64,000 bases of DNA, taken from assembly GCA_023264995.1 (NCBI GenBank), contig JAHFUR010000009.1, forward strand, positions 1 through 64,000. Direction: 5' to 3'. The translations under genes and the position numbers were made by a program. Under the pieces are notes generated by a model. It had not been told where the DNA came from. It searched no databases and worked only from the letters and a program-made list of their open reading frames with translations. This stretch comes from Acidimicrobiia bacterium. Lineage in GTDB: Bacteria > Actinomycetota > Acidimicrobiia > Acidimicrobiales > AC-14. Shown here one piece after another: positions 1 to 64,000 of this stretch (positions within the stretch are counted from its first letter, which is position 1; the number at the start of each line of letters is the position of its first letter).

Positions 1-2
1 TG

Positions 3-173
3 GCGGCGGCGGCCGAGGTGATCGTGCCCACCGTCGTCGGCGTCCGGTCCGCCGCCGCCCTCGACGGCGCCGCCCTCGACGCGGCCCAGGCCCTGTCCGC
101 TCCGCCGCCCCCCACCGCCCCACCCCCTGCCGGCGGGCGCCGGGCCTTCCTCGGTTCGCCGCGGCGCCGCTAG
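3..173 (+). CDS. C-terminal end of an unidentified protein (cut by window edge)
   Basis: An open frame enters from the left edge and ends at TAG 171-173. The 56 visible residues are Ala/Val-rich (AAAAEVIVPTVVGVRSAAAL), then a Pro-rich stretch (APPPPTAPPP) and a basic end (GSPRRR). The family cannot be named from this tail. It lies directly upstream of, and on the same strand as, the sugar kinase/glycosidase pair, so it may belong to the same operon. Its stop codon is also part of a TAGAGT hexamer placed like a -10 element for the next gene. Confidence 0.5.
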   Translation, partial: AAAAEVIVPTVVGVRSAAALDGAALDAAQALSAPPPPTAPPPAGGRRAFLGSPRRR

Positions 174-176
174 AGT
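171..176 (+). promoter_or_regulatory. Candidate -10 hexamer TAGAGT overlapping a stop codon
   Basis: TAGAGT lies 7 nt before the proposed CTG start at 184, the same spacing seen before many genes in this window. Its first three bases are the stop codon of the preceding gene. It would give a leaderless transcript for the kinase. No -35 element was identified. Confidence 0.3.
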
Positions 177-183
177 CCCGGGC

Positions 184-1206
184 CTGGACGCCGCGCTGGG
201 CCGCCTTTTCGGTATCGACGGGGCGCTCGTCGACCTGCGGCCCCTCGGCCGGGGCCACATCCACCAGACCTTCCTGGCCACCTACCGGGGCGGCGCCGGC
301 GAGGAGCGCTGGGTCCACCAGCGGCTGAACACGTCGGTGTTCGCCGACCTCGACGGGCTGATGGCCAACCTGGCCCGCGTGACCGCCCACCTGGCCGGCC
401 GGGCCCCCATGTCGGTCCGGCTCCGCCCGGCCACCGACGGCCGGCCCGTGGCCCTCGACGCCGCCGGCGCCCCCTGGCGTACGCTCGCCTACATCGACGG
501 GGCCGCCGACCACAGCCGGTTCGCCACCCCGGCCATGGCCGCCGAGGGCGCCGCCACCGCGGCCCGCCTGGTGGCCGACCTGGGCGACCTGGCCCCGCCG
601 CTGCACGAGGTCATCCCCGGCTTCCACGACGTCGTGGCCCGGCTCGGGCACCTCGACGAGGCCGCCGGCGCCGACGCCCACGGGCGGGCGCGGGAGTGCG
701 CCGGCGAGGTCGCCGCCGTCCTGGCCCACGCCGGCCTGGCCGCCACGGTCGCCGAGGCCCGGGCCGCCGGCGTCCTGCCCGAGCGCACCGTCCACAACGA
801 CGCCAAGGTCGACAACGTCCTCTTCGACGCGGCCACCGGCGCCGGCCTGTGCCTGGTCGACCTCGACACGGTCGGCCCGGGCACCGTGCTCTTCGACGTC
901 GGCGACCTGCTCCGTTCCGGCGCCATCGCCGGCGGCGAGGACGGCGACCCCCGGTCGGTCACCGTCGACCACGACTTGGTGGCCGCCGTCCTCAACGGGT
1001 ACACGGCCGCCGGCCGCGCCTTCCTCACCCCCGGCGAGGTCGACCTCCTGCCCCTGGCCGGCCCGCTCATGGCCCTGGAGTCGGCGGCCCGCTTCCTCAC
1101 CGACCACCTGCGGGGCGACGTCTACTTCCGGGTCGACGGGCCGGGCCACAACCTGCGCCGCACCCGGGCCCAGCTGCGGATCCTCGAGCTGCTCCTCGCC
1201 GCATGA
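184..1206 (+). CDS. Phosphotransferase-family sugar kinase, N-acetylhexosamine 1-kinase-like
   Basis: Predicted cytoplasmic kinase of the aminoglycoside/choline kinase fold, most like NahK enzymes that make GlcNAc- or GalNAc-1-phosphate from ATP. Seen: a nucleotide loop LGRGHIHQTF near residue 25, the catalytic loop HNDAKVDN with His204 and Asp206, and a metal-binding LVDLDTVGPG just after it. About 340 residues, normal for the family. No ATG or GTG precedes the conserved N-terminus; GTG at 337 would delete the nucleotide loop. CTG at 184 restores the domain, so the start is probable but unusual. The stop overlaps the next ATG (ATGA), implying coupling with the glycosidase. The sugar specificity is inferred, not shown. 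Confidence 0.72.
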   Translation: MDAALGRLFGIDGALVDLRPLGRGHIHQTFLATYRGGAGEERWVHQRLNTSVFADLDGLMANLARVTAHLAGRAPMSVRLRPATDGRPVALDAAGAPWRTLAYIDGAADHSRFATPAMAAEGAATAARLVADLGDLAPPLHEVIPGFHDVVARLGHLDEAAGADAHGRARECAGEVAAVLAHAGLAATVAEARAAGVLPERTVHNDAKVDNVLFDAATGAGLCLVDLDTVGPGTVLFDVGDLLRSGAIAGGEDGDPRSVTVDHDLVAAVLNGYTAAGRAFLTPGEVDLLPLAGPLMALESAARFLTDHLRGDVYFRVDGPGHNLRRTRAQLRILELLLAA

Positions 1207-3038
1207 GGGTCGACGCCGGCCGCTGCGCCCGCACCTACCGCCTGGTCGACGGCCGCCCCCGCACGGCGGCCATCGTCGTCGACGGCCGGGAGGTGGCGGT
1301 CGACGGGCCCGAGGTCACCGTCACCGTCGACGGCCGGCGCTGGTCCGACGCCGACCTCGCTCCCTCCGAGGTGGCCGCCTCGCCCGCCGGAGACCGGCTG
1401 ACCTGGACGCTGCGGGGCGCCGGTCTGCGCGTCGACATGGTGGCCGAGGCCGACCGGGCCGCCGGCGTCGTCCGCACCCGGGCCGAGGTGCGCGGGACCG
1501 GCCGCCTCGTGCACGTCGAGCTGATGGCGTGGGCCGACCTCGACGTCACCGGCCCCGAGCGCACCGGCGAGCCCGTGCCCTACAACGCCGGCCCCACCGG
1601 TCTGGGCCAGCCGGTGTTCGGCCCCGGGTTCTGGTTCGGCGTCGAGCACCCGGTGGCCGAGAACCTGGCCGGCCCCGGCGGCCGGGGGGCCGAGTGCGGG
1701 CTGCCGCTGGCCGTCGACCTCGGGCCGGAGCCGTACCGCACCGCCGCCTCGGTGGTCGGCGCCGGGGGCCTCGACGAGCTCTGGGACTACGTCGACACCC
1801 TCCGCCCGGTGCCGCCCCGCCTGGTCACCCTCACCAACAACTGGTACCACCTGGGGGCCACCGGGCTGATGGACGAAGCCTCGGTGCGGGCCGAGGTCGA
1901 CGGGTTCGCCGCCGTCGCCGCCCGCCACGGCCTGGCCATCGACCACGTGGCCCTCGATGACGGCTGGGAGGGCGAATGGGAGGCCGCGACCGGCCTGTGG
2001 GGCCGAGCTGCCCCCAGCCGGTTCCCGGCCGGCCTGGCCCCGCTGGGGGGCAGCCTCGGTCTTTGGCTCAGCGCCCTCGGCGGCTACGCCGAGCGCCGCA
2101 AGGAGCGGCTGGCGTGGGCCGCCGCGCACGGCTTCGAGGTCGACGGCGCGGCCGGGCTCCTCTGCGCCGCCGGCACCCGTTACCGCGCCCATCTGGCCGA
2201 CGCGCTGGCCCGGTTCACCGCCGCCGGCATCGGCTACTGGAAGCTCGACGGCCTGTCCTTCACCTGCGCCGACCCCGGCCACGGCCACCCGGTCGGCGCC
2301 GGCGCCCGCACGGCCCAGGTCGACAGTTTCGTCGGCCTGGTCGAGGGGATCCGGGCGGTCCGGCCCGACGCGGTGGTGGCCTTCACCATCGGGTCGCACC
2401 CCTCGCCGTGGTGGCTGTCGACGGTCGACTTCCTGTGGCGGGGCGGCCTCGATGACACCGCCGCCGAGCACCCCGGCACCCGGCTCGACCGCTTCGACAC
2501 CTACATCGACGCCTGCCTGCACGCCTACCGCCCGGCCGCCCTGCCCGTCTCCGCCCTCGTCACCTTCAGCATCGTGGAGTCCGACGCCGCCTCCTACCGG
2601 GGCCCGGGCGACGCCGCCGGCTGGGCCCGCCACTGCTGGCTGGCCGCCGGCCGGGGCAGCCTTCACCACGACCTGTACGTGGCCCCCGGCTCGCTGTCCG
2701 AGCCCGAGTGGGCCGCGCTGGCCGAGGCCCTGGCCTGGGCCAGGGAACGCCAGCACGTCCTGGCCCGCAGCCGCATGGTCCTGGGCGACCCGGCCGCCGG
2801 CGAGCTGTACGGGTTCGTCAGCCGCCGGGGCACCGACGCCATCGCCTGCCTCCGCAACCCGTCGGCCGAGCCCGCGCCGCTGGACCGGGACTGGCCTGAG
2901 CTGATGGGCTGGCCCGCCGGCACCGCGGTCGAGGTCACCGCCCGCTACGGACCGCCGGCGCCTCCCGACGGCCGGCGCCTCACGCTGGCGCCCCAGGAGG
3001 TCGTGGTCGTCGAAGCCAGGTGCCGGAATGGGCCCTGA
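1203..3038 (+). CDS. Glycoside hydrolase, alpha-galactosidase/clan GH-D-like TIM barrel
   Basis: A 611-residue protein with no signal peptide, so probably cytoplasmic. An N-terminal beta-rich region (about 1-200) precedes a TIM barrel. Barrel motifs resemble clan GH-D/GH36-type enzymes: NNWYHLG at strand 1, LDDGWEG with Asp252-Asp253, LGLWLSALGGY, and YWKLDG with Asp349 as the likely nucleophile; the acid/base may lie in FSIVESDAASYRG. The ATG overlaps the stop of the NahK-like kinase, suggesting release and 1-phosphorylation of an (N-acetyl)hexosamine. The exact GH family and substrate are uncertain; alpha-galactosidase and alpha-N-acetylgalactosaminidase are both possible. Confidence 0.68.
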   Translation: MRVDAGRCARTYRLVDGRPRTAAIVVDGREVAVDGPEVTVTVDGRRWSDADLAPSEVAASPAGDRLTWTLRGAGLRVDMVAEADRAAGVVRTRAEVRGTGRLVHVELMAWADLDVTGPERTGEPVPYNAGPTGLGQPVFGPGFWFGVEHPVAENLAGPGGRGAECGLPLAVDLGPEPYRTAASVVGAGGLDELWDYVDTLRPVPPRLVTLTNNWYHLGATGLMDEASVRAEVDGFAAVAARHGLAIDHVALDDGWEGEWEAATGLWGRAAPSRFPAGLAPLGGSLGLWLSALGGYAERRKERLAWAAAHGFEVDGAAGLLCAAGTRYRAHLADALARFTAAGIGYWKLDGLSFTCADPGHGHPVGAGARTAQVDSFVGLVEGIRAVRPDAVVAFTIGSHPSPWWLSTVDFLWRGGLDDTAAEHPGTRLDRFDTYIDACLHAYRPAALPVSALVTFSIVESDAASYRGPGDAAGWARHCWLAAGRGSLHHDLYVAPGSLSEPEWAALAEALAWARERQHVLARSRMVLGDPAAGELYGFVSRRGTDAIACLRNPSAEPAPLDRDWPELMGWPAGTAVEVTARYGPPAPPDGRRLTLAPQEVVVVEARCRNGP

Positions 3039-3474
3039 GGTCCGGGCCCTGACCGTGGCGGCACGCCCCACGGCGGTCGTGGCCCGCGTGACCACGTGGC
3101 CCGAGTTCCCGTCGCTTTGGAAGCAGCTCCTCGACCAGGTGTACGCCTTCCTCCCCGGCAGCGGCGTCCGCCAGACCGGCCACAACGTCATGCTCTACCT
3201 CGACGACCGCCCGAGCGTCGAGGTGGGCGTCGAGGTCGACGGCCCCTTCACGCCGACCGGCCCCGTCGTGGCGTCGTCCCTCCCCGCCGGCGAGGTGGCC
3301 ACGGCCGTCCATCGCGGCCCCTACCAGGGCCTGGGCCAGGCCCACCGGGCCGTGCTGGCGTGGTGCGAGGCCCACGGCCGGGCGCCGGCCGGGCCGCGCT
3401 GGGAGGTCTACGGCGACTGGCGGGAAGACCCGGCCGATCTCGAGACCGAGGTGTACTACCTCCTCCGGCCGTGA
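3028..3474 (+). CDS. GyrI-like/AraC effector-binding-domain protein
   Basis: A 148-residue stand-alone small-molecule-binding domain of the GyrI/effector-binding type, here without a DNA-binding domain. Seen: an early VAARPTAVVARVTTWPEF strand, a central VGVEVDGPF strand, LPAGEVATAVHRGPYQGLG (the helix-capping Gly-Pro-Tyr seen in this fold) and a C-terminal YGDWREDPADLETEVYYLL. It overlaps the glycosidase end by 11 bp and is probably cotranscribed. Members bind hydrophobic ligands or hydrolyse small molecules; the role here is unknown. Confidence 0.65.
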   Translation: MGPEVRALTVAARPTAVVARVTTWPEFPSLWKQLLDQVYAFLPGSGVRQTGHNVMLYLDDRPSVEVGVEVDGPFTPTGPVVASSLPAGEVATAVHRGPYQGLGQAHRAVLAWCEAHGRAPAGPRWEVYGDWREDPADLETEVYYLLRP

Positions 3475-3579
3475 GGCCGGAGGGCTGTGGGTCCCGTGGG
3501 GCGAGGCCGTGACCCAATCAGGCGCGCCACACTCGGTCAGGCGTCGCGAGGCGGCGCGTTCCTTGGGACAATGTCGGGC

Positions 3580-4221
3580 GTGAGTACGAAGGAATTGCGG
3601 GCGAAGTACGAGGAGGCGCTCCGCACCGAACTGCATGGGGCTGGCTTTGTTCGCCGACGAGGCGAGTACTGGTGGCCTCTTCCGGGGGGCGCCGGAGATG
3701 CGAGGTTGCTCATTGGGATCTCGTCCACGTACGGGCGCTTGACGACATTTGTCAACATCGCCGTCACATCGACGCCATTCGAGGCGCTGGTTCGTGAGGT
3801 GATCGGCGAGCAACTTCATCATGAGCTCCAGGACTACACGCTGTCCTTGCCGGTCAAGTCGTTGAACGGGCCGCCCAGGCCCAAGGACGTCAGATGGCGG
3901 GCCCTGTGGCCTCCCGAGCGCGCTCTTCTGGAAGTGGAGGATCCAACCGACATCGCGGACACCGTCGAGATAGTCGTCTCTGTCTGGCATACCTTTGTTC
4001 GACCCTACGTCGAAGCCTTCACCAGCCTGGTGGACCTGGCCGAGGAACATCGCTTTATGGACCGGGGAAGAATCCCACTGGCACTTCACCTGCTCGGATG
4101 TGAGCAGGACCTTTCCGACGCACTCGACGAACTTTCGCTCCAACCAGATGTCCACAGCGTCCAATTGCGGAGGGCGTATATCGCCAACCTTCATCGGGTG
4201 CCCAGACTGTCAAACCGATGA
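3580..4221 (+). CDS. Conserved-looking hypothetical protein (possibly DUF4304-like)
   Basis: A 213-residue soluble protein with no signal peptide or membrane segment. It starts with a charged helix (STKELRAKYEEAL), then GFVRRRGEYWW, a strand LLIGISSTYGRLTTFVNI and later helices around VWHTFVRPYVEAFTSLVDL. The layout (helix, RRGEYWW-like strand, long helical tail) recalls DUF4304-type proteins but I am not sure. GTG 3580 is chosen because GACAAT ends 7 nt upstream; ATG 3571 is an alternative. Base composition drops here, marking the start of the accessory islet. Confidence 0.5.
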   Translation: MSTKELRAKYEEALRTELHGAGFVRRRGEYWWPLPGGAGDARLLIGISSTYGRLTTFVNIAVTSTPFEALVREVIGEQLHHELQDYTLSLPVKSLNGPPRPKDVRWRALWPPERALLEVEDPTDIADTVEIVVSVWHTFVRPYVEAFTSLVDLAEEHRFMDRGRIPLALHLLGCEQDLSDALDELSLQPDVHSVQLRRAYIANLHRVPRLSNR

Positions 4222-4333
4222 CAACCTCGAGTTCTCCAGGCCGGCGAGCTGCCCATCGCAGCAATTCATCACCCGAACGGTCTGGCTGACATTCTTGATC
4301 AATCCATCTGATCGTAAAGCCCCCCTCGCGTGA

Positions 4334-4712
4334 GCGATCGTCGGTCACGTGATGGTCAGCTATGCCACGCTCCTTGGTCAGGAAGGCGAACACCGCATCG
4401 CGATGCTGTCGCCGCCGGCGGTCGACCCGGCTTCTCGGCGACGGGGGATCGGGTCAGCGCTTGTTCGAGCCGTGACGGCCGAAGCCGACGCACTTGGCGA
4501 GCCGCTCGTCATCCTCGAGGGAAGCCCGAGGTTCTACGGGCGCCTCGGCTTCGAACACTCCCTGCGCTACGGAATCGAGATCAGATTGCCGTCGTGGGCC
4601 ACCCCAGGCCGCGCAGGTCCTCCGCCTGTCGAGCTACGCCCCTTCCCTCCGCGGCCGCGTGAAGTATCCCTCAGCGAAGGCAGGCAGTATGCCGTCGTGG
4701 ATCGCCAGATAG
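4334..4712 (+). pseudogene. GNAT N-acetyltransferase remnant, N-truncated and frameshifted
   Basis: Reading after TGA 4331-4333 gives IVGHVMVSYATLL, then AVDPASRRRGIGSALVRAV (the GNAT acetyl-CoA loop RRRGIG), FYGRLGFEHS and IRLPSWA, all typical of YhbS-type acetyltransferases. The family pattern then continues in a different frame: PQAAQVLRLSSYAPSLRGR and VKYPSA follow from base 4602 and stop at 4710-4712. A net one-base insertion or two-base deletion near 4600 explains the switch. The N-terminal third of the domain is missing, as no matching sequence precedes the stop at 4331. One frame runs on to 5143, an accidental fusion with the next gene. I judge it non-functional. Confidence 0.6.
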
Positions 4713-5143
4713 CTGTCCCGCCCTTCTTCCGGCTAGAACCTGAGGTCCCGGGTGGATTCGGTGAGCGCAGTGTCCTTGACACGTCAGTGCATCCACCCAC
4801 GGTGCACCGGCTGCACTTCGAGTTCATGGGCTGGGACGGGGACGACCTCGTGACGAGCTTCCCTTGTTTCCTCGTCTCAGAACGCCTCGGAGGGGCAATG
4901 GCAGAGGCGCACCTTGCAGATTTCGATCTGGCCGAAGTGGAAGTAACCGTCGACGAGCAATTCCAGGAGTTCTTTCCGCAAACGGTGATGTCGCTGCCCA
5001 CGTGGTCGTGGCTGAAGCCGTGCGGAAAGCCGTGGGCCTCGGACCTCTGGATCAACGAGCGAGGGGACCTGTACGTCAGCGCTACGACACTCAACGTCAT
5101 CCGCCGCTTCTCGCTGGCTCGGTGCGAAGTAGTCGAGGCATGA
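4697..5143 (+). CDS. Conserved hypothetical protein
   Basis: About 148 residues, soluble. Seen: VPPFFRLEPEVPGGFG, LDTSVHPPTVHRLHFEF, GWDGDDLVTSFPCFLVS and a C-terminal VSATTLNVI. The patterning (Pro/Gly-rich N-terminus, GW-GDDL-SFP block) looks like a real conserved family whose name I cannot give. The start is uncertain: GTG 4697 is used, but conserved-looking residues (QYAVVD) extend a little upstream where no start codon is available, so the 5' end may have been lost when the acetyltransferase decayed. It converges on the minus-strand SUKH-like gene, overlapping by about 47 bp. Confidence 0.45.
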   Translation: MDRQIAVPPFFRLEPEVPGGFGERSVLDTSVHPPTVHRLHFEFMGWDGDDLVTSFPCFLVSERLGGAMAEAHLADFDLAEVEVTVDEQFQEFFPQTVMSLPTWSWLKPCGKPWASDLWINERGDLYVSATTLNVIRRFSLARCEVVEA

Positions 5144-5585
5144 GCCGTGTTACGAGACATCCAGGATTGCGTATGGCCATCGCAGCGCGGTGACCCCCAA
5201 GCTCCTGGCTCCCCAGACCGATGGCGACGAGTCCTCTGGGCAGGAACGCCTCGCCGTCCTGACGGGCCGCTTCCTGAGGGAGGTCCTGCGGGACGCCGTC
5301 CGTTTCCGAGCCGGTCGAGCCCGGGTGGAACCCCCACAGCTCCACCAGGACGTCGTCTCCAATGACGGGCGGCGCGCCCTCTCGCCGTGTCTCCACTCCG
5401 GTCGAGAACCAAAGGTCATCGGTGAAGAAGGCGCCATTCCACGTCCGCAACACCCCCTGCAACGTCTTTGGAAGCGCGTGGAAGAGCTGCGCTCGGGTGG
5501 GCTCCAGCCGCTCGACGACGAGCGGGCCGGGCGTGCCGCGCAGAGACGGCGACAGGTGGGACAGCACGCTGTTTGCGTTGACCAT
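5097..5585 (-). CDS. SUKH (SMI1/KNR4)-like protein, possibly C-terminally damaged
   Basis: A 162-residue reading frame with a SUKH-like pattern: LPKTLQGVLRTWNGAFF (the LP-helix-WNG signature), DDVLVELWGFHPG and FLPRGLVAIGLGSQE. SUKH proteins are often immunity proteins against contact-dependent or polymorphic toxins. The family's usual final block (a strand ending in an acidic CLDL-like motif) is not recognisable; the last 45 residues look like out-of-frame sequence, so a frameshift after about residue 125 is likely. No cognate toxin is adjacent. Its 3' end overlaps the convergent gene ending at 5143. Confidence 0.4.
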   Translation of the reverse strand: MVNANSVLSHLSPSLRGTPGPLVVERLEPTRAQLFHALPKTLQGVLRTWNGAFFTDDLWFSTGVETRREGAPPVIGDDVLVELWGFHPGSTGSETDGVPQDLPQEAARQDGEAFLPRGLVAIGLGSQELGGHRAAMAIRNPGCLVTRLMPRLLRTEPARSGG

Positions 5586-5831
5586 CGCGCCGCGACGCTA
5601 CAGGCCGCAGCGGTCTGGTTCGGCCTGAGTCTTCTCATGACCGCCGGTCATTGGCGGGTGGTTGCTCACGCAAGTCGCTCGAATGGAGCCGGCGCGCCCT
5701 CCCGCGTCGCGATCTTCATCCGAAGTCGCCGACCGAGGGTGCGCGAGGCCCAACGAAGACCGCCGTCGCACTCGGCGAATCCCGCTGGGCGCGGCGCTCC
5801 CGGCAGTCCCGAGCAGCTTCGTCGCCCTCCG

Positions 5832-6236
5832 ATGAGAAGCTTCCCGAGTGGGATCGAGTTGGTGGCGATCGCGATCGACTGCGCATGGGCCGAGCCGGTG
5901 GCGCGCTTCTATGAGCGATTGCTCGGGTTCGAGATTCGCGACCTCGGCCCGAGAGGCCGGTGGGCGCAGCAGTTCAACCCGAGCGGAGGCGTCCATCTCA
6001 ACATCCAAGGCGATGCGCTCTACAAACCGCCGGTATGGCCCGAAGTGCCGGGTGAGCTGACGAAGATGCTCCACTTCGAGGTGCAGGTCGACGATCTTGA
6101 GGCGGCGGTCGCACTCGCCATTGAGGTTGGCGGCACCGAGGCACCGTGGCAGCTACCGGATCGGAATCGCGACGGCATACGCGTCATGCTCGACCCTGCC
6201 GGTCACCCGCTGTGCTTGTTCGTCAGCGGGGAGTAG
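5832..6236 (+). CDS. VOC-family (glyoxalase/bleomycin-resistance-like) protein
   Basis: A 134-residue single VOC module of two beta-alpha-beta-beta-beta repeats. Seen: AIDCAWAEPVARFYERLLGFEI in repeat one, MLHFEVQVDDLEAAVALAIEV opening repeat two, and the terminal LDPAGHPLCLFV typical of Glyoxalase_6-type members. The family binds metal or small ligands and covers dioxygenases, isomerases and resistance proteins; the substrate cannot be inferred. ATG 5832 lacks a good ribosome site; GTG 5859 is possible. The 246 bp upstream (5586-5831) show no gene. Confidence 0.68.
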   Translation: MRSFPSGIELVAIAIDCAWAEPVARFYERLLGFEIRDLGPRGRWAQQFNPSGGVHLNIQGDALYKPPVWPEVPGELTKMLHFEVQVDDLEAAVALAIEVGGTEAPWQLPDRNRDGIRVMLDPAGHPLCLFVSGE

Positions 6237-6252
6237 ACGATCGCGGGCGCGG

Positions 6253-6288
6253 CTCCTCCTCCTCCTCCTCCTCCTCCTCCTCCTCCTC
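6253..6288. repeat. (CTC)12 trinucleotide microsatellite
   Basis: Twelve perfect CTC units in a row, 17 bp after the VOC gene stop and about 215 bp before vapB. The flanking 6237-6503 interval has no convincing gene. Perfect repeats of this length are prone to slippage; being intergenic, a change in length would alter spacing rather than a reading frame. Confidence 0.95.
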
Positions 6289-6503
6289 GATGCCGAACGG
6301 TCGTTACCTTCCGCCCCGAGGACTCCCGGGCCGAGCCGGTGTCGGGCGCCGGCAGCACTCTCGACCGCGCTCCACCCTGGTCACGTCGCCGGCGTACGGG
6401 GCGCAGGTCCGAGTGGTGCGGGGGACGCGGTTCTGGGACGGTCCGACGAGGGTTGTAGGGGGAGACTATCCTTACATAGCACATCGAGTAAGGAGGAACG
6501 CAG

Positions 6504-6752
6504 GTGGACGCCGCCGCCAAAATGACGTCGAAGGGCCAGGTCACCGTGCCCAAGGTTGTCCGGGATGCGCTCGGAATCGAAGCCGGCGACGAGGTCGTGT
6601 TCCGGGTCGAGGGCAATCGTGCCGTGCTGGCGAGGACCCCCGACTTCCTGGATCTTGCCGGGTCGATCACGGTGCCGGCGGCGAAGCGCAACGTGGCGTG
6701 GGACGAGGTGATCCGCCGGACGCGGTCGACGCGGTCGACCTCTCGCCGGTGA
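6504..6752 (+). CDS. vapB: AbrB/SpoVT-type antitoxin (VapB)
   Basis: An 82-residue antitoxin with a swapped-hairpin AbrB fold: [20 protein letters not shown] followed by [18 protein letters not shown]. The C-terminal tail ([18 protein letters not shown]) is the likely toxin-binding segment. GTG 6504 is favoured by a strong ribosome site (AAGGAGG, 6490-6496) at 7 nt. It overlaps vapC by GTGA, the usual antitoxin-first coupled arrangement. Such antitoxins normally repress their own promoter together with the toxin; TACATA at 6473-6478 is a possible -10. Confidence 0.88.
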
Positions 6753-7150
6753 GTGCCTTCGTGGACACGAACATCCTGGTCCGACACCTGACCGGCGACC
6801 CGCCCGACATGGCGGCACGGGCCACGGCCTATCTCCGGAGCGAGGACGAGCTCCTGCTCCCGGACCTCGTCGCCGCGGAGACCGTCGACGTCCTGGAGTC
6901 GTTCTACGAGGCTCCACGTCACCAGGTGGCAGAGGCCGTCCGGTCCCTGGTCGCGTTCGACTCGGTCGTTTGCGTCGATCCGGCGCTTCTTCTCCGGGCT
7001 GCCGAGGTCTATGAGACCGACCGGATCGACTTTGCGGACGCGTACCTGGTCGCCTGCGCCGAGAGCACCGGCGTCGGCAGGATCGCGTCCTTCGACCGGT
7101 CGCTGGACCGGGTCCCGAGCATCGAGAGAGTCGAACCGCCCACGATTTGA
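6749..7150 (+). CDS. vapC: PIN-domain toxin (VapC)
   Basis: A 133-residue PIN-domain ribonuclease. The acidic metal-binding residues are all present: Asp6 (FVDTN), Glu44 (AAETVDV), and Asp94/Asp97 in the DFADAYL motif, with a further FDRSL near Asp116. VapC toxins cleave tRNA or rRNA and are neutralised by the upstream VapB. The GTG start overlaps the antitoxin stop by 4 bp. The full length and intact catalytic set suggest an active toxin. Confidence 0.9.
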
Positions 7151-7216
7151 GCTCGTGGCCTGACCGCCAGCCGGCGATAGTGGATGCTCCACTTCGGCTG
7201 ACGGGGCCGATGTTCT

Positions 7217-7562
7217 GTGACACCTGATGCTTCGGTGAGCGCTGCCTGGGATGCTGTCTCCGTGGCGACGTTCGTAATGTATGCCGATTGGGACGTCGAC
7301 CGCGCCGTCGACTCGGATCTCCTACATCATGTTGACGGCGTGTGGGACTCAGACGATCAGACCTTCTGCTCGGCCCTTCCGTCACGATCCGCAAATCCTG
7401 AGCCTGTCGTTCAATGTCGAGGCCAACAATGGAGATGACGCCTTGAAGAGAGCACTCGCCAGCGTCGACGACCTGCGTGGCCGCCTCGCCCTACCCGGCC
7501 ACCTGCGCCGGCTGCGTGGCTATACCGACGAAGGCTGGATTGAGGCGGAGCTGGGCCAGTAG
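7217..7562 (+). pseudogene. Possible frameshifted remnant of an unidentified gene
   Basis: Two overlapping frames look protein-like in succession. One reads ATFVMYADWDVDRAVDSDLL up to about 7370. A second frame then gives ILSLSFNVEANNGDDALKR and GHLRRLRGYTDEGWIEAELG, ending at 7562. Neither is complete alone, so a single gene broken by a frameshift near 7370-7400 is the simplest reading. I do not recognise the family. Two unrelated short ORFs arising by chance remain possible. Confidence 0.25.
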
Positions 7563-7797
7563 CGGCCCCGCTGTGCGGACGGCACACTGGTTGGAGGAAT
7601 CCCCGAACCCCGGATCACCAGGCGTACGAGGGGCAGCCCCGACTGCGAGGGAGCCCGTGACGTTGCCCTCCAGCCGGCGTTTGGGGCGCCCACGACGCCA
7701 GCGCGGCGGCGCGGTTTGGGATACCCCCCGAGGGCAGATGAGGATCTGTCCGTCGAGCCACGGACACCTCCAGTGATCGAGTTGCGAGACCTCGCTC
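7563..7797. other. Stretch with no supported gene
   Basis: Short frames on both strands here lack domain patterns and ribosome sites. It separates the possible remnant ending at 7562 from the promoter-like hexamer of the DUF2200 gene. Confidence 0.5.
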
Positions 7798-7803
7798 TAG
7801 CAT
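7798..7803 (+). promoter_or_regulatory. Candidate -10 hexamer TAGCAT
   Basis: TAGCAT ends 7 nt before the GTG start at 7811, fitting the leaderless pattern of this window. Confidence 0.35.
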
Positions 7804-7810
7804 TCGGAAG

Positions 7811-8152
7811 GTGCACCGAATCTTCACGACCAGCGTCGCCGACGTCTATCCCCACTACGTCGCGAAAGTCGAGCGGAAAGGACGTTCAAAGGCCGAACTG
7901 GACCAGGTGATCGAGTGGCTCACCGGATACGACCAGCCAGCGTTGCAGGACCGCCTCGAGGCGGGCACGACGTTCGAGGCGTTCTTCGCCGAGGCGCGGC
8001 TGAATCCAAACGCCTCGTCGATTACCGGGGCCGTGTGCGGCGTTCGGGTGGAAGACATTGAAGATCCGCTCATGCAGAAGATCCGATATCTCGACAAGCT
8101 GGTCGACGAACTGGCGAAGGGCAGACCGATCGAGAAAGTCCTGCGCGCCTAA
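7811..8152 (+). CDS. DUF2200 family protein
   Basis: A 113-residue protein recognised as DUF2200 from nearly its whole length: [18 protein letters not shown] at the N-terminus, [40 protein letters not shown] and the final [17 protein letters not shown]. The family is cytoplasmic, widespread and of unknown function. The length matches the family and no damage is seen. GTG 7811 begins the conserved MHRIF-type start. Confidence 0.85.
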
Positions 8153-8247
8153 ACGAACCCGCCGCGAGAGGCACACCGTCCAGGCGATCAGGGCGACCCT
8201 GCCCATGACGCGGCCTTCGTGTAGAGGGGGCAGGGGTAGCCACCGAC

Positions 8248-8598
8248 TCAAAGGCCGAGGTGAAGACGCATGGCGGCGTCGAGCGCTGCAAGCAGGTCGG
8301 CTGGCAGCCGTCCCGTGACCGATCCAATCCGCTCCACTGCGACCGATCGGATCTGTTCGGCCTGTGCCTTGGACGCCTTCGGCAACCCGCAGGATCCCGC
8401 GGGAAGCAGAACCTGAAACGGGAAGACCCGGCTGGTCTGACCGGTGACCGGGACGACCGTGATGACGCCCCGGGCCAGGTTCTGCGCCGTGCGGTTGGCA
8501 CCGTCGTTGCTCACGACGACGGCGGGCCGACGCTTGTCGGCCTCGCTCCCCCGGACGGGGTCGAGGTCGACCCAGACCACATCGCCGCGCTGCATCAA
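8248..8598 (-). CDS. mazF: MazF/PemK-family mRNA interferase toxin
   Basis: A 116-residue PemK-like toxin: RGDVVWVDLDPVRGSEADK at the N-terminus, RRPAVVVSNDGANR, and GVITVVPVTGQTSRVFPFQV, with EQIRSVAVERIG later. These match the beta-barrel core of MazF endoribonucleases, including the conserved Arg and Ser/Thr-rich active-site region. The ATG overlaps the stop of the upstream antitoxin (8595-8598), so the pair is translationally coupled with antitoxin first. Probably an active sequence-specific RNA-cleaving toxin. Confidence 0.88.
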   Translation of the reverse strand: MMQRGDVVWVDLDPVRGSEADKRRPAVVVSNDGANRTAQNLARGVITVVPVTGQTSRVFPFQVLLPAGSCGLPKASKAQAEQIRSVAVERIGSVTGRLPADLLAALDAAMRLHLGL

Positions 8599-8813
8599 CC
8601 GGTGAGGCCATCAGCGACGGTGGCGTCCCACAGCTCGCCATCCGAGGATGCCCACTCCTGCCACGCCGCCGCGTAGTCGGCGCCCATCTCGTTGGAGCGC
8701 AGGAGGGCGAGGGCACGGTGCACGACCGCCGACCGGGAGTCGACCTCGTGCTCGTTGGCGTAGTGGTCAATGAACTCGACATCGCCGTCGGGCAGGCTCA
8801 CACTGAGCTTCAT
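8595..8813 (-). CDS. Ribbon-helix-helix antitoxin (MazE-type partner)
   Basis: A 72-residue antitoxin. The N-terminal KLSVSLPDGDVEFIDHYANE and SRSAVVHRALALLR form a ribbon-helix-helix DNA-binding motif; the C-terminal YAAAWQEWASSDGELWD is the acidic, Trp-rich toxin-binding segment usual for MazE partners in actinobacteria. It is probably a self-repressor. A TAGCAT hexamer lies 6 nt before the ATG within 9-bp direct repeats, a likely operator. Confidence 0.85.
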   Translation of the reverse strand: MKLSVSLPDGDVEFIDHYANEHEVDSRSAVVHRALALLRSNEMGADYAAAWQEWASSDGELWDATVADGLTG

Positions 8814-8819
8814 GGGCTC

Positions 8820-8851
8820 ATGCTACCTCTATCGGACCTCTAATGCTACCT
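8820..8851 (-). promoter_or_regulatory. Direct repeats over the MazEF-type promoter
   Basis: Two copies of AGGTAGCAT (minus strand; plus coordinates 8820-8828 and 8843-8851) are spaced 23 bp apart, about two helical turns. The proximal copy includes TAGCAT, ending 6 nt before the antitoxin ATG. This suggests a promoter for a leaderless transcript with a repeated operator bound by the RHH antitoxin. Confidence 0.4.
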
Positions 8852-9025
8852 GGGTAGTACGGCTCGACAGCCCGATCCGGTGGCTCACGCTGCCGGCGAT
8901 TGTGGACACCTCACGGGGAGGGTGTCGGCGTCGTTATGCGTCACACGCCGAGGCGGTCGGGCGAGGGCGTCCCGGGCAATACGCGTCCTGTCGGTCCGAC
9001 GTGCGACGCTTCGAGAGTGGCGCGC

Positions 9026-9400
9026 ATGGTGCTGACGGAACTTCGATGCGGTTTGCCACGCTCAAAGGAGCAGGACAACGCAGGTCCGACGCACCTCGCC
9101 GACGCGCTGACCGCACTGGACGACCGACGTGAGATCGAATTGGTCGGCGATTCGGGCGCGTGGCTTGGGATCGCCGGAGGGCCGACGTACTTCTTCCTGG
9201 GATACTCCGGCCCGGATGACACGATCTGGCAGGCCGTCGCGGATCATCCGCCCACCGAGTCGACTGCAGTGATAATCGGCGGACAGCCAACGGTGCTGAG
9301 CGCCCGATATCTGGTAGGTGCAGAGACCGCGCGAGCGGCTGCCGTGCACTTCATCAAAGTCGAGGAACGACTGCCTACAATCCTCTGGGAGCAGATGTAG
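9026..9400 (+). CDS. Imm1-like immunity protein
   Basis: A 124-residue protein with the pattern I associate with Imm1 immunity proteins: an early helix THLADALTALDDRREIELVG, the core WLGIAGGPTYFFLGYSG, a strand STAVIIGGQ, and LVGAETARAAAVHFIK before a terminal LPTILWE. Imm1 proteins protect against deaminase-like polymorphic toxins (established for the family). No toxin gene is next to it. ATG 9026 is chosen; GTG 9017 is equally possible. The frame extends further upstream but without conserved sequence. Confidence 0.5.
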   Translation: MVLTELRCGLPRSKEQDNAGPTHLADALTALDDRREIELVGDSGAWLGIAGGPTYFFLGYSGPDDTIWQAVADHPPTESTAVIIGGQPTVLSARYLVGAETARAAAVHFIKVEERLPTILWEQM

Positions 9401-9950
9401 ACGCTGTCCCAGACCAGGCACCGAACTGCCGTTACGCGCTCCGGCGCCGGCGGAGACGTTTCCCAGAATATGCGCCCCTATGTCCGTGGTGAGAGGCCTC
9501 CCGCCGCGCCCCCCTGGTGCTGTTACAGGGCGTGGGCGGCCATGTATGGGGCGGCCGCTCCGGCGTCTCACCCATCGCCGGTTCGGGGCGCTGGCACCGT
9601 CAACTGACCGACCTGAGCGAACTGCCCGGGGGCCATGGTGTCCTGCGCCGCGGGGCCTTAGTAGCGGATCTGGTGACTCCGGCGGCAACGGCGGAGCGGC
9701 GCCTCGCCGCGTCCAGCGACAGGCGGCCGGCGATCGCGGAACTCTCAAACCGACGGCCATCACGGGTGATGGACACGTCGTTCCCAGTCGTGGGCCGAAC
9801 GAGATCGCTCCCGAATTCCTCCAGGCTCATGTGGATGACCTGGGTGCCACCCACCCAACGTACCGACGCCGGCCAGACTGGGTAGGACACCACCGGGCGG
9901 TCCGACGTACCCGGACCGTCGAAGCGACGACGCGGACAAGGAGTGATGCT
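9401..9950. other. 550-bp stretch without a confident gene; possible antitoxin remnant
   Basis: No intact gene is supported. On the minus strand a 76-residue frame (9830 down to 9600) begins MSLEEFGSDLV and contains VSITRDGRRFESSAI, reminiscent of Phd/YefM-type antitoxins whose core often reads VTRDGRPV. The rest of the frame is low-complexity and no toxin follows, so at most this is a decayed antitoxin. AAGGAG at 9938-9943 is the ribosome site of the next gene. Confidence 0.3.
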
Positions 9951-10328
9951 GTGAACCTGAACAACGTCATGCTGGGTTCGGAGGATCCGAGGGCCCTGGG
10001 TGCCTTCTACGGGAAGATCCTCGGTGCCCCCGACCCGGACTGGAGCGACGAGGCCAACGGCTGGTTCGCCTTCAAGGCGGGCGACGGCAGCCTGGCCGTC
10101 GGGCCGCACAGCGAGGTCAAGGGCCGCAGCCCGGAGCCGGCGCGGATCATGATGAACTTCGCCGTCGGCGACGTGAAGGCGGAGTTCGAGCGCATCCGGG
10201 CCCTTGGCGTCGAGGTCGTCGCCGAGCCCTACGACGCCGGCGGCGGCATGTACATGTGCACCTTCGCCGACCCGGACGGCAACTACTTCCAGCTGGCCCC
10301 GCCCTGGGACCCGCCCGAGGCCGGTTAG
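9951..10328 (+). CDS. VOC-family (glyoxalase-like) protein
   Basis: A 125-residue single VOC module: NNVMLGSEDPRALGAFYGKI, FKAGDGSLAVGPHSEV, IMMNFAVGDVKAEFERIRAL and the C-terminal metal-side motif MCTFADPDGNYFQLAPP. GTG 9951 has a good ribosome site (AAGGAG, 7 nt). The final beta strand with DPDGN is well preserved, so it is likely intact; substrate unknown. Its stop overlaps the stop of the convergent MFS gene by a few bases. Base composition is back to the very GC-rich norm here. Confidence 0.8.
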   Translation: MNLNNVMLGSEDPRALGAFYGKILGAPDPDWSDEANGWFAFKAGDGSLAVGPHSEVKGRSPEPARIMMNFAVGDVKAEFERIRALGVEVVAEPYDAGGGMYMCTFADPDGNYFQLAPPWDPPEAG

Positions 10329-11602
10329 GCGGCGACGATCACCTCGGGGGCCTCGCCGCCGGCCGGGGCCCCTTCGCCGGCCCGCCGGCGGAGGCCGACC
10401 CGTGACGCCGCGGCCACCGCGGCCGCCAGGCTGATGGCCCCACCCAGGCCCAGGCCGAAGCGCGGCCCCCACGCCTCGGAGATCCAGCCGAGGAGGGGGC
10501 CGCCCACGGGCGTGCTGCCCAGGAACAGCAGGCCGTAGAGGGCCATGACCCGGCCCCGCATAGCCGGGTCGGAGCCGAGCTGCAGGGTGGTGTTGGCCGT
10601 GGCCAGGAAGAGCATGACGGCCATGCCGGTGGGCACGAGGAGCACGCACGTCAGCCAGGCCGTCGGCGCCACCGAGGTGGCCAGCAACAGGGCGCCGAAG
10701 GCGATGCCCGCGCCGATCAGTACCCGGCGGGTGGGCCGGGCCCGGCTGGCCGCGTAGAGCGCGCCGGTGAGCGACCCCAGCGACATGAGCGACGTGAACA
10801 GGCTGTACAGGCCGGCGCCGCCCGAGAAGGTGAACTTGGCCAGCAGGGGCAGCACCACGATGAAGTTGAACCCGAAGAGGCCGAGCACGGCGACGAGGAA
10901 CAGGGTGGAGCGCAGGGTGGGGTCAGCCCACACGTAGCGCAGGCCGGCCCGCACCTCGCCCCGCTGGCGCTCGCTGCGCTCCCGCCGGTACAGCTCCTCG
11001 GGGCGCATGGCAATGAGGGCGGCGATCACGGCCAGGAACGAGATGGCGTTGGCCAGGAACGCCGGCGCGATCCCCAGGGTGGCGATGATCACGCCGGCCG
11101 CCGCTGGGCCAAGGATGCGCCCGCTGTTGTACATGGCGCTGTTGAGGCCCACGGCGTTGGGCACGTCCTCGGGGCCGACCATCTCGATGACGAACGACTG
11201 CCGGGTGGGCATGTCGACCATGGTCACCACCCCGAGCAGGAAGGCCAGCACGTAGACCATCCACAGCTCGACGGTGTGGGTGGCCACCAGGGCGAACAGG
11301 GCCAGGGCCAGGAGGGCGCCGGCCAGCTGGGTGACGACGAGCAGCTTGCGCTTGTCGCAACGGTCGGCCAGCAGGCCGCCCCACAGCCCGAAGAAGAGCA
11401 TGGGCACGAACTGCAGGGCGACGGTGATGCCCAGGTCCACACCGCTGCCGGTGAGGTTCAGCACCAGCCAGCTCTGGGCGACCGTCTGCATCCAGGTGCC
11501 ACTGACCGAGATCAGTTGACCGATGAAGAACAGCCGGTAGTTACGGATGTGCAGCGATCGGAACGTGCGGGCCCCGAACGCCCGCAGGTCGGCCCGGCTC
11601 AC
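10325..11602 (-). CDS. MFS exporter (EntS/MFS_3-like)
   Basis: A 425-residue inner-membrane transporter, predicted 10-12 membrane helices. N-terminal FRSLHIRNYRLFFIGQLIS and TWMQTVAQSWLVLNLTGS are typical of MFS_3/EntS-type exporters; the loop between helices 2 and 3 reads WGGLLADRCDKRKLL, a variant of the GxxxDRxGRR signature. NSAMYNSGRILGPAAAGVI marks the second signature. GTG start. It lies downstream of the MarR regulator, separated only by one copy of the intercistronic repeat, so it is probably a MarR-controlled efflux pump. Confidence 0.85.
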   Translation of the reverse strand: MSRADLRAFGARTFRSLHIRNYRLFFIGQLISVSGTWMQTVAQSWLVLNLTGSGVDLGITVALQFVPMLFFGLWGGLLADRCDKRKLLVVTQLAGALLALALFALVATHTVELWMVYVLAFLLGVVTMVDMPTRQSFVIEMVGPEDVPNAVGLNSAMYNSGRILGPAAAGVIIATLGIAPAFLANAISFLAVIAALIAMRPEELYRRERSERQRGEVRAGLRYVWADPTLRSTLFLVAVLGLFGFNFIVVLPLLAKFTFSGGAGLYSLFTSLMSLGSLTGALYAASRARPTRRVLIGAGIAFGALLLATSVAPTAWLTCVLLVPTGMAVMLFLATANTTLQLGSDPAMRGRVMALYGLLFLGSTPVGGPLLGWISEAWGPRFGLGLGGAISLAAAVAAASRVGLRRRAGEGAPAGGEAPEVIVAA

Positions 11603-11670
11603 TGGGCCACGCTGGCGTTGAGAGCGCGGCCCAGTGAGGGCTCGATGGGCCGGCCTCCCGGGCCGGTCAC
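11599..11670 (-). repeat. Single copy of the intercistronic hairpin/mini-ORF element (marR to MFS)
   Basis: The first 42 nt from the marR stop (plus 11669 down to 11628) match the nirB-nirD repeats at 39 positions. The element starts on the marR TGA and ends on the MFS GTG. It contains hairpin 1 (CCGGCC-CGGGA-GGCCGG) and hairpin 2 with a perfect 9-bp stem CACTGGGCC/GGCCCAGTG (11628-11636 with 11600-11608) that includes the MFS start codon. A 23-residue mini-ORF (GTG 11670, beginning MTGPGGRPIEPSLG and ending SVAQ) overlaps marR and MFS through GTGA at both ends. Confidence 0.75.
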
Positions 11671-12128
11671 TCCTCCTCCAGCAGCCGTTCGAAGACCACG
11701 GCCGCCCGTTCGAGCGCGGCCAGGTCGTCAGGGCTGAGGTCGCGGAAGCGCTCGGCCAGGTAGGCGTCCTTCTGCTGGCGACTCTCCTCGAGGAAGCTGA
11801 GGCCGGCCGCCGTGGCCTCGACCCGGGCCACCCGCCGGTCGGTCTGGTCGACGGTGCGGCTCACCAGCCCCAGCTCCTCGAGGCAGGCCACGATCTTGGT
11901 CATGGTCGGCGGTTTGACCCGCTCCGCCCCCGACAGCTCGCCCAGGGTCAACGGCCCCAGCCGCTCCACGCTGGACAGCGTGGCCAGCTGGGAGGGCGAC
12001 AGTTCGCCTGGGAGCTGGGTCCGGAGGCGTCGCGCCAGGCGGGTGACGACCAGGCGCAGGCGAGAGGCCAGTTCGGCCTCGGCCGTGTTCGAGGCAGTGG
12101 CGGTGGCGGTGGCAGGGGAGACGCTCAT
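11667..12128 (-). CDS. MarR-family transcriptional regulator
   Basis: A 153-residue winged-helix regulator. Seen: an N-terminal dimer helix (LASRLRLVVTRLARRLRTQL), the DNA-binding helix-turn-helix LTLGELSGAERVKPPTMTKI, the wing with QTDRRVARVEATAAG (the DRR motif), and a C-terminal dimer helix. MarR proteins usually repress a divergent or downstream efflux gene and release on ligand binding. It is followed by the MFS exporter and diverges from phhB over a short AT-rich spacer with a CTAATTAG palindrome. Confidence 0.88.
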   Translation of the reverse strand: MSVSPATATATASNTAEAELASRLRLVVTRLARRLRTQLPGELSPSQLATLSSVERLGPLTLGELSGAERVKPPTMTKIVACLEELGLVSRTVDQTDRRVARVEATAAGLSFLEESRQQKDAYLAERFRDLSPDDLAALERAAVVFERLLEEE

Positions 12129-12184
12129 TCTTTCCCTAGACTAATTAGCCGTACGAACTATTCCAAACCAACTACACAATCCCC
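12129..12184. promoter_or_regulatory. Divergent marR/phhB promoter region with palindromic operator candidate
   Basis: This 56-bp spacer is strikingly AT-rich for the window. It holds the palindrome CTAATTAG (12141-12148) and, on the minus strand, TAGTCT about 9 nt before the marR ATG. CTACACAAT lies just before the phhB ATG. The palindrome overlaps the presumed marR promoter, a natural MarR binding site. Confidence 0.4.
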
Positions 12185-12469
12185 ATGGCCACGCTCTCCG
12201 ACGACGACATCCGCGCCGCCCTGGCCGACCTTCCCGGCTGGGAGCTGGCGGCCGGCGCCATCACCCGCCAGTACCGCCTCGACGGCTTCGCCGGGGCCAT
12301 CGCCTTCGTTGTCCGCCTCTCCTACGCGGCCGAGGCGGCCGACCACCACCCCGACCTCGACATCCGCTACAACGCGGTCCGGGTCACGCTCAGCACCCAC
12401 AGCGCCGGCGGCGTGACCACCAAGGACCTCGACCTGGCCCGGGCCATCGAGGGGCTGGCGCCGGCGTAG
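12185..12469 (+). CDS. phhB: 4a-hydroxytetrahydrobiopterin dehydratase (pterin carbinolamine dehydratase)
   Basis: A 94-residue protein with the full family pattern: LADLPGWELAAGAITRQY, the helix with FVVRLSYAAEAADHHPDLDI and its catalytic HHPD (His-His-Pro-Asp), then THSAGGVTTKDLDLARAIE. It dehydrates 4a-hydroxytetrahydropterin, recycling the cofactor of aromatic amino acid hydroxylases, and can also act in molybdopterin-related contexts. Length is typical. It diverges from marR; no hydroxylase gene is adjacent. Confidence 0.92.
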   Translation: MATLSDDDIRAALADLPGWELAAGAITRQYRLDGFAGAIAFVVRLSYAAEAADHHPDLDIRYNAVRVTLSTHSAGGVTTKDLDLARAIEGLAPA

Positions 12470-12523
12470 CGACCACCCTCGGCCCGCCGCGCCGGTCGTG
12501 GGCCGCCCGTGCGATGGAGCCGG

Positions 12524-12910
12524 TCAGGGCCGGTGGCGGGCGGCGAAGTACCAGCGGTGGCCCTCCGGGTCGATGGCGCGGTAGGTCCGGTAGCCGTAGT
12601 CCTGGTCCACCGGCTCGCCCAGCACCACCGCTCCGGCGGCCCGGGCCCGGTCGAAATGGGCATCGATGTCGTCGACCTCGCACCACACCTGGCTGTGCAC
12701 ACCGCCCAGTTCGGCCGGCGTGGAGAACCCGCCCTCCCGCCACACGGTCGCCACCGACACCACCGCCCCCGCCAGCGAGAGCTCGGCGTGCCCGACCGTC
12801 CCGTTGGGGCCGTCCATCCGGAGCGTCACCTCGAAGCCGAAGGCCCGGCCCAGGAACTCGATCGCACCGTCGGCATCGGCGTACGCCAGCATCGGCATCG
12901 CTGTACCCAT
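12524..12910 (-). CDS. VOC-family (glyoxalase/bleomycin-resistance-like) protein
   Basis: A 128-residue VOC protein of the PhnB-like subgroup: MLAYADADGAIEFLGRAFGF at the N-terminus, GHAELSLAGAVVSV, VWCEVDDIDAHFDRARAAGA, and a C-terminal YGYRTYRAIDPEGHRWYFA. Function of this subgroup is often unassigned. TAGTCT on the minus strand ends 6 nt before the ATG (plus strand AGACTA), so it may be transcribed without a leader. It converges with phhB and diverges from the flavin reductase. Confidence 0.8.
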   Translation of the reverse strand: MGTAMPMLAYADADGAIEFLGRAFGFEVTLRMDGPNGTVGHAELSLAGAVVSVATVWREGGFSTPAELGGVHSQVWCEVDDIDAHFDRARAAGAVVLGEPVDQDYGYRTYRAIDPEGHRWYFAARHRP

Positions 12911-12984
12911 GGCGGCAGACTATTGGCGCCGGCTGGCGCCTGCGCCGGCTTCCTCGGGATGTCCGGTCCGACGAGCGCCGGCAG

Positions 12985-12990
12985 TAGCGT
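12985..12990 (+). promoter_or_regulatory. Candidate -10 hexamer TAGCGT
   Basis: TAGCGT ends 7 nt before the ATG at 12998, consistent with a leaderless promoter for the flavin reductase gene. Confidence 0.35.
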
Positions 12991-12997
12991 CGGGCCG

Positions 12998-13540
12998 ATG
13001 CCAATCCAGAGCGGAACCGTCGGCCCCGTCCCCGAGGGGCGCGACCCCGAGGAGTACGACAAGTTGCGCCGGCGGGTCATGTGGGCCATGCCCTCGGGCC
13101 TGTACGTGATCGGGAGCCGGGCCGGCGAGCGGCGCAACGCCATGACGGCCAACTGGGTGACCCAGGTCAGCTCGGACCCCAAGCTGGTGGCGGTGAGCGT
13201 GGAGAAGGAGGCGTTCACCCACGAGCTGATCACCGAGGGCCGGGTGTTCACCGTCAACGTGATCGACCGCGAGGACCGGGCCATCGTGCGCAAGTTCACC
13301 AAGCCGGTCGAGGCCGACGCCGCCGAGTCCACCCTCAACGGCTTCCCCGTCCACGGCGGCCCGAGCGGCGCGCCCGTGCTCGACCAGGCGGTGGCGTGGG
13401 TCGACTGCCGGGTGCACAGCACCGTCGACCTGGGCAGCCACACCCTGTTCGTGGGCGAGGTGATCGATGCCGGCTTCCAGAAGGCCGAGGACACGCCGGT
13501 GCTGCGCATGGAGGACACCCGTATGAACTACGGGGGCTGA
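12998..13540 (+). CDS. Flavin reductase-like FMN-binding protein
   Basis: A 180-residue split-barrel flavoprotein of the DIM6/NTAB (flavin reductase-like) family. Seen: VMWAMPSGLYVIGSRAGERR, NAMTANWVTQVSSDPKLVAV (the FMN-binding N-x-M-T-A-N-W/S-V pattern), FTVNVIDREDRAIV and HTLFVGEVIDAGF. Such proteins reduce free flavin with NAD(P)H or carry FMN as oxidoreductases. Proper length; ATG start supported by the upstream TAGCGT. The partner mono-oxygenase, if any, is not nearby. Confidence 0.85.
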   Translation: MPIQSGTVGPVPEGRDPEEYDKLRRRVMWAMPSGLYVIGSRAGERRNAMTANWVTQVSSDPKLVAVSVEKEAFTHELITEGRVFTVNVIDREDRAIVRKFTKPVEADAAESTLNGFPVHGGPSGAPVLDQAVAWVDCRVHSTVDLGSHTLFVGEVIDAGFQKAEDTPVLRMEDTRMNYGG

Positions 13541-13549
13541 CCCGCCCTC

Positions 13550-14347
13550 GTGCGGCTGGCCAGCTTCAACGTCCTCCACGGCCGCTCGCTGGCCACCGGC
13601 GACGTGTCGACGGAGCGCCTGGCCACGGCCTGCGCATCGCTGGGCGCCGGCGTGCTCGCCCTCCAGGAGATCGACCGCAACCAGGCCCGCTCCGGCTCGG
13701 TCGACCAGACGGAGGCGGTGGCCCACGCCATGGGCGCCGCCGCCTGGCGGTTCGAGCCGGCCCTGATCGGCGAGCCCGGTGCGGTGTGGCGGGCCGCGCT
13801 CGACGGCGACGCCGCCGGGGCCGACCCCGGCTACGGCGTCGGGCTGGTGTCCCGGTACCCGGTGCGGGCGTGGCACGTCGTCCGGCTCCGGGCGGCCAAG
13901 GTCCGGGCGCCGGTGTACGTGCCGGGCGCCCGGGGCCGGTTCATCCTGCTGGCCGACGAGCCCCGGGTGGCCCTGGCCGCCGAGATTGAGACCCCGGCCG
14001 GCCCCATGGTGGTGGCCACCACCCACCTCTCGTTCGTGCCGGGTTGGAACCTGGTCCAACTGCGCCGGGTGGCCCGCGCCCTGGCCGCCCTCGGCCTGCC
14101 GTGCGTGCTCCTCGGCGACCTGAACGTGCCCGGACGGGTGCCGGCCCGGGCCACCGGCTGGCGGTCGCTGGCCACGGTCAAGACGTTCCCGGGCGGGAAA
14201 CCGTCGATGCAGATCGACCACGCCCTGGGCCACGGGCCGTTGCCGTCGGTCGGGGCGGCGACGGCCGTCGAGCTCCCGCTCTCGGACCACCGCGCCCTGG
14301 TGGTCGACCTGCTCGGGGCTCGGGACGGCGGCTCTAAGGTGGGCTGA
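13550..14347 (+). CDS. Endonuclease/exonuclease/phosphatase (EEP) family hydrolase
   Basis: A 265-residue metal-dependent EEP-fold protein with no signal peptide. Signature residues are present in order: FNVLHG near the start, the catalytic Glu in LALQEIDRN, TTHLSFVPGWN, Asp and Asn in LLGDLNVPG, and SDHRALVVDL at the end. The family hydrolyses phosphodiesters in nucleic acids, lipids or metabolites; the substrate here is unknown. GTG start 9 bp after the flavin reductase; it overlaps the next gene by one base (TGATG). Confidence 0.85.
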   Translation: MRLASFNVLHGRSLATGDVSTERLATACASLGAGVLALQEIDRNQARSGSVDQTEAVAHAMGAAAWRFEPALIGEPGAVWRAALDGDAAGADPGYGVGLVSRYPVRAWHVVRLRAAKVRAPVYVPGARGRFILLADEPRVALAAEIETPAGPMVVATTHLSFVPGWNLVQLRRVARALAALGLPCVLLGDLNVPGRVPARATGWRSLATVKTFPGGKPSMQIDHALGHGPLPSVGAATAVELPLSDHRALVVDLLGARDGGSKVG

Positions 14348-14841
14348 TGGCTCGGACCCCGCTCACCAACGCCGGTTGGGGCTTCGAGACCAATTGCTTC
14401 GTGTGCGAGCCGACCAACCCCGTCGGGCTGCACATCGCCTATTTCCACGACGACCTCGACGCCACCGTCACGGCCGAGTTCACCCTGGGAGCCGCCTACT
14501 CCGGCGCCCCCCACTACGTGCACGGTGGTGTGCTGCTGGCCATCATGGACGAGGCCATGGCCTGGGCCGCGATCGCCGTCGCCGGCCGCTTCGCCGTCGT
14601 CCAGTCCACGGCCACCACCTTCGCCCGCCCCGTCCGCGTCGACGAGCCCCACCGAGTGGTGGCGTCGGTCCACGACCGCACCGACACCGCGGTCACGGCC
14701 CGCGCGGTCGTGGCCGACGACGCCGGCCGGCGCTGCGCCGAGGCCCGCGCCCGCATGGTGGTGCTGTCGACCGCCGTCGCCGGCGCGGCCATCGGGCCGG
14801 TCACCGGCGCCGACATCCGCTACCTCCGGCCTCCGCCGTGA
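14347..14841 (+). CDS. PaaI-like hotdog-fold thioesterase
   Basis: A 164-residue acyl-CoA thioesterase-like protein. The hotdog helix reads HYVHGGVLLAIMDEAMAWAA, with the HGG and catalytic Asp/Glu typical of PaaI/YigI-type enzymes, followed by VQSTATTFARPVRVDEPHRV and a final strand ARARMVVL. An N-terminal NCFVCEPTNPVGL matches the CFVCG-type extension of a common actinobacterial subgroup. Likely hydrolyses a CoA thioester; substrate unknown. Translationally coupled to the EEP gene. Confidence 0.85.
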   Translation: MARTPLTNAGWGFETNCFVCEPTNPVGLHIAYFHDDLDATVTAEFTLGAAYSGAPHYVHGGVLLAIMDEAMAWAAIAVAGRFAVVQSTATTFARPVRVDEPHRVVASVHDRTDTAVTARAVVADDAGRRCAEARARMVVLSTAVAGAAIGPVTGADIRYLRPPP

Positions 14842-14890
14842 CGGCGTACCGCGCCGCCCCGGGGACGCCTCCGACCGAGGAGACCACGCC

Positions 14891-15220
14891 ATGAGCGCCC
14901 CCGCGATCAGTATCGACGACCTGGTTGCCGCCCGAGCCAATGGGACCGCCGTGCCGTTGATCGACGTCCGCCAGCCCGACGAGTACGACGCCGGCCACGT
15001 GCCGGGCGCCCGGTCCATCCCGCTCGGCGAGGTCGTGGCCCGGGCCGGCGAAGTCCCCACCGAGGGACCGGTCTACGTGATCTGCCAGTCCGGTGGCCGC
15101 AGCCAGCGGGCCGCCGACTACTACCAGAGCCTCGGCATCGACATCTACAACGTGGCCGGCGGCACCAAGGCGTGGGCCGACGCCGGCCACGATCTGGCCC
15201 GGGGGCCGCTCCCCGGCTGA
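14891..15220 (+). CDS. Rhodanese-like single-domain sulfurtransferase
   Basis: A 109-residue single rhodanese domain. Seen: LIDVRQPDEYDAGHVPGAR (the CH2A-like motif) and the active-site loop ICQSGGRSQRAA with the persulfide-carrying Cys, then YNVAGGTKAWADAGHDL. It would transfer sulfane sulfur in the cytoplasm, acceptor unknown. ATG start with GGAG about 8-9 nt upstream. Length equals GlpE-type proteins. Confidence 0.9.
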   Translation: MSAPAISIDDLVAARANGTAVPLIDVRQPDEYDAGHVPGARSIPLGEVVARAGEVPTEGPVYVICQSGGRSQRAADYYQSLGIDIYNVAGGTKAWADAGHDLARGPLPG

Positions 15221-15372
15221 AGGGGAGCCTTCCGCCGGGAGCGCTCGGGCCCGGAACTGGGCGACAAGTGGGTGCTCACGGTGAGAACCTACGGGGGCGC
15301 TCGTGCGGTGACCGTTCGCCCACGGTAAACCGCTCTTCGTCGGTCAGGAACGCAACGCCACTGCGCTGCCGG

Positions 15373-17151
15373 TCAGTGCCCGGGCCGGCGCCGGCCCGGC
15401 CGCTGGGCAACAGAGGCGGGTAGACCACGCCACGACAGGCCGACCAGGACGAACCCGCAGGCCACCAGGGCGAGAGCCACCCGGGCCGGCCCGGCGACAT
15501 TGCTGCCGGTGCGGGAGAGGAGGCCGACGCGCAGCAGGGACGCCAGCGGCGCGGTCACCCGGAACGGCGTCTGGGCTACCCGACCCCCGCCGACCACGCT
15601 CACCCGGATGGTATGCGCCCCCGCCGGGGTGTTGGCCGGCACGGTGACCGTGAGGCTGAAGGTGCCGTTGGCGCCGGCGACCGCGGTACCGAGGAGCACC
15701 GGGTCGCTGAACAACTCGGCCCGAAGGGCGCTCCCGGGTGGGAAGCCGCTCCCCGTGAGGGTGGTGGACTGACCGGGCGCGACCGACGGCGGGGTGGCCC
15801 GGACCGAAGGCGGGGCCGTCGTGGTCGTGGTCGTGGTGCCGGCAACCGTCGTCGAGGTGGTCGACGACGTGGTTGTCGAGGTCGACGAGGTTGTCGAGGT
15901 CGAGGTCGACGTGGTTGTCGAGGTCGACGTGGTCGTCGAGGTCGACGAGGTCGACGAGGTGGTGGTTGACGTTGAGGTCCGCGTCGTCGAGGTCGAGGTC
16001 GAGCTCGAGGTGGTGGTCGGTGACGTCGTCGTGGTCGTCGGTGGCGCAATGGTGGTCGTGGTGGGGGCGACGGTGACCGACGTCGAGGTTGACGACGAAG
16101 GGGGTGCCACGGTCGTGCTCGTGGTCGACGTGGATCCGCCGGGCAGCGTGGTTGAGGTCGAGGTGGACGAGGTCGAGGTGGACGAGGTCGGCCCCGGCAC
16201 CGTGGTCGTGGTCGACGTGGGAGTAGTGGACGTCGGTGGCGTCGAGGTGGTGCTCGTCGACGAGCTAGTCGTCGACGAGCTGGTCGTGCCCGTCGGCACG
16301 GTGGTCGAGGTCGACGACGTGCTCGTGGTGCTCGACGTCGAGGTGGTGGAGCCGGTCGGCACCGTGGTCGACGTTGAGCTGGTCGAGGTCGACGACGTGC
16401 TGGTGGGCGGGGCCGTGGAGCTGGTCGAGGTGGGCGGCACGGTGGTCGGGGGGAAGGTCGTCGTCGTGGTGGTGGAGGTCGTCGAGCCCGTGATCGTGAC
16501 CACGTTCGACCCGTTGCAGGCCAGCGTGGCGGGTGCGTTGTTGGCGTCGCCGCCGTAGACGATCGCCCAGTGGTAGGTGCCGGCCGACGCCGGCGCGAAG
16601 TCGCCCGAGGTGGCCAGCCCGGTCACGTCGACGACGTTGGCCGACATGAAGACCTCGGCAGTGCAGGCCGCATCGCTGAAGAGCCGGAACGTCATGGTCC
16701 CGGTCGGCGTGTAGGAGAACAGCAGGCTCCCGGTGTCCCGCACCACGGTGCCCTGAGGGCCGCCGGCCGAGGGGTTGCCGAAGATGGACGGGGCCCGCTT
16801 GGCGATGGTCATGGAGAAGGTCTGGCAGCCAGGGGTCCCCAGACCGTTGCTGGCGCACACGGTGGTCGGCCCGAACGTGCCCGTCGCCGAGGGCGACCCG
16901 GCCAGGATGCCGCCGCCGTTCATGGTCAACCCTGGCGCGAAGGCGCCGGCGGAGAGCGAGAACGTGGGCGCCGGCTGGGCCGGGGTGGCGGTGAACTGGT
17001 GGACGTACAGGTTGCCGACGGTGCCGTTCAGCGGCGGGGGGCTGGTGATGGTGGGCGTGGTCTGGGCCGTGGCCGGGAGGCCGACGCCCAGTGACCAGGC
17101 CCCGACCATCCCGGTTATGGCAACCAATAGCCCGCGCCGTCGCCCGTCCAC
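15373..17151 (-). CDS. Cell-wall-anchored Thr/Ser-rich surface protein with sortase-like signal
   Basis: A 592-residue exported protein. Residues 1-30 form a signal peptide (basic MDGRRR, hydrophobic core, cleavage near ATAQ). A putative Ig-like/cadherin-like domain (PPPLNGTVGNLYVHQF) and a second beta domain with VYGGDANNAPATLACNGSN follow. A Thr/Ser-rich, mucin-like stretch of about 220 residues leads to a C-terminal IPT-like domain (VAPGQSTTLTGSGFPPGSAL). The end carries LLSRTGS, a hydrophobic helix and an Arg-rich tail, a non-canonical LPXTG-type sorting signal. GTG start has a strong ribosome site (GGGGGAGG). Confidence 0.78.
   Translation of the reverse strand: MDGRRRGLLVAITGMVGAWSLGVGLPATAQTTPTITSPPPLNGTVGNLYVHQFTATPAQPAPTFSLSAGAFAPGLTMNGGGILAGSPSATGTFGPTTVCASNGLGTPGCQTFSMTIAKRAPSIFGNPSAGGPQGTVVRDTGSLLFSYTPTGTMTFRLFSDAACTAEVFMSANVVDVTGLATSGDFAPASAGTYHWAIVYGGDANNAPATLACNGSNVVTITGSTTSTTTTTTFPPTTVPPTSTSSTAPPTSTSSTSTSSTSTTVPTGSTTSTSSTTSTSSTSTTVPTGTTSSSTTSSSTSTTSTPPTSTTPTSTTTTVPGPTSSTSTSSTSTSTTLPGGSTSTTSTTVAPPSSSTSTSVTVAPTTTTIAPPTTTTTSPTTTSSSTSTSTTRTSTSTTTSSTSSTSTTTSTSTTTSTSTSTTSSTSTTTSSTTSTTVAGTTTTTTTAPPSVRATPPSVAPGQSTTLTGSGFPPGSALRAELFSDPVLLGTAVAGANGTFSLTVTVPANTPAGAHTIRVSVVGGGRVAQTPFRVTAPLASLLRVGLLSRTGSNVAGPARVALALVACGFVLVGLSWRGLPASVAQRPGRRRPGH
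15826..16480. repeat. Imperfect tandem repeats encoding the Thr/Ser-rich linker
   Basis: A long run of variations on GTCGAGGTCGACG (plus strand) encodes S-T-S-T-T-style repeats in the surface protein. The units are short and degenerate, and the low-complexity DNA makes slippage and assembly error plausible. It is purely in-frame on the minus strand. Confidence 0.8.
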
Positions 17152-17195
17152 CGAACCTCCCCCGTTGGGCGGGAGGTTACAAGCTGGGGGGCCGC

Positions 17196-17213
17196 CGCCG
17201 AGTGACCTCGGCG
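17196..17213 (-). terminator. Hairpin after ilvA
   Basis: A perfect 7-bp stem CGCCGAG/CTCGGCG with loop TGAC lies 2 bp beyond the ilvA stop. There is no T run, so it is a terminator-like or RNA-end-protecting hairpin rather than a classical intrinsic terminator. Confidence 0.4.
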
Positions 17214-17215
17214 TC

Positions 17216-18499
17216 CTAGACCAGGAAGCGGAAGGCCGGCGACCCGGCGGAAAGGCGCTCGATGTGGAGGCCGCTGGCGTCCATGCGGGCCAGGAGCGGT
17301 TCGAGGTCGGCCTGCACGGCCAGCTCGATGCCGACCAGCGCCGGCCCGATCTCGCGGTTGTTCTTCTTCACGTACTCGAAGAGGGTGATGTCGTCGCCGG
17401 CGCCGAGGACGTTGTCGAGGAAGCCGCGGAGGGCGCCCGGCTCCTGGGGGAACTCGACCAGGAAGTAGTGCTTGAGGCCCTCGTGGACGAGCGAGCGCTC
17501 CACGACCTCCCCGTAGCGGCTGACGTCGTTGTTGCCGCCGGAGACGATGCAGACGACGGTGGCGCCGGCGGGGACGGCCAGGCCGGAGGAAAGGGCGGTC
17601 ACGGCCAGCGCGCCGGCCGGCTCGGCGATGATGCCGTCGCGCTGGTAGAGCTGCAGCATGGTGGTGCACACCGCGCCCTCGGGCACGGTCATGACCTCGT
17701 CGACCAGGTCCCGGACCAGCCCGAAGGTGTAGGCGCCGACCCGGCGGACGGCCGCCCCGTCCACGAAGCTGTCGATGGCGCCCAGCGTGACCGGCTCGCC
17801 GGCGTCGAGCGCGGCCCGCATGCTGGCCGCGCCGGCCGGCTCGACCCCGACCACCCGGGCCCGTGCCCCGGGCCCGGCGTCGGACATGGCCACGCCGGCC
17901 CCCGCGGCCAGCCCGCCCCCACCGACGGGTACCACCAGCACGTCGGGCACCCGGCCGAGCTGCTCGACGACCTCCCGGGCCACCGTCCCCTGGCCGGCGA
18001 CGACCAGGGGGTGGTCGAACGGCGGGACGAGGACCGATCCCTGTCGCCGGGCCTGCTCGGTGGCCGCCTCCTGGGCGTCGTCGTAGGTGTGGCCCTCGAC
18101 CACGATCGTGGTCACCGTGCCGCCCAGGGCGGCGATCTGCTCGCGCTTCTGGCGCGGCGTCGTCCGGGGCAGGTAGATGCGGCACTCCACCCCGAGGCGC
18201 CGGCACGTATAGGCCACGCCCTGGGCGTGGTTGCCGGCGCTGGCGCAGACCACGCCCTGGGCCCGCTCGCCGGCGCCCAGGGAGGCGATGAAGTTGTACG
18301 CCCCCCGCAGCTTGTAGGACCGAACCGGCTGGAGATCCTCCCGCTTCAGCCACACCTCGGCACCGGCCAGCTCGGACAGGCGCTCGTTGTGCTCCAGCGG
18401 GGTCCGGACCACCACGTCTCGGAGGCGGGCGGCGGCGGCGTCGACGTCGGCGGCGGTGATGGGGTCGGCGGGGGAGGAGGTGTCCATGGGTCGCGGCAT
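17216..18499 (-). CDS. ilvA: Threonine ammonia-lyase (threonine dehydratase) with C-terminal regulatory domain
   Basis: A 427-residue PLP enzyme converting threonine to 2-oxobutanoate, the first step of isoleucine synthesis. Seen: PLP lysine in VRSYKLRGAYNF, the substrate loop SAGNHAQGVAY, the PLP phosphate-binding VGGGGLAAG, and SGGNNDVSRYGEV. The C-terminal HYFLVEFPQEPGALRGFL is an ACT-like regulatory domain as in the single-ACT IlvA type, so allosteric isoleucine control is likely. ATG 18499 is used; ATG 18487 is possible. The frame is open further upstream without conservation. Confidence 0.9.
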   Translation of the reverse strand: MPRPMDTSSPADPITAADVDAAAARLRDVVVRTPLEHNERLSELAGAEVWLKREDLQPVRSYKLRGAYNFIASLGAGERAQGVVCASAGNHAQGVAYTCRRLGVECRIYLPRTTPRQKREQIAALGGTVTTIVVEGHTYDDAQEAATEQARRQGSVLVPPFDHPLVVAGQGTVAREVVEQLGRVPDVLVVPVGGGGLAAGAGVAMSDAGPGARARVVGVEPAGAASMRAALDAGEPVTLGAIDSFVDGAAVRRVGAYTFGLVRDLVDEVMTVPEGAVCTTMLQLYQRDGIIAEPAGALAVTALSSGLAVPAGATVVCIVSGGNNDVSRYGEVVERSLVHEGLKHYFLVEFPQEPGALRGFLDNVLGAGDDITLFEYVKKNNREIGPALVGIELAVQADLEPLLARMDASGLHIERLSAGSPAFRFLV

Positions 18500-18548
18500 G
18501 TCTAGCCCCCGGGCCGGGCCGCGGGCGAAGCCTTTCTGGCCGCCACGC

Positions 18549-18800
18549 TCAGCCGGCGCCGGCCCCCTGCGGCGGGCGCAGGTCCACCCGCAGGACCAGG
18601 ACACCGTCCTCGAGGGCGCCGGTGGCGTCGCCGAGCATGGCGAAGTCCTGGAAGTCGAGCTGCATGCGCTCGACGAAGCGCCGGCGGTCGGCGCCCTCCA
18701 GAGGCGGGACGCCCCGGCTGCGCACGGCCTTGGCCCGCTCGCGGAAGCGGGCCACCATGGCGTCGACGTCGAAATCGGGCTCGGGATCTGGGCCAGTCAT
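18549..18800 (-). CDS. Small conserved-looking hypothetical protein
   Basis: An 83-residue soluble acidic-then-basic protein: DPEPDFDVDAMVARFRERAK, VPPLEGADRRRFVERMQLDF and FAMLGDATGALEDGVLVLRV. The pattern of a helical N-half and a strand-rich LEDGVLVLRVDL end suggests a small globular domain. Family not recognised. It is transcribed toward ilvA on the same strand and diverges from the zinc-ribbon gene. Confidence 0.55.
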   Translation of the reverse strand: MTGPDPEPDFDVDAMVARFRERAKAVRSRGVPPLEGADRRRFVERMQLDFQDFAMLGDATGALEDGVLVLRVDLRPPQGAGAG

Positions 18801-18878
18801 CTCGGGATCAACGCTAGCCACTGGCGCGCCTGTAGAGTGTCGTCGCACGGTCGGCAGGACGAGTTCGGGAGCACCCAG

Positions 18879-19070
18879 GTGAAGAAGGGACGGCACCGGC
18901 GCTTCGAGGAGGCTCGCGCCCTCAAGCGCAGCACAGAGCCCAGGGTGGAACCCTGCCCGGAGTGCGGCGCCATGCCGGGCGACGAGCATGCGTCGTGGTG
19001 CCTCTACGAGGAGGCCGACGAGGACGACGAGGAGCCGGGCGCGGACGACGGGGAGACCCACCAGCCCTGA
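18879..19070 (+). CDS. Small zinc-ribbon-like hypothetical protein
   Basis: A 63-residue protein with a basic N-terminus (KKGRHRRFEEARALKR), a CPECGAMPGDEHASWC segment whose Cys-x2-Cys and later Cys/His could bind zinc, and a very acidic tail (EEADEDDEEPGADDGE). Function unknown. GTG start with CGGGAG 8-9 nt upstream. It diverges from the gene at 18549-18800. Confidence 0.55.
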   Translation: MKKGRHRRFEEARALKRSTEPRVEPCPECGAMPGDEHASWCLYEEADEDDEEPGADDGETHQP

Positions 19071-19155
19071 GCGCCGGTAGGTGCCCAGAGCATCTATTGG
19101 TTCCGGCCGCTGCGTACCGCAGAATGGCGCGAACCGAAGGGGGACCTGAACCGCA

Positions 19156-20043
19156 ATGGCTGACCGACTACGTCTGAGCCTCTACTGCCCGAGCTGACTC
19201 CCGGGCTACCACCTGCCGTTCCTCACGGCAGCGGCGAACGGTCTGTTCGCCTCGTACGACCTCAAGATCGACATCCTCGACCCGGCCGGCGGGCCGGAGA
19301 ACATCAAGCGGGTGGCGGCCGGCGGCTCCGACTTCTGCCTGACCAGCGTCACCCACTACCTGACCGCCCGGGCCCAGGCCGGGGATCTGGCGGCGCGGTT
19401 CGTGTCGGTCGTCGTCCGGCGCAGCCCGATGTCGGGGTTCGTCCTGGCCACGTCGCCGTGGGCCACGCCGGCCGACCTGGCCGGCCGGCGCCTCGGGGCA
19501 CCCCTCGAGAGCCGCATGGTCAGCGAGTTCCGGGCGGGTATGGACATGCTCGGCCTGGCCCAGCCCGAGCTGGTCCCGCTCGACAACAGCCTGGCGCCGG
19601 CGGCCATGGCCCGGGGCGAGGTCGACATGGTCTGTGACTTCGTCGACCTGCTGCCTCGGATCCGCCGCCAGGCCGGCGTGGCCGTGCGGCCCGTCCCCCT
19701 GGGCCACGACGTCTACTCCAGCGGGCTCGTCGCCGCCGACCGGCTCCCCGACGAGCTGGTCGCCCGCGTGCAGCAGGCCATGGCCGCGGCCCTCGAAGCC
19801 ACCCGCCTCGACCCCGAGGCCGGCCTCGACGAGCTGGCCCGGCGTTACCCCGACGCCGACCCCATCGAAGCCCTTGAAGGATGGGCCCTGGCCGAGCCCT
19901 ACATCTTCACCGGCCCCACCCCCGGGTCGTCCGACCCAGAGACGTGGGCCCGCACCATCGCCCACATCGCCGGCGCCCACGGGCTGCCGGCCCCCGAGCC
20001 CGAGACCGTGTTCCGGCCCGAGCTCGCCACTGTTCCCCACTGA
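19156..20043 (+). pseudogene. NMT1/THI5-like solute-binding protein gene with in-frame TGA
   Basis: From ATG 19156 the frame reads MADRLRLSLYCPS, hits TGA at 19195-19197, then continues as a fine solute-binding protein: LPGYHLPFLTAAANGLFASY, PENIKRVAAGGSDFCLTSV, ADLAGRRLGAPLESRMV, ARGEVDMVCDF, to the stop at 20043. Relatives normally have Trp before LPGYHLPF, so TGG-to-TGA is the simplest change. No start codon after the TGA would keep the first domain. It is probably a recent nonsense pseudogene, or a sequencing error. There is no signal peptide. It precedes a peptide-type ABC transporter. Confidence 0.6.
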
Positions 20044-20068
20044 GAACCTGACCGGCAAAGGAGCTGGC

Positions 20069-21685
20069 ATGCGCACCATCCGACGGGTGACCGTCTTCCT
20101 CATCATGGCCCTGGCGGCTGCAGCGTGTGGCGGAGGCGGCGGTAGCGACAACAGTTCCCAGGCCAGCCAGGCCACCACCACCACTGCGGCCGCGCAGATC
20201 GACACCACCAAGGAGATGAAGGTCGGCTTCACCGAGGACCAGTACATCGTCGAAGGGCCCGACGCCAACCTCGGCGCCTACCCGTTGAACACCAACGTGG
20301 TCGAGACCCTGATCTACATGAACGAGAAGTACGAGCTCGAGCCCCGCCTGGCCGAGCGGTGGGAGTTCCGGGCGCCCAACACCTGGCGGTTCTTCATCCG
20401 CAAGGGCGTGAAGTTCCACGACGGCCAGCCCCTCACCTCCCTCGCCGTGAAGGGCATGTTCGACCGCCTGTCCAAGCGGTCCGGCGGCTCGACGGTCAAG
20501 GCCGGCCCCGACTCCGCCGTGATCGTCGACGACTACACCATCGACTTCACGCCCACCGTCCCCAACGTCCGTGTGCCCCAGCAGCTCGTCCACCCGCAGA
20601 ACGCGGTGCTGGCCCCCGGCACCGACTTCACCAAGAAGCCGGTCGGCACCGGCCCGTTCAAGTTCGTCGAGTACGCCCCCAAGGAGCGCATCGTCGTCGA
20701 GCGGAACAACGACTACTGGGGGCCCACCAAGGCCCAGGCGGCCAAGATCACCTTCCGCTTCTACCCGGACTCCAACGCCCGCACCCTGGCCCTGCAGGCC
20801 GGTGACATCGACGTGGCCTACAACGTGCCCCGCGACGACGTGGCCACGTTGAAGTCCAAGGACTTCGTGATCTCCAACAGCACCGTGGGCGCCTACCGCA
20901 CCATGTACGTGAACATCCACGGCAGCGCCCCGTACGACATCCTCCAGGACCTCAACGTCCGCAAGGCGGTGGCCATCGGCATCGACCGGGCCAAGTACGT
21001 GAGCGGCGTGCTCAACGGCCTGGCCTCCACCGACCAGACGTGGGTCCCGCCGAACGCGCTGGGCAGCGCGGCCAGCCTGGTCAAGGGGTTCACCTACGAC
21101 CTGGCCAAGGCCAAGACCATGCTCGACGACGCCGGCTGGAAGGTCGGGGCCAACGGCATCCGGGAGAAGGCGGGGCGCCAGTTCAAGCTGACCCTCGTGT
21201 CGGGTTTCCCGGCCGCCGACATCCTCCGGCCCACGCCGACGTTCATCCAGTCCGAGCTGAAGGGGCTGGGGATCGACGTCACCATCGACGAGCGCCCCGA
21301 CTCCGCCTCGTTCCAGGCCCTGGTCACCGACAAGAAGGGTGACCTGTTCCTGGAGGAGGGCAACCAGAACGACGCCAACCCGGGCTTCCTGCCCATCCTG
21401 CTCCTCTACACCGGCCCCGGTTCGAGCGGTGGCACCTACCAGGGCATCGAGGCGCCGGGCGCCAAGTTCGACGGCCTGATCGCCCCCGCCCTCACCGAGA
21501 CCGACCTGGCCAAGGTGCAGACCATCGTGGCCACCGCCCTCGACGAGGCCATCACCAACAACGTGTCGATGATCCCGCTGGCCGGCGTTTTCCGCAGCTA
21601 CGGCATGAAGAAGACGGTGAAGGGCTTCGTCCCCCACCCGTCGTTCCTTAACGTCAACTGGATCACCGTAGGGCTCACCAAGTAG
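20069..21685 (+). CDS. ABC transporter substrate-binding lipoprotein (peptide/nickel, SBP_bac_5 family)
   Basis: A 538-residue extracytoplasmic binding lipoprotein. The signal peptide ends in a lipobox (LAAAACGG), followed by a Ser/Gln/Thr linker. The body is SBP_bac_5: YPLNTNVVETLIYMNEKYEL, LAERWEFRAPNTWRFFIRKG, VKFHDGQPLTS, KKPVGTGPFKFVEY, NNDYWG, and LNVRKAVAIGIDR. These bind peptides, nickel or other ligands; the specificity is unknown. ATG start with AAAGGAG. It heads a cluster with two permeases, but no ATPase genes follow. Confidence 0.88.
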   Translation: MRTIRRVTVFLIMALAAAACGGGGGSDNSSQASQATTTTAAAQIDTTKEMKVGFTEDQYIVEGPDANLGAYPLNTNVVETLIYMNEKYELEPRLAERWEFRAPNTWRFFIRKGVKFHDGQPLTSLAVKGMFDRLSKRSGGSTVKAGPDSAVIVDDYTIDFTPTVPNVRVPQQLVHPQNAVLAPGTDFTKKPVGTGPFKFVEYAPKERIVVERNNDYWGPTKAQAAKITFRFYPDSNARTLALQAGDIDVAYNVPRDDVATLKSKDFVISNSTVGAYRTMYVNIHGSAPYDILQDLNVRKAVAIGIDRAKYVSGVLNGLASTDQTWVPPNALGSAASLVKGFTYDLAKAKTMLDDAGWKVGANGIREKAGRQFKLTLVSGFPAADILRPTPTFIQSELKGLGIDVTIDERPDSASFQALVTDKKGDLFLEEGNQNDANPGFLPILLLYTGPGSSGGTYQGIEAPGAKFDGLIAPALTETDLAKVQTIVATALDEAITNNVSMIPLAGVFRSYGMKKTVKGFVPHPSFLNVNWITVGLTK

Positions 21686-21689
21686 CAGC

Positions 21690-22634
21690 GTGCCCTATGT
21701 CCTCCGGCGATGTCTCCTCATCGTCCCCACCCTCCTGGGCGTGTCGTTCCTCGGCTTCGCCCTGGTCAACCTGGCACCTGGTGATCCGGCGGAGCAGTTT
21801 GCCCGCCGGATCACCGACCATCCGCCGACCCTCGTCGAGATCGCCGAGGCGCGGGAGCGGCTAGGGCTCAACCACTCGGTGCCGGTGCAGTTCGTGCAAT
21901 GGATGGACCACGCGGCCCACGGCAATCTCGGCATCTCCTATGCCACCCGCCAACCCGTCTCCACCGAACTGCGCCGGCGCATCCCCAAGACGCTGCAACT
22001 GGCGGTGCCGGCATCCCTGCTGGCCCTGCTCATCGCCCTCCCCCTGGGGAGCTATTCAGCCGTGCGCCGGGGCCATGCGGCTGACCAGGTGGTCCGCATC
22101 GGCGCCATGGCCGGGGCGTCGATGCCCAGCTTCTGGCTGGCCCTGCTCCTGATCCTGCTCTTCTCGGTCCGCCTGGGGTGGCTCCCCGTGGCCGGCCGGG
22201 GCGGGCTGGACACGTACATCCTGCCCACGCTGACCCTGGCCCTGGAGCCGGCGGCGGTGCTGGCCCGCTTCACCCGGTCGACCATGCTCGAGGCCCTGGG
22301 CGAGGACTACGTCCGCACCGCCCAGGCCAAGGGCGCCCGCCAGCGGCGGGTCGTCACCCGCCACGCCCTGCGCAACGCCCTCATCCCGGTCGTGACCTAC
22401 TTCGGGAGCCGGCTCGGCTACCTCATCACTGGTGCGGTCGTCGTCGAGAGCATCTTCGTGTGGCCCGGGATCGGGCGGCTGACCGTCGACGCCGTGGCCC
22501 AGCGCGACTACCCGATGGTCCAGGGCGTCGTCGTCTTCGCCGGGCTGACCTTCGCCGTCATCAACCTGCTGGTCGACATCTCCTACCGCCTCGTCGACCC
22601 CCGCATCGGCGTCGGCCGGGGGGTGTCGCGGTGA
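21690..22634 (+). CDS. ABC transporter permease, DppB/OppB-like
   Basis: A 314-residue inner-membrane permease with about six helices. N-terminal LLIVPTLLGVSFLGFALVNL and LAPGDPAEQF are typical of DppB. The EAA loop that docks the ATPase reads EDYVRTAQAKGARQRRVV. Later VVVESIFVWPGIGRL matches the family end motif. GTG start 4 bp after the binding-protein stop, and it overlaps the next permease by GTGA, so the three are cotranscribed. Confidence 0.9.
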   Translation: MPYVLRRCLLIVPTLLGVSFLGFALVNLAPGDPAEQFARRITDHPPTLVEIAEARERLGLNHSVPVQFVQWMDHAAHGNLGISYATRQPVSTELRRRIPKTLQLAVPASLLALLIALPLGSYSAVRRGHAADQVVRIGAMAGASMPSFWLALLLILLFSVRLGWLPVAGRGGLDTYILPTLTLALEPAAVLARFTRSTMLEALGEDYVRTAQAKGARQRRVVTRHALRNALIPVVTYFGSRLGYLITGAVVVESIFVWPGIGRLTVDAVAQRDYPMVQGVVVFAGLTFAVINLLVDISYRLVDPRIGVGRGVSR

Positions 22635-23533
22635 GCGGCACCATGACCGCGGGGTCGGGCGTGGTCCTGCCGCCGGCAGACATCGTGTCGCCCCGGCGCC
22701 ACCAGCTCCGTGGGGTGCTGCGCGACCGGGCCGCCCTGCTCGGGCTGGTGATCGTGGTCGTGCTCTCCCTGGCCGCCATCTTCGCCCCGGTCCTCAGCCG
22801 CCACGACCCCAACACCGTCGACGTGAGCCGCAAGTTCCTGTCGCCGTCCCGGGAGTTCCCGCTGGGCACCGACCACCTCGGGCGCGACGTCATGGCCCGC
22901 ATGCTCTACGGCGCCCGCCTGTCCATCGGCAGCACCCTGGTGGCCACCTTCGCCGTGACCGTCATCGGGCTCACGGTCGGGCTGCTGGCCGGCTACCTGG
23001 GGGGCCTGGTCGACAACCTCCTGAGCCGGCTGATGGAGATCGTGTCCGCCATCCCCAGCATCCTGCTGGCCCTGGCCATCACCGCCGTGCTCGGGATCGG
23101 CCTGCGCAACGTCCTCATCGCCATCGTGGCCGCCACCTGGCCCACCTACGCCCGGGTCATCCGGGGCGCGGTGCTGGCCGAGCGGGAGAAGGACTACGTC
23201 GAGGCGGCCCGGGCCGCTGGCGCGCCGATGCGGCGCATCTTTGCCCGCCACCTCCTCCCGAACATCATCGGCCCGGCCATGGTCATCACCACCCTGGAGC
23301 TGGGCATCATGCTCCTGTCGATCTCCGCCCTGTCCTTCCTCGGCCTCGGCGTCCGGCCGCCGGCGGCCGAATGGGGCGCCATGCTGTCGGAGGGTCGCAC
23401 CTACCTGAGCCGCGCGCCCCACATGATGCTCTTCCCGGGCAGCGCCATCTTCCTGATGGTCCTGGGCTTCAACCTCCTCGGCGACGGCCTCCGCGACCTG
23501 ATCGACCCCCGGATCGGCGCCGCCTCGCACTAG
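22631..23533 (+). CDS. ABC transporter permease, DppC/OppC-like
   Basis: A 300-residue permease. Seen: an N-terminal cytoplasmic stretch, first helix LLGLVIVVVLSLAAIFAPVL, the DppC hallmark PLGTDHLGRDVMARMLYGAR, the EAA loop DYVEAARAAGAPMRRIFARH and LSFLGLGVRPPAAEWG near the end. GTG start overlaps DppB (GTGA). With DppB it forms the membrane channel. ATP-binding subunits (DppD/F) are missing from the window and may be encoded elsewhere. Confidence 0.9.
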   Translation: MSGTMTAGSGVVLPPADIVSPRRHQLRGVLRDRAALLGLVIVVVLSLAAIFAPVLSRHDPNTVDVSRKFLSPSREFPLGTDHLGRDVMARMLYGARLSIGSTLVATFAVTVIGLTVGLLAGYLGGLVDNLLSRLMEIVSAIPSILLALAITAVLGIGLRNVLIAIVAATWPTYARVIRGAVLAEREKDYVEAARAAGAPMRRIFARHLLPNIIGPAMVITTLELGIMLLSISALSFLGLGVRPPAAEWGAMLSEGRTYLSRAPHMMLFPGSAIFLMVLGFNLLGDGLRDLIDPRIGAASH

Positions 23534-23602
23534 GCACCGGTCGCCCCGTCGAGCAGTTCCCGGGTGGCGTCGGCGTGGCCGTTAGGTCGACGCGTGCGCC
23601 GG

Positions 23603-24604
23603 TCATGGCCGGAGCACCCGGGCGGCCCAGGTCGCGATCACCTCGAGGGCCGCCGGCGCCATGGGCCGGCGCAGGCCTTCGAGGCTGACCCGCTCCCAGA
23701 CCCGTTCGAGGGGGTCGGGAGAGGTGGGGTTGAAGTAGTGGTCGAGCCCGGGGACGATGGCCAGCTCCACGTCGTCGTTGCCGGCGGCCCGCAGCACCCC
23801 GTAGGCGGTAAGGGCGTCCTCGACCGGCACATTGAGGTCGTTGCCCCCGTGCAGGACGAGCGCCGGGCAGGCCACGTGGCGGAACTCGGCCTCGTACGCG
23901 GTGGCCAGGTCCTGGCGGGTCCGGGCGGTGCGCATCTCGACGCTCGTGCCCCGGCCCTCGATGACGACAACGGGATCACCCCGCCGGGCTCCCTCCAGGT
24001 ACCGCTCCATGCCTTCGCCCCGGGCCAGCACGCCGGGCAGGTTGGTCTCCAGCCAGGCCTGGCGCTCGGGCGTGAAGTCGGCCCAGTGCCGGCTGACGCG
24101 GCCCACGTTCCAGCGCAGCATCTCGTCGATCGGCGACGCCAGCCCGCCCAGGAGGATGGCGCCGGCCACGCCGGCCACGTCGCGGCAGACGTGGCAGGCG
24201 GTGAGGGCGCCGGCGCTGTGGCCGGCCACCGCCACCCGCGCCGGGTCGATCTCGTCGCGTGCCCGCAGCCAGGCGAAGGCGGCGACCGCGTCGGCCAGGT
24301 CGGAGGTGTAGTCGGTCGCGGCCCTGTCGCCGCCAGAGGCGCCGAAGCCCCGCCGGTCCCAGCGGAGGGTGGCGACGCCGGCGCCGGCCAGCCGGTGGGC
24401 GATGCGCCGCAGCGTCCCCGGCGCCGGCAGGTCGACCGTGCCCGCCGGCCACCCGGGCTCCAGGTCGCCGTCGCGGGTGTCGGCGCCCGAGCCGCCGAGC
24501 AGGACGACGGCCGGCGCCGGCCGGCGGGCTGACGCGTCCTCCGGCAGGCACAGCACGCCGGCCAGCCCGAAGGCCGACGCGACGGTCACCTCGTGCTCAC
24601 GCAC
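23603..24604 (-). CDS. Alpha/beta-hydrolase
   Basis: A 333-residue serine hydrolase. Seen: oxyanion region VVLLGGSGADTRDG, DRRGFGASGG, the nucleophile elbow VAGHSAGALTAC (Gly-His-Ser-Ala-Gly), a late Asp in LVLHGGNDLNVP and His in VPGLDHYFNP. Resembles BAAT/peptidase S9-type acyl hydrolases; substrate unknown. GTG start overlaps the end of the dienelactone hydrolase gene by 8 bp, so the two hydrolases are probably cotranscribed. Confidence 0.82.
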   Translation of the reverse strand: MREHEVTVASAFGLAGVLCLPEDASARRPAPAVVLLGGSGADTRDGDLEPGWPAGTVDLPAPGTLRRIAHRLAGAGVATLRWDRRGFGASGGDRAATDYTSDLADAVAAFAWLRARDEIDPARVAVAGHSAGALTACHVCRDVAGVAGAILLGGLASPIDEMLRWNVGRVSRHWADFTPERQAWLETNLPGVLARGEGMERYLEGARRGDPVVVIEGRGTSVEMRTARTRQDLATAYEAEFRHVACPALVLHGGNDLNVPVEDALTAYGVLRAAGNDDVELAIVPGLDHYFNPTSPDPLERVWERVSLEGLRRPMAPAALEVIATWAARVLRP

Positions 24605-25349
24605 CGGCAGCCCCGTGGCGGGCCATGAAGTCGAGCATGCGGTGCCAGGCGTCGTCGCACTCGTCGCCGAACTCGGCGAACTTGCGGTCGAAGAAGCTGT
24701 GCTCCGCCTCGGGGTAGACGTGGACGTCGGCTTCCACGCCGGCGGTCGCTCGCACGCCGGCCGCAAAGGCCTCCACGTCGGCCACGGGTGTGTGGTCCCG
24801 GCCGGCGGCCAGCAGCAGCAGGGGCGCGGCCATGCCGGCGACGACATCGGCGGCCCGGTCGGGGCGGCCGTAGAAGCCGATGCAGCCGGCCAGGCCGTGG
24901 CCGGCGGCCGACTGCCGCCACGACAGGGCGCCGCCCAGGCAGAACCCGATCGTGTAGGTCGAGGTGATGGTGGCGCCGGGCAGGGCCCGCAGCCAGGCCA
25001 GCGCGGCGCCGACGTCGGCGGCCACGTTGGCCGGCTCCATCTGGGCCACGTGGTCACGGAAGGCGAAGTCGGCGTCCCGTGGCGTCAGGCCGGCGGTGCG
25101 GCCGAAGTAGTCGATGGCCACGGCGTGCACGCCGGCCTCGGCGAAGCGCTGGGCCAGCTCCTTGTAGAAGCCGAACAGGCCGCGGATGTCGGGCAGGACC
25201 ACCACGCCGGTCGCGGACGGCCCGCGGGGATGGGCGTGGAAGGCCAGCAGCTCGGTGCCGTCGGCCGAGGTCAGCACCATGTCGTCGCCGGCGACGGCCC
25301 CGCCTCGCACCGGAGGCAGCGGCGGTCGGGCGTCATCTCCGAAGCACAT
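24597..25349 (-). CDS. Dienelactone hydrolase family protein
   Basis: A 250-residue alpha/beta hydrolase of the DLH family. Seen: GVVVLPDIRGLFGFYKELAQ, VAIDYFGRTAGL, the nucleophile IGFCLGGALSW (Cys in place of Ser, typical of DLH), an acid in LLAAGRDHTP and the catalytic His in YPEAEHSFF. The family hydrolyses dienelactones in chlorocatechol breakdown, but most members have other ester substrates. Translation overlaps the downstream hydrolase. Confidence 0.88.
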   Translation of the reverse strand: MCFGDDARPPLPPVRGGAVAGDDMVLTSADGTELLAFHAHPRGPSATGVVVLPDIRGLFGFYKELAQRFAEAGVHAVAIDYFGRTAGLTPRDADFAFRDHVAQMEPANVAADVGAALAWLRALPGATITSTYTIGFCLGGALSWRQSAAGHGLAGCIGFYGRPDRAADVVAGMAAPLLLLAAGRDHTPVADVEAFAAGVRATAGVEADVHVYPEAEHSFFDRKFAEFGDECDDAWHRMLDFMARHGAAGA

Positions 25350-25387
25350 GGGGGGAGTCTCGCGCCTGCGCGAATGAGTCGAGGCAC

Positions 25388-25398
25388 CTACAATGTAG
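25388..25398 (+). promoter_or_regulatory. Palindrome over a -10 element of the toxin-antitoxin gene pair
   Basis: CTACA-A-TGTAG is an 11-bp palindrome that contains TACAAT (25389-25394), a near-consensus -10, ending 6 nt before the ATG at 25401. It fits a leaderless promoter repressed by the antitoxin. Confidence 0.45.
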
Positions 25399-25400
25399 TC

Positions 25401-25826
25401 ATGACCCACCCCATGTCGGTCCGGTTCAAACGCCCCGGCGTGGCCGAGCGGCTCAAGGCCGAGGCCGCGGCACGCGGCGAGTCGACGTCCTCGCTGGCCG
25501 AGGAGCTGATCGACGAGGGCCTCCGCACCCGCCGGCACCCGCTGGTCGTTTTCCGCGACGGTCCCACTGGGCGTCGCGCCGGCCTCCTCGGTGGTCCCGA
25601 CGTATGGGAGGTGGTCGGAGCGATCGTCGGCGGCGACGTCCCGGCCAGCGAACGGGTGCAGCGAGCGGTCGAGCTGTTCGGAACGCCCGCCGCCCAGGTC
25701 GGCGCCGCGCTCGGGTACTACGCCGAGTTCACCGAGGAGGTCGACGCCGAGGTCGCCGCCAACCTGGCCGCGGCCGACGAGGTCGAGGCGCAATGGAGGC
25801 GAGCGCAGGGCCTCTTGGCCGGTTGA
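25401..25826 (+). CDS. Antitoxin-like protein with N-terminal ribbon-helix-helix
   Basis: A 141-residue protein. The N-terminal MSVRFKRPGVAERLKAEAAA and TSSLAEELIDEGLRTRRHP form a ribbon-helix-helix or CopG-like DNA-binding motif. The middle (VFRDGPTGRRAGLLGGPDVW and VVGAIVGGDVPASERV) resembles the DUF433-like region often paired with DUF5615 toxins, and an acidic helical end follows. It overlaps the PIN-like gene by TTGA. Probably binds and neutralises that product and represses the shared promoter. Confidence 0.75.
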   Translation: MTHPMSVRFKRPGVAERLKAEAAARGESTSSLAEELIDEGLRTRRHPLVVFRDGPTGRRAGLLGGPDVWEVVGAIVGGDVPASERVQRAVELFGTPAAQVGAALGYYAEFTEEVDAEVAANLAAADEVEAQWRRAQGLLAG

Positions 25827-26182
25827 GACTGCTCCTCGACGTGCACCATTCGCGCTTGGCCGCCCAACGGCTGCGGGCCGGCGGGTACGACGTCACCGCC
25901 GCGGCCGACGACCCTGGGCTGGCCGCGCTCTCCGATGAGGAGCTCCTCCGGGCCGCGTGGCAACAGCAGCGAGCATTGGTCACCGAGAACGTGAAGGACT
26001 TCGACCGCATCGTGCGGTCCTGGTCGTCCACCGGCGAGCACCACGCCGGCGTCGTGTTCACCTCCCCCCGCCACTGCCGCCGCTCGACCCGGGCCTACCC
26101 GGCGAACCTGGTCGCCGGCTTGGCCACGCTCCTCGACGAGCCCCCGGGCGAAACGACCGATCTGGTTCTCTGGATCCCCTGA
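25823..26182 (+). CDS. PIN-like toxin, DUF5615 family
   Basis: A 119-residue PIN-like (Mut7-C-type) protein: RLLLDVHHSRLAAQRLRAGG at the start with the conserved LLD, GYDVTAAADDPGL, SDEELLRAAWQQQRALVTENVKDF with the TENVKDF acidic motif, and a C-terminal strand. These acids form a PIN-type metal site, so RNase activity is likely. The start is TTG 25823, overlapping the antitoxin stop by TTGA; no other start is placed as well. Toxin second in the operon, as expected. Confidence 0.75.
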   Translation: MRLLLDVHHSRLAAQRLRAGGYDVTAAADDPGLAALSDEELLRAAWQQQRALVTENVKDFDRIVRSWSSTGEHHAGVVFTSPRHCRRSTRAYPANLVAGLATLLDEPPGETTDLVLWIP

Positions 26183-26190
26183 GACCGCCG

Positions 26191-26240
26191 GAACTGGTGG
26201 CACGAACGCTGGTCGTGGCCCCCAGATCCGTCACCGGTTC
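26191..26240. terminator. Weak inverted repeat between convergent genes
   Basis: GAACTGGTG (26191-26199) can pair with CACCGGTTC (26232-26240) with one G-U wobble around a 32-nt loop. It lies between the end of the DUF5615 gene and the end of the convergent Cys-rich gene, where a two-way terminator would be expected. Confidence 0.25.
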
Positions 26241-26253
26241 GAACGTGGCGCGG

Positions 26254-26979
26254 TCAGCCGCCCCGCACTGTGGGGTGGGGGAGAGGCACGCTCCCGCCGG
26301 CCCGGGCATCGAGGTAGGTGGCCAGGCGGCCGTAGACCTCGTCGCCGACCAACCCCGCCAGCTCGTCGGCCATCGACCGGTACACGGCGCCGGCCCCGGT
26401 GAAGGCCTCGGGCGCCTCGGTGCACCACCAGTGGAACTCGTCCCCGCCAGCGCCCCAGTCGGAGCGCTTCCACTCGACGATGGTGGACGTGATGTGGCCG
26501 CCCCCGTCGTCGCGCTCCTCACGGCGGAGGGGGAGCTGCCAGCAGACGTCGGGTTTGAGGTCCATGGGCCGCTCGCCCCGTTCGAGCGCAGCCCGGTGCA
26601 GGGCGCAGCCCGGCCCACCGGCGAAGCCCGGCCGGTTGAGGAACACGCAGGCGTCGGCCACCATCCGGGTGACCCGCTCGCCGCCGGCGTTGGTCTTGAT
26701 GACGCCCCGCGTGCGCCCCTCCTTGCGGAACTGCCACTGCTCGGCGGTGAGAGTGGCGGCCGCGGCCTCGGTGCGGGCTTCGTCGGCGGCGTCGGTGAAG
26801 TGGGCGCCGTAGGAGCAGCAGCCCTGCACGAGGGCGGCCGCCGGCCCGGTAAGCACCCCCTGGCAGCCCTGGCCGAAGATGCAGGCCCAGCGGCTGAGCA
26901 GGAACGTCACGTCGAACACCCACGTACGTTCCTCGGTGGGGTCCTCGAAGGACACCCACTCCCGGTCGGTCTCACCCAA
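26254..26979 (-). CDS. Cysteine-rich conserved protein, possibly metal/Fe-S binding
   Basis: A 241-residue soluble protein with clustered cysteines: LLSRWACIFGQGCQGVL, VQGCCSYGAHF, ACVFLNRPGFAGGPGCALH and DVCWQLPLRR. The spacing resembles YkgJ/DUF3109-type zinc- or iron-chelating proteins, where such cysteines bind metal. WGAGGDEFHWWCTEAPEAF follows near the end. Function unknown. It overlaps the M20 peptidase gene end by 8 bp and lies downstream of it. Confidence 0.6.
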   Translation of the reverse strand: MGETDREWVSFEDPTEERTWVFDVTFLLSRWACIFGQGCQGVLTGPAAALVQGCCSYGAHFTDAADEARTEAAAATLTAEQWQFRKEGRTRGVIKTNAGGERVTRMVADACVFLNRPGFAGGPGCALHRAALERGERPMDLKPDVCWQLPLRREERDDGGGHITSTIVEWKRSDWGAGGDEFHWWCTEAPEAFTGAGAVYRSMADELAGLVGDEVYGRLATYLDARAGGSVPLPHPTVRGG

Positions 26980-28342
26980 GCAGGCTCAACTCCACGAACA
27001 GCTCGCCGGCGGCCAGGAGGCCCTTCCAGAACTGGTCCATCACCATGCGCTCGTTCGGGGCATGGAAGCGGTCGTCGGGCAGGGCCACGCCCAGGTAGAG
27101 CACCGGCGCGGCCAGCACCCGTCCCAGCGCCTCCTCCGGCCCGCTCCCGCCGATGCGGGTGAACAGGGGCGCCTTGCCCCAGACCCGTTCCACGGCTCTG
27201 CACAGCGCCACCATGGCCGGGTGGTCGACGGGCGTCATCGCCGGCGCCACCCCGCCCATGCGGGTCACCTCCACGGCCACGCCCTCGGGCACCCGCTCCC
27301 GCACCCAGGCCTCGAAGGCGGCCTCGACGGTGTCGGGGTGCTGGTCGGGCACGAGCCGGAACGTGACCGTGAACCGGCCGTGGGCGGGGACGATGGTCTT
27401 CACGCCGGCGCCGGCGTAACCCACGGCGATGCCGACCACGTCGCACGTCGGCCTGGTCCAGATGCGCTCCAGGAGCGACCGCCCGCCTTCGCCCTCCAGC
27501 CGGGCCACGCCGGCCATCTCCCGCCACGCGTCCTCGTCGACGGGGATGGTGGCCATCGACGCGTCCTCGGCGGGGGTCAGGGGCCGCACGTCGTCGTAGA
27601 ACCCGGGGACGGTGACCCGGCCGTCGCCGTCGTGGAGGGCGGCCACCAGGCGGGCGACGAGGTGGGCCGGGTTCGGCACCGCCCCGCCGAACAGGCCCGA
27701 GTGGAGGTCGGCCTTCGCCGTGCGCAGCTCGACGCCGAAGGCCACCAGGCCCCGCATCCCCACGCAGACCGACGGCACGTCCGGCGCCCACATGTCGGTG
27801 TCCGACACCACGATCACGTCGCACGCCAGCCGCTCCCGTTCCGCCTCGAGCAGGGCCTCGAAGTTCGGGCTGCCGATCTCCTCCTCGCCCTCGACCACGA
27901 ACTTCACGTTGACCGGCAGGCGGCCCGCGGCAAGGAGGCCCCGGACGGCCTCGATCTGGAAGAGCGTCTGGCCCTTGTCGTCGATGGCGCCCCGGCCCCG
28001 TAGCTCCCCGTTGACCAGCACCGGCTCGAACGGCGGCGACGCCCATTCCTCCAACGGGTCGACCGGCTGCACGTCGTGGTGGCCGTAGACCAGCACGGTC
28101 GGCGCGTCCGGACCGGCGTGGAGGTGGTCGGCGTACACCGACGGGAGGCCGGCCGTCTCCAGCACCTCCACGTGCTCGAGGCCGGCGGCAGCCAGCATGG
28201 CCGCGGTGAAGTCGGCCGACCGGCGCACGTCGCCGGCCCGGTCGGGATGGGCGGAGATCGACGGGATGCGCAGCCAGTCGCAGAGGGTGGCGACGATGCG
28301 GTCGCCCTCGGCGTCGGCCCAATCACCCAGGTGCAGGTCCAC
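26972..28342 (-). CDS. M20 family dipeptidase/metallopeptidase
   Basis: A 456-residue zinc peptidase. Metal ligands and catalytic residues follow the M20 pattern: [14 protein letters not shown] (His and catalytic Asp), [10 protein letters not shown] (bridging Asp), [13 protein letters not shown] (catalytic Glu and ligand Glu), VVSDTDMW (Asp), and a late His in [12 protein letters not shown] lid/dimerisation domain lies between. Likely a cytoplasmic dipeptidase or carnosinase-like enzyme. GTG start; TACCCT on the minus strand lies 6 nt upstream, so the transcript may be leaderless. Confidence 0.9.
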
Positions 28343-28347
28343 CGGCG

Positions 28348-28354
28348 TAGGGTA
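28348..28354. promoter_or_regulatory. Overlapping divergent -10 hexamers
   Basis: TAGGGT (plus, 28348-28353) ends 6 nt before GTG 28360. TACCCT (minus, 28354-28349) ends 6 nt before the peptidase GTG at 28342. The two hexamers share five base pairs, so both genes seem to start from one 7-bp stretch and the two promoters could not be occupied together. Confidence 0.4.
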
Positions 28355-28359
28355 CCGGC

Positions 28360-28557
28360 GTGGGGCCCGACCTCGACCACCTTCGGGAGCGCCTCGAAGG
28401 GATCGCCGAGGAGCTGGCCGACGCGGCCATCGACTGCCTGCGGGCCGCGGTCGCCGGCGATGCCGGCGCCGCCGTCGAGGAGCGCCGCATCACGCGGGCC
28501 CGGCGGGCCGTCGAGAAGGCCGCCGGCCTCCTCCGGGCCGACCCGACGGACGAGTAG
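28360..28557 (+). CDS. Small helical hypothetical protein
   Basis: A 65-residue protein, wholly helical in appearance: [20 protein letters not shown] then a two-helix region through [18 protein letters not shown] and an acidic end. No family recognised; the charge pattern suggests a small helical bundle. GTG 28360 is supported by TAGGGT at the usual leaderless spacing. It diverges from the peptidase gene with only 17 bp between the starts. Confidence 0.55.
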
Positions 28558-28611
28558 CCGAGCTCGGCCGGTCGCGGAGTGGCCCCTCCGGTCCTCCGCC
28601 GTGGCGCCGGG

Positions 28612-28932
28612 TCAGCCGGCGGTGAGCCGGGTGCCGATCTTCTGCTGGGCCAGGGCCGCTTCCCGGCCGACGCCGGCGGTGATACCCCGGCGCCAGGCCG
28701 TGGTGCGGGCGTGGCGGGCGGCCTTGGCCGCTTCCCACTCGGCCTGGGCCTCGGCGGCGGCGTCGTGCTCCACCACGGCACCGGGGCCGGGTGCGATGAC
28801 GCTCACCCGCCCGTCGGACCAGCGGACCCGGTACCGCTGGGGGCCGGCGCCGGCCACCAGCTCCAGGACCGTGCCGGTCCGCGACCCACGGCTGCCGTGC
28901 ACCACCAACCGGTCGTCGACCCGTGCCTGCAT
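28612..28932 (-). CDS. DUF1918-domain protein
   Basis: A 106-residue protein. The N-terminal 55 residues match DUF1918, an actinobacterial small beta-barrel domain: [47 protein letters not shown]. The C-terminal half is a helical, Arg/Ala-rich extension ([20 protein letters not shown]). Function unknown. The ATG has a strong ribosome site (AAGGGAGG, about 6 nt), so this gene has a leader, unlike several neighbours. Confidence 0.8.
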
Positions 28933-29001
28933 GCGCCATCCTCCCTTGACGGTCCACACCTTCCCGCCATTGTCGGCACTCCGGGCCGGGAACTTGAGCG
29001 G

Positions 29002-29007
29002 TACCGT
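29002..29007 (+). promoter_or_regulatory. Candidate -10 hexamer TACCGT
   Basis: TACCGT ends 7 nt before the ATG of the MmcQ/YjbR-like gene at 29015. Confidence 0.35.
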
Positions 29008-29014
29008 GCCGGGC

Positions 29015-29410
29015 ATGGTGCCGATCGAGGACGCCGCGGCCATCGCCCGTGACCTGCCCGAGGTCACCGAGGGGGAGCGCCACGGCCATCGCACGTGGAC
29101 GGTGGCCGGCAAGGCCTTCGCCTGGGAGCGCCCGTTCAGCAAGGCCGACATCAAGCGGTTCGGCGACGTCACGCCGCCGGACGGCCCGGTCCTGGCCGTG
29201 CGGGTCGCCGACCTCGGCGAGAAGGAGGCGGTCCTCGCCGCCAACCTCAAGGGCGTGTTCACCATCCCCCACTTCAACGGCTACGCCGCGGTCCTCGTCC
29301 AGCTCAAGGTGGTCGGGAAGCGGGCGCTGCGGGAGCTGCTCGTCGACGGCTGGTTGGCGTGCGCCCCGCCGGCCCTGGCCGAGGCCTATGTGGAGGGCCG
29401 CCGGCGATGA
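29015..29410 (+). CDS. MmcQ/YjbR family protein
   Basis: A 131-residue protein of the MmcQ/YjbR (CyaY-like fold) family. Seen: [57 protein letters not shown] and [20 protein letters not shown], ending in helix [18 protein letters not shown]. The family may bind DNA or other ligands but has no firm function. Length normal. Confidence 0.85.
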
Positions 29411-29448
29411 ACCGGCCAGGGTCCCACCGCCGGGCGGCCCGGTCGGGA

Positions 29449-29454
29449 TAGGCT
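29449..29454 (+). promoter_or_regulatory. Candidate -10 hexamer TAGGCT before pyrG
   Basis: TAGGCT ends 8 nt before the pyrG GTG at 29463. No ribosome site is visible in the remaining spacer, so a leaderless mRNA is likely. Confidence 0.4.
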
Positions 29455-29456
29455 GA

Positions 29457-31124
<1,668 letters not shown>

Positions 31125-31129
31125 GCGGG

Positions 31130-31699
31130 GTGGCCGCCGGGTTCCGCAAGCTCGACGAGCGCGTCGTCTGGACGGGCACGCTCGTCTCCGCCGGCACCGG
31201 CACCTTCGTCGACCCCGCCGGCAACGAGTTCGAGCGCGACATCGTGCACCACCCGGGCGCGGTGGTGGTCGTGCCGGTGATCGACGGCGCCGGTGGTCGG
31301 CCGGAGGTGGTCCTCGTCCGCCAGTACCGGGCTGCCATCGACGCCGAGCTGCTCGAACTGCCGGCGGGCAAGCGCGACGTCGCCGGCGAGGCCCCGCTGG
31401 TCACCGCCCACCGCGAGCTGGAGGAGGAGGTCGGCATGAAGGCCGGCTCCATGGTCCAGATCGCCGAGTTCTACAACTCGCCCGGTTTCTGCGACGAGCA
31501 CTCGTTCCTCTTCCTCGCCACCGACCTCACCCCGTGCGCCACGGACTTCCAGGGCCACGAAGAGCAGTACATGACGATCGAGCGGGTGGCGCTCGCCTCG
31601 GTGCCGGCGCTCATCGCCGCCGGCGAGCTGGTCGACGGCAAGTCCATCATCGGCCTGCTCGTGGCCCTGGAACAGCTCGGCAAAGACCGTTCGTTGTGA
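31130..31699 (+). CDS. ADP-ribose pyrophosphatase-like Nudix hydrolase
   Basis: A 189-residue Nudix protein of the ADP-ribose pyrophosphatase type. Seen: DIVHHPGAVVVVPVIDG, EVVLVRQYRAAIDAELLELP (the P-A-G lead-in) and the Nudix box ending in AHRELEEEVGM with catalytic glutamates, then FYNSPGFCDEHSFLFLATDL. It would hydrolyse ADP-ribose to AMP and ribose-5-phosphate. GTG start 5 bp after pyrG, so likely cotranscribed. It converges with the membrane protein gene. Confidence 0.9.
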   Translation: MAAGFRKLDERVVWTGTLVSAGTGTFVDPAGNEFERDIVHHPGAVVVVPVIDGAGGRPEVVLVRQYRAAIDAELLELPAGKRDVAGEAPLVTAHRELEEEVGMKAGSMVQIAEFYNSPGFCDEHSFLFLATDLTPCATDFQGHEEQYMTIERVALASVPALIAAGELVDGKSIIGLLVALEQLGKDRSL

Positions 31700-31700
31700 G

Positions 31701-31725
31701 CTGAGCTACCCCTGCGGTAGTTCAG
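31701..31725. terminator. Bidirectional hairpin between convergent genes
   Basis: CTGAGCTACC/GGTAGTTCAG form a 10-bp stem with one G-U wobble and loop CCTGC. It lies just after the Nudix stop and covers the last codons of the convergent membrane protein gene, so it could end both transcripts. Confidence 0.45.
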
Positions 31726-32476
31726 GGGACAAAGAACCCGGCCCGGCCTCGAACCCGCTGGTCAGCACGCCCACCCAGATCACCAGGGCAACAACCGCCG
31801 GCACGATGACCCAGAACAGGGTGAAGGCGGGGACGGTGGCCAGCAGGACCATGCTGTTGCCCGCGGCCCGGTCGAAGGGCCGGCGCATCAGGCCGAGGAG
31901 CATGCAGGCGCCGAAGGCGAACATCACCGTGCTGCCGATGATGCGCCCGCCGAGGTTGTGGGCCTCGAACACCGTGCCCACGGCGAACACCAGCATGACC
32001 ACCCCCAGCAGGGCGGCGAGCGGCGCCCACCACGCCTGGGTGACCGCCGGCCGCAGGGGCGCACGGGGGCCCACGACGGCTGGTACGAAGCGCCGGCGCT
32101 GGGAGGCCACGCCGGCCAGCAGCAGGAGGGCGGCGACGAGCACGGGCAGGAGGCCGGTGGCGCCGGTACCGACGCTCACGAAGATGGCGCCGAGCACGGC
32201 GGCGGTGAGCGCCAGCACACGGGTCGCGGGGTTGAGACGGGCCATGACAGCCTCCAATCGTTGGGACGGCACAGTGCGGAGCAGGTCGGGGGCGACCTCG
32301 AGCCACGTGCGCCGCCAGCCCCGGTCGTGCAGGCGGTCGCCGAAGAGCTGGGCCATGGGCTCGCCGTAGTCGACCCGGAAGGACCGGGGGTAGAGGAGCA
32401 GCAGCGTCTGGTACACCCGTTCGTGGCGGCTGGGCCCGAGCGGCCCCGGGAGCGGGAGGTCGGGGCCCACGGTCAC
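31706..32476 (-). CDS. Membrane protein paired with PadR regulator
   Basis: A 256-residue protein. The cytoplasmic N-terminus (ERVYQTLLLLYPRSFRVDYG and EPMAQLFGDRLHD) matches the prefix often found in actinobacterial permease-like proteins next to PadR regulators. Five to six hydrophobic helices follow (e.g. VLALTAAVLGAIFVSV, PLAALLGVVMLVFAVGTVF, FTLFWVIVPAVVALVIWVGV). No transport motif is seen. GTG start overlaps the padR stop (GTGA). Confidence 0.7.
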   Translation of the reverse strand: MTVGPDLPLPGPLGPSRHERVYQTLLLLYPRSFRVDYGEPMAQLFGDRLHDRGWRRTWLEVAPDLLRTVPSQRLEAVMARLNPATRVLALTAAVLGAIFVSVGTGATGLLPVLVAALLLLAGVASQRRRFVPAVVGPRAPLRPAVTQAWWAPLAALLGVVMLVFAVGTVFEAHNLGGRIIGSTVMFAFGACMLLGLMRRPFDRAAGNSMVLLATVPAFTLFWVIVPAVVALVIWVGVLTSGFEAGPGSLSPELPQG

Positions 32477-32850
32477 GCCTCGCGGAGGCGGGGCAGGCGC
32501 CGCACGGCCCAGTCGGGCGACCCGGCCCGGTGTACCAGGGCCGTCAACCGGGCCAGCTCGGCTGCGCTCACCCGGCTGCCCAACCCGGTGAGCCGGTAGT
32601 AGCGCCGGCGCTGGTCGTCGGCTTCTACGCCGGGATGGCCGGCGGTCTCCTCGATGAGCCCGTCGGCCAGCATGCGTTTGATCGACCCGTAGAGGGTGCC
32701 CGGGCCCATGCGCACCGCCCCATCGCTCAAGGTCTCGACGTCGCGCATGATGGCGTAGCCGTGCTTTTCTCCCGGGCCGAGCGCCACCAGGATGTGCAGC
32801 GTCGCCGAGGGCAGGGGCAGGAACCCGTCGGCCGGCTGATCGTCGCTCAC
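32473..32850 (-). CDS. PadR-family transcriptional regulator
   Basis: A 125-residue winged-helix repressor of the PadR type. Seen: LPSATLHILVALGPGEKHGY (the L-h-ILLAL-GxxHGY start), the recognition region MGPGTLYGSIKRMLADGLIE, the wing with DDQRRRYYRLTGLG and a C-terminal dimerisation helix. PadR proteins repress their own operon and neighbouring membrane protein or efflux genes. GTG 32850 is preferred, after a purine-rich GAGAGGGGGGG ribosome site. Two palindromes just upstream are likely operators. Confidence 0.85.
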   Translation of the reverse strand: MSDDQPADGFLPLPSATLHILVALGPGEKHGYAIMRDVETLSDGAVRMGPGTLYGSIKRMLADGLIEETAGHPGVEADDQRRRYYRLTGLGSRVSAAELARLTALVHRAGSPDWAVRRLPRLREA

Positions 32851-32868
32851 TCGCACCCCCCCCTCTCT

Positions 32869-32897
32869 ATCGGCAGCCGATGTATCGACTGTCGATA
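32869..32897. promoter_or_regulatory. Tandem palindromes upstream of padR
   Basis: ATCGGC-A-GCCGAT (32869-32881) and TATCGAC-T-GTCGATA (32883-32897) are adjacent near-perfect palindromes with a shared ATCG core, 20-45 bp before the padR start. They are good candidates for PadR autoregulatory operators. Confidence 0.5.
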
Positions 32898-32976
32898 GAG
32901 TGCGCCGGCCCAGCACCCCCTGTCAAGCGCGAAATTCGGCCTGTAACACGCCCCGGCGGCGTGAGACGGTAGGGGC

Positions 32977-33816
32977 GTGACGCCGAGCCGCGATGACCGG
33001 GTCCTGCGGGTGACCCATGGCGTGTCGGGGGCAATCGTCCCGGTCCTCACCGCCGCCTTCGTCATCCTGTTCCTGTTCCCGGGCCAGACCCATGCCCTGT
33101 GGGGTTGGACCATCAAGTCCCGGATGAGCGCCATGTTCATGGGTGGCGGCTACCTGGCCGGCGCCGTCTTCTTCGCCCGGGCCTCCCGCGCCCGGGAGTG
33201 GCACCGGCTCGGGCCGGGGATCGTGGCCACGACGGTCTTCGCCACCATGCTCGGCGTGGCCACCTTCGTAAGTTGGGACCAGTTCAACCACGGCCACGTG
33301 TCGTTCTGGGCGTGGACCGCGCTCTATGTGGTGACGCCGGTCCTGCTGCCCGTCCTCTACGTCCGCAACCGGGTGTACGACCCGGGGGAGCTCCAGCCCG
33401 GCGACGTCGAGGTGCCCCGCCCCATCCGGCTCGGCATGGCCGCCCTCGGAGCGGCCCAGCTCCTGTTCGCGTTGACGCTGTACGTGCGACCGTCGTTGTT
33501 CCAGTCCCACTGGCCGTGGCCGCTGGCCACCCTCTCGGCCCGGTCGCTGGCCGGGTTCGCATCCTTCCCGGCCGTCACCTACCTGGCGTTCGCGGTCGAG
33601 CGCCGGTGGAGCGCCCTGCGCTGGGCCTTCGAGACAGCGATCGTCGGCGTGGCCCTCATCGCCGTCGGCGCCGCCCGGTCCTCCGGTGACTTCAAGCCCG
33701 GTGCCGCGGCCTGGGCCTGGCGAGCGGGGTTGCTGGCTGCGTTGGCCGGGTTGGTGAGCGTGTGGCTCGTGATGCGCCGGCTGGTCGAGCGGGCACAGCT
33801 ACCGTCTGGCCCATGA
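32977..33816 (+). CDS. Multi-pass membrane protein of unknown function
   Basis: A 279-residue integral membrane protein with seven to eight helices, e.g. SGAIVPVLTAAFVILFLFPG, MSAMFMGGGYLAGAVFFARA, FWAWTALYVVTPVLLPVLYV, SLAGFASFPAVTYLAFAV and AGLLAALAGLVSVWLVM. Conserved-looking WDQFNH lies in a loop. No transporter or enzyme family is recognised. GTG start. Its stop overlaps ald (ATGA), so it is coupled to alanine dehydrogenase. Confidence 0.65.
   Translation: MTPSRDDRVLRVTHGVSGAIVPVLTAAFVILFLFPGQTHALWGWTIKSRMSAMFMGGGYLAGAVFFARASRAREWHRLGPGIVATTVFATMLGVATFVSWDQFNHGHVSFWAWTALYVVTPVLLPVLYVRNRVYDPGELQPGDVEVPRPIRLGMAALGAAQLLFALTLYVRPSLFQSHWPWPLATLSARSLAGFASFPAVTYLAFAVERRWSALRWAFETAIVGVALIAVGAARSSGDFKPGAAAWAWRAGLLAALAGLVSVWLVMRRLVERAQLPSGP
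33800..33805 (+). promoter_or_regulatory. Candidate internal -10 hexamer TACCGT before ald
   Basis: TACCGT lies inside the end of the membrane protein gene and ends 7 nt before the ald ATG, allowing a separate leaderless ald transcript. Confidence 0.3.
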
Positions 33817-34925
33817 TCGTCGGGGTGCCCGCGGAGACCAAGGAGGGCGAACACCGCGTCGCCCTCACCCCCGACGGCGTGCGGGAGCTCATCGCCCACG
33901 GCCACGACGTCCTGGTGGAGGCGGGCGCCGGCGACGGTTCGGCGATCCCCGATGCCGACTACGCCGGCGCCGGCGCCTCGGTGGTGGGTGGCGACGACGT
34001 GTGGGCCGCCGGCCTGGTGGTCAAGGTCAAGGAGCCCCAGCCCGAGGAGCTGGGGTACCTGCGGGCCGACCTGGTCCTGTTCACCTACCTGCACCTGGCC
34101 GCCGAGCCCGAGGTGGCCCACGCCCTCCTGGCCGCCGGCACGACGGCGCTGGCCTACGAGACCGTCCAGGTCGACGGGGGCGGCCTCCCGTTGCTGGCGC
34201 CCATGAGCGAGGTGGCCGGGCGCATGGCCACCCAGATCGGCGCCCACTTCCTCGAGCGCGACGGTGGCGGTCGCGGTGTCCTGCTCGGCGGGGCCCCCGG
34301 CGTCCGCCCGGCCCGGGTGGTCGTGATCGGCGCCGGCAACGTGGGGTGGAACGCGGCGTGGATCGCCCAGGGCATGGAGGCCGAGGTCCTGCTCCTCGAC
34401 CGCAGCATCGATCGCCTCCGCTTCGTCGACCAGATCCACAAGGGCCGGATCATGACCCTGGCCTCCAACCGCGGCGCGGTGGAGCGGGCCGTCGCCGATG
34501 CCGACCTGGTGATCGGCGCCGTGCTCGTCGCCGGCGGCCGGGCCCCTACCGTCGTCACCGAGGACATGGTGCGGGCCATGAAGCCCGGCGCGGTGATCGT
34601 CGACATCGCCGTCGACCAGGGCGGCTGCGTCGAGACCATCCACGAGACCACCCACGCCGCGCCCGTCTACGAACGCCACGGGGTGCTCCATTACGGGGTG
34701 GGCAACGTGCCGGCGGCCGTGCCCCACACCTCCACCTATGCCCTCACCAACGCCACGTTGCCCTACGTGCTCGAAGTGGCGCAGTACGGCCCCCTGGCCG
34801 CGGCCACCCGTGACCCGGCCCTGCGGGCCGGGGTGAACACGGTGGGCGGCCGGCTGACGTACCCGGCGGTGGCCGAGGCGCTGGGGCTGGCCGCCGTGGA
34901 CCCCTTGGCCGCCCTGCGCGGGTGA
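33813..34925 (+). CDS. ald: Alanine dehydrogenase
   Basis: A 370-residue NAD-dependent enzyme interconverting alanine and pyruvate plus ammonia. Seen: the N-terminal IVGVPAETKEGEHRVALTPD, VKVKEPQPEE with the catalytic Lys, FTYLHLAAEP with the catalytic His, LLAPMSEVAGRMATQIGAHF, and the NAD-binding VVVIGAGNVGWNAAWIAQGM; Asp in IVDIAVDQGGC is also conserved. Complete and typical length. It overlaps upstream and downstream genes by 4 bp each. Confidence 0.95.
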   Translation: MIVGVPAETKEGEHRVALTPDGVRELIAHGHDVLVEAGAGDGSAIPDADYAGAGASVVGGDDVWAAGLVVKVKEPQPEELGYLRADLVLFTYLHLAAEPEVAHALLAAGTTALAYETVQVDGGGLPLLAPMSEVAGRMATQIGAHFLERDGGGRGVLLGGAPGVRPARVVVIGAGNVGWNAAWIAQGMEAEVLLLDRSIDRLRFVDQIHKGRIMTLASNRGAVERAVADADLVIGAVLVAGGRAPTVVTEDMVRAMKPGAVIVDIAVDQGGCVETIHETTHAAPVYERHGVLHYGVGNVPAAVPHTSTYALTNATLPYVLEVAQYGPLAAATRDPALRAGVNTVGGRLTYPAVAEALGLAAVDPLAALRG

Positions 34926-35854
34926 GTGCCCCACTTCCGCTCGAGATCGAGGAACTGCTGTCGTGGCTCGGCGTCGAGCGAGGGCGCTCGGCCAACACGC
35001 TGGCCGCGTACCGCCGGGACCTGGCGGCGTACTCGGAGTTCCTGACCGGGCGGCACCTGACGCCGGCGACGGTCACCGAGCCGGTCGTCGAGGACTACCT
35101 GGCCTTCCTACGGGCCGCGGGCCGGGCGCCGGCGTCAGTGGCCCGGGCCCTGGTGTCGGTCCGGTCGTTGCACCGGTTCCTGGAGGACGAGGGCCACGTG
35201 GTCGCCAACCCGGCCGGCGACGTCCAGCGCCCGAAGGTCCCCGCCGGCCTCCCGAAGGCACTGTCGGAGGCCGAGGTCCTCGCCCTGCTCGGTGCCGTGA
35301 CCGGCGACGACGCCGTCGCCCGCCGCGACCGGGCCATCCTCGAAGTGCTCTACGGGTGCGCCCTGCGCGTGTCCGAGCTGGTCGGGCTCAGCCTGGCCGA
35401 CATCGACCCGGCGTCGGGCCAGCTCCGGGCCTTCGGCAAGGGCGAGAAGGAGCGCATCGTGCCCGTCGGCCGCCTGGCCTGCGACGCCCTGGCCGAGTGG
35501 CTCTCGCCTCGGGGCCGGCCCCAGCTGGTGCCCGACCGCTGGGCCCGGCGGGGCGACGCCGAGGCGGTGTTCCTCAACACCCGGGGGGGACGGCTCTCCC
35601 GGCAGGGGGCCTGGGGCATCGTGCGCCGGCACGGGCTGGCCGTCGGCCTCGGCGACCGGCTGTCGCCCCACGTCCTCCGCCACTCCTGTGCCACCCACAT
35701 GCTCGACCACGGTGCCGACATCCGGGTGGTCCAGGAGCTTCTCGGCCACGCGTCCATCTCGACCACCCAGGTGTACACCAAGGTGTCAGCCCCCCGCCTC
35801 CGCCAGATCTACGAGTCGGCCCACCCCCGCGCCAAGCGGGGGAGCCCCGAGTAG
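34922..35854 (+). CDS. xerD: Tyrosine recombinase XerD
   Basis: A 310-residue site-specific recombinase that, with XerC, resolves chromosome dimers at dif. The N-terminal SAM-like domain (GRSANTLAAYRRDLAAYSEFL) precedes the catalytic domain. The catalytic set is complete: Arg149 in CALRVSEL, a beta-hairpin Lys in FGKGEKERIVPVG, His250 and Arg253 in HVLRHSCATH, His276 in LLGHASISTTQVY and nucleophile Tyr285. GTG start overlaps the ald stop (GTGA). Housekeeping rather than an integrase, as no att site or phage genes are near. Confidence 0.93.
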   Translation: MSAPLPLEIEELLSWLGVERGRSANTLAAYRRDLAAYSEFLTGRHLTPATVTEPVVEDYLAFLRAAGRAPASVARALVSVRSLHRFLEDEGHVVANPAGDVQRPKVPAGLPKALSEAEVLALLGAVTGDDAVARRDRAILEVLYGCALRVSELVGLSLADIDPASGQLRAFGKGEKERIVPVGRLACDALAEWLSPRGRPQLVPDRWARRGDAEAVFLNTRGGRLSRQGAWGIVRRHGLAVGLGDRLSPHVLRHSCATHMLDHGADIRVVQELLGHASISTTQVYTKVSAPRLRQIYESAHPRAKRGSPE

Positions 35855-35857
35855 GCT
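35852..35857 (+). promoter_or_regulatory. Candidate -10 hexamer TAGGCT overlapping the xerD stop
   Basis: The first three bases are the xerD TAG stop. The hexamer ends 6 nt before the GTG of the DksA-like gene at 35864, a compact leaderless promoter. Confidence 0.4.
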
Positions 35858-35863
35858 GGCCGC

Positions 35864-36202
35864 GTGCTCAGCGAAACCACCCTGTCGGATCTCCGTGCCT
35901 CCCTGGAGCAGGAGCGGTCAGACCTGCGCGCCCGGCTCGGCGAGATGGGCCTGCTGAGCGGGGGCGACCTCGCCTTCGACCAGAACTTCGCCGACTCCAG
36001 CCAGGTCACCGCGGAGCGGGGTGAGGTCGAGGCGCTGGCCGGAAACCTGCGCGAGTCCCTCACCGATGTCGAGGCGGCCCTGGTCAAGCTCGACAACGGC
36101 ACGTTCGGCGCCTGCGAGAGCTGTGGCCAGCCCATCTCGCCGGCCCGCCTCGAGGCCAAGCCGGCCGCCCGCCTCTGCATGGACTGCGCCTCCCGGCGCT
36201 GA
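35864..36202 (+). CDS. TraR/DksA-type zinc-finger protein
   Basis: A 112-residue protein with a long helical coiled coil (LRASLEQERSDLRARLGEM and VEALAGNLRESLTDVEAALV) and a C-terminal zinc finger: GACESCGQPISPARLEAKP with LCMDCASRR, a Cys-x2-Cys...Cys-x2-Cys site. DksA-like proteins enter the RNA polymerase secondary channel; the actinobacterial versions are less defined. GTG start. Confidence 0.88.
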   Translation: MLSETTLSDLRASLEQERSDLRARLGEMGLLSGGDLAFDQNFADSSQVTAERGEVEALAGNLRESLTDVEAALVKLDNGTFGACESCGQPISPARLEAKPAARLCMDCASRR

Positions 36203-36216
36203 CCTGACGCGCCAAT

Positions 36217-36249
36217 GCGGTGCGGCAGCCTTGAAGGCCACCGCACCGC
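36217..36249. terminator. Strong bidirectional hairpin
   Basis: GCGGTGCGG (36217-36225) pairs perfectly with CCGCACCGC (36241-36249), and GCCTT/AAGGC can extend the stem around a short loop. It sits between the ends of the convergent DksA-like and ABC permease genes, with no T run. Confidence 0.6.
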
Positions 36250-36268
36250 TTGACTGACAAGGTTCCGG

Positions 36269-37078
36269 CTAGGCGTCGCGGGTGGCGATGAGCCGGGTGG
36301 CGACAGCGAGGGCGACGACGGCGTAGGCGGCCACGACGGCCAGCGCCGGCCCGGGGGCGAGCAGCCCCGCCGTGGTCCGCACGCTGGTGACGGCCTGGAT
36401 GGCGTTGCCGGGAAGGTACTGGCGGGCGCCGGAGGGCAGGGCGATCCCGAAGATCCCGCTACCGATGATGACCATCATGAGCGCCGTCGTGGCGCCGGCG
36501 GTGCGGCGGATGATCCCACCCAGGCCGAGCCCCATCACCGTGACCAGGCTGACGGCCACGGCGCCGAAGACGATGGCCTGGACCACGCCCGGCTGGCCGA
36601 GGGAGATCGAGATGCCCTTCCCGGCCAGGATCTGGCGGCCGAGGAAGAAGGACGCGAAGTTGGCGACGAGGGCCACCGGCAATGCGATGGCGGCCACGAT
36701 CGCCGCCTTGGCGGCCAGGACGCCCCTCCGGCCGGGGATGGCGGAGAACGTGACCCGGATCATGCCCGACGAGTACTCGGAGGTGATGGCCCGCACCGCC
36801 AGGCAGCCGAGGATGGCGGAGGCAAAGAGCACCCCGATGAGGGCGGTGCTGGTGGGGTCGAAGTCGGCCCGTTGCGCCTCGCTCATCTTGCTCCACTGGC
36901 TGGCCGACGCGAAGCAGATGAGGCCGGCGAGGCCGATGGCGGCGGCGAACGCCCCGCCGACGGTGTACCAGGTCGACCGGAGGGTCCGCAGCTTCGTCCA
37001 CTCTGCCTTGAAGGTGTCCACGATGGTCGTGGGGCGCTCGGGCCGCACCGGTCGGGCCGGGAAGGTGAGGGCAGTCAT
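36269..37078 (-). CDS. ABC-2 type transporter permease
   Basis: A 269-residue membrane protein with six helices. An N-terminal cytoplasmic segment (VDTFKAEWTKLRTLRSTWYT, the typical FxAEWxKLRT start of ABC-2 permeases) precedes helices such as VGGAFAAAIGLAGLICFA and VVQAIVFGAVAVSLVTVMGL. EYSSGMIRVTFSAIPGRRGVL is the conserved coupling region. It forms the membrane part of an exporter with the ATPase whose stop lies 1 bp upstream. Confidence 0.88.
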   Translation of the reverse strand: MTALTFPARPVRPERPTTIVDTFKAEWTKLRTLRSTWYTVGGAFAAAIGLAGLICFASASQWSKMSEAQRADFDPTSTALIGVLFASAILGCLAVRAITSEYSSGMIRVTFSAIPGRRGVLAAKAAIVAAIALPVALVANFASFFLGRQILAGKGISISLGQPGVVQAIVFGAVAVSLVTVMGLGLGGIIRRTAGATTALMMVIIGSGIFGIALPSGARQYLPGNAIQAVTSVRTTAGLLAPGPALAVVAAYAVVALAVATRLIATRDA

Positions 37079-37079
37079 G

Positions 37080-38006
37080 TCAGGCTCCTTGCCCGGCGCC
37101 GATGAGGGCGGCGCGGTAGTCGGTCTCGTTGTGGGTCAGTTCCAGGAAGGCGTCCTCGAGGGTGGCGCCCTCAGGCGTCAGTTCCATCAGGGCCAGGCTG
37201 TGCTCGGCGGCGATCGCGCCGATGGTCTCGGCATCGAGCCCGGTCACCCGTAGGGCACCGTCGGTGGTGTCCTCGGTCTGGGCGCCCCGGCCGGCCAGCA
37301 GGCTGGCCAGCAGGGGCTGGCGCACCGCCCTGACCCGCACGCTCGTCGACGCGTTGCCGGCGATGATGTCGGCGACGGTGGCGTCGGCGAGGATGCGGCC
37401 CCGGCCGATCACGATGAGGTGCTCGGCCGTCAGGGCCATCTCGCTCATCATGTGGCTGGACAGGAACACGGTCCGGCCCTCGGAGGCCAGCGACTTCATC
37501 AGGTTGCGGATCCAGAGGATCCCGTCGGGGTCGAGGCCGTTGATGGGCTCGTCGAAGATCAGAGTGCTCGGGTCCCCGAGCAGGGCGGCGGCGATACCGA
37601 GCCGCTGGTTCATCCCCAGGGAGAACTCGCCCACCCGCTTGCCGGCGACGTCGCTCAGGCCGACGGTGTCGAGGACCGCCCCGACCCGCCGGCGGTCGAT
37701 GCGGTTGCTGTCCGCCATCCAGCGCAGATGGTTCGCCGCGCTCCGGCCGGGGTCGACGGCCTTGGCCTCGAGCAGGGCGCCGACGGCCCGCAGGGGCGCC
37801 GGCAGGTCGCCGTAGGACACACCGTTGACGGTGACCGACCCGGCGGTGGGCCGGTCGAGGCCGAGGATCATCCGCATGGTCGTGGACTTACCGGCGCCGT
37901 TGGGCCCGAGGAAGCCGGTCACCCGTCCCGGGTGAACAGTGAACGACGCCTCGTGCACCGCCATGGTGTCGCCGTACTGCTTGGTCAGGCCATCTGCCTT
38001 GATCAT
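37080..38006 (-). CDS. ABC transporter ATP-binding protein (ABC-2 exporter)
   Basis: A 308-residue ATPase. Walker A FLGPNGAGKSTTM, Q-loop region GALLEAKAVDPG, signature FSLGMNQRLGIAAAL, Walker B TLIFDEPINGLDPDG and the H-loop VFLSSHMM are intact. The C-terminal extension resembles bacitracin/lantibiotic-type exporters. The ATG has a good ribosome site (GGGAGG). It follows the sensor kinase/regulator pair on the same strand, which suggests that the pair controls it. Confidence 0.92.
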   Translation of the reverse strand: MIKADGLTKQYGDTMAVHEASFTVHPGRVTGFLGPNGAGKSTTMRMILGLDRPTAGSVTVNGVSYGDLPAPLRAVGALLEAKAVDPGRSAANHLRWMADSNRIDRRRVGAVLDTVGLSDVAGKRVGEFSLGMNQRLGIAAALLGDPSTLIFDEPINGLDPDGILWIRNLMKSLASEGRTVFLSSHMMSEMALTAEHLIVIGRGRILADATVADIIAGNASTSVRVRAVRQPLLASLLAGRGAQTEDTTDGALRVTGLDAETIGAIAAEHSLALMELTPEGATLEDAFLELTHNETDYRAALIGAGQGA

Positions 38007-38086
38007 CGGTGTCCTCCCGGTCTGGGGTCTCTACCGAAGGTCTACGTCCGTTGCCGGCGCCGATCGTCAGGCAGGCGGCTGTTCCC

Positions 38087-38108
38087 GCATCCCCCGGAAG
38101 GGGGATGC
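38087..38108 (-). terminator. Perfect 9-bp hairpin between regulator and exporter genes
   Basis: GCATCCCCC/GGGGGATGC with loop GGAA lies 4 bp after the response regulator stop and 80 bp before the ABC ATPase start. With no T run it may act as a partial terminator, attenuator or mRNA stabiliser that separates the regulatory genes from the exporter genes. Confidence 0.5.
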
Positions 38109-38112
38109 TCCG

Positions 38113-38787
38113 TCACCCGTGGGGCGCATCCCCGGGCTGGATGAGGCCGCTCTCGTAGGCGAAGGCCACCGCCTGCACCCGGTCCCGCACGTTGAGCTTG
38201 AGCAGGACCCGTGAGACGTGGGTCTTCACCGTGGCTTCGCCGACGACGAGCCGCCGGGCCAGTTCGGCATTGCTCAGGCCGGCGGCGATCCCGCGCAGGA
38301 CCTCGGACTCGCGGTCGGTGAGCGACGCCAGCTGCGCGGTCAGCGCCGGCAGGACGCGCGGCCGGACCATGTCGGCGATCAGGCGGCGGGTCACCGACGG
38401 GGCGAGAAGGGCGTCGCCGCCGGCCACCACGCGTACCGCGTTGATGAGCTCCTCGGGCGACGCGTTCTTCAGCAGGAACCCGCTGGCGCCGGCCTGGAGC
38501 GCCTCCCAGATGTAGTCGTCGCGCTCGAAGGTGGTGAGGATGAGGATCTTCGAGGTGCGCTCGGAGTCGGCGGCGATGATGCGCCGCGTGGCGGCGATCC
38601 CGTCGAGGACGGGCATCTGGACGTCCATCAGGACCACGTCGGGTCGCAGCCGCTCGGCCTCCCAGACCGCCCGCTCGCCGTCGGCCGCATCACCGACGAC
38701 TTCCAGGTCGTCCTCGGTGCCCAGGATCATGCCGAAGCCGGTCCGAACCATCTCCTGGTCATCGACGACCAGCACGCGGATCGTCAC
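38113..38787 (-). CDS. NarL/FixJ-family response regulator
   Basis: A 224-residue two-component regulator. The receiver domain shows the acidic pair in VLVVDDQEMVRTGFG, the phospho-acceptor Asp in DVVLMDVQMPVLDG, and Lys in GFLLKNASPEEL. The C-terminal LuxR-type helix-turn-helix reads LTDRESEVLRGIAAGLSN and AELARRLVVGEATVKTHVSR. GTG start overlaps the kinase stop (GTGA), a coupled kinase-regulator pair. Probable target: the ABC exporter downstream. Confidence 0.93.
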   Translation of the reverse strand: MTIRVLVVDDQEMVRTGFGMILGTEDDLEVVGDAADGERAVWEAERLRPDVVLMDVQMPVLDGIAATRRIIAADSERTSKILILTTFERDDYIWEALQAGASGFLLKNASPEELINAVRVVAGGDALLAPSVTRRLIADMVRPRVLPALTAQLASLTDRESEVLRGIAAGLSNAELARRLVVGEATVKTHVSRVLLKLNVRDRVQAVAFAYESGLIQPGDAPHG

Positions 38788-40121
38788 TGCGGGTGGGGGA
38801 GGGGGAGGGTGGCCCACACCCGGAACCCGCTCCCGCGCCCGCGCTCGGCGGTGAAGCGCCCGCCGTGGAGGGCGACCCGCTCGCGCATCCCCATCAGGCC
38901 GTGGCCGGTGACCACGGGTTGCCCCAAGGGCTGGTCGGCGCGGCCGTTCGACCGGCCCCTCCCGTCGTCGACGATGTCGAGCTCCAGGCTGTCGAGGCCG
39001 AAGGTGAGGGTGACCGTGGCGATGGTCCCCGCCCCACCGTGCTTGAGCGCGTTGGTCAGGGCCTCCTGCACGATCCGGAACGACGAGAGGTCGACGCTGG
39101 CCGGCAGGGGGCCGGCCGTCCCCCGGCGGTCGACGGTGACGGCTAGGCCGGCCTCGTTGAGCTGGGCGACCATGGCGTCGAGGCCGGCCAGGCTGGGCTG
39201 AGGGGGGCGCACGCCGGCAGCGTCGGTGCTGGCGTCCTCCCGGCGGAGGAAACCCAGCAACCGCTGCAGCTCGACGACGGCCCGCCGGCTCTCCTCCTCG
39301 ATGCCGCTCAGCACCTGCGCCGCCTGCTCGGGCGACCGGGCCATGACCCGCCGAGCGGCGCCGGCCTGCACCCCCATGACGCTCACGTGGTGGGCCACGA
39401 CGTCGTGGAGCTCGCGGGCGATCCGGACCCGCTCGTCCAGCACGGCCTGGTCGGCGATGACCTTGTGGGCCACCTGGAGTTCGTGGTTGCGCACCGCCAC
39501 CTCGACGGCGCGCAGCCGGGCACTCCGGGCCACGTCGCCGATGACCCAGGCGGCGATGAAGAAGAACAGGTTCGACCCCACCGACAGGATCCCGGCCCCT
39601 ACGATCGACGCCTCGGAATGCCCGAGGTCGATCTGGCGGAACAGCAGAGCCCACACGAGGGCGCCGGACATGAGGGCGATGCAGACGCCCCGGACCCAGT
39701 TGGCCAGCGTCGGCGGGCAGTACGCGCCGACGGAGTAGATGGACACGAAGGCCACCGTGGCCATGGTGGCCTGCTCGGTGACGCCGAAGACCGTGTAACC
39801 GAGCACCGCGGCGGTGACGCACAGCAGGGTCAGCGGCGGCCGGCGCCGGCGGAACGCCAGGGGGACGGTGAGCAGGACCATCAGGGCGACGCCGATGGCG
39901 AAGCGGAAGTTCTGCGGCTTGGCGGTGCCGAGGTCATAGTAGATCCGCACGCTGAGCAGTCCCAGGGCCAGGACCAGGGCGGCGATGACCACGTCGGTGG
40001 TGGTCGGGTGCTCGCGCCACCACCTGCGCGAGGCTCGCTCCGGCGAACCGACCAATTGACGTCGCTCCTGTGCGTCCGGGGCGTCGCAGGGACCCGTTGA
40101 CGACCGGACGGTCCCTCGCAC
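38784..40121 (-). CDS. Two-component sensor histidine kinase (HisKA_3 type)
   Basis: A 445-residue membrane kinase. Five to six helices in the first 200 residues (e.g. VVIAALVLALGLLSVRIYYD, GALVWALLFRQIDL region) form an integral sensor without a large outer domain. The dimerisation/phospho-acceptor helix is ERVRIARELHDVVAHHVSVM with the H-D motif, then an ATPase domain with IVQEALTNALKHGGAG, DDGRG and GHGLMGMRERV. It would phosphorylate the coupled NarL-type regulator. The start is uncertain. Confidence 0.92.
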   Translation of the reverse strand: MRGTVRSSTGPCDAPDAQERRQLVGSPERASRRWWREHPTTTDVVIAALVLALGLLSVRIYYDLGTAKPQNFRFAIGVALMVLLTVPLAFRRRRPPLTLLCVTAAVLGYTVFGVTEQATMATVAFVSIYSVGAYCPPTLANWVRGVCIALMSGALVWALLFRQIDLGHSEASIVGAGILSVGSNLFFFIAAWVIGDVARSARLRAVEVAVRNHELQVAHKVIADQAVLDERVRIARELHDVVAHHVSVMGVQAGAARRVMARSPEQAAQVLSGIEEESRRAVVELQRLLGFLRREDASTDAAGVRPPQPSLAGLDAMVAQLNEAGLAVTVDRRGTAGPLPASVDLSSFRIVQEALTNALKHGGAGTIATVTLTFGLDSLELDIVDDGRGRSNGRADQPLGQPVVTGHGLMGMRERVALHGGRFTAERGRGSGFRVWATLPLPHPQ

Positions 40122-40143
40122 GGTACCGCGTCGCCGGCCGGGC

Positions 40144-41229
40144 CTACCTCGCCAGCAGTCCCAGCACCCCTTCGGCCAGCTCCCCCAGGGCGTCGCAGCC
40201 GCCCGAGGAGTGGGGCACCGTAGCGGCCAGCAGGAACCGCTTGCCGTTCTTGGCCTGGATGAAGGTCACGTCCAGGCAGTCCCGGCCGTCGGCGTCGCCC
40301 GGCTTCGACCAGATGCGGGCGCCGGGGCCGAGCACGTGGGCCACGGCATCGTCGAAGAAGCCCTCGGCCTTCAAGAGCGCGGCGCTCAGGGCCTTGATGT
40401 CGGCTGGGTCGAGGTTGAAGCGCTGCTCGGGCGGGATCTGGTCGTTGAGGACGATCCGGCGCACCGACTCGGTCATCTCGAAGAGGTTCGAGCAGTTGCC
40501 CGTCCCGCACTCGGGGACGTGCTCGGCCTTCCGGGCCGGTACCGCCGCCCGCCGCCCGCCCTCCTCGAGCACCATCGGCGGCGACTCGTCGAGCTCCAAG
40601 CCGGAGTAGGACCGGGCGAGGGAGGTCACCGGGAACCCGTTCTTGGCCGACAGGAACTCGTCGTTGAGCCGGTCGCGCCCGGCGATCCGCACGAGCCGGT
40701 CGTAGTCGTAGTTGGAGCTGTCCCGGATGGCCGGCTCGTAGATCGACCGGATCGTCTGCGGGTCGCTCCCGTCGTCGAAGGTGACGGTGGCTGCCCCGGT
40801 GAACCCCAACGAGTGGGCGAAGTCCAGCGCGCCCAGCGCGGCCAGCACCTTGATCGACGACGCCGGCCAGAAGTTGCCGGCCAGGGGCCCGCCGCCGGCC
40901 TGGTACTGCTCGTAGACCCGGCCCCCGGGGGTGTCCACCACCCGGACGGCGTAGGCGTTGGCCCCGTCGGGGATGTCGTAGCCGCGGGCCTTGAGGGCGA
41001 CGTCGAGGGCCACCGGGGGCGATGGCGGCCCCGAGAGCGGCCCGAGGCCGTCGGTGATGGTGGCGGCCGAGGCACCGCCGGCGAGCGGGACGGCCTTCGC
41101 CCGGGCGGGTGTGCCGCCGGCGCCGGCGGTCCGCCCCGCGGCGATGGCCGTGGCCGCCACCGTGAGGGCCAGGATTAGGAGGATGTGGAGGCGGAAGAGC
41201 CCAGGGGAGCGGCGGGGGTCACGGGCCAC
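40144..41229 (-). CDS. Exported serine hydrolase, class A beta-lactamase/PBP-like fold
   Basis: A 361-residue protein with an N-terminal signal anchor (LFRLHILLILALTVAATAIAAG). The active-site Ser-x-x-Lys motif is WPASSIKVLAALG; SSNYDYDRLV provides the Ser-x-Asn-like second motif, and WSKPGDADGR may supply the third (K/R-T/S-G position). The family includes beta-lactamases and D,D-peptidases; activity on beta-lactams is not implied. Four late cysteines (CGTGNC, DCLD, GGCDAL) may form disulfides, fitting an outside location. It diverges from the VOC-like gene over a few bases. Confidence 0.72.
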   Translation of the reverse strand: MARDPRRSPGLFRLHILLILALTVAATAIAAGRTAGAGGTPARAKAVPLAGGASAATITDGLGPLSGPPSPPVALDVALKARGYDIPDGANAYAVRVVDTPGGRVYEQYQAGGGPLAGNFWPASSIKVLAALGALDFAHSLGFTGAATVTFDDGSDPQTIRSIYEPAIRDSSNYDYDRLVRIAGRDRLNDEFLSAKNGFPVTSLARSYSGLELDESPPMVLEEGGRRAAVPARKAEHVPECGTGNCSNLFEMTESVRRIVLNDQIPPEQRFNLDPADIKALSAALLKAEGFFDDAVAHVLGPGARIWSKPGDADGRDCLDVTFIQAKNGKRFLLAATVPHSSGGCDALGELAEGVLGLLAR

Positions 41230-41231
41230 AG

Positions 41232-41654
41232 GTGCGCGCTACCGTTCTCCCCATCGAGCCGACGTTCCTGTCGCTGGACTTCATCTACGTCCCCACCAGA
41301 GACGTGGACGATACCGTCCGCCATTACGTCGAGGCACTCGGGGCCGAGCTGAAGTGGAAGGTGCGGGGCATGGGCACCGTCGTGGCCTGCCTGGTCCTGG
41401 CCGGCGACGGCCCGTCAGTCCTGCTCTCGGGCCATCTTTCCGGTGACGTACCGGTGCTGGTCTACCGGGTGGCCGACTATGCCGCGACGGTGGCAGGGCT
41501 GCGGGCCGCCGGCGTCGAGGGCCTCCACGAGCTGGAGATCCCCCACGGCCCGTGCGCCAGCTTCCGAGCCCCCGGCGGCCAGCGCTACGCGGTCTACCAG
41601 CTGGTCCGCCCGGATGCGGCCACCTTCTTCGACGGGCGGGTGGACGACGCCTGA
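41232..41654 (+). CDS. VOC-family (glyoxalase-like) protein
   Basis: A protein of about 133-140 residues with a VOC pattern: SLDFIYVPTRDVDDTVRHYV then EALGAELKW, a second-half helix YAATVAGLRAAGV and a terminal FRAPGGQRYAVYQLV. Start uncertain: GTG 41232 lies only 2 bp from the divergent hydrolase start. TACCGT (41240-41245) with the usual 7-nt spacing points to ATC 41253 (in frame), which would be a rare start codon. Substrate unknown. It precedes the nirB leader hairpin. Confidence 0.65.
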   Translation: MRATVLPIEPTFLSLDFIYVPTRDVDDTVRHYVEALGAELKWKVRGMGTVVACLVLAGDGPSVLLSGHLSGDVPVLVYRVADYAATVAGLRAAGVEGLHELEIPHGPCASFRAPGGQRYAVYQLVRPDAATFFDGRVDDA

Positions 41655-41667
41655 TCGGCGCGTTCCC

Positions 41668-41717
41668 TGAACACTGGCTGACGGGAACCTTCCGGTTCCT
41701 GTCCAGAGCATTGTTCA
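41668..41717 (+). promoter_or_regulatory. Long stem-loop in the nirB leader, with an alternative pairing
   Basis: Nested pairings: TGAACA (41668-41673) with TGTTCA (41712-41717), CTGG with CCAG inside, and GGAACC-TTCC-GGTTCC (41684-41699) at the tip. The segment GGGAAC (41683-41688) can instead pair with the upstream GTTCCC (41662-41667), giving two exclusive folds. It lies 58-107 nt before the nirB ATG. It could be the terminator of the VOC gene or a control element for the nitrite reductase operon. Confidence 0.45.
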
Positions 41718-41774
41718 CGGGAGTTCACACAGTGGCAACGGCCGGCACACATGCGGTTGCTTCACTGGACGGAC

Positions 41775-44348
41775 ATGGCCTCACAACAGGACCGCAGGAC
41801 CCTCGTCGTCGCGGGCAACGGGATGGTCGGGCACAAGCTGCTCGAAATTCTCGTCGAACGGGGTGCCACCGCGGAGTGGGACCTGGTCACGTTCTGTGAG
41901 GAGCGCCGCCCGGCCTACGACCGGGTCGGCCTCAGCTCGTTCTTCAGCGGGACGAGCGCCGACGAGCTGTCGATGGTGGCCGAGGGCTTCTTCGACCAGC
42001 TCGGGCTCACCGTCCACCTGAGCGACGCAGTGGTGTCGATCGACCGGGCCGCCGGCGAGGTCGTGTCGGCCCAGGGCCGGCGGGTCGCCTACGACGCCCT
42101 GGTCCTGGCCACCGGTTCGTACCCGTTCGTGCCCCCCATCGCCGGCAACGACGCCCCCGGCTGTTTCGTTTACCGGACCATCGACGACCTGGAGGCCATC
42201 CGGGAGTACGCCGCCGGTTGCCAGACCGGCGCCGTCGTCGGCGGCGGCCTGCTGGGCCTGGAAGCGGCCAACGCTTTGCGCAACCTCGGCCTGACGACCC
42301 ATGTCGTCGAGTTCGCCGACCGGCTCATGCCCGTGCAGGTCGACGACGGCGGCGGGTCGGTCCTGCGCCGGCGCATCGAGGACCTCGGCGTGGCCGTCCA
42401 CACCGGCATGGCCACCACCGAGATCCTGGCCGACGAGGCCGGGCACGTCGCCGGCATGCGGTTCAAGGAGGGCGACGACCTCCCCGTGGGCATGGTCGTG
42501 TTCTCCGCCGGCATCCGCCCTCGCGACCAGCTGGCGCGTGACGCCGGCCTGGCCATCGGCGAGCGGGGCGGCGTGGTCGTCGACGAGGCCTGCCGCACCT
42601 CCGACCCGAGGATCTTCGCCGTCGGCGAGTGCGCGTTGTACGCCGGCCGCATCTTCGGCCTGGTCTCGCCGGGCTACCAGATGGCGCGGGTGGCGGCCGA
42701 CCGCATCCTGGGCGGCGAGGCCACGTTCACCGGTGCCGACATGTCCACCAAGCTCAAGCTGATGGGCATCGACGTCGCCAGCTTCGGCGACGCCTTCGCC
42801 ACCGGCGAGGGCTGCGAGGCCATCACCTACCGCGACCCGGTGGCCAACGTCTACAAGCGCCTGGTCCTCGGCCCGCCCGACCGCCGGGGCGACCGGGCCG
42901 TCGCCGGCGGCATCCTGGTCGGCGACGCCACCGTGTACCAGACCCTGCTGCAGATGTGCCGGGGCGACATGCCGACCCCCCGGCACCCCGAGGAGCTCAT
43001 CTTCCCGGCCAGCTCCGGCTCGGCCACCCCCGCGGTCGGCGTCGGCGCGCTCTCCCCGGCGGCGATGGTCTGCTCGTGCAACAACGTCGACAAGGGCACC
43101 ATCTGCGCCGCCGTCGCCGCCGGCTGCGACAACGTCGGCGCCATCAAGAAGATCACCAAGGCCGGTACGGGGTGTGGCGGGTGCGTCCCGCTGGTCACCG
43201 ACATCATGCGCGACGAGCAGCGCAAGGCCGGCATCGTCGTCCTCAACACCCTCTGCGAGCACTTCGCCTACTCCCGCCAGGAGCTCTTCGACATCGTGCG
43301 CGTGTCGCGGATCACCTCGTTCTCCGAGGTGTTGACCGCCCACGGGACGGGTGAGGGCTGCGAGATCTGCAAGCCGGCGGTGGCGTCGATGCTGGCGTCG
43401 CTGGCCAACGGCCACATCCTCGACGGCGAGCAGGCCGCCCTGCAGGACACCAACGACCACTTCCTGGCCAACCTCCAGCGCGACGGCACCTACTCGGTCG
43501 TGCCCCGGGTCCCCGGCGGCGAGATCACGCCCGACCAGCTCATCGCCCTGGGCGAGGTGGCCAAGGAGTTCAGCCTCTACACCAAGATCACCGGCGGCCA
43601 GCGCATCGACCTGTTCGGCGCCCGGGTCGACCAGTTGCCCCACATCTGGCGGAAGCTGATCGACGCCGGCATGGAGTCCGGCCACGCCTACGGTAAGGCC
43701 CTGCGCACGGTGAAGTCCTGCGTGGGCCAGACGTGGTGCCGGTACGGCGTGCAGGACTCCACCGCCCTGGCCATCGACCTGGAGCTGCGCTACCGCGGCC
43801 TGCGCGCCCCCCACAAGCTCAAGGGCGCGGTGTCCGGCTGCACCCGCGAGTGCGCCGAGGCCCAAGGGAAGGACTTCGGCGTCATCGCCACCGAGAGGGG
43901 CTGGAACGTCTACGTCGGCGGGAACGGTGGCATGCGGCCCCGCCACGCCGAACTGCTGGCGGCCGACCTCGACCGGGAGGCAGTGTTCCGGTACCTCGAC
44001 CGGTTCCTCATGTTCTACGTGCGCACCGCCGACCGGCTCGAGCGCACCTCGGTCTGGCTCGACAAGCTCGACGGCGGCATCGAGTACCTGCGCCGGGTCG
44101 TCATCGACGACGTCCTGGGCATCTGTGCCGAGCTCGAAGCCGACATGGCCCGCCACGTCGAGACCTACGAGTGCGAGTGGAAGGCGGTCGTCGACAACCC
44201 CGAGCGGATGGAGCGGTTCCGCACGTTCGTCAACTCCGACGAGCCCGACCCCAACGTGGTCTTCGTCACCGAGCGGGGCCAGCCCCGGCCCGCCTACTTC
44301 CACGAGAAGCCGGACCCCGCCCTGCTGGCCATCGGCGCCAAGCCATGA
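41775..44348 (+). CDS. nirB: Assimilatory nitrite reductase large subunit
   Basis: An 857-residue siroheme enzyme reducing nitrite to ammonium with NAD(P)H. Order: N-terminal FAD/NAD(P) oxidoreductase (LVVAGNGMVGHKLLE, LATGSYPFVPPI, GAVVGGGLLGLEAANAL); BFD-like [2Fe-2S] domain with Cys433, Cys435, Cys467 and Cys470; ferredoxin-like sulfite/nitrite reductase half-domain; then the [4Fe-4S]-siroheme site with Cys649, Cys655, Cys689 and Cys693. All cofactor ligands are intact. ATG 41775 is preferred over ATG 41751. Its stop is the first base of the intercistronic repeat array before nirD. Confidence 0.95.
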   Translation: MASQQDRRTLVVAGNGMVGHKLLEILVERGATAEWDLVTFCEERRPAYDRVGLSSFFSGTSADELSMVAEGFFDQLGLTVHLSDAVVSIDRAAGEVVSAQGRRVAYDALVLATGSYPFVPPIAGNDAPGCFVYRTIDDLEAIREYAAGCQTGAVVGGGLLGLEAANALRNLGLTTHVVEFADRLMPVQVDDGGGSVLRRRIEDLGVAVHTGMATTEILADEAGHVAGMRFKEGDDLPVGMVVFSAGIRPRDQLARDAGLAIGERGGVVVDEACRTSDPRIFAVGECALYAGRIFGLVSPGYQMARVAADRILGGEATFTGADMSTKLKLMGIDVASFGDAFATGEGCEAITYRDPVANVYKRLVLGPPDRRGDRAVAGGILVGDATVYQTLLQMCRGDMPTPRHPEELIFPASSGSATPAVGVGALSPAAMVCSCNNVDKGTICAAVAAGCDNVGAIKKITKAGTGCGGCVPLVTDIMRDEQRKAGIVVLNTLCEHFAYSRQELFDIVRVSRITSFSEVLTAHGTGEGCEICKPAVASMLASLANGHILDGEQAALQDTNDHFLANLQRDGTYSVVPRVPGGEITPDQLIALGEVAKEFSLYTKITGGQRIDLFGARVDQLPHIWRKLIDAGMESGHAYGKALRTVKSCVGQTWCRYGVQDSTALAIDLELRYRGLRAPHKLKGAVSGCTRECAEAQGKDFGVIATERGWNVYVGGNGGMRPRHAELLAADLDREAVFRYLDRFLMFYVRTADRLERTSVWLDKLDGGIEYLRRVVIDDVLGICAELEADMARHVETYECEWKAVVDNPERMERFRTFVNSDEPDPNVVFVTERGQPRPAYFHEKPDPALLAIGAKP

Positions 44349-44546
44349 CCGGCCCGGGAGGCCGGTCCATCGAGCATTCACTGGGCCATCCCTCGAAGAG
44401 GGTGGACCAGTGACCGGCCCGGGAGGCCGGTCCATCGAGCATTCACTGGGCCATCCCTCGAAGAGGGTGGACCAGTGACCGGCCCGGGAGGCCGGTCCAT
44501 GAGACATTCATTGGGAGGCACGCCCGAAGGGCGTGTGGACCAATGA
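44345..44546 (+). repeat. Three tandem copies of an intercistronic hairpin element between nirB and nirD
   Basis: Units at 44346-44410 and 44411-44475 are identical (65 bp); the third (44476-44542) shares its first 25 bases and then diverges. Every unit begins TGACCGGCCCGGGAGGCCGG, giving hairpin 1 (CCGGCC-CGGGA-GGCCGG). Hairpin 2 closes on the next start codon: CACTGG...CCAGTG in units 1-2 and CATTGG...CCAATG in unit 3, with tip stems CCCTC-GAA-GAGGG or CACGCCC-GAA-GGGCGTG. The array starts exactly on the nirB stop and ends on the nirD ATG. A related single copy lies between marR and the MFS gene. Confidence 0.9.
44345..44546 (+). other. Chain of three overlapping mini-ORFs in the repeat array
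   Basis: Each unit encodes a short frame: ATG 44345-44413 and GTG 44410-44478 (22 residues, MTGPGGRSIEHSLG...KRVDQ), then GTG 44475-44546 (23 residues, MTGPGGRSMRHSLG...GRVDQ). Neighbouring frames overlap by GTGA, and the outer ones overlap the nirB stop and nirD start by ATGA. Ribosomes could therefore pass from nirB to nirD by repeated stop-start coupling. Whether the peptides are stable or functional is unknown. Confidence 0.5.
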
Positions 44547-44884
44547 CGATGTTGGTCTCCAAGGTCTGGGTCGACATCTGCCCCCTCGACAAGCTCATCC
44601 CCGGCCGGGGCGTCTGCGCGCTGGTCGGCGGGCTCCAGGTCGCCGTGTTCCGTATCGCCGGCGAGGAGATCTACGCCATCTCCAACTTCGACCCCTTCAG
44701 CGGGGCGTTCGTCTTGTCGCGGGGCATCGTCGGCTCCCGGGCCGAGCGGCTCAAGGTGGCGTCGCCCATCTACAAGCAGAGCTTCGACCTGGTCACCGGC
44801 GTCTGCCTCGACGACGCCACCCGGTCGGTGCGGACCTTCGAGGTGCGCGTCGCCGGCGGCATGGTGCAGGTCGCCAGTCCGTGA
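44543..44884 (+). CDS. nirD: Nitrite reductase small subunit
   Basis: A 113-residue Rieske-fold protein of the NirD type: VWVDICPLDKLIPGRGVCAL, VAVFRIAGEEIYAISNFDPF and SPIYKQSFDLVTGVCLDD. As in NirD generally, the Rieske Cys/His cluster ligands are absent (no CxH motifs). It partners NirB. ATG 44543 overlaps the last mini-ORF stop by ATGA; ATG 44549 is a possible alternative. It overlaps the ferredoxin/anchor gene by GTGA. Confidence 0.92.
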   Translation: MTMLVSKVWVDICPLDKLIPGRGVCALVGGLQVAVFRIAGEEIYAISNFDPFSGAFVLSRGIVGSRAERLKVASPIYKQSFDLVTGVCLDDATRSVRTFEVRVAGGMVQVASP

Positions 44885-46356
44885 GCACGACGCCGCTCGA
44901 GCGGTACCTCGCCGAGCAGGCTGACCTGGCCCCGGTCGAGCGCTTCTCCGTCGTCCACGACGCCTGCGCCGTCCCGGACACGGGGACATGGCAGGACCGC
45001 ATCCCGCTCACGGCGCCGGCGGCCGGTCAGCAGTACGCGTTCGCCGTCGACCTCGACACCTGCACCGGGTGCAAGGCGTGCGTCACCGCCTGCCACAACC
45101 TCAACGGCCTCGACGACGGCGAGTCGTACCGCACCGTCGGGCTCCTCAAGGGCGGCACCCCCGCCCAACCGTTCCAGCAGACGGTCACGACGGCCTGCCA
45201 CCACTGCGTCGACCCGGCCTGCCTCAACGGCTGCCCCACCAACGCCTACGAGAAGGACGTCTTCAACGGCATCGTCGCCCACATCGAGGGCCGCTGCCTC
45301 GGCTGCGGGTACTGCACCTGGACCTGCCCCTACGAGGTGCCCCGGTTCAACAGCAACCGCGGTGTGGTCCGCAAGTGCGACATGTGCCGCGACCGTCTCG
45401 CCGTCGGTGAGGCGCCGGCGTGTGTCCAGGCCTGCCCCAACGGGGCCATCACCATCACCGTGGTCGACACGGCCGCCGTCACCCGTGACGCGCCCGGCCA
45501 CACGCTGGTGCCCACCGCCCCGCCGTCGGATATCACCCTGCCCACCACGAGCTATCACAGCGAGTGGGGCCTGCCCGGCGGCCTGACGGCCGCTGGCGCC
45601 ACGCTGGGCGGCGGTGGGCGCTCCCACGACCCTCTCGTGGCCATGCTGGTCCTCACCCAGGCCGCCGCCGGCGCCATGGCCGTCGACCTGGCTGTCGGCC
45701 ACCAGCGGTCCACCGCGGTCACCGCTCTCGTCCTGGCCCTGGTCGGGCTGGCCATCAGCATCTTCCACCTCGGCCGCCCGGAGCGGGCCTGGCGGGCCCT
45801 GGCCGGGTGGCGCCACTCCTGGCTGAGCCGGGAGGTGGGTGCCTTGAGCCTGTTCGGTGGGCTGGCGTTCCTGGCCGTCGCCACCGACTCGGCCGTGGCC
45901 CAGGCCGCGGCCGCGGTCGCCGGCCTGGTAGGGGTCACCTGTTCAGGCATGCTGTACGTCGTGACCCGCCGGCCGTCGTGGCGGGCCGCCGTCACCCTGC
46001 CCCGCTTCGGCCTCGGGGCGCTCGTCGGTGGCGCGGCCGTGGCGCTGGCCGCCGGCGGTGGGCGGCCGGCGGCCATGGTGCTGGCCGGCGGTCTGGCCGC
46101 GAAGCTGACGTGGGAGGCCGCCGTCGTGTGGCGGCTGGACCCCGAGCGGCCGCCCCTGCGGGGGACCGGCCCGGTACCCCCGCACGGCCTGGCCCGCTTC
46201 GTCCTCGGCGTGTCCGCCATTGCCCTGGCCGTGAGCTCCATCGGCGGGCCGGGTGCCGCCCTGGCCCTCCTCGCCGTGCTGTCCGGGGAGCTGATCGAGC
46301 GCTCGCGGTTCTTCTCCGCCGCCAGCTGGACGGGGATGCCCGGGCCGAAGCGCTGA
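44881..46356 (+). CDS. Fused 4Fe-4S ferredoxin and DmsC-type membrane anchor (DmsB-DmsC)
   Basis: A 491-residue fusion. Residues 1-210 are DmsB-like with four [4Fe-4S] motifs: [47 protein letters not shown] and CDMCRDRL...PACVQACP. Residues 240-490 carry about eight hydrophobic helices of a DmsC/NrfD-like anchor ([33 protein letters not shown]). In DMSO reductases these pass quinol electrons to the Mo subunit. The next gene is a Mo reductase, so the fusion probably feeds electrons from quinol or another donor to nitrate reduction. Coupled at both ends (GTGA, TGATG). Confidence 0.88.
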
Positions 46357-48593
46357 TGGCCGTCGCGCCCACGTCCACCACCGCCATGGTGTGCGGTTTC
46401 TGCTCGGTCGGCTGCTCGCTCGACGTCATCGGCAAGGACGGCCAGGCGGTCTCCCTCACCCCGACGAAGGACTACCCGGTCAACCTGGGCATGGCCTGCC
46501 CGAAGGGCTGGGAGGCCCTCACCCCGCTCAAGGCGCCCGACCGGGCGACCACCCCGCTCCTGCGGGCCGGCCGCGACGGGCCGCTCGAACCGGTCGACTG
46601 GCCGACGGCCCTCGAGGCCATGACCACGCGGTTCAAGGCGGTCCAGGCCACCTACGGCCCGGACGCGGCGGCGTTCATCTCCACCGGCCAGATCGCGTCG
46701 GAGGAGATGGCCCTGCTGGGTGCGGTGGCCAAGTTCGGGATGGGCATGGTGCACGGGGATGGCAACACCCGCCAGTGCATGGCCACCGCCGTCGTGGCCT
46801 ACAAGGAGTCCTTCGGCTTCGACGCCCCGCCGTACACCTACGCCGACCTGGAGGAGTCCGACGTCATCGTGCTGTGGGGGGCCAACCCCTGCATCGCCCA
46901 TCCCATCCTCTGGGAGCGCATCCTCCGCAATGTCCACCACCCCGAGATCGTGGTGGTCGACCCCCGGGTCACCGAGACGGCGGCCGCCGCCACCCAGCAC
47001 TACCCGCTCCTGCCCAAGTCCGATCTCACCCTGCTCTACGGGCTGGCCCACCTCCTCATCGCCTGGGGGGCGGTCGACAAGGAGTTCATCGACCGGTCGA
47101 CCCAGGGGTACGAGGCGTTCGAGGCCCACGTGGAGGCGTTCACGCCGGAGCGGGTCAGTGCCGCCACCGGGCTGCCGCCTGACGCCCTCGAACTCATGGC
47201 CGACACCATCGCGTCGGGGAAGCGGGTGTCGTTCTGGTGGACGATGGGCGTCAACCAGAGCCACGAGGGGGTGCGGGTGGCCCAGGCCATCATCGACCTG
47301 GCCCTCCTCACTGGCAACATCGGCCGGCCCGGGACGGGGGCCAACTCGATCACCGGGCAGTGCAATGCCATGGGCTCCCGCCTGTGGTCGAACACCACCA
47401 ACCTCTTCGGCGGCCGGTCCTTCGCCGACGCCGGCGACCGAGCCGACGTGGCCGCGATCCTGGGGATCGACCCGGCCCGCATCCCCGACCGGCCGAGCTG
47501 GGCGTACGACCAGATCGTTGAGGGGATCCGTGACGGGAAGATCCGGGCGCTGTGGGTCGTGGCCACCAACTCGGCCCACTCGTGGATCCACCAGAACGAC
47601 ATGGTGGAGCTCCTCGGCCGCCTCGACGTCCTCGTGGTCCAGGACCTGTACCCCACGACGGAGACGGCGCAGCTGGCCGACATCGTCCTGCCCGCGGCCG
47701 GATGGGGGGAGAAGGAGGGCACCTTCATCAACTCCGAGCGGCGCTACGGCCGCATCCGCCGGGTGGTCCGGGCGCCGGGCCAGGCCCTGGCCGACTTCTC
47801 GATCTTCAAGCTGGTCGCCGACGCGTGGGGCTGCGGGCACCTGTTCGACGAGTGGTCGTCGCCGGAGGCGGTCTTCGGCATCCTCCAGCGCCTCTCCGCC
47901 AGTCGCCCGTGCGACATCACGGGTATCGAGGGGTACGGCGAGCTCGAAGCCGCCGGCGGCATCCAGTGGCCGTGTTTGCCGGCGGCGGGCACCCGGGTAC
48001 TCCGCACCACGCCCGCCGCTGCCGGCGGGGGCCCCAGCCCCGCCGGCCCGGCCCTCGCCCCGCCCGCCGCTGCCGGCGGGAGCCCCACCCCCGCCGGCGC
48101 GACCCTCTCCCAGGGTGCCCGTCAGCAGGAGCGACGGCTGTACGAGGACGGGCGGTTCTTCCACGCCGACGGCCGGGCCCGGTTCGTGTGGGAGGAGCCC
48201 CGGCCGGTGGCCGAGCCCACCAGCGCCGAGTACCCGTTCATCCTCCTCACCGGGCGGGGGAGCTCCAGCCAGTGGCACACCCAGACCCGCACGTCGAAGT
48301 CGGCCATCCTGCGGACGCTCTACCCCGAGAAGCCCTACGTCGAGATCTCCCCGGCCGACGCCGCCGCCCTGGGCGTGAGCGCCGACGAGTGGGTCCTCGT
48401 CCGCTCGGCGCGGGGCGAGATGGAGGCACGGGCCTACGTCACGCCCACGGTGGCGGCGGGCCAGGTCTTCGTCCCGATGCACTACGCCAGCACGAACCGC
48501 CTCACCCGGCCCAGCTTTGACCCCTACTCCCGCCAGCCGTCGTACAAGTCGGCGGCGGTGGCGGTCCGGCGGTTGACGGAGAGTCGCCGGTAG
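46356..48593 (+). CDS. Molybdopterin oxidoreductase, assimilatory nitrate reductase catalytic subunit-like
   Basis: A 745-residue bis-MGD enzyme. N-terminal [4Fe-4S] ligands Cys13, Cys16, Cys20 and Cys48, followed by Lys50 (CPKG) as in Nas/Nap-type reductases. Cys141 in [11 protein letters not shown] is the probable molybdenum ligand. [20 protein letters not shown] and the C-terminal molydopterin dinucleotide domain ([17 protein letters not shown]) match NasA/NarB. There is no Tat signal, so it is cytoplasmic. Adjacent NirBD strongly supports nitrate as substrate. Residues about 552-586 are a duplicated Ala/Gly/Pro linker. Confidence 0.88.
48010..48111 (+). repeat. 51-bp in-frame tandem duplication inside the nitrate reductase gene
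   Basis: Two 51-bp units (48010-48060 and 48061-48111) differ at about five positions. They encode 17-residue Ala/Gly/Pro repeats ([12 protein letters not shown] and [12 protein letters not shown] cores) between the catalytic domains and the dinucleotide-binding domain. The reading frame is kept. Confidence 0.85.
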
Positions 48594-48596
48594 AGT
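48591..48596 (+). promoter_or_regulatory. Candidate -10 hexamer TAGAGT overlapping the nitrate reductase stop
   Basis: The stop codon TAG forms the first half of TAGAGT, which ends 7 nt before GTG 48604. It could start a separate leaderless transcript for the downstream genes. Confidence 0.4.
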
Positions 48597-48603
48597 TGGC
48601 CTT

Positions 48604-48933
48604 GTGGCACAACGGGTCGCCGAGCACGTCGTGCGCGGACGGCTGTTCGGGCCCAAGCGCCTCCTGCGGGTCGACCTCCATGGCGTGTCGTCCTTCGGGG
48701 CTGGCGACGAGCGGGCCCTCATCCGGTGGGAGTGGGTCGAGGGCATCGACGTCGAGCGGGGTTCGGTGGTCGTCCGGGGGGCGGAGGACTCGATCGTCCT
48801 GCCCTCGGGGGCCTTCGGGCTGGGCGCCAAGGAGCTGGCCGAGGCGCTCGAACTGGCCCGGGGCATCGAGCACCGCTCCGATGTGATCCGCCGGTTGAGC
48901 ACCGGCACCGACGGCGCTGACGACCAGCGATGA
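48604..48933 (+). CDS. Small PH-like domain hypothetical protein
   Basis: A 109-residue soluble protein: a strand-rich core ([49 protein letters not shown]) ending in a helix ([17 protein letters not shown]). The strand order with a single C-terminal helix recalls a PH-like domain, as in bacterial YdjM/YvbH-type proteins, but this is only a fold guess. GTG start; the stop overlaps the next ATG. Confidence 0.55.
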
Positions 48934-49304
48934 AGCTCGCCCGGCCCCCCCGGCCCTCCGTGCGCCAGCTCGGCACGACGCTGGTGCTGCTCGGGGTGGT
49001 GGCCGGGTTGGCGTTCCTGGTCGTCCCCGTCCACACCGCCCTCGACGACAACCCGCTCCTGCGCCTGGCCCCGTTCTCGCCCACCATCGCCCAGGGGGTT
49101 ACCGAGGTGGAGTGCGGCGTGCCCCTCGGCAACCTCGGCCGCCACCCGGCCGGCCTCAGCCTCTACGACCTGGCCGTCGGCGACGCGTGCCGGGCCGCGG
49201 CCACCCGTCGGGCGGCGACAGCTGTGGCCGCCGCCGGCGTGCTCGGCCTGCTCGGGCTGCTCGGTCGCACCGCCGGTGGCAGCCGGGAGACTGTGGCGGC
49301 ATGA
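48930..49304 (+). CDS. Small membrane protein of unknown function
   Basis: A 124-residue protein with an N-terminal helix ([19 protein letters not shown]) and a C-terminal helix ([18 protein letters not shown]). The outer loop holds [13 protein letters not shown] and VGDACRAAA, two cysteines that could form a disulfide. Family not recognised. Overlaps neighbours by 4 bp on both sides, so it lies in one operon with the PH-like gene and the amino acid transporter. Confidence 0.6.
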
Positions 49305-50044
49305 CTCCCGCTCCCCTCGTCGTGGTCGAGAAGGTGAACAAGCACTTCGGCGACCTCCACGTCCTGCGAGACATCGACCTGACGGTCGACCGGGGGGAGG
49401 TGGTGGTGGTCATCGGGCCGTCCGGTTCGGGGAAGTCCACGCTCTGTCGGTGCATCAACCGTCTCGAACGGGTCACCTCCGGGCGGATCACCATCGACGG
49501 TGTCGCCTTGCCCGAGGAGGGGAAGGCCCTGGCCCGGCTGCGGGCCGACGTGGGGATGGTGTTCCAGTCGTTCAACCTCTTTGCCCACAAGACCATCCTG
49601 CAGAACGTGACCCTCGGCCCGATCAAGGTCCGCAAGCTGGCCAAGGACGAGGCCCGGGAGCGGGGCCTGAAGCTTCTGGAGCGGGTGGGCATCGCCGACA
49701 AGGCCGACCGCTACCCGGCCGAGCTGTCGGGGGGCCAGCAGCAGCGGGCGGCCATCGCCCGGGCCCTGGCCATGGGGCCCAAGCTCATGCTCTTCGACGA
49801 GCCGACCTCCGCCCTCGACCCTGAGATGATCAAGGAGGTGCTCGACGTGATGGTCGAGCTGGCCGCCGAGGGGACCACGATGGTCGTGGTCACCCACGAG
49901 ATGGGTTTTGCCCGGTCCGCGGCCCGCCGGGTGGCCTTTATGGACGGCGGGCGCATCGTGGAGATGGCCTCGCCCGAGCAGTTTTTCGACCAGCCCCAAA
50001 CCGACCGAGCGAAGGACTTCCTCTCGAAGATCCTGGCCCACTGA
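49301..50044 (+). CDS. Polar amino acid ABC transporter ATP-binding protein (GlnQ/GluA-like)
   Basis: A 247-residue ATPase. Walker [22 protein letters not shown]-loop [13 protein letters not shown], signature [17 protein letters not shown], Walker [16 protein letters not shown] and H-loop [12 protein letters not shown] are those of the glutamine/glutamate importers (PAAT family). It energises uptake with the binding protein and two permeases that follow. ATG overlaps the upstream gene by 4 bp. Confidence 0.95.
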
Positions 50045-50094
50045 TCCCACTCGATGTTCAGTACCGAGCACCAACCAACGTGAGGAGAAATGCC

Positions 50095-51042
50095 ATGGGA
50101 AGAGCCCGTTGGATAGGAGCGTCACTCGTCGCCGTCGCGCTCACCGCCGGCGCGTGCGGCAGTAGTGACGACAGCGGCACGGTGAAGGGCGGCGGGCAGA
50201 CCGCCACCACCACCGCACCGAGTTTTGCCGCCGGCAGCACGATGGCCACCCTGCAGGCCAAGGGCAAGATCACCGTCGGTGTGAAGTTCGACCAGCCCGG
50301 CTTCGGCCAGCGCAACCCGACCACCAACGACATCGAGGGCTTCGATGTCGAGATGGCGAAGTTGATCGGGGCCGCCATCTTCGGCGGCAAGGCCGCCGAC
50401 GTGGGCAGCAAGGTCAGCTTTGTCGAGTCGGTCTCGGCGAACCGGGAGCCGTACCTTCAGAACGGCACCGTCGACATGGTGATCGCCACCTACACGATCA
50501 ACGACACCCGCAAGCAGATCGTCGACTTCGCCGGGCCGTACTTCATCGCCCACCAGGACATCATGGTGAAGGCGAGCGACACGACCATCAAGAGCGTCAC
50601 TGACCTCAACGGCAAGAAGGTCTGCAGCGTGACCGGCTCCACCTCGGCCACCAACGTGAAGGCCAAGGCACCGCAGGTCGACCTCACCCTGTTCGACACG
50701 TACTCCAAATGCGCCGAGGCGCTCGGTGACGGCCGGGTGGTGGCCGTCACGACCGATGCCCCGATCCTGGGCGGCCTGGTCTCGACGAGCAACGGTGCCT
50801 ACAAGCTGGTGAAGGCCCCGTTCACCGACGAGCCCTACGGCATCGGCGTGAAGAAGGGCGACACCGCGTTCCGCACCTTTGTGAACGACACGCTCGAGAA
50901 GGCCTACGCCAACGGTGACTGGGCCTCGGCCTTCGCCCGCACGCTGGGCAAGATCGGCCTCGACACGCCCACCCCGCCGCCGGTCGACCGGTACACGACC
51001 ACCCCGACCACGGCGGCGGCCACCACGACGACCACCAAGTAA
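50095..51042 (+). CDS. Amino acid ABC transporter substrate-binding lipoprotein (GluB-like)
   Basis: A 315-residue SBP_bac_3 lipoprotein. The signal peptide ends at the lipobox TAGACGSS. The body shows ITVGVKFDQPGFGQRNPTTN, GFDVEMAKLIGAAIFGG, VSANREPYLQNGTVDMVIAT, DFAGPYFIAHQDIMVK and KVCSVTGSTSATN, typical of glutamate-binding GluB proteins. A Thr-rich tail ends the protein. ATG 50095 is preferred because of GAGGAG upstream; GTG 50080 is in frame but lacks support. Confidence 0.93.
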   Translation: MGRARWIGASLVAVALTAGACGSSDDSGTVKGGGQTATTTAPSFAAGSTMATLQAKGKITVGVKFDQPGFGQRNPTTNDIEGFDVEMAKLIGAAIFGGKAADVGSKVSFVESVSANREPYLQNGTVDMVIATYTINDTRKQIVDFAGPYFIAHQDIMVKASDTTIKSVTDLNGKKVCSVTGSTSATNVKAKAPQVDLTLFDTYSKCAEALGDGRVVAVTTDAPILGGLVSTSNGAYKLVKAPFTDEPYGIGVKKGDTAFRTFVNDTLEKAYANGDWASAFARTLGKIGLDTPTPPPVDRYTTTPTTAAATTTTTK

Positions 51043-51058
51043 CGGCGAGGGCGGCGCG

Positions 51059-51703
51059 TTGCACGTCGTCCTCGACAACCTCCCCGCGTTCCTCCGGGCC
51101 ACGAGGGTCACCGCTCAGCTCACCGTCATCTCGTTCCTGTTGGCGATGCTGATCGGCACCCTCGTGGCCGGGTTCCGGGTGAGCCCGGTCCTGCCACTGC
51201 GCTGGTTGGGTACGGTCTACGTCGAGCTGGTCCGTAACACCCCACTGCTGGTGCTCATCTCGCTGTTCGTGTTCGGGTTCACCAAGATCGGGATCCGGTA
51301 CTCGTACTACGCGTCCGCGATCATCGTGCTGTCGACCTACACGGGGACGTTCGTGGCCGAGACGGTTCGCGCCGGCATCAACACCGTGGCCCCGGGCCAG
51401 GCCGAGGCCGCTCGGTCGCTCGGCCTGACCTTCAGCCAGCTGCTGTTCGCCGTCGTGCTGCCCCAGGCGTTCCGGTCCGTCGTGGCCCCGTTGGGCAGCG
51501 TGTTCATCGCCCTGATCAAGAACTCGGCGCTGGCCTCGACCATCGCGGTGATGGACCTCAGCTTCCTCGGGACGCAGCTGACCAACTCGACCGGCCGGCC
51601 CGTGGCCGTTTTCATGGGCTCGGCGTTCTTCTACCTCCTCCTGGCCCTGCCGTCGGGCTGGGCCATCGGGTGGTTCGAGCGCAGGGTGGCGGTGAAGAGG
51701 TGA
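51059..51703 (+). CDS. Amino acid ABC transporter permease (GluC-like)
   Basis: A 214-residue HisM-type permease with about five helices. Seen: LRATRVTAQLTVISFLLAML, LGTVYVELVRNTPLLVLISL (the E-x-x-R-N/G-T-P-L-L motif), and the EAA loop GQAEAARSLGLTFSQLLFAV. TTG 51059 fits the conserved start with GCGAGGG upstream; no ATG or GTG is closer. It pairs with the next permease, which it overlaps by GTGA. Confidence 0.92.
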   Translation: MHVVLDNLPAFLRATRVTAQLTVISFLLAMLIGTLVAGFRVSPVLPLRWLGTVYVELVRNTPLLVLISLFVFGFTKIGIRYSYYASAIIVLSTYTGTFVAETVRAGINTVAPGQAEAARSLGLTFSQLLFAVVLPQAFRSVVAPLGSVFIALIKNSALASTIAVMDLSFLGTQLTNSTGRPVAVFMGSAFFYLLLALPSGWAIGWFERRVAVKR

Positions 51704-52578
51704 CGGCCCCGTTCATCGCCGAGAGCCTCGGGCCGAGGGGAAAGCGGCGGGTGGCCGTCGTGTCGGCTGTGGCCGGGGCGGCGATCGCGGCCCTGGTGGT
51801 GGTGGCCTTTCTGCGGCTCCTGCACAAGGGGCAGTTCAGCGATCGGCTCGTCGCGCCGCTACGCCTCTGGGCCGTGCAGCGCTTCGTCCTCCTCGGCCTT
51901 CTCGAAACGGTCAAGGCGGCCATTGTCGCCATGGCCCTGGCCATGGCCCTCGGCACCCTCCTGGCCCTGGGGCGCCTGTCCCGCAATGTCCTCACCCGGT
52001 GGCTGGCCGGCATCTACGTCGACCTCTTTCGGGCCATGCCGCTGATCCTCCTGATCCTGTTCTGCTCGTTGGGCCTGCCCAAGCTCGGCATCCACCTGCA
52101 GCCGTTCGGCGGTGTCGTACTGGCCCTCACCGCGTACAACGGCGCAGTGCTGGGCGAGATCTTCCGAGCCGGGATCCTGTCGCTCGAACGGGGGCAGTCC
52201 GAAGCGGCCTCGGCGCTCGGGTTCAGTTACTGGCAGTCCATGAGGCTGGTCATCGTGCCGCAAGCCGCCCGGCGCATGATCCCGGCCATCGTCAGCCAGC
52301 TCGTCACCCTGCTCAAGGACACGTCCTTGGGATCGGTCATCGGGTTCGACGAGCTCCTGCGGCGGGCCGAGAACACGGGCACCTACTACGGGAACAGCCT
52401 GCAGGTGCTCACCGAGGCCGCCGTCATCTACATCGTCATCAACTTCACGCTCAGCCGGCTTGCCCGCCGGCTCGAAGTGCGCCAGCGCCGGCGGTACAAG
52501 GCCGGGCCGATCGTCGTGCCCGGCGGGGGCATGGACCTGGCCGTGATGGGTGCCCAGGGCACCGCATCGGCTATCTGA
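51700..52578 (+). CDS. Amino acid ABC transporter permease (GluD-like)
   Basis: A 292-residue HisM-type permease. A longer N-terminus with helix VAVVSAVAGAAIAALVVVAF precedes the core: FVLLGLLETVKAAIVAMALA, LAGIYVDLFRAMPLILLILF and EAA loop GQSEAASALGFSYWQSMRLV. Together with GluC-like it forms the channel of a glutamate-type importer. GTG start overlaps the previous gene. Its end overlaps the convergent lipoprotein gene by 8 bp. Confidence 0.92.
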   Translation: MTAPFIAESLGPRGKRRVAVVSAVAGAAIAALVVVAFLRLLHKGQFSDRLVAPLRLWAVQRFVLLGLLETVKAAIVAMALAMALGTLLALGRLSRNVLTRWLAGIYVDLFRAMPLILLILFCSLGLPKLGIHLQPFGGVVLALTAYNGAVLGEIFRAGILSLERGQSEAASALGFSYWQSMRLVIVPQAARRMIPAIVSQLVTLLKDTSLGSVIGFDELLRRAENTGTYYGNSLQVLTEAAVIYIVINFTLSRLARRLEVRQRRRYKAGPIVVPGGGMDLAVMGAQGTASAI

Positions 52579-53212
52579 GGCGGAAGCTGGCGGCGATGGC
52601 GTTGGCGACCGCCGCCGGCGCCGCGGCCACGGTGAGGATGTAGGCCTGCTTGTTCTGGAGCAGGTAGTACTGCGACTCGTCGGTGGGAACATCGCCGGCG
52701 TCGGTGTTGACCGGGAGACGGAAGGTGAGCTTGACCCCCGGCTTGCCGGCGAGGGTCGTCGGCTCCTGGGCCACGTTCGACGCACCGAAGTTCTTGAGAC
52801 CGGTGATCGAGTTGGTGATGATCTCCTCGATCGTCTTCTCCTTGGGCTTGTCGACGGTGAGGTTCACGTTGGCCACGCCGTCAGGGGCGACGGCCATGAA
52901 CTTGCCCTGCGACTGGCCTAGCAGCCGGGCCTGGCTGAGGATCGACGCCAGCTTGGGGTTGTTCTTCCGCAGCTCGTTGGCGTCCTTGTCGAACACCGCC
53001 GGGTTGTAGCTCAGCGGGATCCGGATCCAGGTGGACGGCACCGCCACCGCCAGCCCCTCCTTGGCGTCGCTCATGACCACGAACCCATCGGGCGCCACGG
53101 TGGTGGGCGCCGGCTCCTGACCACCGCTACACGCGACGAGGGAGACGAACATGAGGCAGATGGCGACGGCTGCGGCCGCGCTAGCTGTTCGCGGCCTGTA
53201 CGGCTGAGTCAC
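52571..53212 (-). CDS. Putative exported lipoprotein
   Basis: A 213-residue protein with a signal peptide ending in a lipobox (MFVSLVACSGG), then a short Thr/Pro linker. The globular part reads GLAVAVPSTWIRIPLSY, RLLGQSQGKFMAVAPDG, KPGVKLTFRLPVN and QNKQAYILTVAA, a pattern seen in LpqN/DUF1795-like proteins of actinobacteria that bind lipids or partner cell-envelope complexes. That assignment is tentative. TATCCT (minus strand) lies 7 nt before the GTG. Confidence 0.7.
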   Translation of the reverse strand: MTQPYRPRTASAAAAVAICLMFVSLVACSGGQEPAPTTVAPDGFVVMSDAKEGLAVAVPSTWIRIPLSYNPAVFDKDANELRKNNPKLASILSQARLLGQSQGKFMAVAPDGVANVNLTVDKPKEKTIEEIITNSITGLKNFGASNVAQEPTTLAGKPGVKLTFRLPVNTDAGDVPTDESQYYLLQNKQAYILTVAAAPAAVANAIAASFRLR

Positions 53213-53219
53213 GGGGGAC

Positions 53220-53225
53220 AGGATA
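53220..53225 (-). promoter_or_regulatory. Candidate -10 hexamer TATCCT
   Basis: On the minus strand TATCCT ends 7 nt before the lipoprotein GTG at 53212. Confidence 0.35.
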
Positions 53226-53235
53226 CGCGCGGCTG

Positions 53236-54222
53236 TCAACTGCGAGACAGCAGGCCGATGGCGGCTCGGGCCCGGGCCAGGGTGACCGCGGCGATGGCCT
53301 CGGCCTTCTGCGCGCCCTGACGCAGCGTCGAGCGCACGGCCTCGGGGTCGGCGGCCAGGTCTGCGTACCGCTCGCGTACCGGGCGCAGCAGTTCGATGAC
53401 CGCCTCGGCGGTGTCGGCCTTCAGCGGCCCGTACTGGTCGTAGCCCACGGCCACCTCGGCCGGCTGCCGGCCTGTCGCCGCCCCGAGGATCTGCAGCAGG
53501 TTGGCGACGCCGGGCTGGCCCACTGGGTCGAAGGTGACGTCGGTGCCGGCGTCGGTGACGGCCCGTTTGAACTTCCGCTCGATCACCGCCGGCTCGTCGA
53601 GCACCAGCACCGTCCCCTGCGGGGAGTCGGCCGACTTGGACATCTTGGCCGCCGGCCGCTGGAGGTCCATGATCCGGGCGCCCACCTTGGGGAGGACAGC
53701 GTCGGGGACCACGAACGTCTCGCCGTAGCGGTGGTTGAAGCGCAGGGCGATATCGCGGCACAGCTCGAGGTGCTGGCGCTGGTCCTCGCCCACGGGTACC
53801 TGCTCGGCGTCGTACAGGAGGATGTCGGCGGCCTGGAGGACCGGGTAGGTGAACAGCGCGACCCGCGCCGACTCCTCGCCCTCCTTTGCCTTCTCCTTGA
53901 ACTGGGTCATGCGCCGCAGCTCGCCCATGCTGGCCACCGACTCTAGGATCCACGAGAGCTCGGGATGCTCGTGAACGTGGCTCTGCACGAACAGGGTGCA
54001 CACATCGGGGTCGAGGCCGGCGGCCACGAGCAGGAGCGTGGTCTCCAGGGTCTTGGCCCGCAGCTCGGCGGGGTCGCGGGGGAGAGTGAGTGCGTGGAGG
54101 TCGACCACGCAGAAGTAGGCGTCCTGGGCGTGCTGGTCGTCGACCCAACCCCGCACCGCGCCCAGGTAGTTGCCGAGGTGGATGTCGCCGGTGGGCTGGA
54201 TGCCGGACAGGACTCTGGCCAT
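53236..54222 (-). CDS. trpS: Tryptophanyl-tRNA synthetase
   Basis: A 328-residue class I aminoacyl-tRNA synthetase. The HIGH-type motif lies in SGIQPTGDIHLGNYLGA; the KMSKS loop is intact (AAKMSKSADSPQG). DLHALTLPRDPAEL, FTYPVLQAADILLYDAE and VGEDQRQHLELCRDIALRFN are TrpS hallmarks. Normal length. TACCAT (minus strand, plus 54231-54236) ends 8 nt before the ATG. It diverges from scpA. Confidence 0.96.
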   Translation of the reverse strand: MARVLSGIQPTGDIHLGNYLGAVRGWVDDQHAQDAYFCVVDLHALTLPRDPAELRAKTLETTLLLVAAGLDPDVCTLFVQSHVHEHPELSWILESVASMGELRRMTQFKEKAKEGEESARVALFTYPVLQAADILLYDAEQVPVGEDQRQHLELCRDIALRFNHRYGETFVVPDAVLPKVGARIMDLQRPAAKMSKSADSPQGTVLVLDEPAVIERKFKRAVTDAGTDVTFDPVGQPGVANLLQILGAATGRQPAEVAVGYDQYGPLKADTAEAVIELLRPVRERYADLAADPEAVRSTLRQGAQKAEAIAAVTLARARAAIGLLSRS

Positions 54223-54230
54223 GGGGGTGG

Positions 54231-54268
54231 ATGGTATGCGGGGTTGGGCCGGAGGCGACCGGTATTCT
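54231..54268. promoter_or_regulatory. Divergent trpS/scpA promoter region
   Basis: TACCAT on the minus strand (54236-54231) ends 8 nt before the trpS ATG. TATTCT on the plus strand (54263-54268) ends 7 nt before the scpA GTG. Both fit leaderless -10 elements facing away from each other. Confidence 0.4.
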
Positions 54269-54275
54269 CCGCACT

Positions 54276-55052
54276 GTGTCGTACGCGGTCCACACCGATG
54301 TCTACGAGGGGCCTGTCGACCTCCTTCTCCACCTCATCCTGAAGGACGAGGTGGACCTCTACGAGATCTCCCTCAGCCGCGTCGTCGACGGCTTCCTGGC
54401 CTACCTCGACGGTCTGGCGTCGGCGGTCGACCTGGAGATGACCACCGAGTTCCTCGTGATCGCGGCCACGCTCGTCGACCTCAAGGCTCGCCGGCTGCTC
54501 CCCGGGCCGGTCGACGTCGAGGTCGACGAGGAGCTGGCCCTCTTCGAGCAGCGCGACCTGCTGCTGGCCCGCCTCATCGAGGCCAAGACGTTCCGCGACG
54601 CCGGCAACGCCATCGAGGCCCGGTCCCAGGCCGCCAGCCGGTCGTGGCCCCGGACCGCCGGCCTCGAGGAACGCTTCCTGGCCTTGGCCCCCGACCTCCT
54701 GGCCGGCGTCACCCCGGCCGACATCCACGCCGCCTGGCTGCGGGTCACGGCGCCGGCCCCGCCGCCCCCCCGGGTCGTGCTCGACCACGTTGCGCCGGTC
54801 CGGGTCAGCGTCGGGGAGGCTGTCGATGACCTGATGGCCCGGCTCCCCGGCGCCGGCCTCCTCACCTTCCGGGCCCTCACCGACGGCCTGGTCGACCGGA
54901 TGGAGATCATCGTTCGGTTCCTGGCCGTGCTCGAGCTCTACAAGCAGGGCCTGATCGAGCTGGGCCAGGCCGTCACCTTCGGCGACCTCGAGGTCTCCTG
55001 GGTCGGCGAGCCCGGTTCCGTGTTCGCCGGCGCCGACGCCTACGAGGGCTGA
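54276..55052 (+). CDS. scpA: Segregation and condensation protein A
   Basis: A 258-residue kleisin that bridges SMC heads and, with ScpB, compacts and segregates the chromosome. Seen: YEGPVDLLLHLILKDEVDLY at the N-terminus, FLVIAATLVDLKARRLLPG, a variable middle, and the C-terminal winged-helix region with ADIHAAWLRV and VRFLAVLELYKQGLIELGQ. GTG start. First gene of a tightly packed operon (scpA, scpB, rluB, aroH, tyrA, aroA, cmk, plsC). Confidence 0.93.
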   Translation: MSYAVHTDVYEGPVDLLLHLILKDEVDLYEISLSRVVDGFLAYLDGLASAVDLEMTTEFLVIAATLVDLKARRLLPGPVDVEVDEELALFEQRDLLLARLIEAKTFRDAGNAIEARSQAASRSWPRTAGLEERFLALAPDLLAGVTPADIHAAWLRVTAPAPPPPRVVLDHVAPVRVSVGEAVDDLMARLPGAGLLTFRALTDGLVDRMEIIVRFLAVLELYKQGLIELGQAVTFGDLEVSWVGEPGSVFAGADAYEG

Positions 55053-55060
55053 GCGAGACG

Positions 55061-55627
55061 ATGGCCAGCGAGGCGGCACGAGCCGCGGAAGCGATCCTGA
55101 TGGTGGCCGACGAGCCCGTCGAGCCCCAGCTCCTGGCCCAGCTCCTGGAGGTCAGCCCGGCCCGGGTCGACGAGCTGTGCGAGGAGCTGGCCGCGGCCTA
55201 CCAGGCCGAGGACCGGGGGTTCCTGCTGGCCCGGGTGGCCGGGGGCTGGCGGTTCCAGAGCCACCCGGACCTGGCCCCGTACGTGGAGCGCTTCGTGCTC
55301 GACGGGCAGCCGGCGCGCCTGTCGCCGGCGGCGCTGGAGACCCTGGCCATCGTGGCGTACAAGCAGCCCGTGTCGCGGGCCCAGGTGGCAGTCATCCGGG
55401 GCGTGAACGCCGACGCGGTGATGCGCACACTGTCGCAGCGGGGCTATGTCGAGGAGGTGGGCCGCGACCCGGGGCCGGGCCAGGCCGTCCTGTACGGCAC
55501 CAGCCGGATGTTCCTCGAGCGCCTGGGGATGAACTCGTTGGCCGATCTCCCACCCCTGGCCGACTTCGTGCCCGGGGCCGATGTGGTGGAGGCCCTCGAG
55601 CGGGGGTTGGGCGCCGACGACTCGTGA
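55061..55627 (+). CDS. scpB: Segregation and condensation protein B
   Basis: A 188-residue ScpB with two winged-helix domains: ARAAEAILMVADEPVEPQLL, GFLLARVAGGWRFQSHPDLA, LSPAALETLAIVAYKQPVSR and VIRGVNADAVMRTLSQRGYV, ending FLERLGMNSLADLPPL. It dimerises and binds ScpA. ATG start 8 bp after scpA; the stop overlaps rluB by one base (TGATG). Confidence 0.95.
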   Translation: MASEAARAAEAILMVADEPVEPQLLAQLLEVSPARVDELCEELAAAYQAEDRGFLLARVAGGWRFQSHPDLAPYVERFVLDGQPARLSPAALETLAIVAYKQPVSRAQVAVIRGVNADAVMRTLSQRGYVEEVGRDPGPGQAVLYGTSRMFLERLGMNSLADLPPLADFVPGADVVEALERGLGADDS

Positions 55628-56355
55628 TGCACGAGGGCGACCGGCTGCAGAAGGTGCTGGCCGCGGCCGGCCTGGGCAGCCGGCGGGTGTGCGAGAACAT
55701 GATCGAGGACGAGCGGGTCACCGTGAACGGCGAAGTGGCCGTGCTCGGCCGCCGGGTCGACCCCGAAACCGATCGGATCGAGGTCGACGGGTTGCGGGTC
55801 CCGGTGCGCCCCGGCCTGGTCACCTACCTGCTCAACAAGCCGCGCGGCGTCGTGAGCACGGCATCCGATCCTCAGGGCCGGCCCACCGTCGTCCAACTGG
55901 TGCCGGCCGAGCCGCGGGTCTTCCCGGTCGGCCGCCTGGACACCGACACCGAGGGCCTGCTCCTGCTTACCAACGACGGCGACCTGGCCCATCGGCTGAC
56001 CCACCCGTCCTTCGGGGTCGACAAGGAGTACTTGGCCGAGGTGGACGGGAGCCCGACGCCGGCCCAGCTCCGCCGCCTGCGCGAAGGCGTCGAGCTCGAT
56101 GACGGGATGACGGCGCCGGCCAAGGCGTCGCTCGTGGCGCCGGGCGCCGTCCGGCTGGTGATCCACGAGGGCCGCAACCGGCAGGTACGTCGCATGTGCG
56201 AGGCCATCGGCCACCCGGTCCGGCGCCTCGTGCGGACCCGGATCGGCCCGCTGGCCGACCGCCGGCTCAAGCCGGGGGAGTGGCGCGTGCTCGACACCGA
56301 CGAAGTCCGCTCGCTGGAAGCCGCAGCCCTCCCCCGAACTACATTCGAGGCGTGA
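55627..56355 (+). CDS. rluB: 23S rRNA pseudouridine synthase, RluB-like
   Basis: A 242-residue RsuA-family enzyme. An N-terminal S4 RNA-binding domain (DRLQKVLAAAGLGSRRVCEN) precedes the catalytic domain with the nucleophilic Asp in VGRLDTDTEGLLLLTNDGDL, plus YLLNKPRGVVSTASDPQGR and the late IHEGRNRQVRRMCEAIGHPV. It isomerises a uridine in rRNA. Its place between scpB and aroH is common in high-GC Gram-positives. Confidence 0.93.
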   Translation: MHEGDRLQKVLAAAGLGSRRVCENMIEDERVTVNGEVAVLGRRVDPETDRIEVDGLRVPVRPGLVTYLLNKPRGVVSTASDPQGRPTVVQLVPAEPRVFPVGRLDTDTEGLLLLTNDGDLAHRLTHPSFGVDKEYLAEVDGSPTPAQLRRLREGVELDDGMTAPAKASLVAPGAVRLVIHEGRNRQVRRMCEAIGHPVRRLVRTRIGPLADRRLKPGEWRVLDTDEVRSLEAAALPRTTFEA

Positions 56356-56720
56356 CCGCCGCCGTCCGGGCCCTTCGAGGGGCGACCACCGTGGACGCCG
56401 ACACCCCGGACCAGGTCCACGAGCGGGTCGGCGCATTGGTCCAGGAGATGCTGGCTCGGAACGGCGTCGACAAGGACGACCTGATCAGCGTCGTCTTCAC
56501 CGCCACCGAGGACGTGACCTGCATGTTCCCGGCGGCCGCGGCCCGGGCCGTGGGCCTGGGCGACGTCCCACTGCTGTGTGCGCGCGAGCTGTCGATCGCC
56601 GGCGGGACGCCGCGCTGTATCCGGGTGCTGATGCACCTGACCACCGAACGTTCCCGGGCCGAGCTGCGCCACGTGTACCTGGCCGGCGCCGAGGGCCTGC
56701 GCGATGACCTCCCTGTCTGA
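56352..56720 (+). CDS. aroH: Chorismate mutase, AroH class
   Basis: A 122-residue trimeric-type chorismate mutase turning chorismate to prephenate. Seen: VRALRGATTVDADTPDQVHE with the active-site Arg, DLISVVFTATEDVTCMFPAA, and VPLLCARELSIAGGTPRCIR with the catalytic Glu/Arg/Cys set. GTG start overlaps rluB; it overlaps tyrA by 17 bp. Product passes to TyrA next door. Confidence 0.95.
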   Translation: MTAAVRALRGATTVDADTPDQVHERVGALVQEMLARNGVDKDDLISVVFTATEDVTCMFPAAAARAVGLGDVPLLCARELSIAGGTPRCIRVLMHLTTERSRAELRHVYLAGAEGLRDDLPV

Positions 56721-57774
56721 CCGCCGCGCCGTCATCGTCGGCACCGGGCTGATCGGGGGCTCGATCGGCCTGGGCTTGCGCAAGCTCGGCTGGCACGTGA
56801 CCGGGCGCGACCTTGACCCCGGGCGGGCGGCGCGGGCCCTCGCCCACGGCGCCATCGATGCTGTCGGTGACGACCCTGAAGCGGCGCTCACCTTCGTCTG
56901 CACGCCCGTCTCGTCGATCGCCGTCGAGGCCCGGGCGGCCCTCGGCGGCGGGGGCGTCGTGACCGACGTCGGCGGTGTCAAAGGGCCGGTCGTGGCCGCC
57001 GTCGACCACCCGAGGTTCGTCGGCGGGCACCCCATGGCCGGGTCGGAACAGGAGGGGATGGACGGCGCCGACCCATCGATCTTCGACGGCGCCACGTGGG
57101 TCCTGACACCGATCACCGATACCGACGCCGAGGCCTACGCGCTGGTCCGCTCGGTGGTGACGTCCCTCGGCGCCGACGTGCTGGCCCTCGCCCCCGACCG
57201 CCACGACGAGCTGGTGGCCACGGTCTCCCACGTGCCCCACCTGGCGGCCGCCACGCTGATGGCGCTGGCCGCCGACGGGGAGACCGAGCAGGGGCCCATG
57301 CTGCGCCTCGCCGCCGGCGGCTTCCGCGACATGACGCGGATCGCCGCCGGCCATCCGGGTATCTGGCCCGACATCTGCGCCGAGAACCGCGATGCGATCG
57401 TCGACGCGTTCGACCAGCTCCTCGGGGCCCTGTCGGCCATGCGCGACCTCGTCGCCCACGGCGACCGGCCCGGGCTCCTCCGCGCCTTGGAGCACGCCCG
57501 CTCGGCCCGGGTCAACCTCCCGGCCCGCGTCGCCCATGACGCCGCCGACCTGGTCGAGCTGCGCGTCCCTGTGCCCGACCGGCCCGGGGTCCTGGCCGAG
57601 ATCACCACCCTGCTCGGCGAGCTCGCCGTCAACATCGAGGACCTGGAGATCGCCCACTCCGCCGAAGGGGAACGAGGCGTGCTCGTGCTCGTGGTACAGG
57701 GATCGGCGGCCGACGGCACCCGGCTGGCCCTCCAGTCACGGGGCTTCCACCCCAGCCTGCGACCGCTCTCGTGA
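56704..57774 (+). CDS. tyrA: Prephenate dehydrogenase with C-terminal ACT domain
   Basis: A 356-residue NAD(P)-dependent enzyme for tyrosine synthesis. Rossmann start AVIVGTGLIGGSIGLGLRKL, FVCTPVSSIAVEA, DVGGVKGPV, GGHPMAGSEQEGMDGAD and catalytic His in VATVSHVPHLAAA are all present. The last 75 residues (LRVPVPDRPGVLAEITTLLG and VNIEDLEIAHSAEG) are an ACT domain, suggesting feedback control by tyrosine. Overlaps aroH and aroA. Confidence 0.94.
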   Translation: MTSLSDRRAVIVGTGLIGGSIGLGLRKLGWHVTGRDLDPGRAARALAHGAIDAVGDDPEAALTFVCTPVSSIAVEARAALGGGGVVTDVGGVKGPVVAAVDHPRFVGGHPMAGSEQEGMDGADPSIFDGATWVLTPITDTDAEAYALVRSVVTSLGADVLALAPDRHDELVATVSHVPHLAAATLMALAADGETEQGPMLRLAAGGFRDMTRIAAGHPGIWPDICAENRDAIVDAFDQLLGALSAMRDLVAHGDRPGLLRALEHARSARVNLPARVAHDAADLVELRVPVPDRPGVLAEITTLLGELAVNIEDLEIAHSAEGERGVLVLVVQGSAADGTRLALQSRGFHPSLRPLS

Positions 57775-59027
57775 GCACCTTCACCGTCGTCGGCGGTCGA
57801 CCGTTGCGGGGCCGGGTCAGGGTGCCCGGCGACAAGTCGATCTCCCACCGCGCCCTGATCCTTGCCGGGCTGGCCGACGGCACCTCGGTTGTGCGAGGCC
57901 TGTCCGACGGCGACGACGTCGCCCGGACGCGTGCGGCCATGGTGGCCATGGGCGTCGTCATCGAGGGCGACACGATCACCGGCGGGCGCAATGGCCTCCA
58001 CGAGCCGGCCGACGTGCTCGACATGGGCAATTCGGGGACGGGTATCCGCCTCCTCGCCGGCCTGTGCGCCGGGTTCCCGTGGCTCACCGTCCTCACGGGC
58101 GACGCGTCCGTGCGCCGGCGCCCGATGTCGCGGGTCGCCAGCCCATTGCGACAGATGGGCGCCGTCATCGACGGGCGCGACGGCGGGCGGGTGCCGCCGC
58201 TCACGGTCCGGGGCGGCGGGTTGCGGGGCATCGAGTACGACATGCCCGTGCCCAGCGCCCAGGTGAAATCGGCGGTCCTGCTGGCCGGGTTGGGAGCGGA
58301 CGGGGACACGGTCGTGCGCCAGCCGGTGGTCACCCGGGCTCACACCGAGGAGATGCTGCTGGCCTGCGGCGCCGATCTCGAGGTGAGCGCCGACGGCCTC
58401 GGCGTGCGGGTCCGCCCGTCGGCCCTCCAGCCCTTCGAGCTCGACGTGCCTGGCGACCCGTCGCAGGCCGCGTTCTGGGTCGTGGCCGCGTGCGTTGTCC
58501 CGGGCAGCGAGGTCGTCGTCGACGACGTCTACATCGGGCCGGCGCGCACCGGTTTCATCGACGTCCTCGTCCGCATGGGCGCCCGGGTGGAGCAGGTCGG
58601 CGAGCGCAGCATCCGGGCCGCCTACTCGCCCGGCCTCCACGGCACCGATGTCGTCGGCGCCGAGGTGGCCGACGTGATCGACGAAATCCCTGCGCTGGCC
58701 GTCGCCGCATCGGTCGCCGACGGCCAAACCACCTTCGCCGGCGCCGGCGAGCTGCGGCTCAAGGAGACCGACCGCATCGCCACCATCACCAAGGGCATGA
58801 CCGCCCTCGGTGCCCGGGTCGAGCCCATGTCCGACGGCCTGGTGGTGCACGGCCCTGCCGTCCTGCACGGTGGCGCCGTCGACTCCTTCGGCGACCACCG
58901 CATCGCCATGGCCATGGCCGTGGCCGGCCTGGCCGCCGAGGGGCCGACCACGATCGACGGATGGGACGCCGTGGCCACCAGCTACCCGGGCTTCGTGGCC
59001 GACCTGGAGGTGCTGTGCGGGTCGTAG
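57771..59027 (+). CDS. aroA: 3-phosphoshikimate 1-carboxyvinyltransferase (EPSP synthase)
   Basis: A 418-residue shikimate pathway enzyme. Seen: RVRVPGDKSISHRALILAGL (phosphate-binding start), LDMGNSGTGIRLLAGL, DASVRRRPMSRVASPLRQMG, VPSAQVKSAVLLAGL, a central Asp in ADVIDEIPALAVAA and LRLKETDRIATI. Complete. GTG start overlaps tyrA by 4 bp. It supplies the chorismate used by the aroH and tyrA products upstream. Confidence 0.95.
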   Translation: MSTFTVVGGRPLRGRVRVPGDKSISHRALILAGLADGTSVVRGLSDGDDVARTRAAMVAMGVVIEGDTITGGRNGLHEPADVLDMGNSGTGIRLLAGLCAGFPWLTVLTGDASVRRRPMSRVASPLRQMGAVIDGRDGGRVPPLTVRGGGLRGIEYDMPVPSAQVKSAVLLAGLGADGDTVVRQPVVTRAHTEEMLLACGADLEVSADGLGVRVRPSALQPFELDVPGDPSQAAFWVVAACVVPGSEVVVDDVYIGPARTGFIDVLVRMGARVEQVGERSIRAAYSPGLHGTDVVGAEVADVIDEIPALAVAASVADGQTTFAGAGELRLKETDRIATITKGMTALGARVEPMSDGLVVHGPAVLHGGAVDSFGDHRIAMAMAVAGLAAEGPTTIDGWDAVATSYPGFVADLEVLCGS

Positions 59028-59626
59028 CCATCGACGGGCCTGTCGGCTCGGGCAAGTCCACCGTGGCCAAGGCTGTGGCCGGTCGGCTCGGCCTGCCCTA
59101 CCTGGAGTCGGGCGCCATGTACCGGGTGGTGGCCTGGGCCGCCCTCCGGGCGGGCACCGACCCGGCGGCCGAGAGCGCGCTCACCGACCTGGCGACGAGC
59201 CTCGACATGGAGGTGGGGGCGCGGGTGCTCGTTAACGGGGCCGACGTCACCGACGAGCTGCGCAGTACCGAGGTGGGCCGAGCGGTGAGCGCGGTGGCCG
59301 CGGTGGCCGGCGTGCGGGCCGAGCTGGTCCGCCGCCAGCGGGCGTGGGTCCTCCAGCACGGTGGGGCGGTGGCCGAGGGCCGGGACATGGGCAGCGTCGT
59401 GTTCCCCGACGCCGACCTCAAGGTGTTCCTCACCGCCAGCGTCGCCGAGCGCGCCCGCCGGCGGTCGCTGGACGAGACAGCCGACGACTTGGCCCGGCGC
59501 GACCTGCTCGACTCGACCCGGGCCGTGTCCCCCTTGATCGTCCCCGACGGCGCGGTCGTGGTCGACACGACGGCCCGGCCCGTCGAGGAGATCGTCGACG
59601 AGATCGTCGGGTTGCTGCCCGCATGA
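59015..59626 (+). CDS. cmk: Cytidylate kinase
   Basis: A 203-residue CMP/dCMP kinase: P-loop VVAIDGPVGSGKSTVAKAV, GLPYLESGAMYRVVAWAAL, GAVAEGRDMGSVVFPDADLK and the lid LTASVAERARRRSL. The family's usual length is near 220, so this is a compact version. GTG start overlaps aroA by 13 bp; the stop overlaps plsC (ATGA). Confidence 0.93.
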   Translation: MRVVAIDGPVGSGKSTVAKAVAGRLGLPYLESGAMYRVVAWAALRAGTDPAAESALTDLATSLDMEVGARVLVNGADVTDELRSTEVGRAVSAVAAVAGVRAELVRRQRAWVLQHGGAVAEGRDMGSVVFPDADLKVFLTASVAERARRRSLDETADDLARRDLLDSTRAVSPLIVPDGAVVVDTTARPVEEIVDEIVGLLPA

Positions 59627-60276
59627 TCGCCTACGGGATCGTCCGGTTCCTGATCTGGGTCGTGGCCAAGCTGCTGTGGCGCATCAGCTTCGAGGGGCTC
59701 GAGAACGTGCCGGCTGAGGGGCCGTTCGTGCTGGCGCCGGTCCACCGGTCCTTCATCGACTTCGGCCTGGTCTCGGCGGTGACCCGCCGGCGGATGGGCT
59801 ACATGGGCAAGGAGTCGCTCTGGAAGAACAAGGCCCTGGGCAGCTTCATCACCATGCTCGGCGCCTACCCGGTGAACCGGGGCGCCCCCGACCGCGAGGC
59901 CCTGCGCCGCACGCTCGACATCCTGGAGAAGGGCGAGCCGCTCGTGCTCTTCCCCGAAGGTACCCGCCGGTCCGGCCCGGTGATCGAGCACCTCCACGAG
60001 GGGGCGGCGTTCGTGGCGTCCCGAGCCGGCGTGCCTCTCGTGCCCGTGGGCATCGGGGGGTCGGAGCGGGCGCTGCCCAAGGGCAAGGGACTGCCCCGCC
60101 TGGTCAAGATCCACGTCATCGTCGGGCCGCCGATCACGCCGGCGCCGATCGCCGAGGGCGCTCGCCACCCGTCGCGCCGGGCCGTCAAGGAGCTGACCGT
60201 GGAGCTCCAAGGCGTCCTCCAGGATCTCTTCGACCGGGCCCAGCGGGCCGCCGGCGTCGCGGTCGGCGACACGTGA
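59623..60276 (+). CDS. plsC: 1-acyl-sn-glycerol-3-phosphate acyltransferase
   Basis: A 217-residue membrane-associated acyltransferase of phospholipid synthesis. An N-terminal hydrophobic helix (YGIVRFLIWVVAKLLWRI) is followed by the catalytic H-x4-D in APVHRSFIDFG, YPVNRGAPDREALR, the substrate motif VLFPEGTRRSGPV and VPLVPVGIGGSER. All four family motifs are present. ATG overlaps cmk. It ends 1 bp before a 44-bp palindrome. Confidence 0.9.
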   Translation: MIAYGIVRFLIWVVAKLLWRISFEGLENVPAEGPFVLAPVHRSFIDFGLVSAVTRRRMGYMGKESLWKNKALGSFITMLGAYPVNRGAPDREALRRTLDILEKGEPLVLFPEGTRRSGPVIEHLHEGAAFVASRAGVPLVPVGIGGSERALPKGKGLPRLVKIHVIVGPPITPAPIAEGARHPSRRAVKELTVELQGVLQDLFDRAQRAAGVAVGDT

Positions 60277-60277
60277 C

Positions 60278-60321
60278 GTTTGGTCAATCGGTGGTGACAT
60301 GTCACCCCCGATTGACCAAAC
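60278..60321. repeat. 44-bp near-perfect palindrome after plsC
   Basis: Outer arms GTTTGGTCAATCGG (60278-60291) and CCGATTGACCAAAC (60308-60321) match perfectly. The inner core GGTGACATGTCACC is itself a perfect palindrome; only one base pair (T/C at the join) is imperfect. There is no spacer at the centre. It could end the scpA-plsC operon as a cruciform or hairpin, or be a site for a dimeric DNA-binding protein. No T run follows. Confidence 0.9.
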
Positions 60322-60361
60322 GGTCGGGTTGGCATTGACTGGGGACGTTGGGACGGCAGCG

Positions 60362-61015
60362 ATGAGACGTGGTCGGGCGGTGCTCGTGGGCCTGGCGGCG
60401 CTGGTGGTCGCCGGAGCGGGCGTGGTCGTGGCCGCCACCCGCGAGCCGGCGAGCGATGTGGTGGCCGTCGGGCCCACGTCGACCACCCCCACCTCCACGA
60501 TCCCCAGCTCGACGACGTCCACCGTCGTCGGCGTGACCACCACGGCCCTGCCGGCGACCACCGCGAGACCGGCGTCGCCCACGACCACGGCGCGGCCGGC
60601 CACCACGACGACCGCCAAGCCTCCCGCGCCGACGACGACCTCGACGGCTCGGCCCGGTGTCGCGTGCACGCCGGCCCAGGTCGCGGTCGCCATCACCACC
60701 GACAGGCCCAGGTACGGGCCGGGCCAGCCGGTGCACGCCACCAGCACGCTCCGCAACAAGTCCTCGTCGGCGTGTACCTACAACGGCTACACCTTCAGTG
60801 CTGCCTTCCTCGACGCCGCCGGTGCGCCCGTCTTCCCGGTCTCGACGCTGGTGGCCGACTCCTTCGCCGATGTGCTCCTGCAACCCGGCCAGGTGCTCTC
60901 CAACAACGGCGACTGGGACCACCGCTCGGCGCCGGCCGGGGTGTACACGGCCAAGGGCACCTGGGTGTTCGCCGGCTTCACCTACGACGTGACGACGACG
61001 CTCATCCTGAGTTAG
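60362..61015 (+). CDS. Exported Thr/Pro-linker protein with a beta-sandwich C-terminal domain
   Basis: A 217-residue protein: basic start (MRRGR), a hydrophobic signal anchor (AVLVGLAALVVAGAGVVVAA), a Thr/Pro/Ala-rich linker of about 70 residues, and a beta-rich domain from about 100 on (AVAITTDRPRYGPGQPVHAT, LRNKSSSACTYNGYTFSAAF, PAGVYTAKGTWVFAGF). The last part resembles BsuPI/Ig-like secreted domains (tentative). Outside the membrane, function unknown. ATG 60362 chosen. It converges with ispH, overlapping by 4 bp. Confidence 0.65.
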   Translation: MRRGRAVLVGLAALVVAGAGVVVAATREPASDVVAVGPTSTTPTSTIPSSTTSTVVGVTTTALPATTARPASPTTTARPATTTTAKPPAPTTTSTARPGVACTPAQVAVAITTDRPRYGPGQPVHATSTLRNKSSSACTYNGYTFSAAFLDAAGAPVFPVSTLVADSFADVLLQPGQVLSNNGDWDHRSAPAGVYTAKGTWVFAGFTYDVTTTLILS

Positions 61016-62052
61016 CCGGCGGCGAGGGTGTCGAGCACGTCGCTGGCCGCCCGCTGGCGGTCCTCGGCGAAGGGAGAGGCGGCCGGCGCCGGCGCGCCGA
61101 CGGCCACGCTGGCCACCACGTCGAGCGCGGCCAGCAGCTCACGGAGCTCCCGGGGGGGCGGGAAGTACTCGTCCTCGGTGGTGACGGCCACCTCCTCGAT
61201 GCCGTTCGTGGGGTCGAGGCGGGCGATGACCTCGCGCACCAGCTCCTCGGGGGCCGACGCGCCGGCGGTGACCCCGACCACGCCGGCCAGGTCGTCGGGC
61301 AGCTCGTGGGCCCCGTTCACGCGGTACACCCGGGGGCAGCCGGCGTTGCGGGCCTCCTTCTCGAGGGCAACGGTGTTCGACGAGTTGGCCGAGCCGATGA
61401 CCACGATGGCGTCGGCCCGATGGGCGATCTCGGTCAGCGCGGACTGGCGGTTGGTCGTGGCGAAGCACAAGTCGCTCTTGCCGGGCATCCACAGCTCGGG
61501 GAACCGGTCGCGGGCGGCGGCGAGCACGCCGGCCCAATCCTGGTGGCTGAGGGTGGTCTGGGCCAGGAGGGCGACCGGCCCGAGGTCGTCGGGGAGAGCG
61601 GCCACCGCGTCCTCCGACTCGACCAAGTGGATCGACCCCGGGGCCACCGCCATGGTGCCGACGGCCTCGTCGTGGCCCTCGTGGCCCACGTAGAGGATCG
61701 AGTAGCCCTTCCCGGCCCGCACCTTGACCTCGTGGTGCACCTTGGTGACCAGCGGGCAGACGGCGTCGACCACGAAGCCGCCACCGGCCCGGGCCGCCTC
61801 GACCACCTCGGGTGCCGAACCGTGGGCGCTGAGCATCAGCGGCGCGCCGGGCGGCACGTCGGCCACGTCGTCGACGAAGACCACGCCGAGCTTGCGGAAG
61901 CGGTCGACCACCAGCCCGTTGTGGACGATCTCGTGGTAGCAGTACACCGGCGGCTCGAAGACCCGCACCATCCAGCCCAGGGCTTTGATGGCCATCTCCA
62001 CGCCGGCGCAGAACCCCCGCGGCGCGGCGAGGAGAACCCGGTCGACGTCCAT
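61012..62052 (-). CDS. ispH: 4-hydroxy-3-methylbut-2-enyl diphosphate reductase
   Basis: A 346-residue [4Fe-4S] enzyme, last step of the non-mevalonate isoprenoid route to IPP and DMAPP. Three cluster cysteines are seen: APRGFCAGVEMAI (Cys15), VDAVCPLVTKVH and DLCFATTNRQSAL. Other hallmarks are VYCYHEIVHN, LSAHGSAPEVVEAA and IGSANSSNTVALEK. Complete. TAGGCT on the minus strand ends 6 nt before the ATG. Confidence 0.95.
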   Translation of the reverse strand: MDVDRVLLAAPRGFCAGVEMAIKALGWMVRVFEPPVYCYHEIVHNGLVVDRFRKLGVVFVDDVADVPPGAPLMLSAHGSAPEVVEAARAGGGFVVDAVCPLVTKVHHEVKVRAGKGYSILYVGHEGHDEAVGTMAVAPGSIHLVESEDAVAALPDDLGPVALLAQTTLSHQDWAGVLAAARDRFPELWMPGKSDLCFATTNRQSALTEIAHRADAIVVIGSANSSNTVALEKEARNAGCPRVYRVNGAHELPDDLAGVVGVTAGASAPEELVREVIARLDPTNGIEEVAVTTEDEYFPPPRELRELLAALDVVASVAVGAPAPAASPFAEDRQRAASDVLDTLAAG

Positions 62053-62058
62053 GCGGGA

Positions 62059-62085
62059 AGCCTACCGGTGGGCGTCCCGTATCCT
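62059..62085. promoter_or_regulatory. Divergent ispH / DUF512 promoter pair
   Basis: TAGGCT on the minus strand (62064-62059) ends 6 nt before the ispH ATG. TATCCT on the plus strand (62080-62085) ends 6 nt before GTG 62092. Both genes would have leaderless mRNAs from a 39-bp spacer. Confidence 0.4.
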
Positions 62086-62091
62086 TGGGTC

Positions 62092-63456
62092 GTGTCCCTG
62101 CCCCGGGTTGTTGCCGTCGCGCCCGGGTCGCCGGCGTCGTTGGCCGGTTTGCAGCCCGGCGACGAGGTGGTTTCCCTGGCCGGCCGCCGGCCCCGTGACG
62201 TCATCGAATGGCGGCTGCTGGCCGACGAGGCCGACTTGGAGATGGAGGTCCGCCGGGGTGGGCTCGACTTCGAGCTGACCGTCGCCAAGGCCGAAGGGCA
62301 GGCCCTCGGTGCCGAGGTGTCGTCTGCGCTGTTCGACAAGGTCCGCACCTGCGACAACCACTGCGACTTCTGTTTCATCTACCAACTCCCGCCCAAGCTG
62401 CGCGAGAGCCTGTACCTGAAGGACGACGACTACCGCCTGTCGTTCCTCTACGGGAACTTCACCACCCTCACCCGGTTCACCGAGATGGACCTCGAGCGGG
62501 TGGTCACCGAGCGCCTGAGCCCCCTGAACGTCAGCATCCATGCCACCGACCCCGAGCTGCGGGCCCGCATGCTGCGCAACCGGCGCGGTGCCACCAGCCT
62601 GCGCTGGCTGCGGGCCCTGCTCGACCACGGGATCGAGGTGCACGGCCAGGTCGTCGTCTGCCCCGGCGTCAACGACGGCGCCGTGCTCGACGGCACCCTC
62701 GTCGGGATCCTCGACGAGTACCCCGAGCTGGCCACCGCGTGCATCGTTCCCCTGGGCGTGAGCCGCTACAACACCGAGGCGGCCATGCGGCCCCACACCG
62801 TCGAGGAGGCCCAGGCTGTCGTCGACTGTGTCGAGGACTGGCAGGACGTGTTCCGCTCCGTCCTCGGCCGGCGCCTGGTGTACGCGGCTGACGAGTACTA
62901 CCTGCTGGCTGGCCGCCCGTTCCCGGAGGCCGAGACGTACGAGGGCTTCCCCCAGCACGAGAACGGGATCGGCATGGCCCGGGCCTTCCAGATGGAACTG
63001 GCCGGCCAGGTCGAGGCCGATTCGGGCATCGGCGTGCAGCCCGGGTTCTTCGCCTGGGTCGACGGCGCCCCTGCCGAGGGCTACCGGGCGCCCCGGGCCG
63101 ACGGGCTGATCAGCCTGACCCCTCGGCGGAACGCGCCGGTCGCCATCCTCACCGGCGAGTACGGCGCCGCGGTGATCGGGCCACTCGTCGCCGGCCTCGG
63201 CCGGCCCGACGTGCGCGTCCTCCCCGTGCCCAACCGCTTCTTCGGCGGCAACATCGGCGTCACCGGGCTCCTCGTCGGCGAGGACCTGGCCCCGGTCCTG
63301 GCCGCCCAACCCGAAGGTCACCGCTACCTGCTGCCCGACGTCTGCCTCTCCGGCGGGCTGTTCCTCGATGGCACCAAGCCCGAGGACCTGCCCCGCCCCG
63401 TCGAGGTCGTCCGCTCCGACGGCATCTCCCTACGTCAGGCCCTGGAACAATCATGA
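62092..63456 (+). CDS. DUF512 protein with PDZ-like and radical-SAM-like domains
   Basis: A 454-residue cytoplasmic protein. The N-terminus is a PDZ-like domain ([21 protein letters not shown]). A radical-SAM-type cluster motif follows: [17 protein letters not shown] with Cys-x3-Cys-x2-Cys. The C-terminal DUF512 domain holds [20 protein letters not shown], the [16 protein letters not shown] strand and [10 protein letters not shown]. The family is widespread and poorly characterised; its place directly upstream of der suggests a link to ribosome or GTPase biology. It overlaps der by ATGA. Confidence 0.88.
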
Positions 63457-64000
63457 GTCTCCCCGTCATCGCCATCGTCGGCCGCCCCAACGTCGGCAAG
63501 TCCACGCTCGTCAACCGCATTGTCGGCCGGCGGGAGGCCATCGTCGAGGAGCGCCCCGGCGTCACTCGCGACCGCAAGGAGCTGGAGACCGACTGGCGGG
63601 GCCGGCGCTTCACCATCGTGGACACCGGCGGGTGGATCGCCGCCGGCGACGGCCTCGACGCCAAGGTCAGCGAGCAGTCCGAGCGGGCCATCATGAGCGC
63701 CGACGTCGTGCTTTTCGTGGCCGACGGCGCCATCGGCCTGACCGAGGACGACGATCGGGTAGCGGCGGTCCTGCGCAAGGCCAAGCGCCCGGTGATCATG
63801 GTGGTCAACAAGGTCGACAGCGAGCACCGCGAGACCGACGCGTGGGACTTCGCCCGGCTCGGCCTGGGCGAACCGATGACGGTCAGCGCCCTCCACGGCC
63901 GGCAGGTGGGCGACCTGCTCGACGCCGTCTTCGAGCGGCTCCCACCCCCGGGGCCCGACGAGCTGCCGGCGGACGAAACGGCCAAGGTACCGTCGATCGC
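63453..64000 (+). CDS. der: GTPase Der (EngA), 5' part; continues past the window
   Basis: The first 182 residues of the double-GTPase ribosome assembly factor Der. G1 [21 protein letters not shown]2 region [12 protein letters not shown]3 [10 protein letters not shown]4 VVNKVD and G5-like [17 protein letters not shown] are all intact, so the first G domain is complete. The second G domain and KH-like end lie beyond base 64000. ATG overlaps the DUF512 gene stop (ATGA). Confidence 0.95.

Follow-up and report, generated by a model that had tools for sequence, protein, structure and literature searches.

The stretch of DNA analysed here (the window) comprises 64,000 nt of contig JAHFUR010000009.1 from an Acidimicrobiia bacterium of an uncultured actinobacterial lineage and contains, on its minus strand, a gene for a MarR family regulator followed by a gene for an MFS transporter (Table 1). 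The gap between the two genes is filled by exactly one unit of a repeat, which lies between the marR stop codon TGA (11669-11667) and the MFS start codon GTG (11602-11600). The initial annotation had seen in this gap, running from stop to start codon with GTGA at both ends, the same element as between the nitrite reductase genes of the window, and this was borne out: GTGA flanks the unit on either side (11670-11599, minus strand) and 39 of the 42 bases counted from the marR stop match the nir copies (inverted pair I3, 93%). The nir junction carries three tandem units (44345-44546), in which neighbouring units have a DTGA (D = A/G/T) in common and the right end of the third is ATGA, not GTGA. 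Elsewhere in the window, a low-complexity stretch of GTCGAGGTCGACGTGGT-like repeats (15778-16503) dominates the list of direct repeats.

Table 1. Repeat units, their parts and the adjoining genes in the window.
Feature	Position	Strand	Remarks	Match
Repeat unit of 68 nt with flanking GTGA, marR–MFS gap	11599..11670	-		covariance model, 76.6 bits
Mini-ORF of the marR–MFS unit	GTG(11670-11668)...TGA(11601-11599)	-	peptide VTGPGGRPIEPSLGRALNASVAQ	
Hairpin 1	11650..11666	-	CCGGCC-CGGGA-GGCCGG, core nearly invariant	
Hairpin 2	11599..11637	-	TCACTGGGCC...GGCCCAGTGA; MFS start codon GTG inside 3' arm	
MarR family regulator, upstream gene	11667..12128	-	stop TGA overlaps mini-ORF start	Pfam PF01047
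MFS transporter, downstream gene	10325..11602	-	start GTG overlaps mini-ORF stop	Pfam PF05977, PF07690
NirB-type nitrite reductase large subunit	41751..44348	+	upstream of nir array	Pfam PF01077, PF03460, PF07992
nir unit 1, 65 nt	44345..44413	+	ATGA left, GTGA right	
nir unit 2, 65 nt	44410..44478	+	identical to unit 1	
nir unit 3, 68 nt	44475..44546	+	divergent; GTGA left, ATGA right; compensated stem TCATTGG...CCAATGA	
NirD-type Rieske protein	44543..44884	+	downstream of nir array; ATG overlaps last mini-ORF stop	Pfam PF13806

A palindromic 20-mer of the element occurs four times exactly in the window, and five times with up to three mismatches against 0.17 expected. A pattern search of the whole host genome (3.8 Mb, 81 contigs) gave 54 matches at up to two mismatches versus 2 for a reversed-pattern control, so that the element is, as had been proposed, a dispersed family, with about 50-55 copies in this genome. 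A covariance model, from which the combined alignment of all unit lengths was left out (its 3' end is misaligned), returned 59 matches in the host (a number that includes some palindromic copies matched on both strands), roughly 29 and 37 in two congeneric sister species, 6 in one other family member, 1 in another and none in the remaining family members tested. Nearly all order-level relatives had no match, and a 22-mer searched with one mismatch in 296 genomes drawn from the class (the sister species lying outside the draw) matched the host alone. An exact scan with a 24-mer core over 84,980 GTDB species, at one genome per species and possibly excluding the host's own records, gave matches in three MAGs only, whose labels are Acidimicrobiales, Acidimicrobiia and Actinomycetes, and in no mycobacterial record. 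Since matches are confined to the host, a few relatives and these three MAGs, the element is a lineage-restricted family. Its dispersal is recent, as unlinked array units can be found that differ at 1 nt in 65. Arrays consist of 1-4 units, mostly of 50-68 nt; the smallest copies (the second site of L001, at 1500 on the reverse strand, L040 and L086; 23, 29 and 20 nt) contain hairpin 1 plus a few bases but retain DTGA on either side and a length of 2 modulo 3. A few left flanks bear an extra CCAG, so that some of the single copies probably arose by reduction of an array.

The units sit in gene junctions, oriented with the genes and bounded by DTGA. Judging the best coding frame by GC3 minus GC2 at 73 loci, we found that in 63 the upstream frame stops at the left TGA of the element, which gives the element the direction of the flanking genes, and that a coding frame continues downstream in 64. 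The link to gene junctions is thus confirmed, and the alternative that the initial annotation had itself envisaged, a common GC-rich palindrome placed without regard to junctions, is excluded. The left flank is GTGA at 45 of these loci, ATGA at 26, TTGA at 2 and CTGA at none, whereas among ordinary TGA stops of the window C precedes 22 of 54 (0/73 versus 22/54; P about 3e-17, a value that counts loci as independent although the copies share descent and the counts are therefore not independent).

Each unit forms a small open reading frame in register with its neighbours. Reading from the left DTG, the in-frame stop falls exactly on the next DTGA in 82 of 100 units, and the unit lengths (68, 65, 62, 59, 50, 44, 29 and 23 nt) are all 2 modulo 3 and step by multiples of three, as expected of a unit that overlaps its neighbours by 4 nt on either side. 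The rule holds for nearly all, not all, units (53 of the 59 with hairpin-defined right ends); a detector of right ends that relied on the hairpin only mis-called some of them (L093, for example), and frame-based calls were accordingly used for the main counts. Irregular units of 69 and 66 nt read through into a neighbouring unit, the joint length being again 2 modulo 3 and the register restored. In 54 of the 73 loci the chain of overlaps leads to a gene with its best coding frame beginning at the coupled DTG, and in 10 further loci the mini-ORF continues in frame as part of the downstream gene, to which it adds an MTGPGGRS-like N-terminus; the remaining 9 do not fit, being out of frame or having no downstream gene. 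Such in-frame fusions include the same gene in two species (L045 and L095), which from inspection by eye we take to be dihydroorotate dehydrogenase-like, and further copies at the second site of L022 and at L029, L033, L037, L046, L048, L083, L084 and L103. Outside the palindrome-encoded VTGPGGR the peptides are variable, and no excess of third-position changes is seen among them; for these two reasons we reject a peptide function for now. It is the open frame that is kept, and the peptide is probably irrelevant.

The consensus of a unit reads D-TGA-CCGGCC-CGGGA-GGCCGG-TCCA-variable linker-GCATTCACTGG...CCA-G-TGA. Its left half is an almost invariant palindrome that begins at the stop codon and varies so little that covariation says nothing about its pairing. 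In the right half a stem forms, at most 18 bp long, with TCAY joined to RTGA in its outermost pairs, which places the start codon of the next gene within the stem. In the 68-nt class (24 units), 90% of the cells of the right half can pair, and sliding the partner by 1-3 columns lowers this to 27-44%; the covariation score is 0.164 against 0.086 +/- 0.009 after shuffling, a value reached by 0 of 500 shuffles, and changes on both sides of a pair occupy 33 cells, where shuffled versions have 11 and slid controls 5-8. The base pair at the start codon is C-G in 19 sequences and U-A in 3, alongside the swap from GTGA to ATGA. A single-sequence prediction for the marR–MFS copy (-58.9 kcal/mol, z -3.3) contains hairpin 2, and in it the sequence of hairpin 1 pairs partly with other bases. 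At E 0.1, none of six loci matched an Rfam covariance model. The probable role of the hairpins is in mobility or in the adjustment of re-initiation; hairpin 2 may act as a signal for mobility, as a brake on translation, or in both ways.

Comparison with element-free relatives shows what the junctions look like when empty. At 10 of 11 gene pairs, with about 30 empty sites (orthology being defined by the best tblastn match only), the relatives have a bare 4-nt DTGA stop/start overlap in place of the element. The nirB-nirD junction is AAGCC-ATGA-CGATG in one sister species (G001) and AAGCC-ATGA-CCGTG in another (G002), versus AAGCC-ATGA-[three units]-ATGA-CGATG in this genome; a clpS-like pair has GAAC-ATGA-TTCG when empty and GTGA-[unit]-GTGA-TTCG when filled. 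Similar empty sites occur at what we take, mostly from reading the sequences by eye, to be argJ-argB, pyrC-carA, FHA-PP2C, clpS-like, udg-tsaE and livM-livG pairs, and at two others. Two pairs depart from this: at rseP-ispG the relatives have no 4-nt overlap, and at FHA-PP2C it is missing from three of them. These comparisons also bear on the earlier statement that the element couples marR to its MFS exporter. That the two genes are coupled through it can fairly be supposed; that it created the coupling cannot, because in six relatives marR and MFS overlap directly at a bare GTGA or ATGA, and the element is better said to keep an existing coupling. As the bases at the left and right flanks are only weakly associated (Fisher P 0.07), the target duplication may be either TGA or DTGA.

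Taken together, we consider it highly probable that the element is a non-autonomous mobile repeat that inserts at translational-coupling junctions and preserves the coupling. The target would be a pre-existing 4-nt DTGA stop/start overlap between co-directional operon genes, and insertion, presumably by the transposition activity of a helper, would leave DTGA on both flanks of the unit. The upstream stop would then overlap the start of a mini-ORF of typically 17-23 codons, whose own stop would overlap the downstream start, so that a ribosome ending the upstream gene could re-initiate on the mini-ORF and then on the next gene. Because re-initiation could pass through the mini-ORF, which would be translated, insertion would be nearly neutral and the coupling preserved. 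Tandem multiplication would follow, probably by unequal exchange, with the chain of overlaps kept at each step. As regards the helper, IS200/IS605-derived palindromic elements have hairpins at their ends and, beside the left one, a short fixed target, as does our element. They differ in that here there is no space for a guide sequence between the left target and hairpin 1, and in their transposase: the Y1 (IS200/IS605-type) transposase PF01797, the only helper looked for, is absent from the host genome while control genomes were positive, which rules it out as the helper.

Other readings account for part of these observations. The element might be a dispersed cis-regulatory RNA cassette under selection, in which hairpin 2 buries the start codon until the upstream ribosome arrives. 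This agrees with the covarying stem, in which the TGA and the RTG start codon are both included and C-G is replaced by U-A, and with some insertions that are common to sister species with diverged bodies. But the host genes have no function in common, the orthologous junctions of sister species are plain overlaps, Rfam gave no family, and tandem copies together with nearly identical unlinked ones point to spread. We regard such a cassette as improbable in its own right; a regulatory role could be a secondary effect of a mobile element. Less probable still, and largely contradicted, is an ordinary palindromic repeat of REP/MITE type that inserts anywhere, with only the junction copies surviving and the open frame a by-product of GC-richness. 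The element is indeed small, palindromic, tandem and dispersed, and open frames are frequent in GC-rich DNA; an accidental frame, however, leaves unexplained the 2-modulo-3 lengths and the stop on DTGA, and neither the lack of CTGA on the left nor the 4-nt overlaps at empty sites would be expected. Finally, a chance palindrome, for which the GC-rich genome and the palindromic nature of the 20-mer might speak, is refuted by the counts in the genome, the window and the relatives, and we give it practically no credence.

For the mobile repeat that we favour, the closest likeness is to the mycobacterial interspersed repetitive units (MIRUs), which underlie the standard typing of tuberculosis strains and whose target was reportedly named DTGA by Supply and colleagues in 1997. 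How MIRUs move, and why they are located at overlapping codons, is to our knowledge still open. They are apparently mobile, insert at start codons with an internal ORF coupled at -4 nt and affect the target gene minimally (PMC12548453); their small ORFs overlap the contiguous ORFs in the same orientation, and they are described as having no dyad symmetry (PMC4473831); they measure 46-101 bp and occupy 41 loci in H37Rv (PMC3914561). Our element shares with them short units dispersed over tens of loci, variable tandem arrays, orientation with the genes, a small ORF with 4-nt overlaps to neighbouring ORFs, and apparent mobility, with the start codon of a coupled gene as the place of insertion. 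It differs in host (Acidimicrobiia instead of Mycobacterium) and in its covarying right hairpin and fixed left palindrome. Since all points tested agree except dyad symmetry, which is clearly present, we would class it as a MIRU-like variant and not as a MIRU, an assignment made against the descriptions of MIRUs rather than a MIRU sequence. A search of the open-access literature, subscription papers lying outside it, found no earlier report of MIRU-like elements outside mycobacteria. Repeats of the REP, BIME, ERIC and RUP type are likewise short, palindromic, dispersed and do not encode a transposase; we know of no description of them as mini-ORFs in register with their neighbours or at DTGA overlaps.

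The argJ-argB junction holds a 65-nt unit in this genome and, in sister species G002, two tandem 104-nt units of unrelated sequence. This 104-nt family (L151, L152) reads GTGAGTGGGCACGCCGGCCGGGCC...CAGGAGAGATC-GTGA and is open in frame, 2 modulo 3 in length and bounded by GTGA; its pattern, at up to three mismatches, has 13 matches in G002 and 1-2 in two congeners. That an unrelated MIRU-like family occupies the same junction in a sister species suggests that such elements have repeatedly found a niche in coupling junctions. In another family member (G003), the ATGA of argJ-argB is followed by about 220 nt of unrelated, GC-rich inserted sequence (L153), which makes this junction look like a hot spot. 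It is conceivable, if rather unlikely, that such junctions host a general class of mobile elements in Actinomycetota, in which several unrelated families (the present element, the 104-nt family and MIRU) have converged on insertion at DTGA and a coupled mini-ORF, and that the present element recognises the tetramer by its pairing with the TCAY arm of the right hairpin.

With this element, a second family of the kind is available from another actinobacterial class. Its copies are young, its empty sites precise and its structure covarying, so that the target of insertion, the boundaries and the constraint on the frame can be measured. Gene pairs that carry 0, 1 or 3 inserted mini-ORFs at the same junction are natural replicates for termination-reinitiation. 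The element can apparently spread through operons while translation from gene to gene remains unbroken.

Follow-up and report, generated by a model that had tools for sequence, protein, structure and literature searches.

Repeat Array Between nirB and nirD

The window, by which we mean the whole 64-kb stretch of DNA that was analyzed, carries nirB and nirD on its plus strand. Both gene identities were upheld by the Pfam domains of the products (NIR_SIR, NIR_SIR_ferr, Fer2_BFD, and Pyr_redox_2 for nirB; Rieske_2 for nirD). Between them lies an array of three chained units (44345-44546), which runs from the nirB stop to the nirD start (Table 1). As had been read from the sequence beforehand, the array begins on the nirB stop (ATGA 44345-44348) and ends on the nirD ATG (ATGA 44543-44546), and the successive junction overlaps are ATGA, GTGA, GTGA, and ATGA. 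The first two units are indeed 65 bp each, but the third is 68 bp long and not 67 bp as first given. Units 1 and 2 differ by a single base, the first (A/G), and the small open reading frames (sORFs) of the three units comprise 22, 22, and 23 codons plus the stop.

Table 1. Positions and strands of the features discussed in the text.
Feature	Position	Strand	Remarks
nirB, gene upstream of the array	41751-44348	+	its TGA in the first overlap
Unit 1, including closing GTGA	44345-44413	+	sORF MTGPGGRSIEHSLGHPSKRVDQ, then stop
Unit 2, including closing GTGA	44410-44478	+	sORF VTGPGGRSIEHSLGHPSKRVDQ, then stop
Unit 3 (68 bp), including closing ATGA	44475-44546	+	sORF VTGPGGRSMRHSLGGTPEGRVDQ, then stop
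Predicted hairpin I of unit 1, GACCGGCC-CGGGA-GGCCGGTC	44347-44367	+	from core positions and the folds of units 2 and 3
Predicted hairpin I repeats	44412-44432 and 44477-44497	+	folds of units 2 and 3
Predicted hairpin II of unit 1, next stop/start GTGA in the 3′ arm	44378-44413	+	from near-identical unit 2
Predicted hairpin II of unit 2, next stop/start GTGA in the 3′ arm	44443-44478	+	fold
Predicted hairpin II of unit 3, nirD ATGA in the 3′ arm and matching TCAT in the 5′ arm	44508-44546	+	fold
nirD, gene downstream of the array	44543-44884	+	its ATG in the last overlap
MFS transporter gene, downstream of further copy	10328-11602	-	without its stop
Single further copy, GTGA at both edges	11599-11670	-	junction of MarR-family and MFS genes
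MarR-family gene, upstream of further copy	11670-12140	-	open stretch, stop excluded; start provisional

The array received a score of 317 in TRF, and its fold was better than those of 200/200 shuffled sequences (z -7.2). A 24-nt core allowed up to 3 mismatches matched four times in the window and never in 100 shuffles; the fourth match (11645-11668, minus strand) lies inside the further copy. When positions 44250-44700 were compared with Rfam 15, no family reached its gathering score, and the seven weak matches at E ≤ 10 all fell far under those scores. No match to the array came from blastn searches (E ≤ 0.001) against collections of phages and plasmids.

A Dispersed Family at Stop-Start Overlaps

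The family is dispersed and not limited to nirBD. At E ≤ 0.001, its model had 45 matches in this genome and, in two congeners, 24 and 30; a few of these are mirror matches on the opposite strand. Nine genomes were found to carry the family. In a sample of 396 genomes from the phylum, the model matched only in the window's own genome, and nowhere outside the order. The sole exact core match outside the order, in Actinomadura (L151), overlies the end of a short frame (MRNVVYFFWYDRPGRPVCQTLR, then stop), which we take to resemble an attenuator leader peptide; it was discounted as a copy, and no hairpin II was seen by eye.

We examined 85 arrays from 7 genomes, 30 of them in this genome. The count of these arrays left out L022 minus, a mirror match of its own unit, and included both of two near-identical arrays separated by an N run in G006 (L135), one of which may be an assembly duplicate. 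Rather than lying mostly off junctions or on random strands, 83/85 arrays had the stop or start of the best coding frame, on the element's own strand, exactly at one or more edges. In 70/85 arrays the best-scoring open frame ended on the 5′ TGA, and in the same number such a frame began on the 3′ RTG, leaving 15/85 that failed each test; a neighboring element (L125) or a fusion (L101) accounts for some of these failures, but not all. Gene edges occurred at both ends in 57/85 arrays. The original interpretation, that the element occupies stop-start overlaps and re-creates one on either side of itself, is supported. A crude census of RTGA in the window counted 14 at junctions vs 143 that were fully intergenic, so neutral extragenic insertion would predict only about 9% of copies at junctions. 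The bias toward junctions may reflect either target choice or selection.

The host operons are unrelated, including junctions of the argC-argJ-argB type, dihydroorotase-like to carA, UDG-tsaE, clpS-DUF2017, and FHA-PP2C, and no metabolic theme was seen among the named flanking genes. A core of about 21 nt recurs at dozens of junctions that are unrelated and spread over many contigs. While slippage or unequal exchange is probably the best account of tandem growth within arrays, this shared core excludes slippage as the source of the copies, and we therefore regard it as extremely unlikely that the family arose by local duplication at each junction with no insertion elsewhere.

Copy number does vary, from 1 to 4 cores per array, with 16/85 arrays in tandem, and the junction upstream of pyrD (assigned by sequence) has four cores in G002, compared with one partial core in G000 (L062, L094). 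These observations would suit a positively selected regulator whose copy number sets the nirB:nirD ratio through repeated termination and reinitiation. Dispersal over unrelated operons speaks against such a nirBD-specific role, as does the lack of an element at the nirB–nirD junctions of four relatives (G001, G002, G005, and G006), and we consider this explanation unlikely. Copy number may have some broader influence on coupling.

Empty sites were sought in relatives. Fifteen sites of this genome were used, and relative junctions were retrieved for all except three (L100, L003, and L012), leaving 12 to be tested. The junctions were read directly in the sequence; MAFFT misplaced part of the empty-site flank. 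At 10/12 sites of this genome, at least one congener had a plain RTGA overlap, and both congeners had a plain ATGA overlap between nirB and nirD. The other two sites (clpS and FHA-PP2C) had TAG stops and no RTGA overlap in both congeners.

Unit Length, Inner Frame, and Hairpins

Unit length follows a simple rule. Of the units with a TGA at both ends, 79/82 had a length of 2 mod 3, distributed over nine length classes (44, 50, 53, 59, 62, 65, 68, 89, and 92 bp), which carries the small frame through to the next overlap; 3/82 units break the frame. Starting at the first RTG, the inner frame (15 to 31 codons) stayed open as far as the last TGA in 78/82 units. All units from which the model was derived were 2 mod 3, and its matches may lean that way. 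The proportion was 60/63 among units that had played no part in building it and 50/52 outside this genome. In two genomes of another family, where the ends were picked by eye, it was 15/18 (18/20 rows used, after excluding one duplicate locus and one twin unit). The 82 units derive from the 96/125 matches at ≥40 bits, of which 14/96 without a TGA at one end, among them L022 minus, were excluded. The unit search (cmsearch) covered 91/167 loci, the rest being overlapping loci and 30 stretches; it undercounts units in tandem arrays, since it omits neighbors that overlap by 4 nt. Unit statistics use the ends given by the model, stem-based 3′ ends being wrong for some loci (e.g., L080 and L113).

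According to the folds, each unit is predicted to form two hairpins, the second of which encloses the next start codon. In 27 units outside the model, 88.4% of cells were paired vs 82.2% in shuffles and 11 pairs changed on both sides, and 0/500 shuffles scored as high by any measure, bearing in mind that kinship among sequences can beat shuffles without any structure. These were hand-picked 72-nt units. With four further units added (L109, L113, and L128 from G001/G002, and L306), the 31 units gave 87.8% paired cells and 16 two-sided changes, again with 0/500 shuffles as high; units of other length classes and array twins are in neither set. This covariation may fit an RNA or a DNA hairpin alike, and stops short of proving an RNA role because the hairpins are nearly strand-symmetric.

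The pair involving the start codon showed no two-sided change in the 27- or 31-unit set, and its covariation rests on the units of this genome (18 C-G and 4 T-A among 24) together with a table of 62 single-unit arrays. In that table the arm base facing the start codon formed C-G in 47 arrays, T-A in 7, and A-T in 1, and was mismatched in 7, two of the latter being G-U. The arm base was associated with the 3′ R (p-value = 1.6e-7, Fisher test, 56 arrays, C/T by G/A table), with no such association for the 5′ R (p-value = 0.13, Fisher test, 54 arrays). Judged by these sequences, the right-hand RTGA appears to match the element's own hairpin arm, and the left-hand RTGA does not.

Two further explanations may be weighed against these data. 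The stable two-hairpin fold with compensatory change could indicate a cis-acting RNA switch or attenuator common to these operons, with no mobile element involved. This is highly improbable, given the absence of an Rfam family at gathering score, the lack of a metabolic theme among the named flanking genes, the near-identity of tandem copies, and the junctions of close relatives that have no element. Alternatively, the DNA may be the gene of a functional micropeptide, M/VTGPGGRSxxHSLG..., the first eight codons of which are highly conserved and the PGG of which is kept in copies with an altered hairpin I stem. We find this very unlikely, as codons 1-8 coincide with hairpin I, and units of 50 bp (e.g., L026), in which the linker is one base shorter, read the CATTCAC DNA in another frame (...SIHGAGAP, then stop) and still are 2 mod 3, keeping the length rule and not the C-terminal peptide.

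Known Elements and a Proposed Mechanism

It had been claimed that no described element inserts into stop-start overlaps in this way. This does not stand, as MIRUs are described as inserting at start codons with their ORF coupled to the gene at a spacing of -4 nt (PMC12548453, citing Supply et al., 1997). Tandem MIRU units of 77 and 53 bp are reported at the junction of the senX3-regX3 operon (PMC4213456); by our own arithmetic both lengths are 2 mod 3, as in the present family. Both kinds are short, apparently mobile repeats sited at start codons, and both carry an inner ORF spaced by -4 nt for coupling to the gene. They also share direct tandem repeats of varying number (here 16/85 arrays), empty sites in relatives (here 10/12 with a plain RTGA overlap), and a junction ORF overlapping both neighbors by 4 nt (here 79/82 units, by length). 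In contrast to the mycobacterial hosts of MIRUs, the host here belongs to another class, Acidimicrobiia, and the likeness rests on descriptions rather than on sequences; the two hairpins, with the next start codon within the second, were found in the present family. Among the matches listed in the open-access literature, no element of this kind besides MIRU was found.

Other small repeats also share features with the family. REPs are likewise small, dispersed, hairpin-forming, and without an internal transposase gene, but they are extragenic and lie in BIMEs with alternating orientation (PMC2817692), while the copies of the present family are in direct orientation and bound to start and stop codons. 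Rickettsia palindromic elements, like other ORF-bearing bacterial MITEs, have in common with the family an open frame that allows translation with host genes; those elements fuse in frame inside proteins (PMC2229807), whereas the present copies are mostly intergenic and keep the genes separate.

The dependence of the arm base on the 3′ R and not on the 5′ R is consistent with a likeness to IS200/IS605 elements, but unspecific. In IS200/IS605 an internal arm pairs with the tetranucleotide at the right end of the element, the left one being the target; the hairpin placement of IS608 differs from that in the present family. We found no Y1-type transposase (Y1_Tnp, PF01797) in any of four genomes searched (G000, G001, G002, and G006), the control being positive in 6/14 genomes, which speaks against a REP with RAYT or an IS200/IS605-derived MITE and led us to reject a Y1 transposase as mobilizer in these four, although another strain may carry one. 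Nor did a larger, autonomous copy turn up in passing.

Taking these comparisons together, we consider it quite likely that the family is a MIRU-like, probably mobile, non-autonomous repeat that occupies RTGA overlaps and survives by preserving translational coupling; we infer the coupling, the mobility, and the mobilizer alike. Copies would spread through insertion. A ribosome finishing the upstream gene would restart on the overlapping RTG and translate the small frame, melting hairpin II en route, and would then terminate at the next overlap and begin again on the unit or gene that follows. Hairpin II would conceal the start codon from free ribosomes, keeping the downstream gene coupled to its upstream neighbor, and the element could persist in dense operons because of its low cost. 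Translational coupling at overlaps is established elsewhere, having been reported as strict in 13/14 gene pairs tested (PMC6728339).

In addition, the TCAY arm of hairpin II might act as a guide, by which the element picks and rebuilds RTGA through base pairing. Stop-start overlaps could then be home to any sequence that combines an arm reading RTGA with a length of 2 mod 3. Such elements would make up a convergent class with the translational overlap itself as niche; MIRU would be its third case, beside two or more dissimilar families of a single genus. We offer this as a speculation that is rather unlikely to hold. A second, dissimilar family shows the same junction habit in one congener.

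The MIRU way of life, described from mycobacteria, would extend to another actinobacterial class, in two dissimilar families, one of them with a clear hairpin design, which points to the 4-nt overlap as a safe harbor that small repeats have used more than once. The many filled and empty natural junctions may be used to gauge the effect of an inserted coupled frame on operon output. A few elements (L094, L029, and L101) are fused to proteins, and such repeats can become protein ends, the products concerned being a dihydroorotate dehydrogenase, an ABC-2 permease, and a glycosyltransferase.

Placement at stop-start overlaps

The array between nirB and nirD, two genes whose identities were confirmed with Pfam, has the nirB stop inside its first ATGA and the nirD start inside its last, as the original prediction of chained overlaps bounded by these two codons had proposed. 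Its units measure 65, 65 and 68 bp, units 1 and 2 being identical except for the first base, and in every unit the small frame runs from one overlap to the following one. The repeat is not due to chance. A codon table, trained on two of the window's genes, was used to score all six frames on either side of 85 arrays from seven genomes. In 70 arrays the best-scoring frame was open and had the 5′ NTGA as its stop, and in 70 it was open and began at the 3′ NTG. Copies had been predicted to lie between overlapping stop and start codons, and gene edges were indeed found at both ends of 57 arrays and at at least one end of 83. The edge pairs were GTGA/GTGA (39), ATGA/GTGA (24), ATGA/ATGA (9) and others (13). 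In a rough gene call, the window holds 738 RTGA (ATGA or GTGA) sites, 14 at gene junctions and 143 fully intergenic, so the placement of the arrays is far from that of neutral insertion outside genes. Pfam revealed no shared theme among the genes examined next to this genome's arrays, 10 of them downstream and 10 upstream.

Repeat features and flanking genes.
Feature	Location	Description
nirB-nirD array	44345-44546	ATGA-unit-GTGA-unit-GTGA-unit-ATGA
Degenerate tandem repeats (TRF)	15848-16448	long stretch, GTCGAG/GTCGACG type
Second-family loci	L235, L236, L270-L298 (G002)	units about 104 bp; stop-start habit
Flanking genes in a row		semialdehyde dehydrogenase (argC type), ArgJ, amino acid kinase (Pfam)
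Flanking gene pair		dihydroorotase-like / carbamoyl-phosphate synthase small chain (Pfam)
Flanking gene pair		UDG-TsaE (Pfam)
Flanking gene pair		ClpS-DUF2017 (Pfam)
Flanking genes		ubiE type and chorismate-binding enzyme (Pfam)
Flanking gene pair		ABC-ABC3 (Pfam)
Flanking gene pair		FHA-PP2C (Pfam)
Flanking gene pair		MarR-MFS (Pfam)
Flanking genes		branched-chain amino acid transporter genes (Pfam)

Gene ends from 15 junctions were joined and used as queries in seven relatives, and the 60 junction stretches that we read cover 12 of the 15 sites. At nirB-nirD, the congeners G001 (AAGCCATGACGATG) and G002 (AAGCCATGACCGTG) both have a plain ATGA overlap, and the junction of the window's genome is 198 bp longer than theirs; the further relatives G005 and G006 have ATGA and GTGA, respectively. 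A plain RTGA overlap was present in at least one congener at 10 of the 12 sites. The exceptions are clpS, where the start lies 8 nt ahead of a TAG stop, and FHA-PP2C, where the stop is again TAG and the start lies 3 or 5 nt downstream of the stop's first base. Other inserts occur in a congener at two of the 12 sites, argJ-argB (G002) and the branched-chain transporter junction (G001). The latter (L245, contig C177) spans 77 nt from ATGA to ATGA and belongs by eye to neither repeat family. At argJ-argB, G003, from another genus of the same family, has a GC-rich gap of about 223 nt (L239, contig C20).

Length, frame and hairpins

Of 96 matches of at least 40 bits to a covariance model with two hairpins, built from 24 distinct units of the window's genome, 82 had TGA at both ends. 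Unit length was 2 mod 3 in 79 of these, in nine classes (44, 50, 53, 59, 62, 65, 68, 89 and 92 bp), and the frame was open up to the TGA in 78. The units behind the model are all 2 mod 3; the rule was also found in 60 of 63 units not used for it, in 50 of 52 outside the window's genome, and in 15 of 18 from the relatives G074 and G111, whose ends were picked by eye. The 50-bp units (e.g., L026) have their 3′ half in a different frame from the 65- and 68-bp classes and yet keep the total, indicating that what is kept is the length rule and not the peptide. One of the units that break the frame, L021, lacks a gene downstream in that frame.

Each of four units folded singly formed GACCGGCC-CGGGA-GGCCGGTC and, beyond a linker, a long hairpin (hairpin II) with the next ...RTGA as its 3′ arm; z values ranged from -4.4 to -8.4. 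Among 27 units from G001, G002, G074 and G111, none of them in the model, 11 pairs had changes on both sides, and the observed value was reached by none of 500 shuffles on each of five measures. In the true register 88% of cells were paired and covariation was 0.185, compared with 27-42% and 0.024-0.086 when partners were slid, a slide of +3 still giving 10 two-sided pairs. Adding four units left the result unchanged (16 two-sided pairs vs. 6-11 in slid versions). For this genome's 24 units, two of the five measures were weaker, being equalled or exceeded in 6 and 30 of 500 shuffles.

The arm base opposite the start codon, examined in 62 single-unit arrays, formed C-G in 47, T-A in 7 and A-T in 1, and was mismatched in 7. 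It tracks the 3′ R (p-value 1.6e-7) and not the 5′ R (p-value 0.13), so that the right RTGA seems to be the element's own and the left that of the old junction. At argJ-argB, where a congener has ATGA, the window's genome shows ATGA at the left edge and GTGA at the right. At L108 and L078, which from their flanks look like the same junction in G001 and G002, one genome combines a GTG start with TCAC and the other an ATG start with TCAT.

Element codons are also fused to proteins, which may represent domestication. The dihydroorotate dehydrogenase of the window's genome (L094) begins with the element's first codons (VSGPGGRP...), and sequence indicates the same for the gene that occupies this site in G002 (L062, VTGPGGRS...). 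An ABC-2 permease (L029) has the same kind of N-terminus. In a glycosyltransferase (L101) a whole unit makes up the C-terminus (...QTGPGGRGDKHSLGLAPKGSVDQ*).

Family range and comparison with MIRUs

With the nirB-nirD array as query, BLAST found 44 places in its own 3.8-Mb genome (E ≤ 10), many of them weak, and the covariance model gave 75 matches (E ≤ 1), some being mirror matches on the opposite strand. At E ≤ 0.001, matches occurred in seven of 60 genomes, the window's and relatives: 45, 24 and 30 in three genomes of the genus, and 6 in G006, 2 in G019 and 1 each in G005 and G034 outside it. Under stricter filters, which may miss weak matches, seven of 298 genomes of the order had matches (E ≤ 1e-5), adding G074 (14) and G111 (4) from another family, as did one of 396 across the phylum, the window's own. 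Scanning the species collection for the exact core returned 30 stretches, of which 29 lie in MAGs carrying the names Acidimicrobiia, Acidimicrobiales or Actinomycetes (nzgw82, 15; AVDCRST_MAG10, 10; nzgw85, 3; nzgw83, 1). The remaining stretch, in Actinomadura, was not counted as a copy. The repeat is real and widespread within its genus.

In other organisms there is good support for translational coupling at overlaps, and structures have been described that exclude 30S subunits from a downstream start as long as the gene before it is untranslated (PMC6728339). For the present element, the sequences establish the placement, the frame, the structure and the empty sites. A ribosome would cross each unit by termination and then restart, and hairpin II would bar free ribosomes, so that the element would be nearly neutral within an operon; it is probably mobile. 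The closest known kind, judged by its described habit, is the mycobacterial interspersed repetitive unit (MIRU). Passages citing Supply et al. (1997) describe MIRUs as apparently mobile, inserting at start codons with an ORF coupled at -4 nt and a likely minimal impact on expression (PMC12548453), and PMC4213456 reports units of 77 bp and 53 bp between senX3 and regX3. The original prediction held that no such element had been described, a claim that fails because these passages describe MIRUs with the same habit. We group our element with those that work like MIRUs and do not call it a MIRU; a MIRU-like element of gene junctions explains the first family well. What is new here is the family itself, whose hairpin design is clear and which a second family parallels.

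A second repeat family

The G002 argJ-argB junction, present on two contigs, carries two 104-bp units, which begin at a stop (TTGA or GTGA) and reach to a GTGA start. Their sequence is unlike that of the first family, with no blastn match longer than 8 bases, and the shared stop-start habit is thus not bound to one sequence. The array with its argJ flank as query matched 38 rows in G002, 1 in G000 (this genome), 2 in G001 and 2 in G006. Of these, the single G000 row and one from G001 represent gene flank. Both edges were recognized in 20 of 30 motif-located copies and 15 of these 20 were 2 mod 3; other copies lack TGA edges, and the length rule is therefore kept less strictly than in the first family. 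The units end in a purine-rich, CAGGAGA-like (CAGGAGACAC-like) stretch a few bases before the RTGA, which looks like a Shine-Dalgarno sequence. At one junction (L279/L125, G002 contig C70), a second-family unit is chained directly to a first-family unit through a common GTGA.
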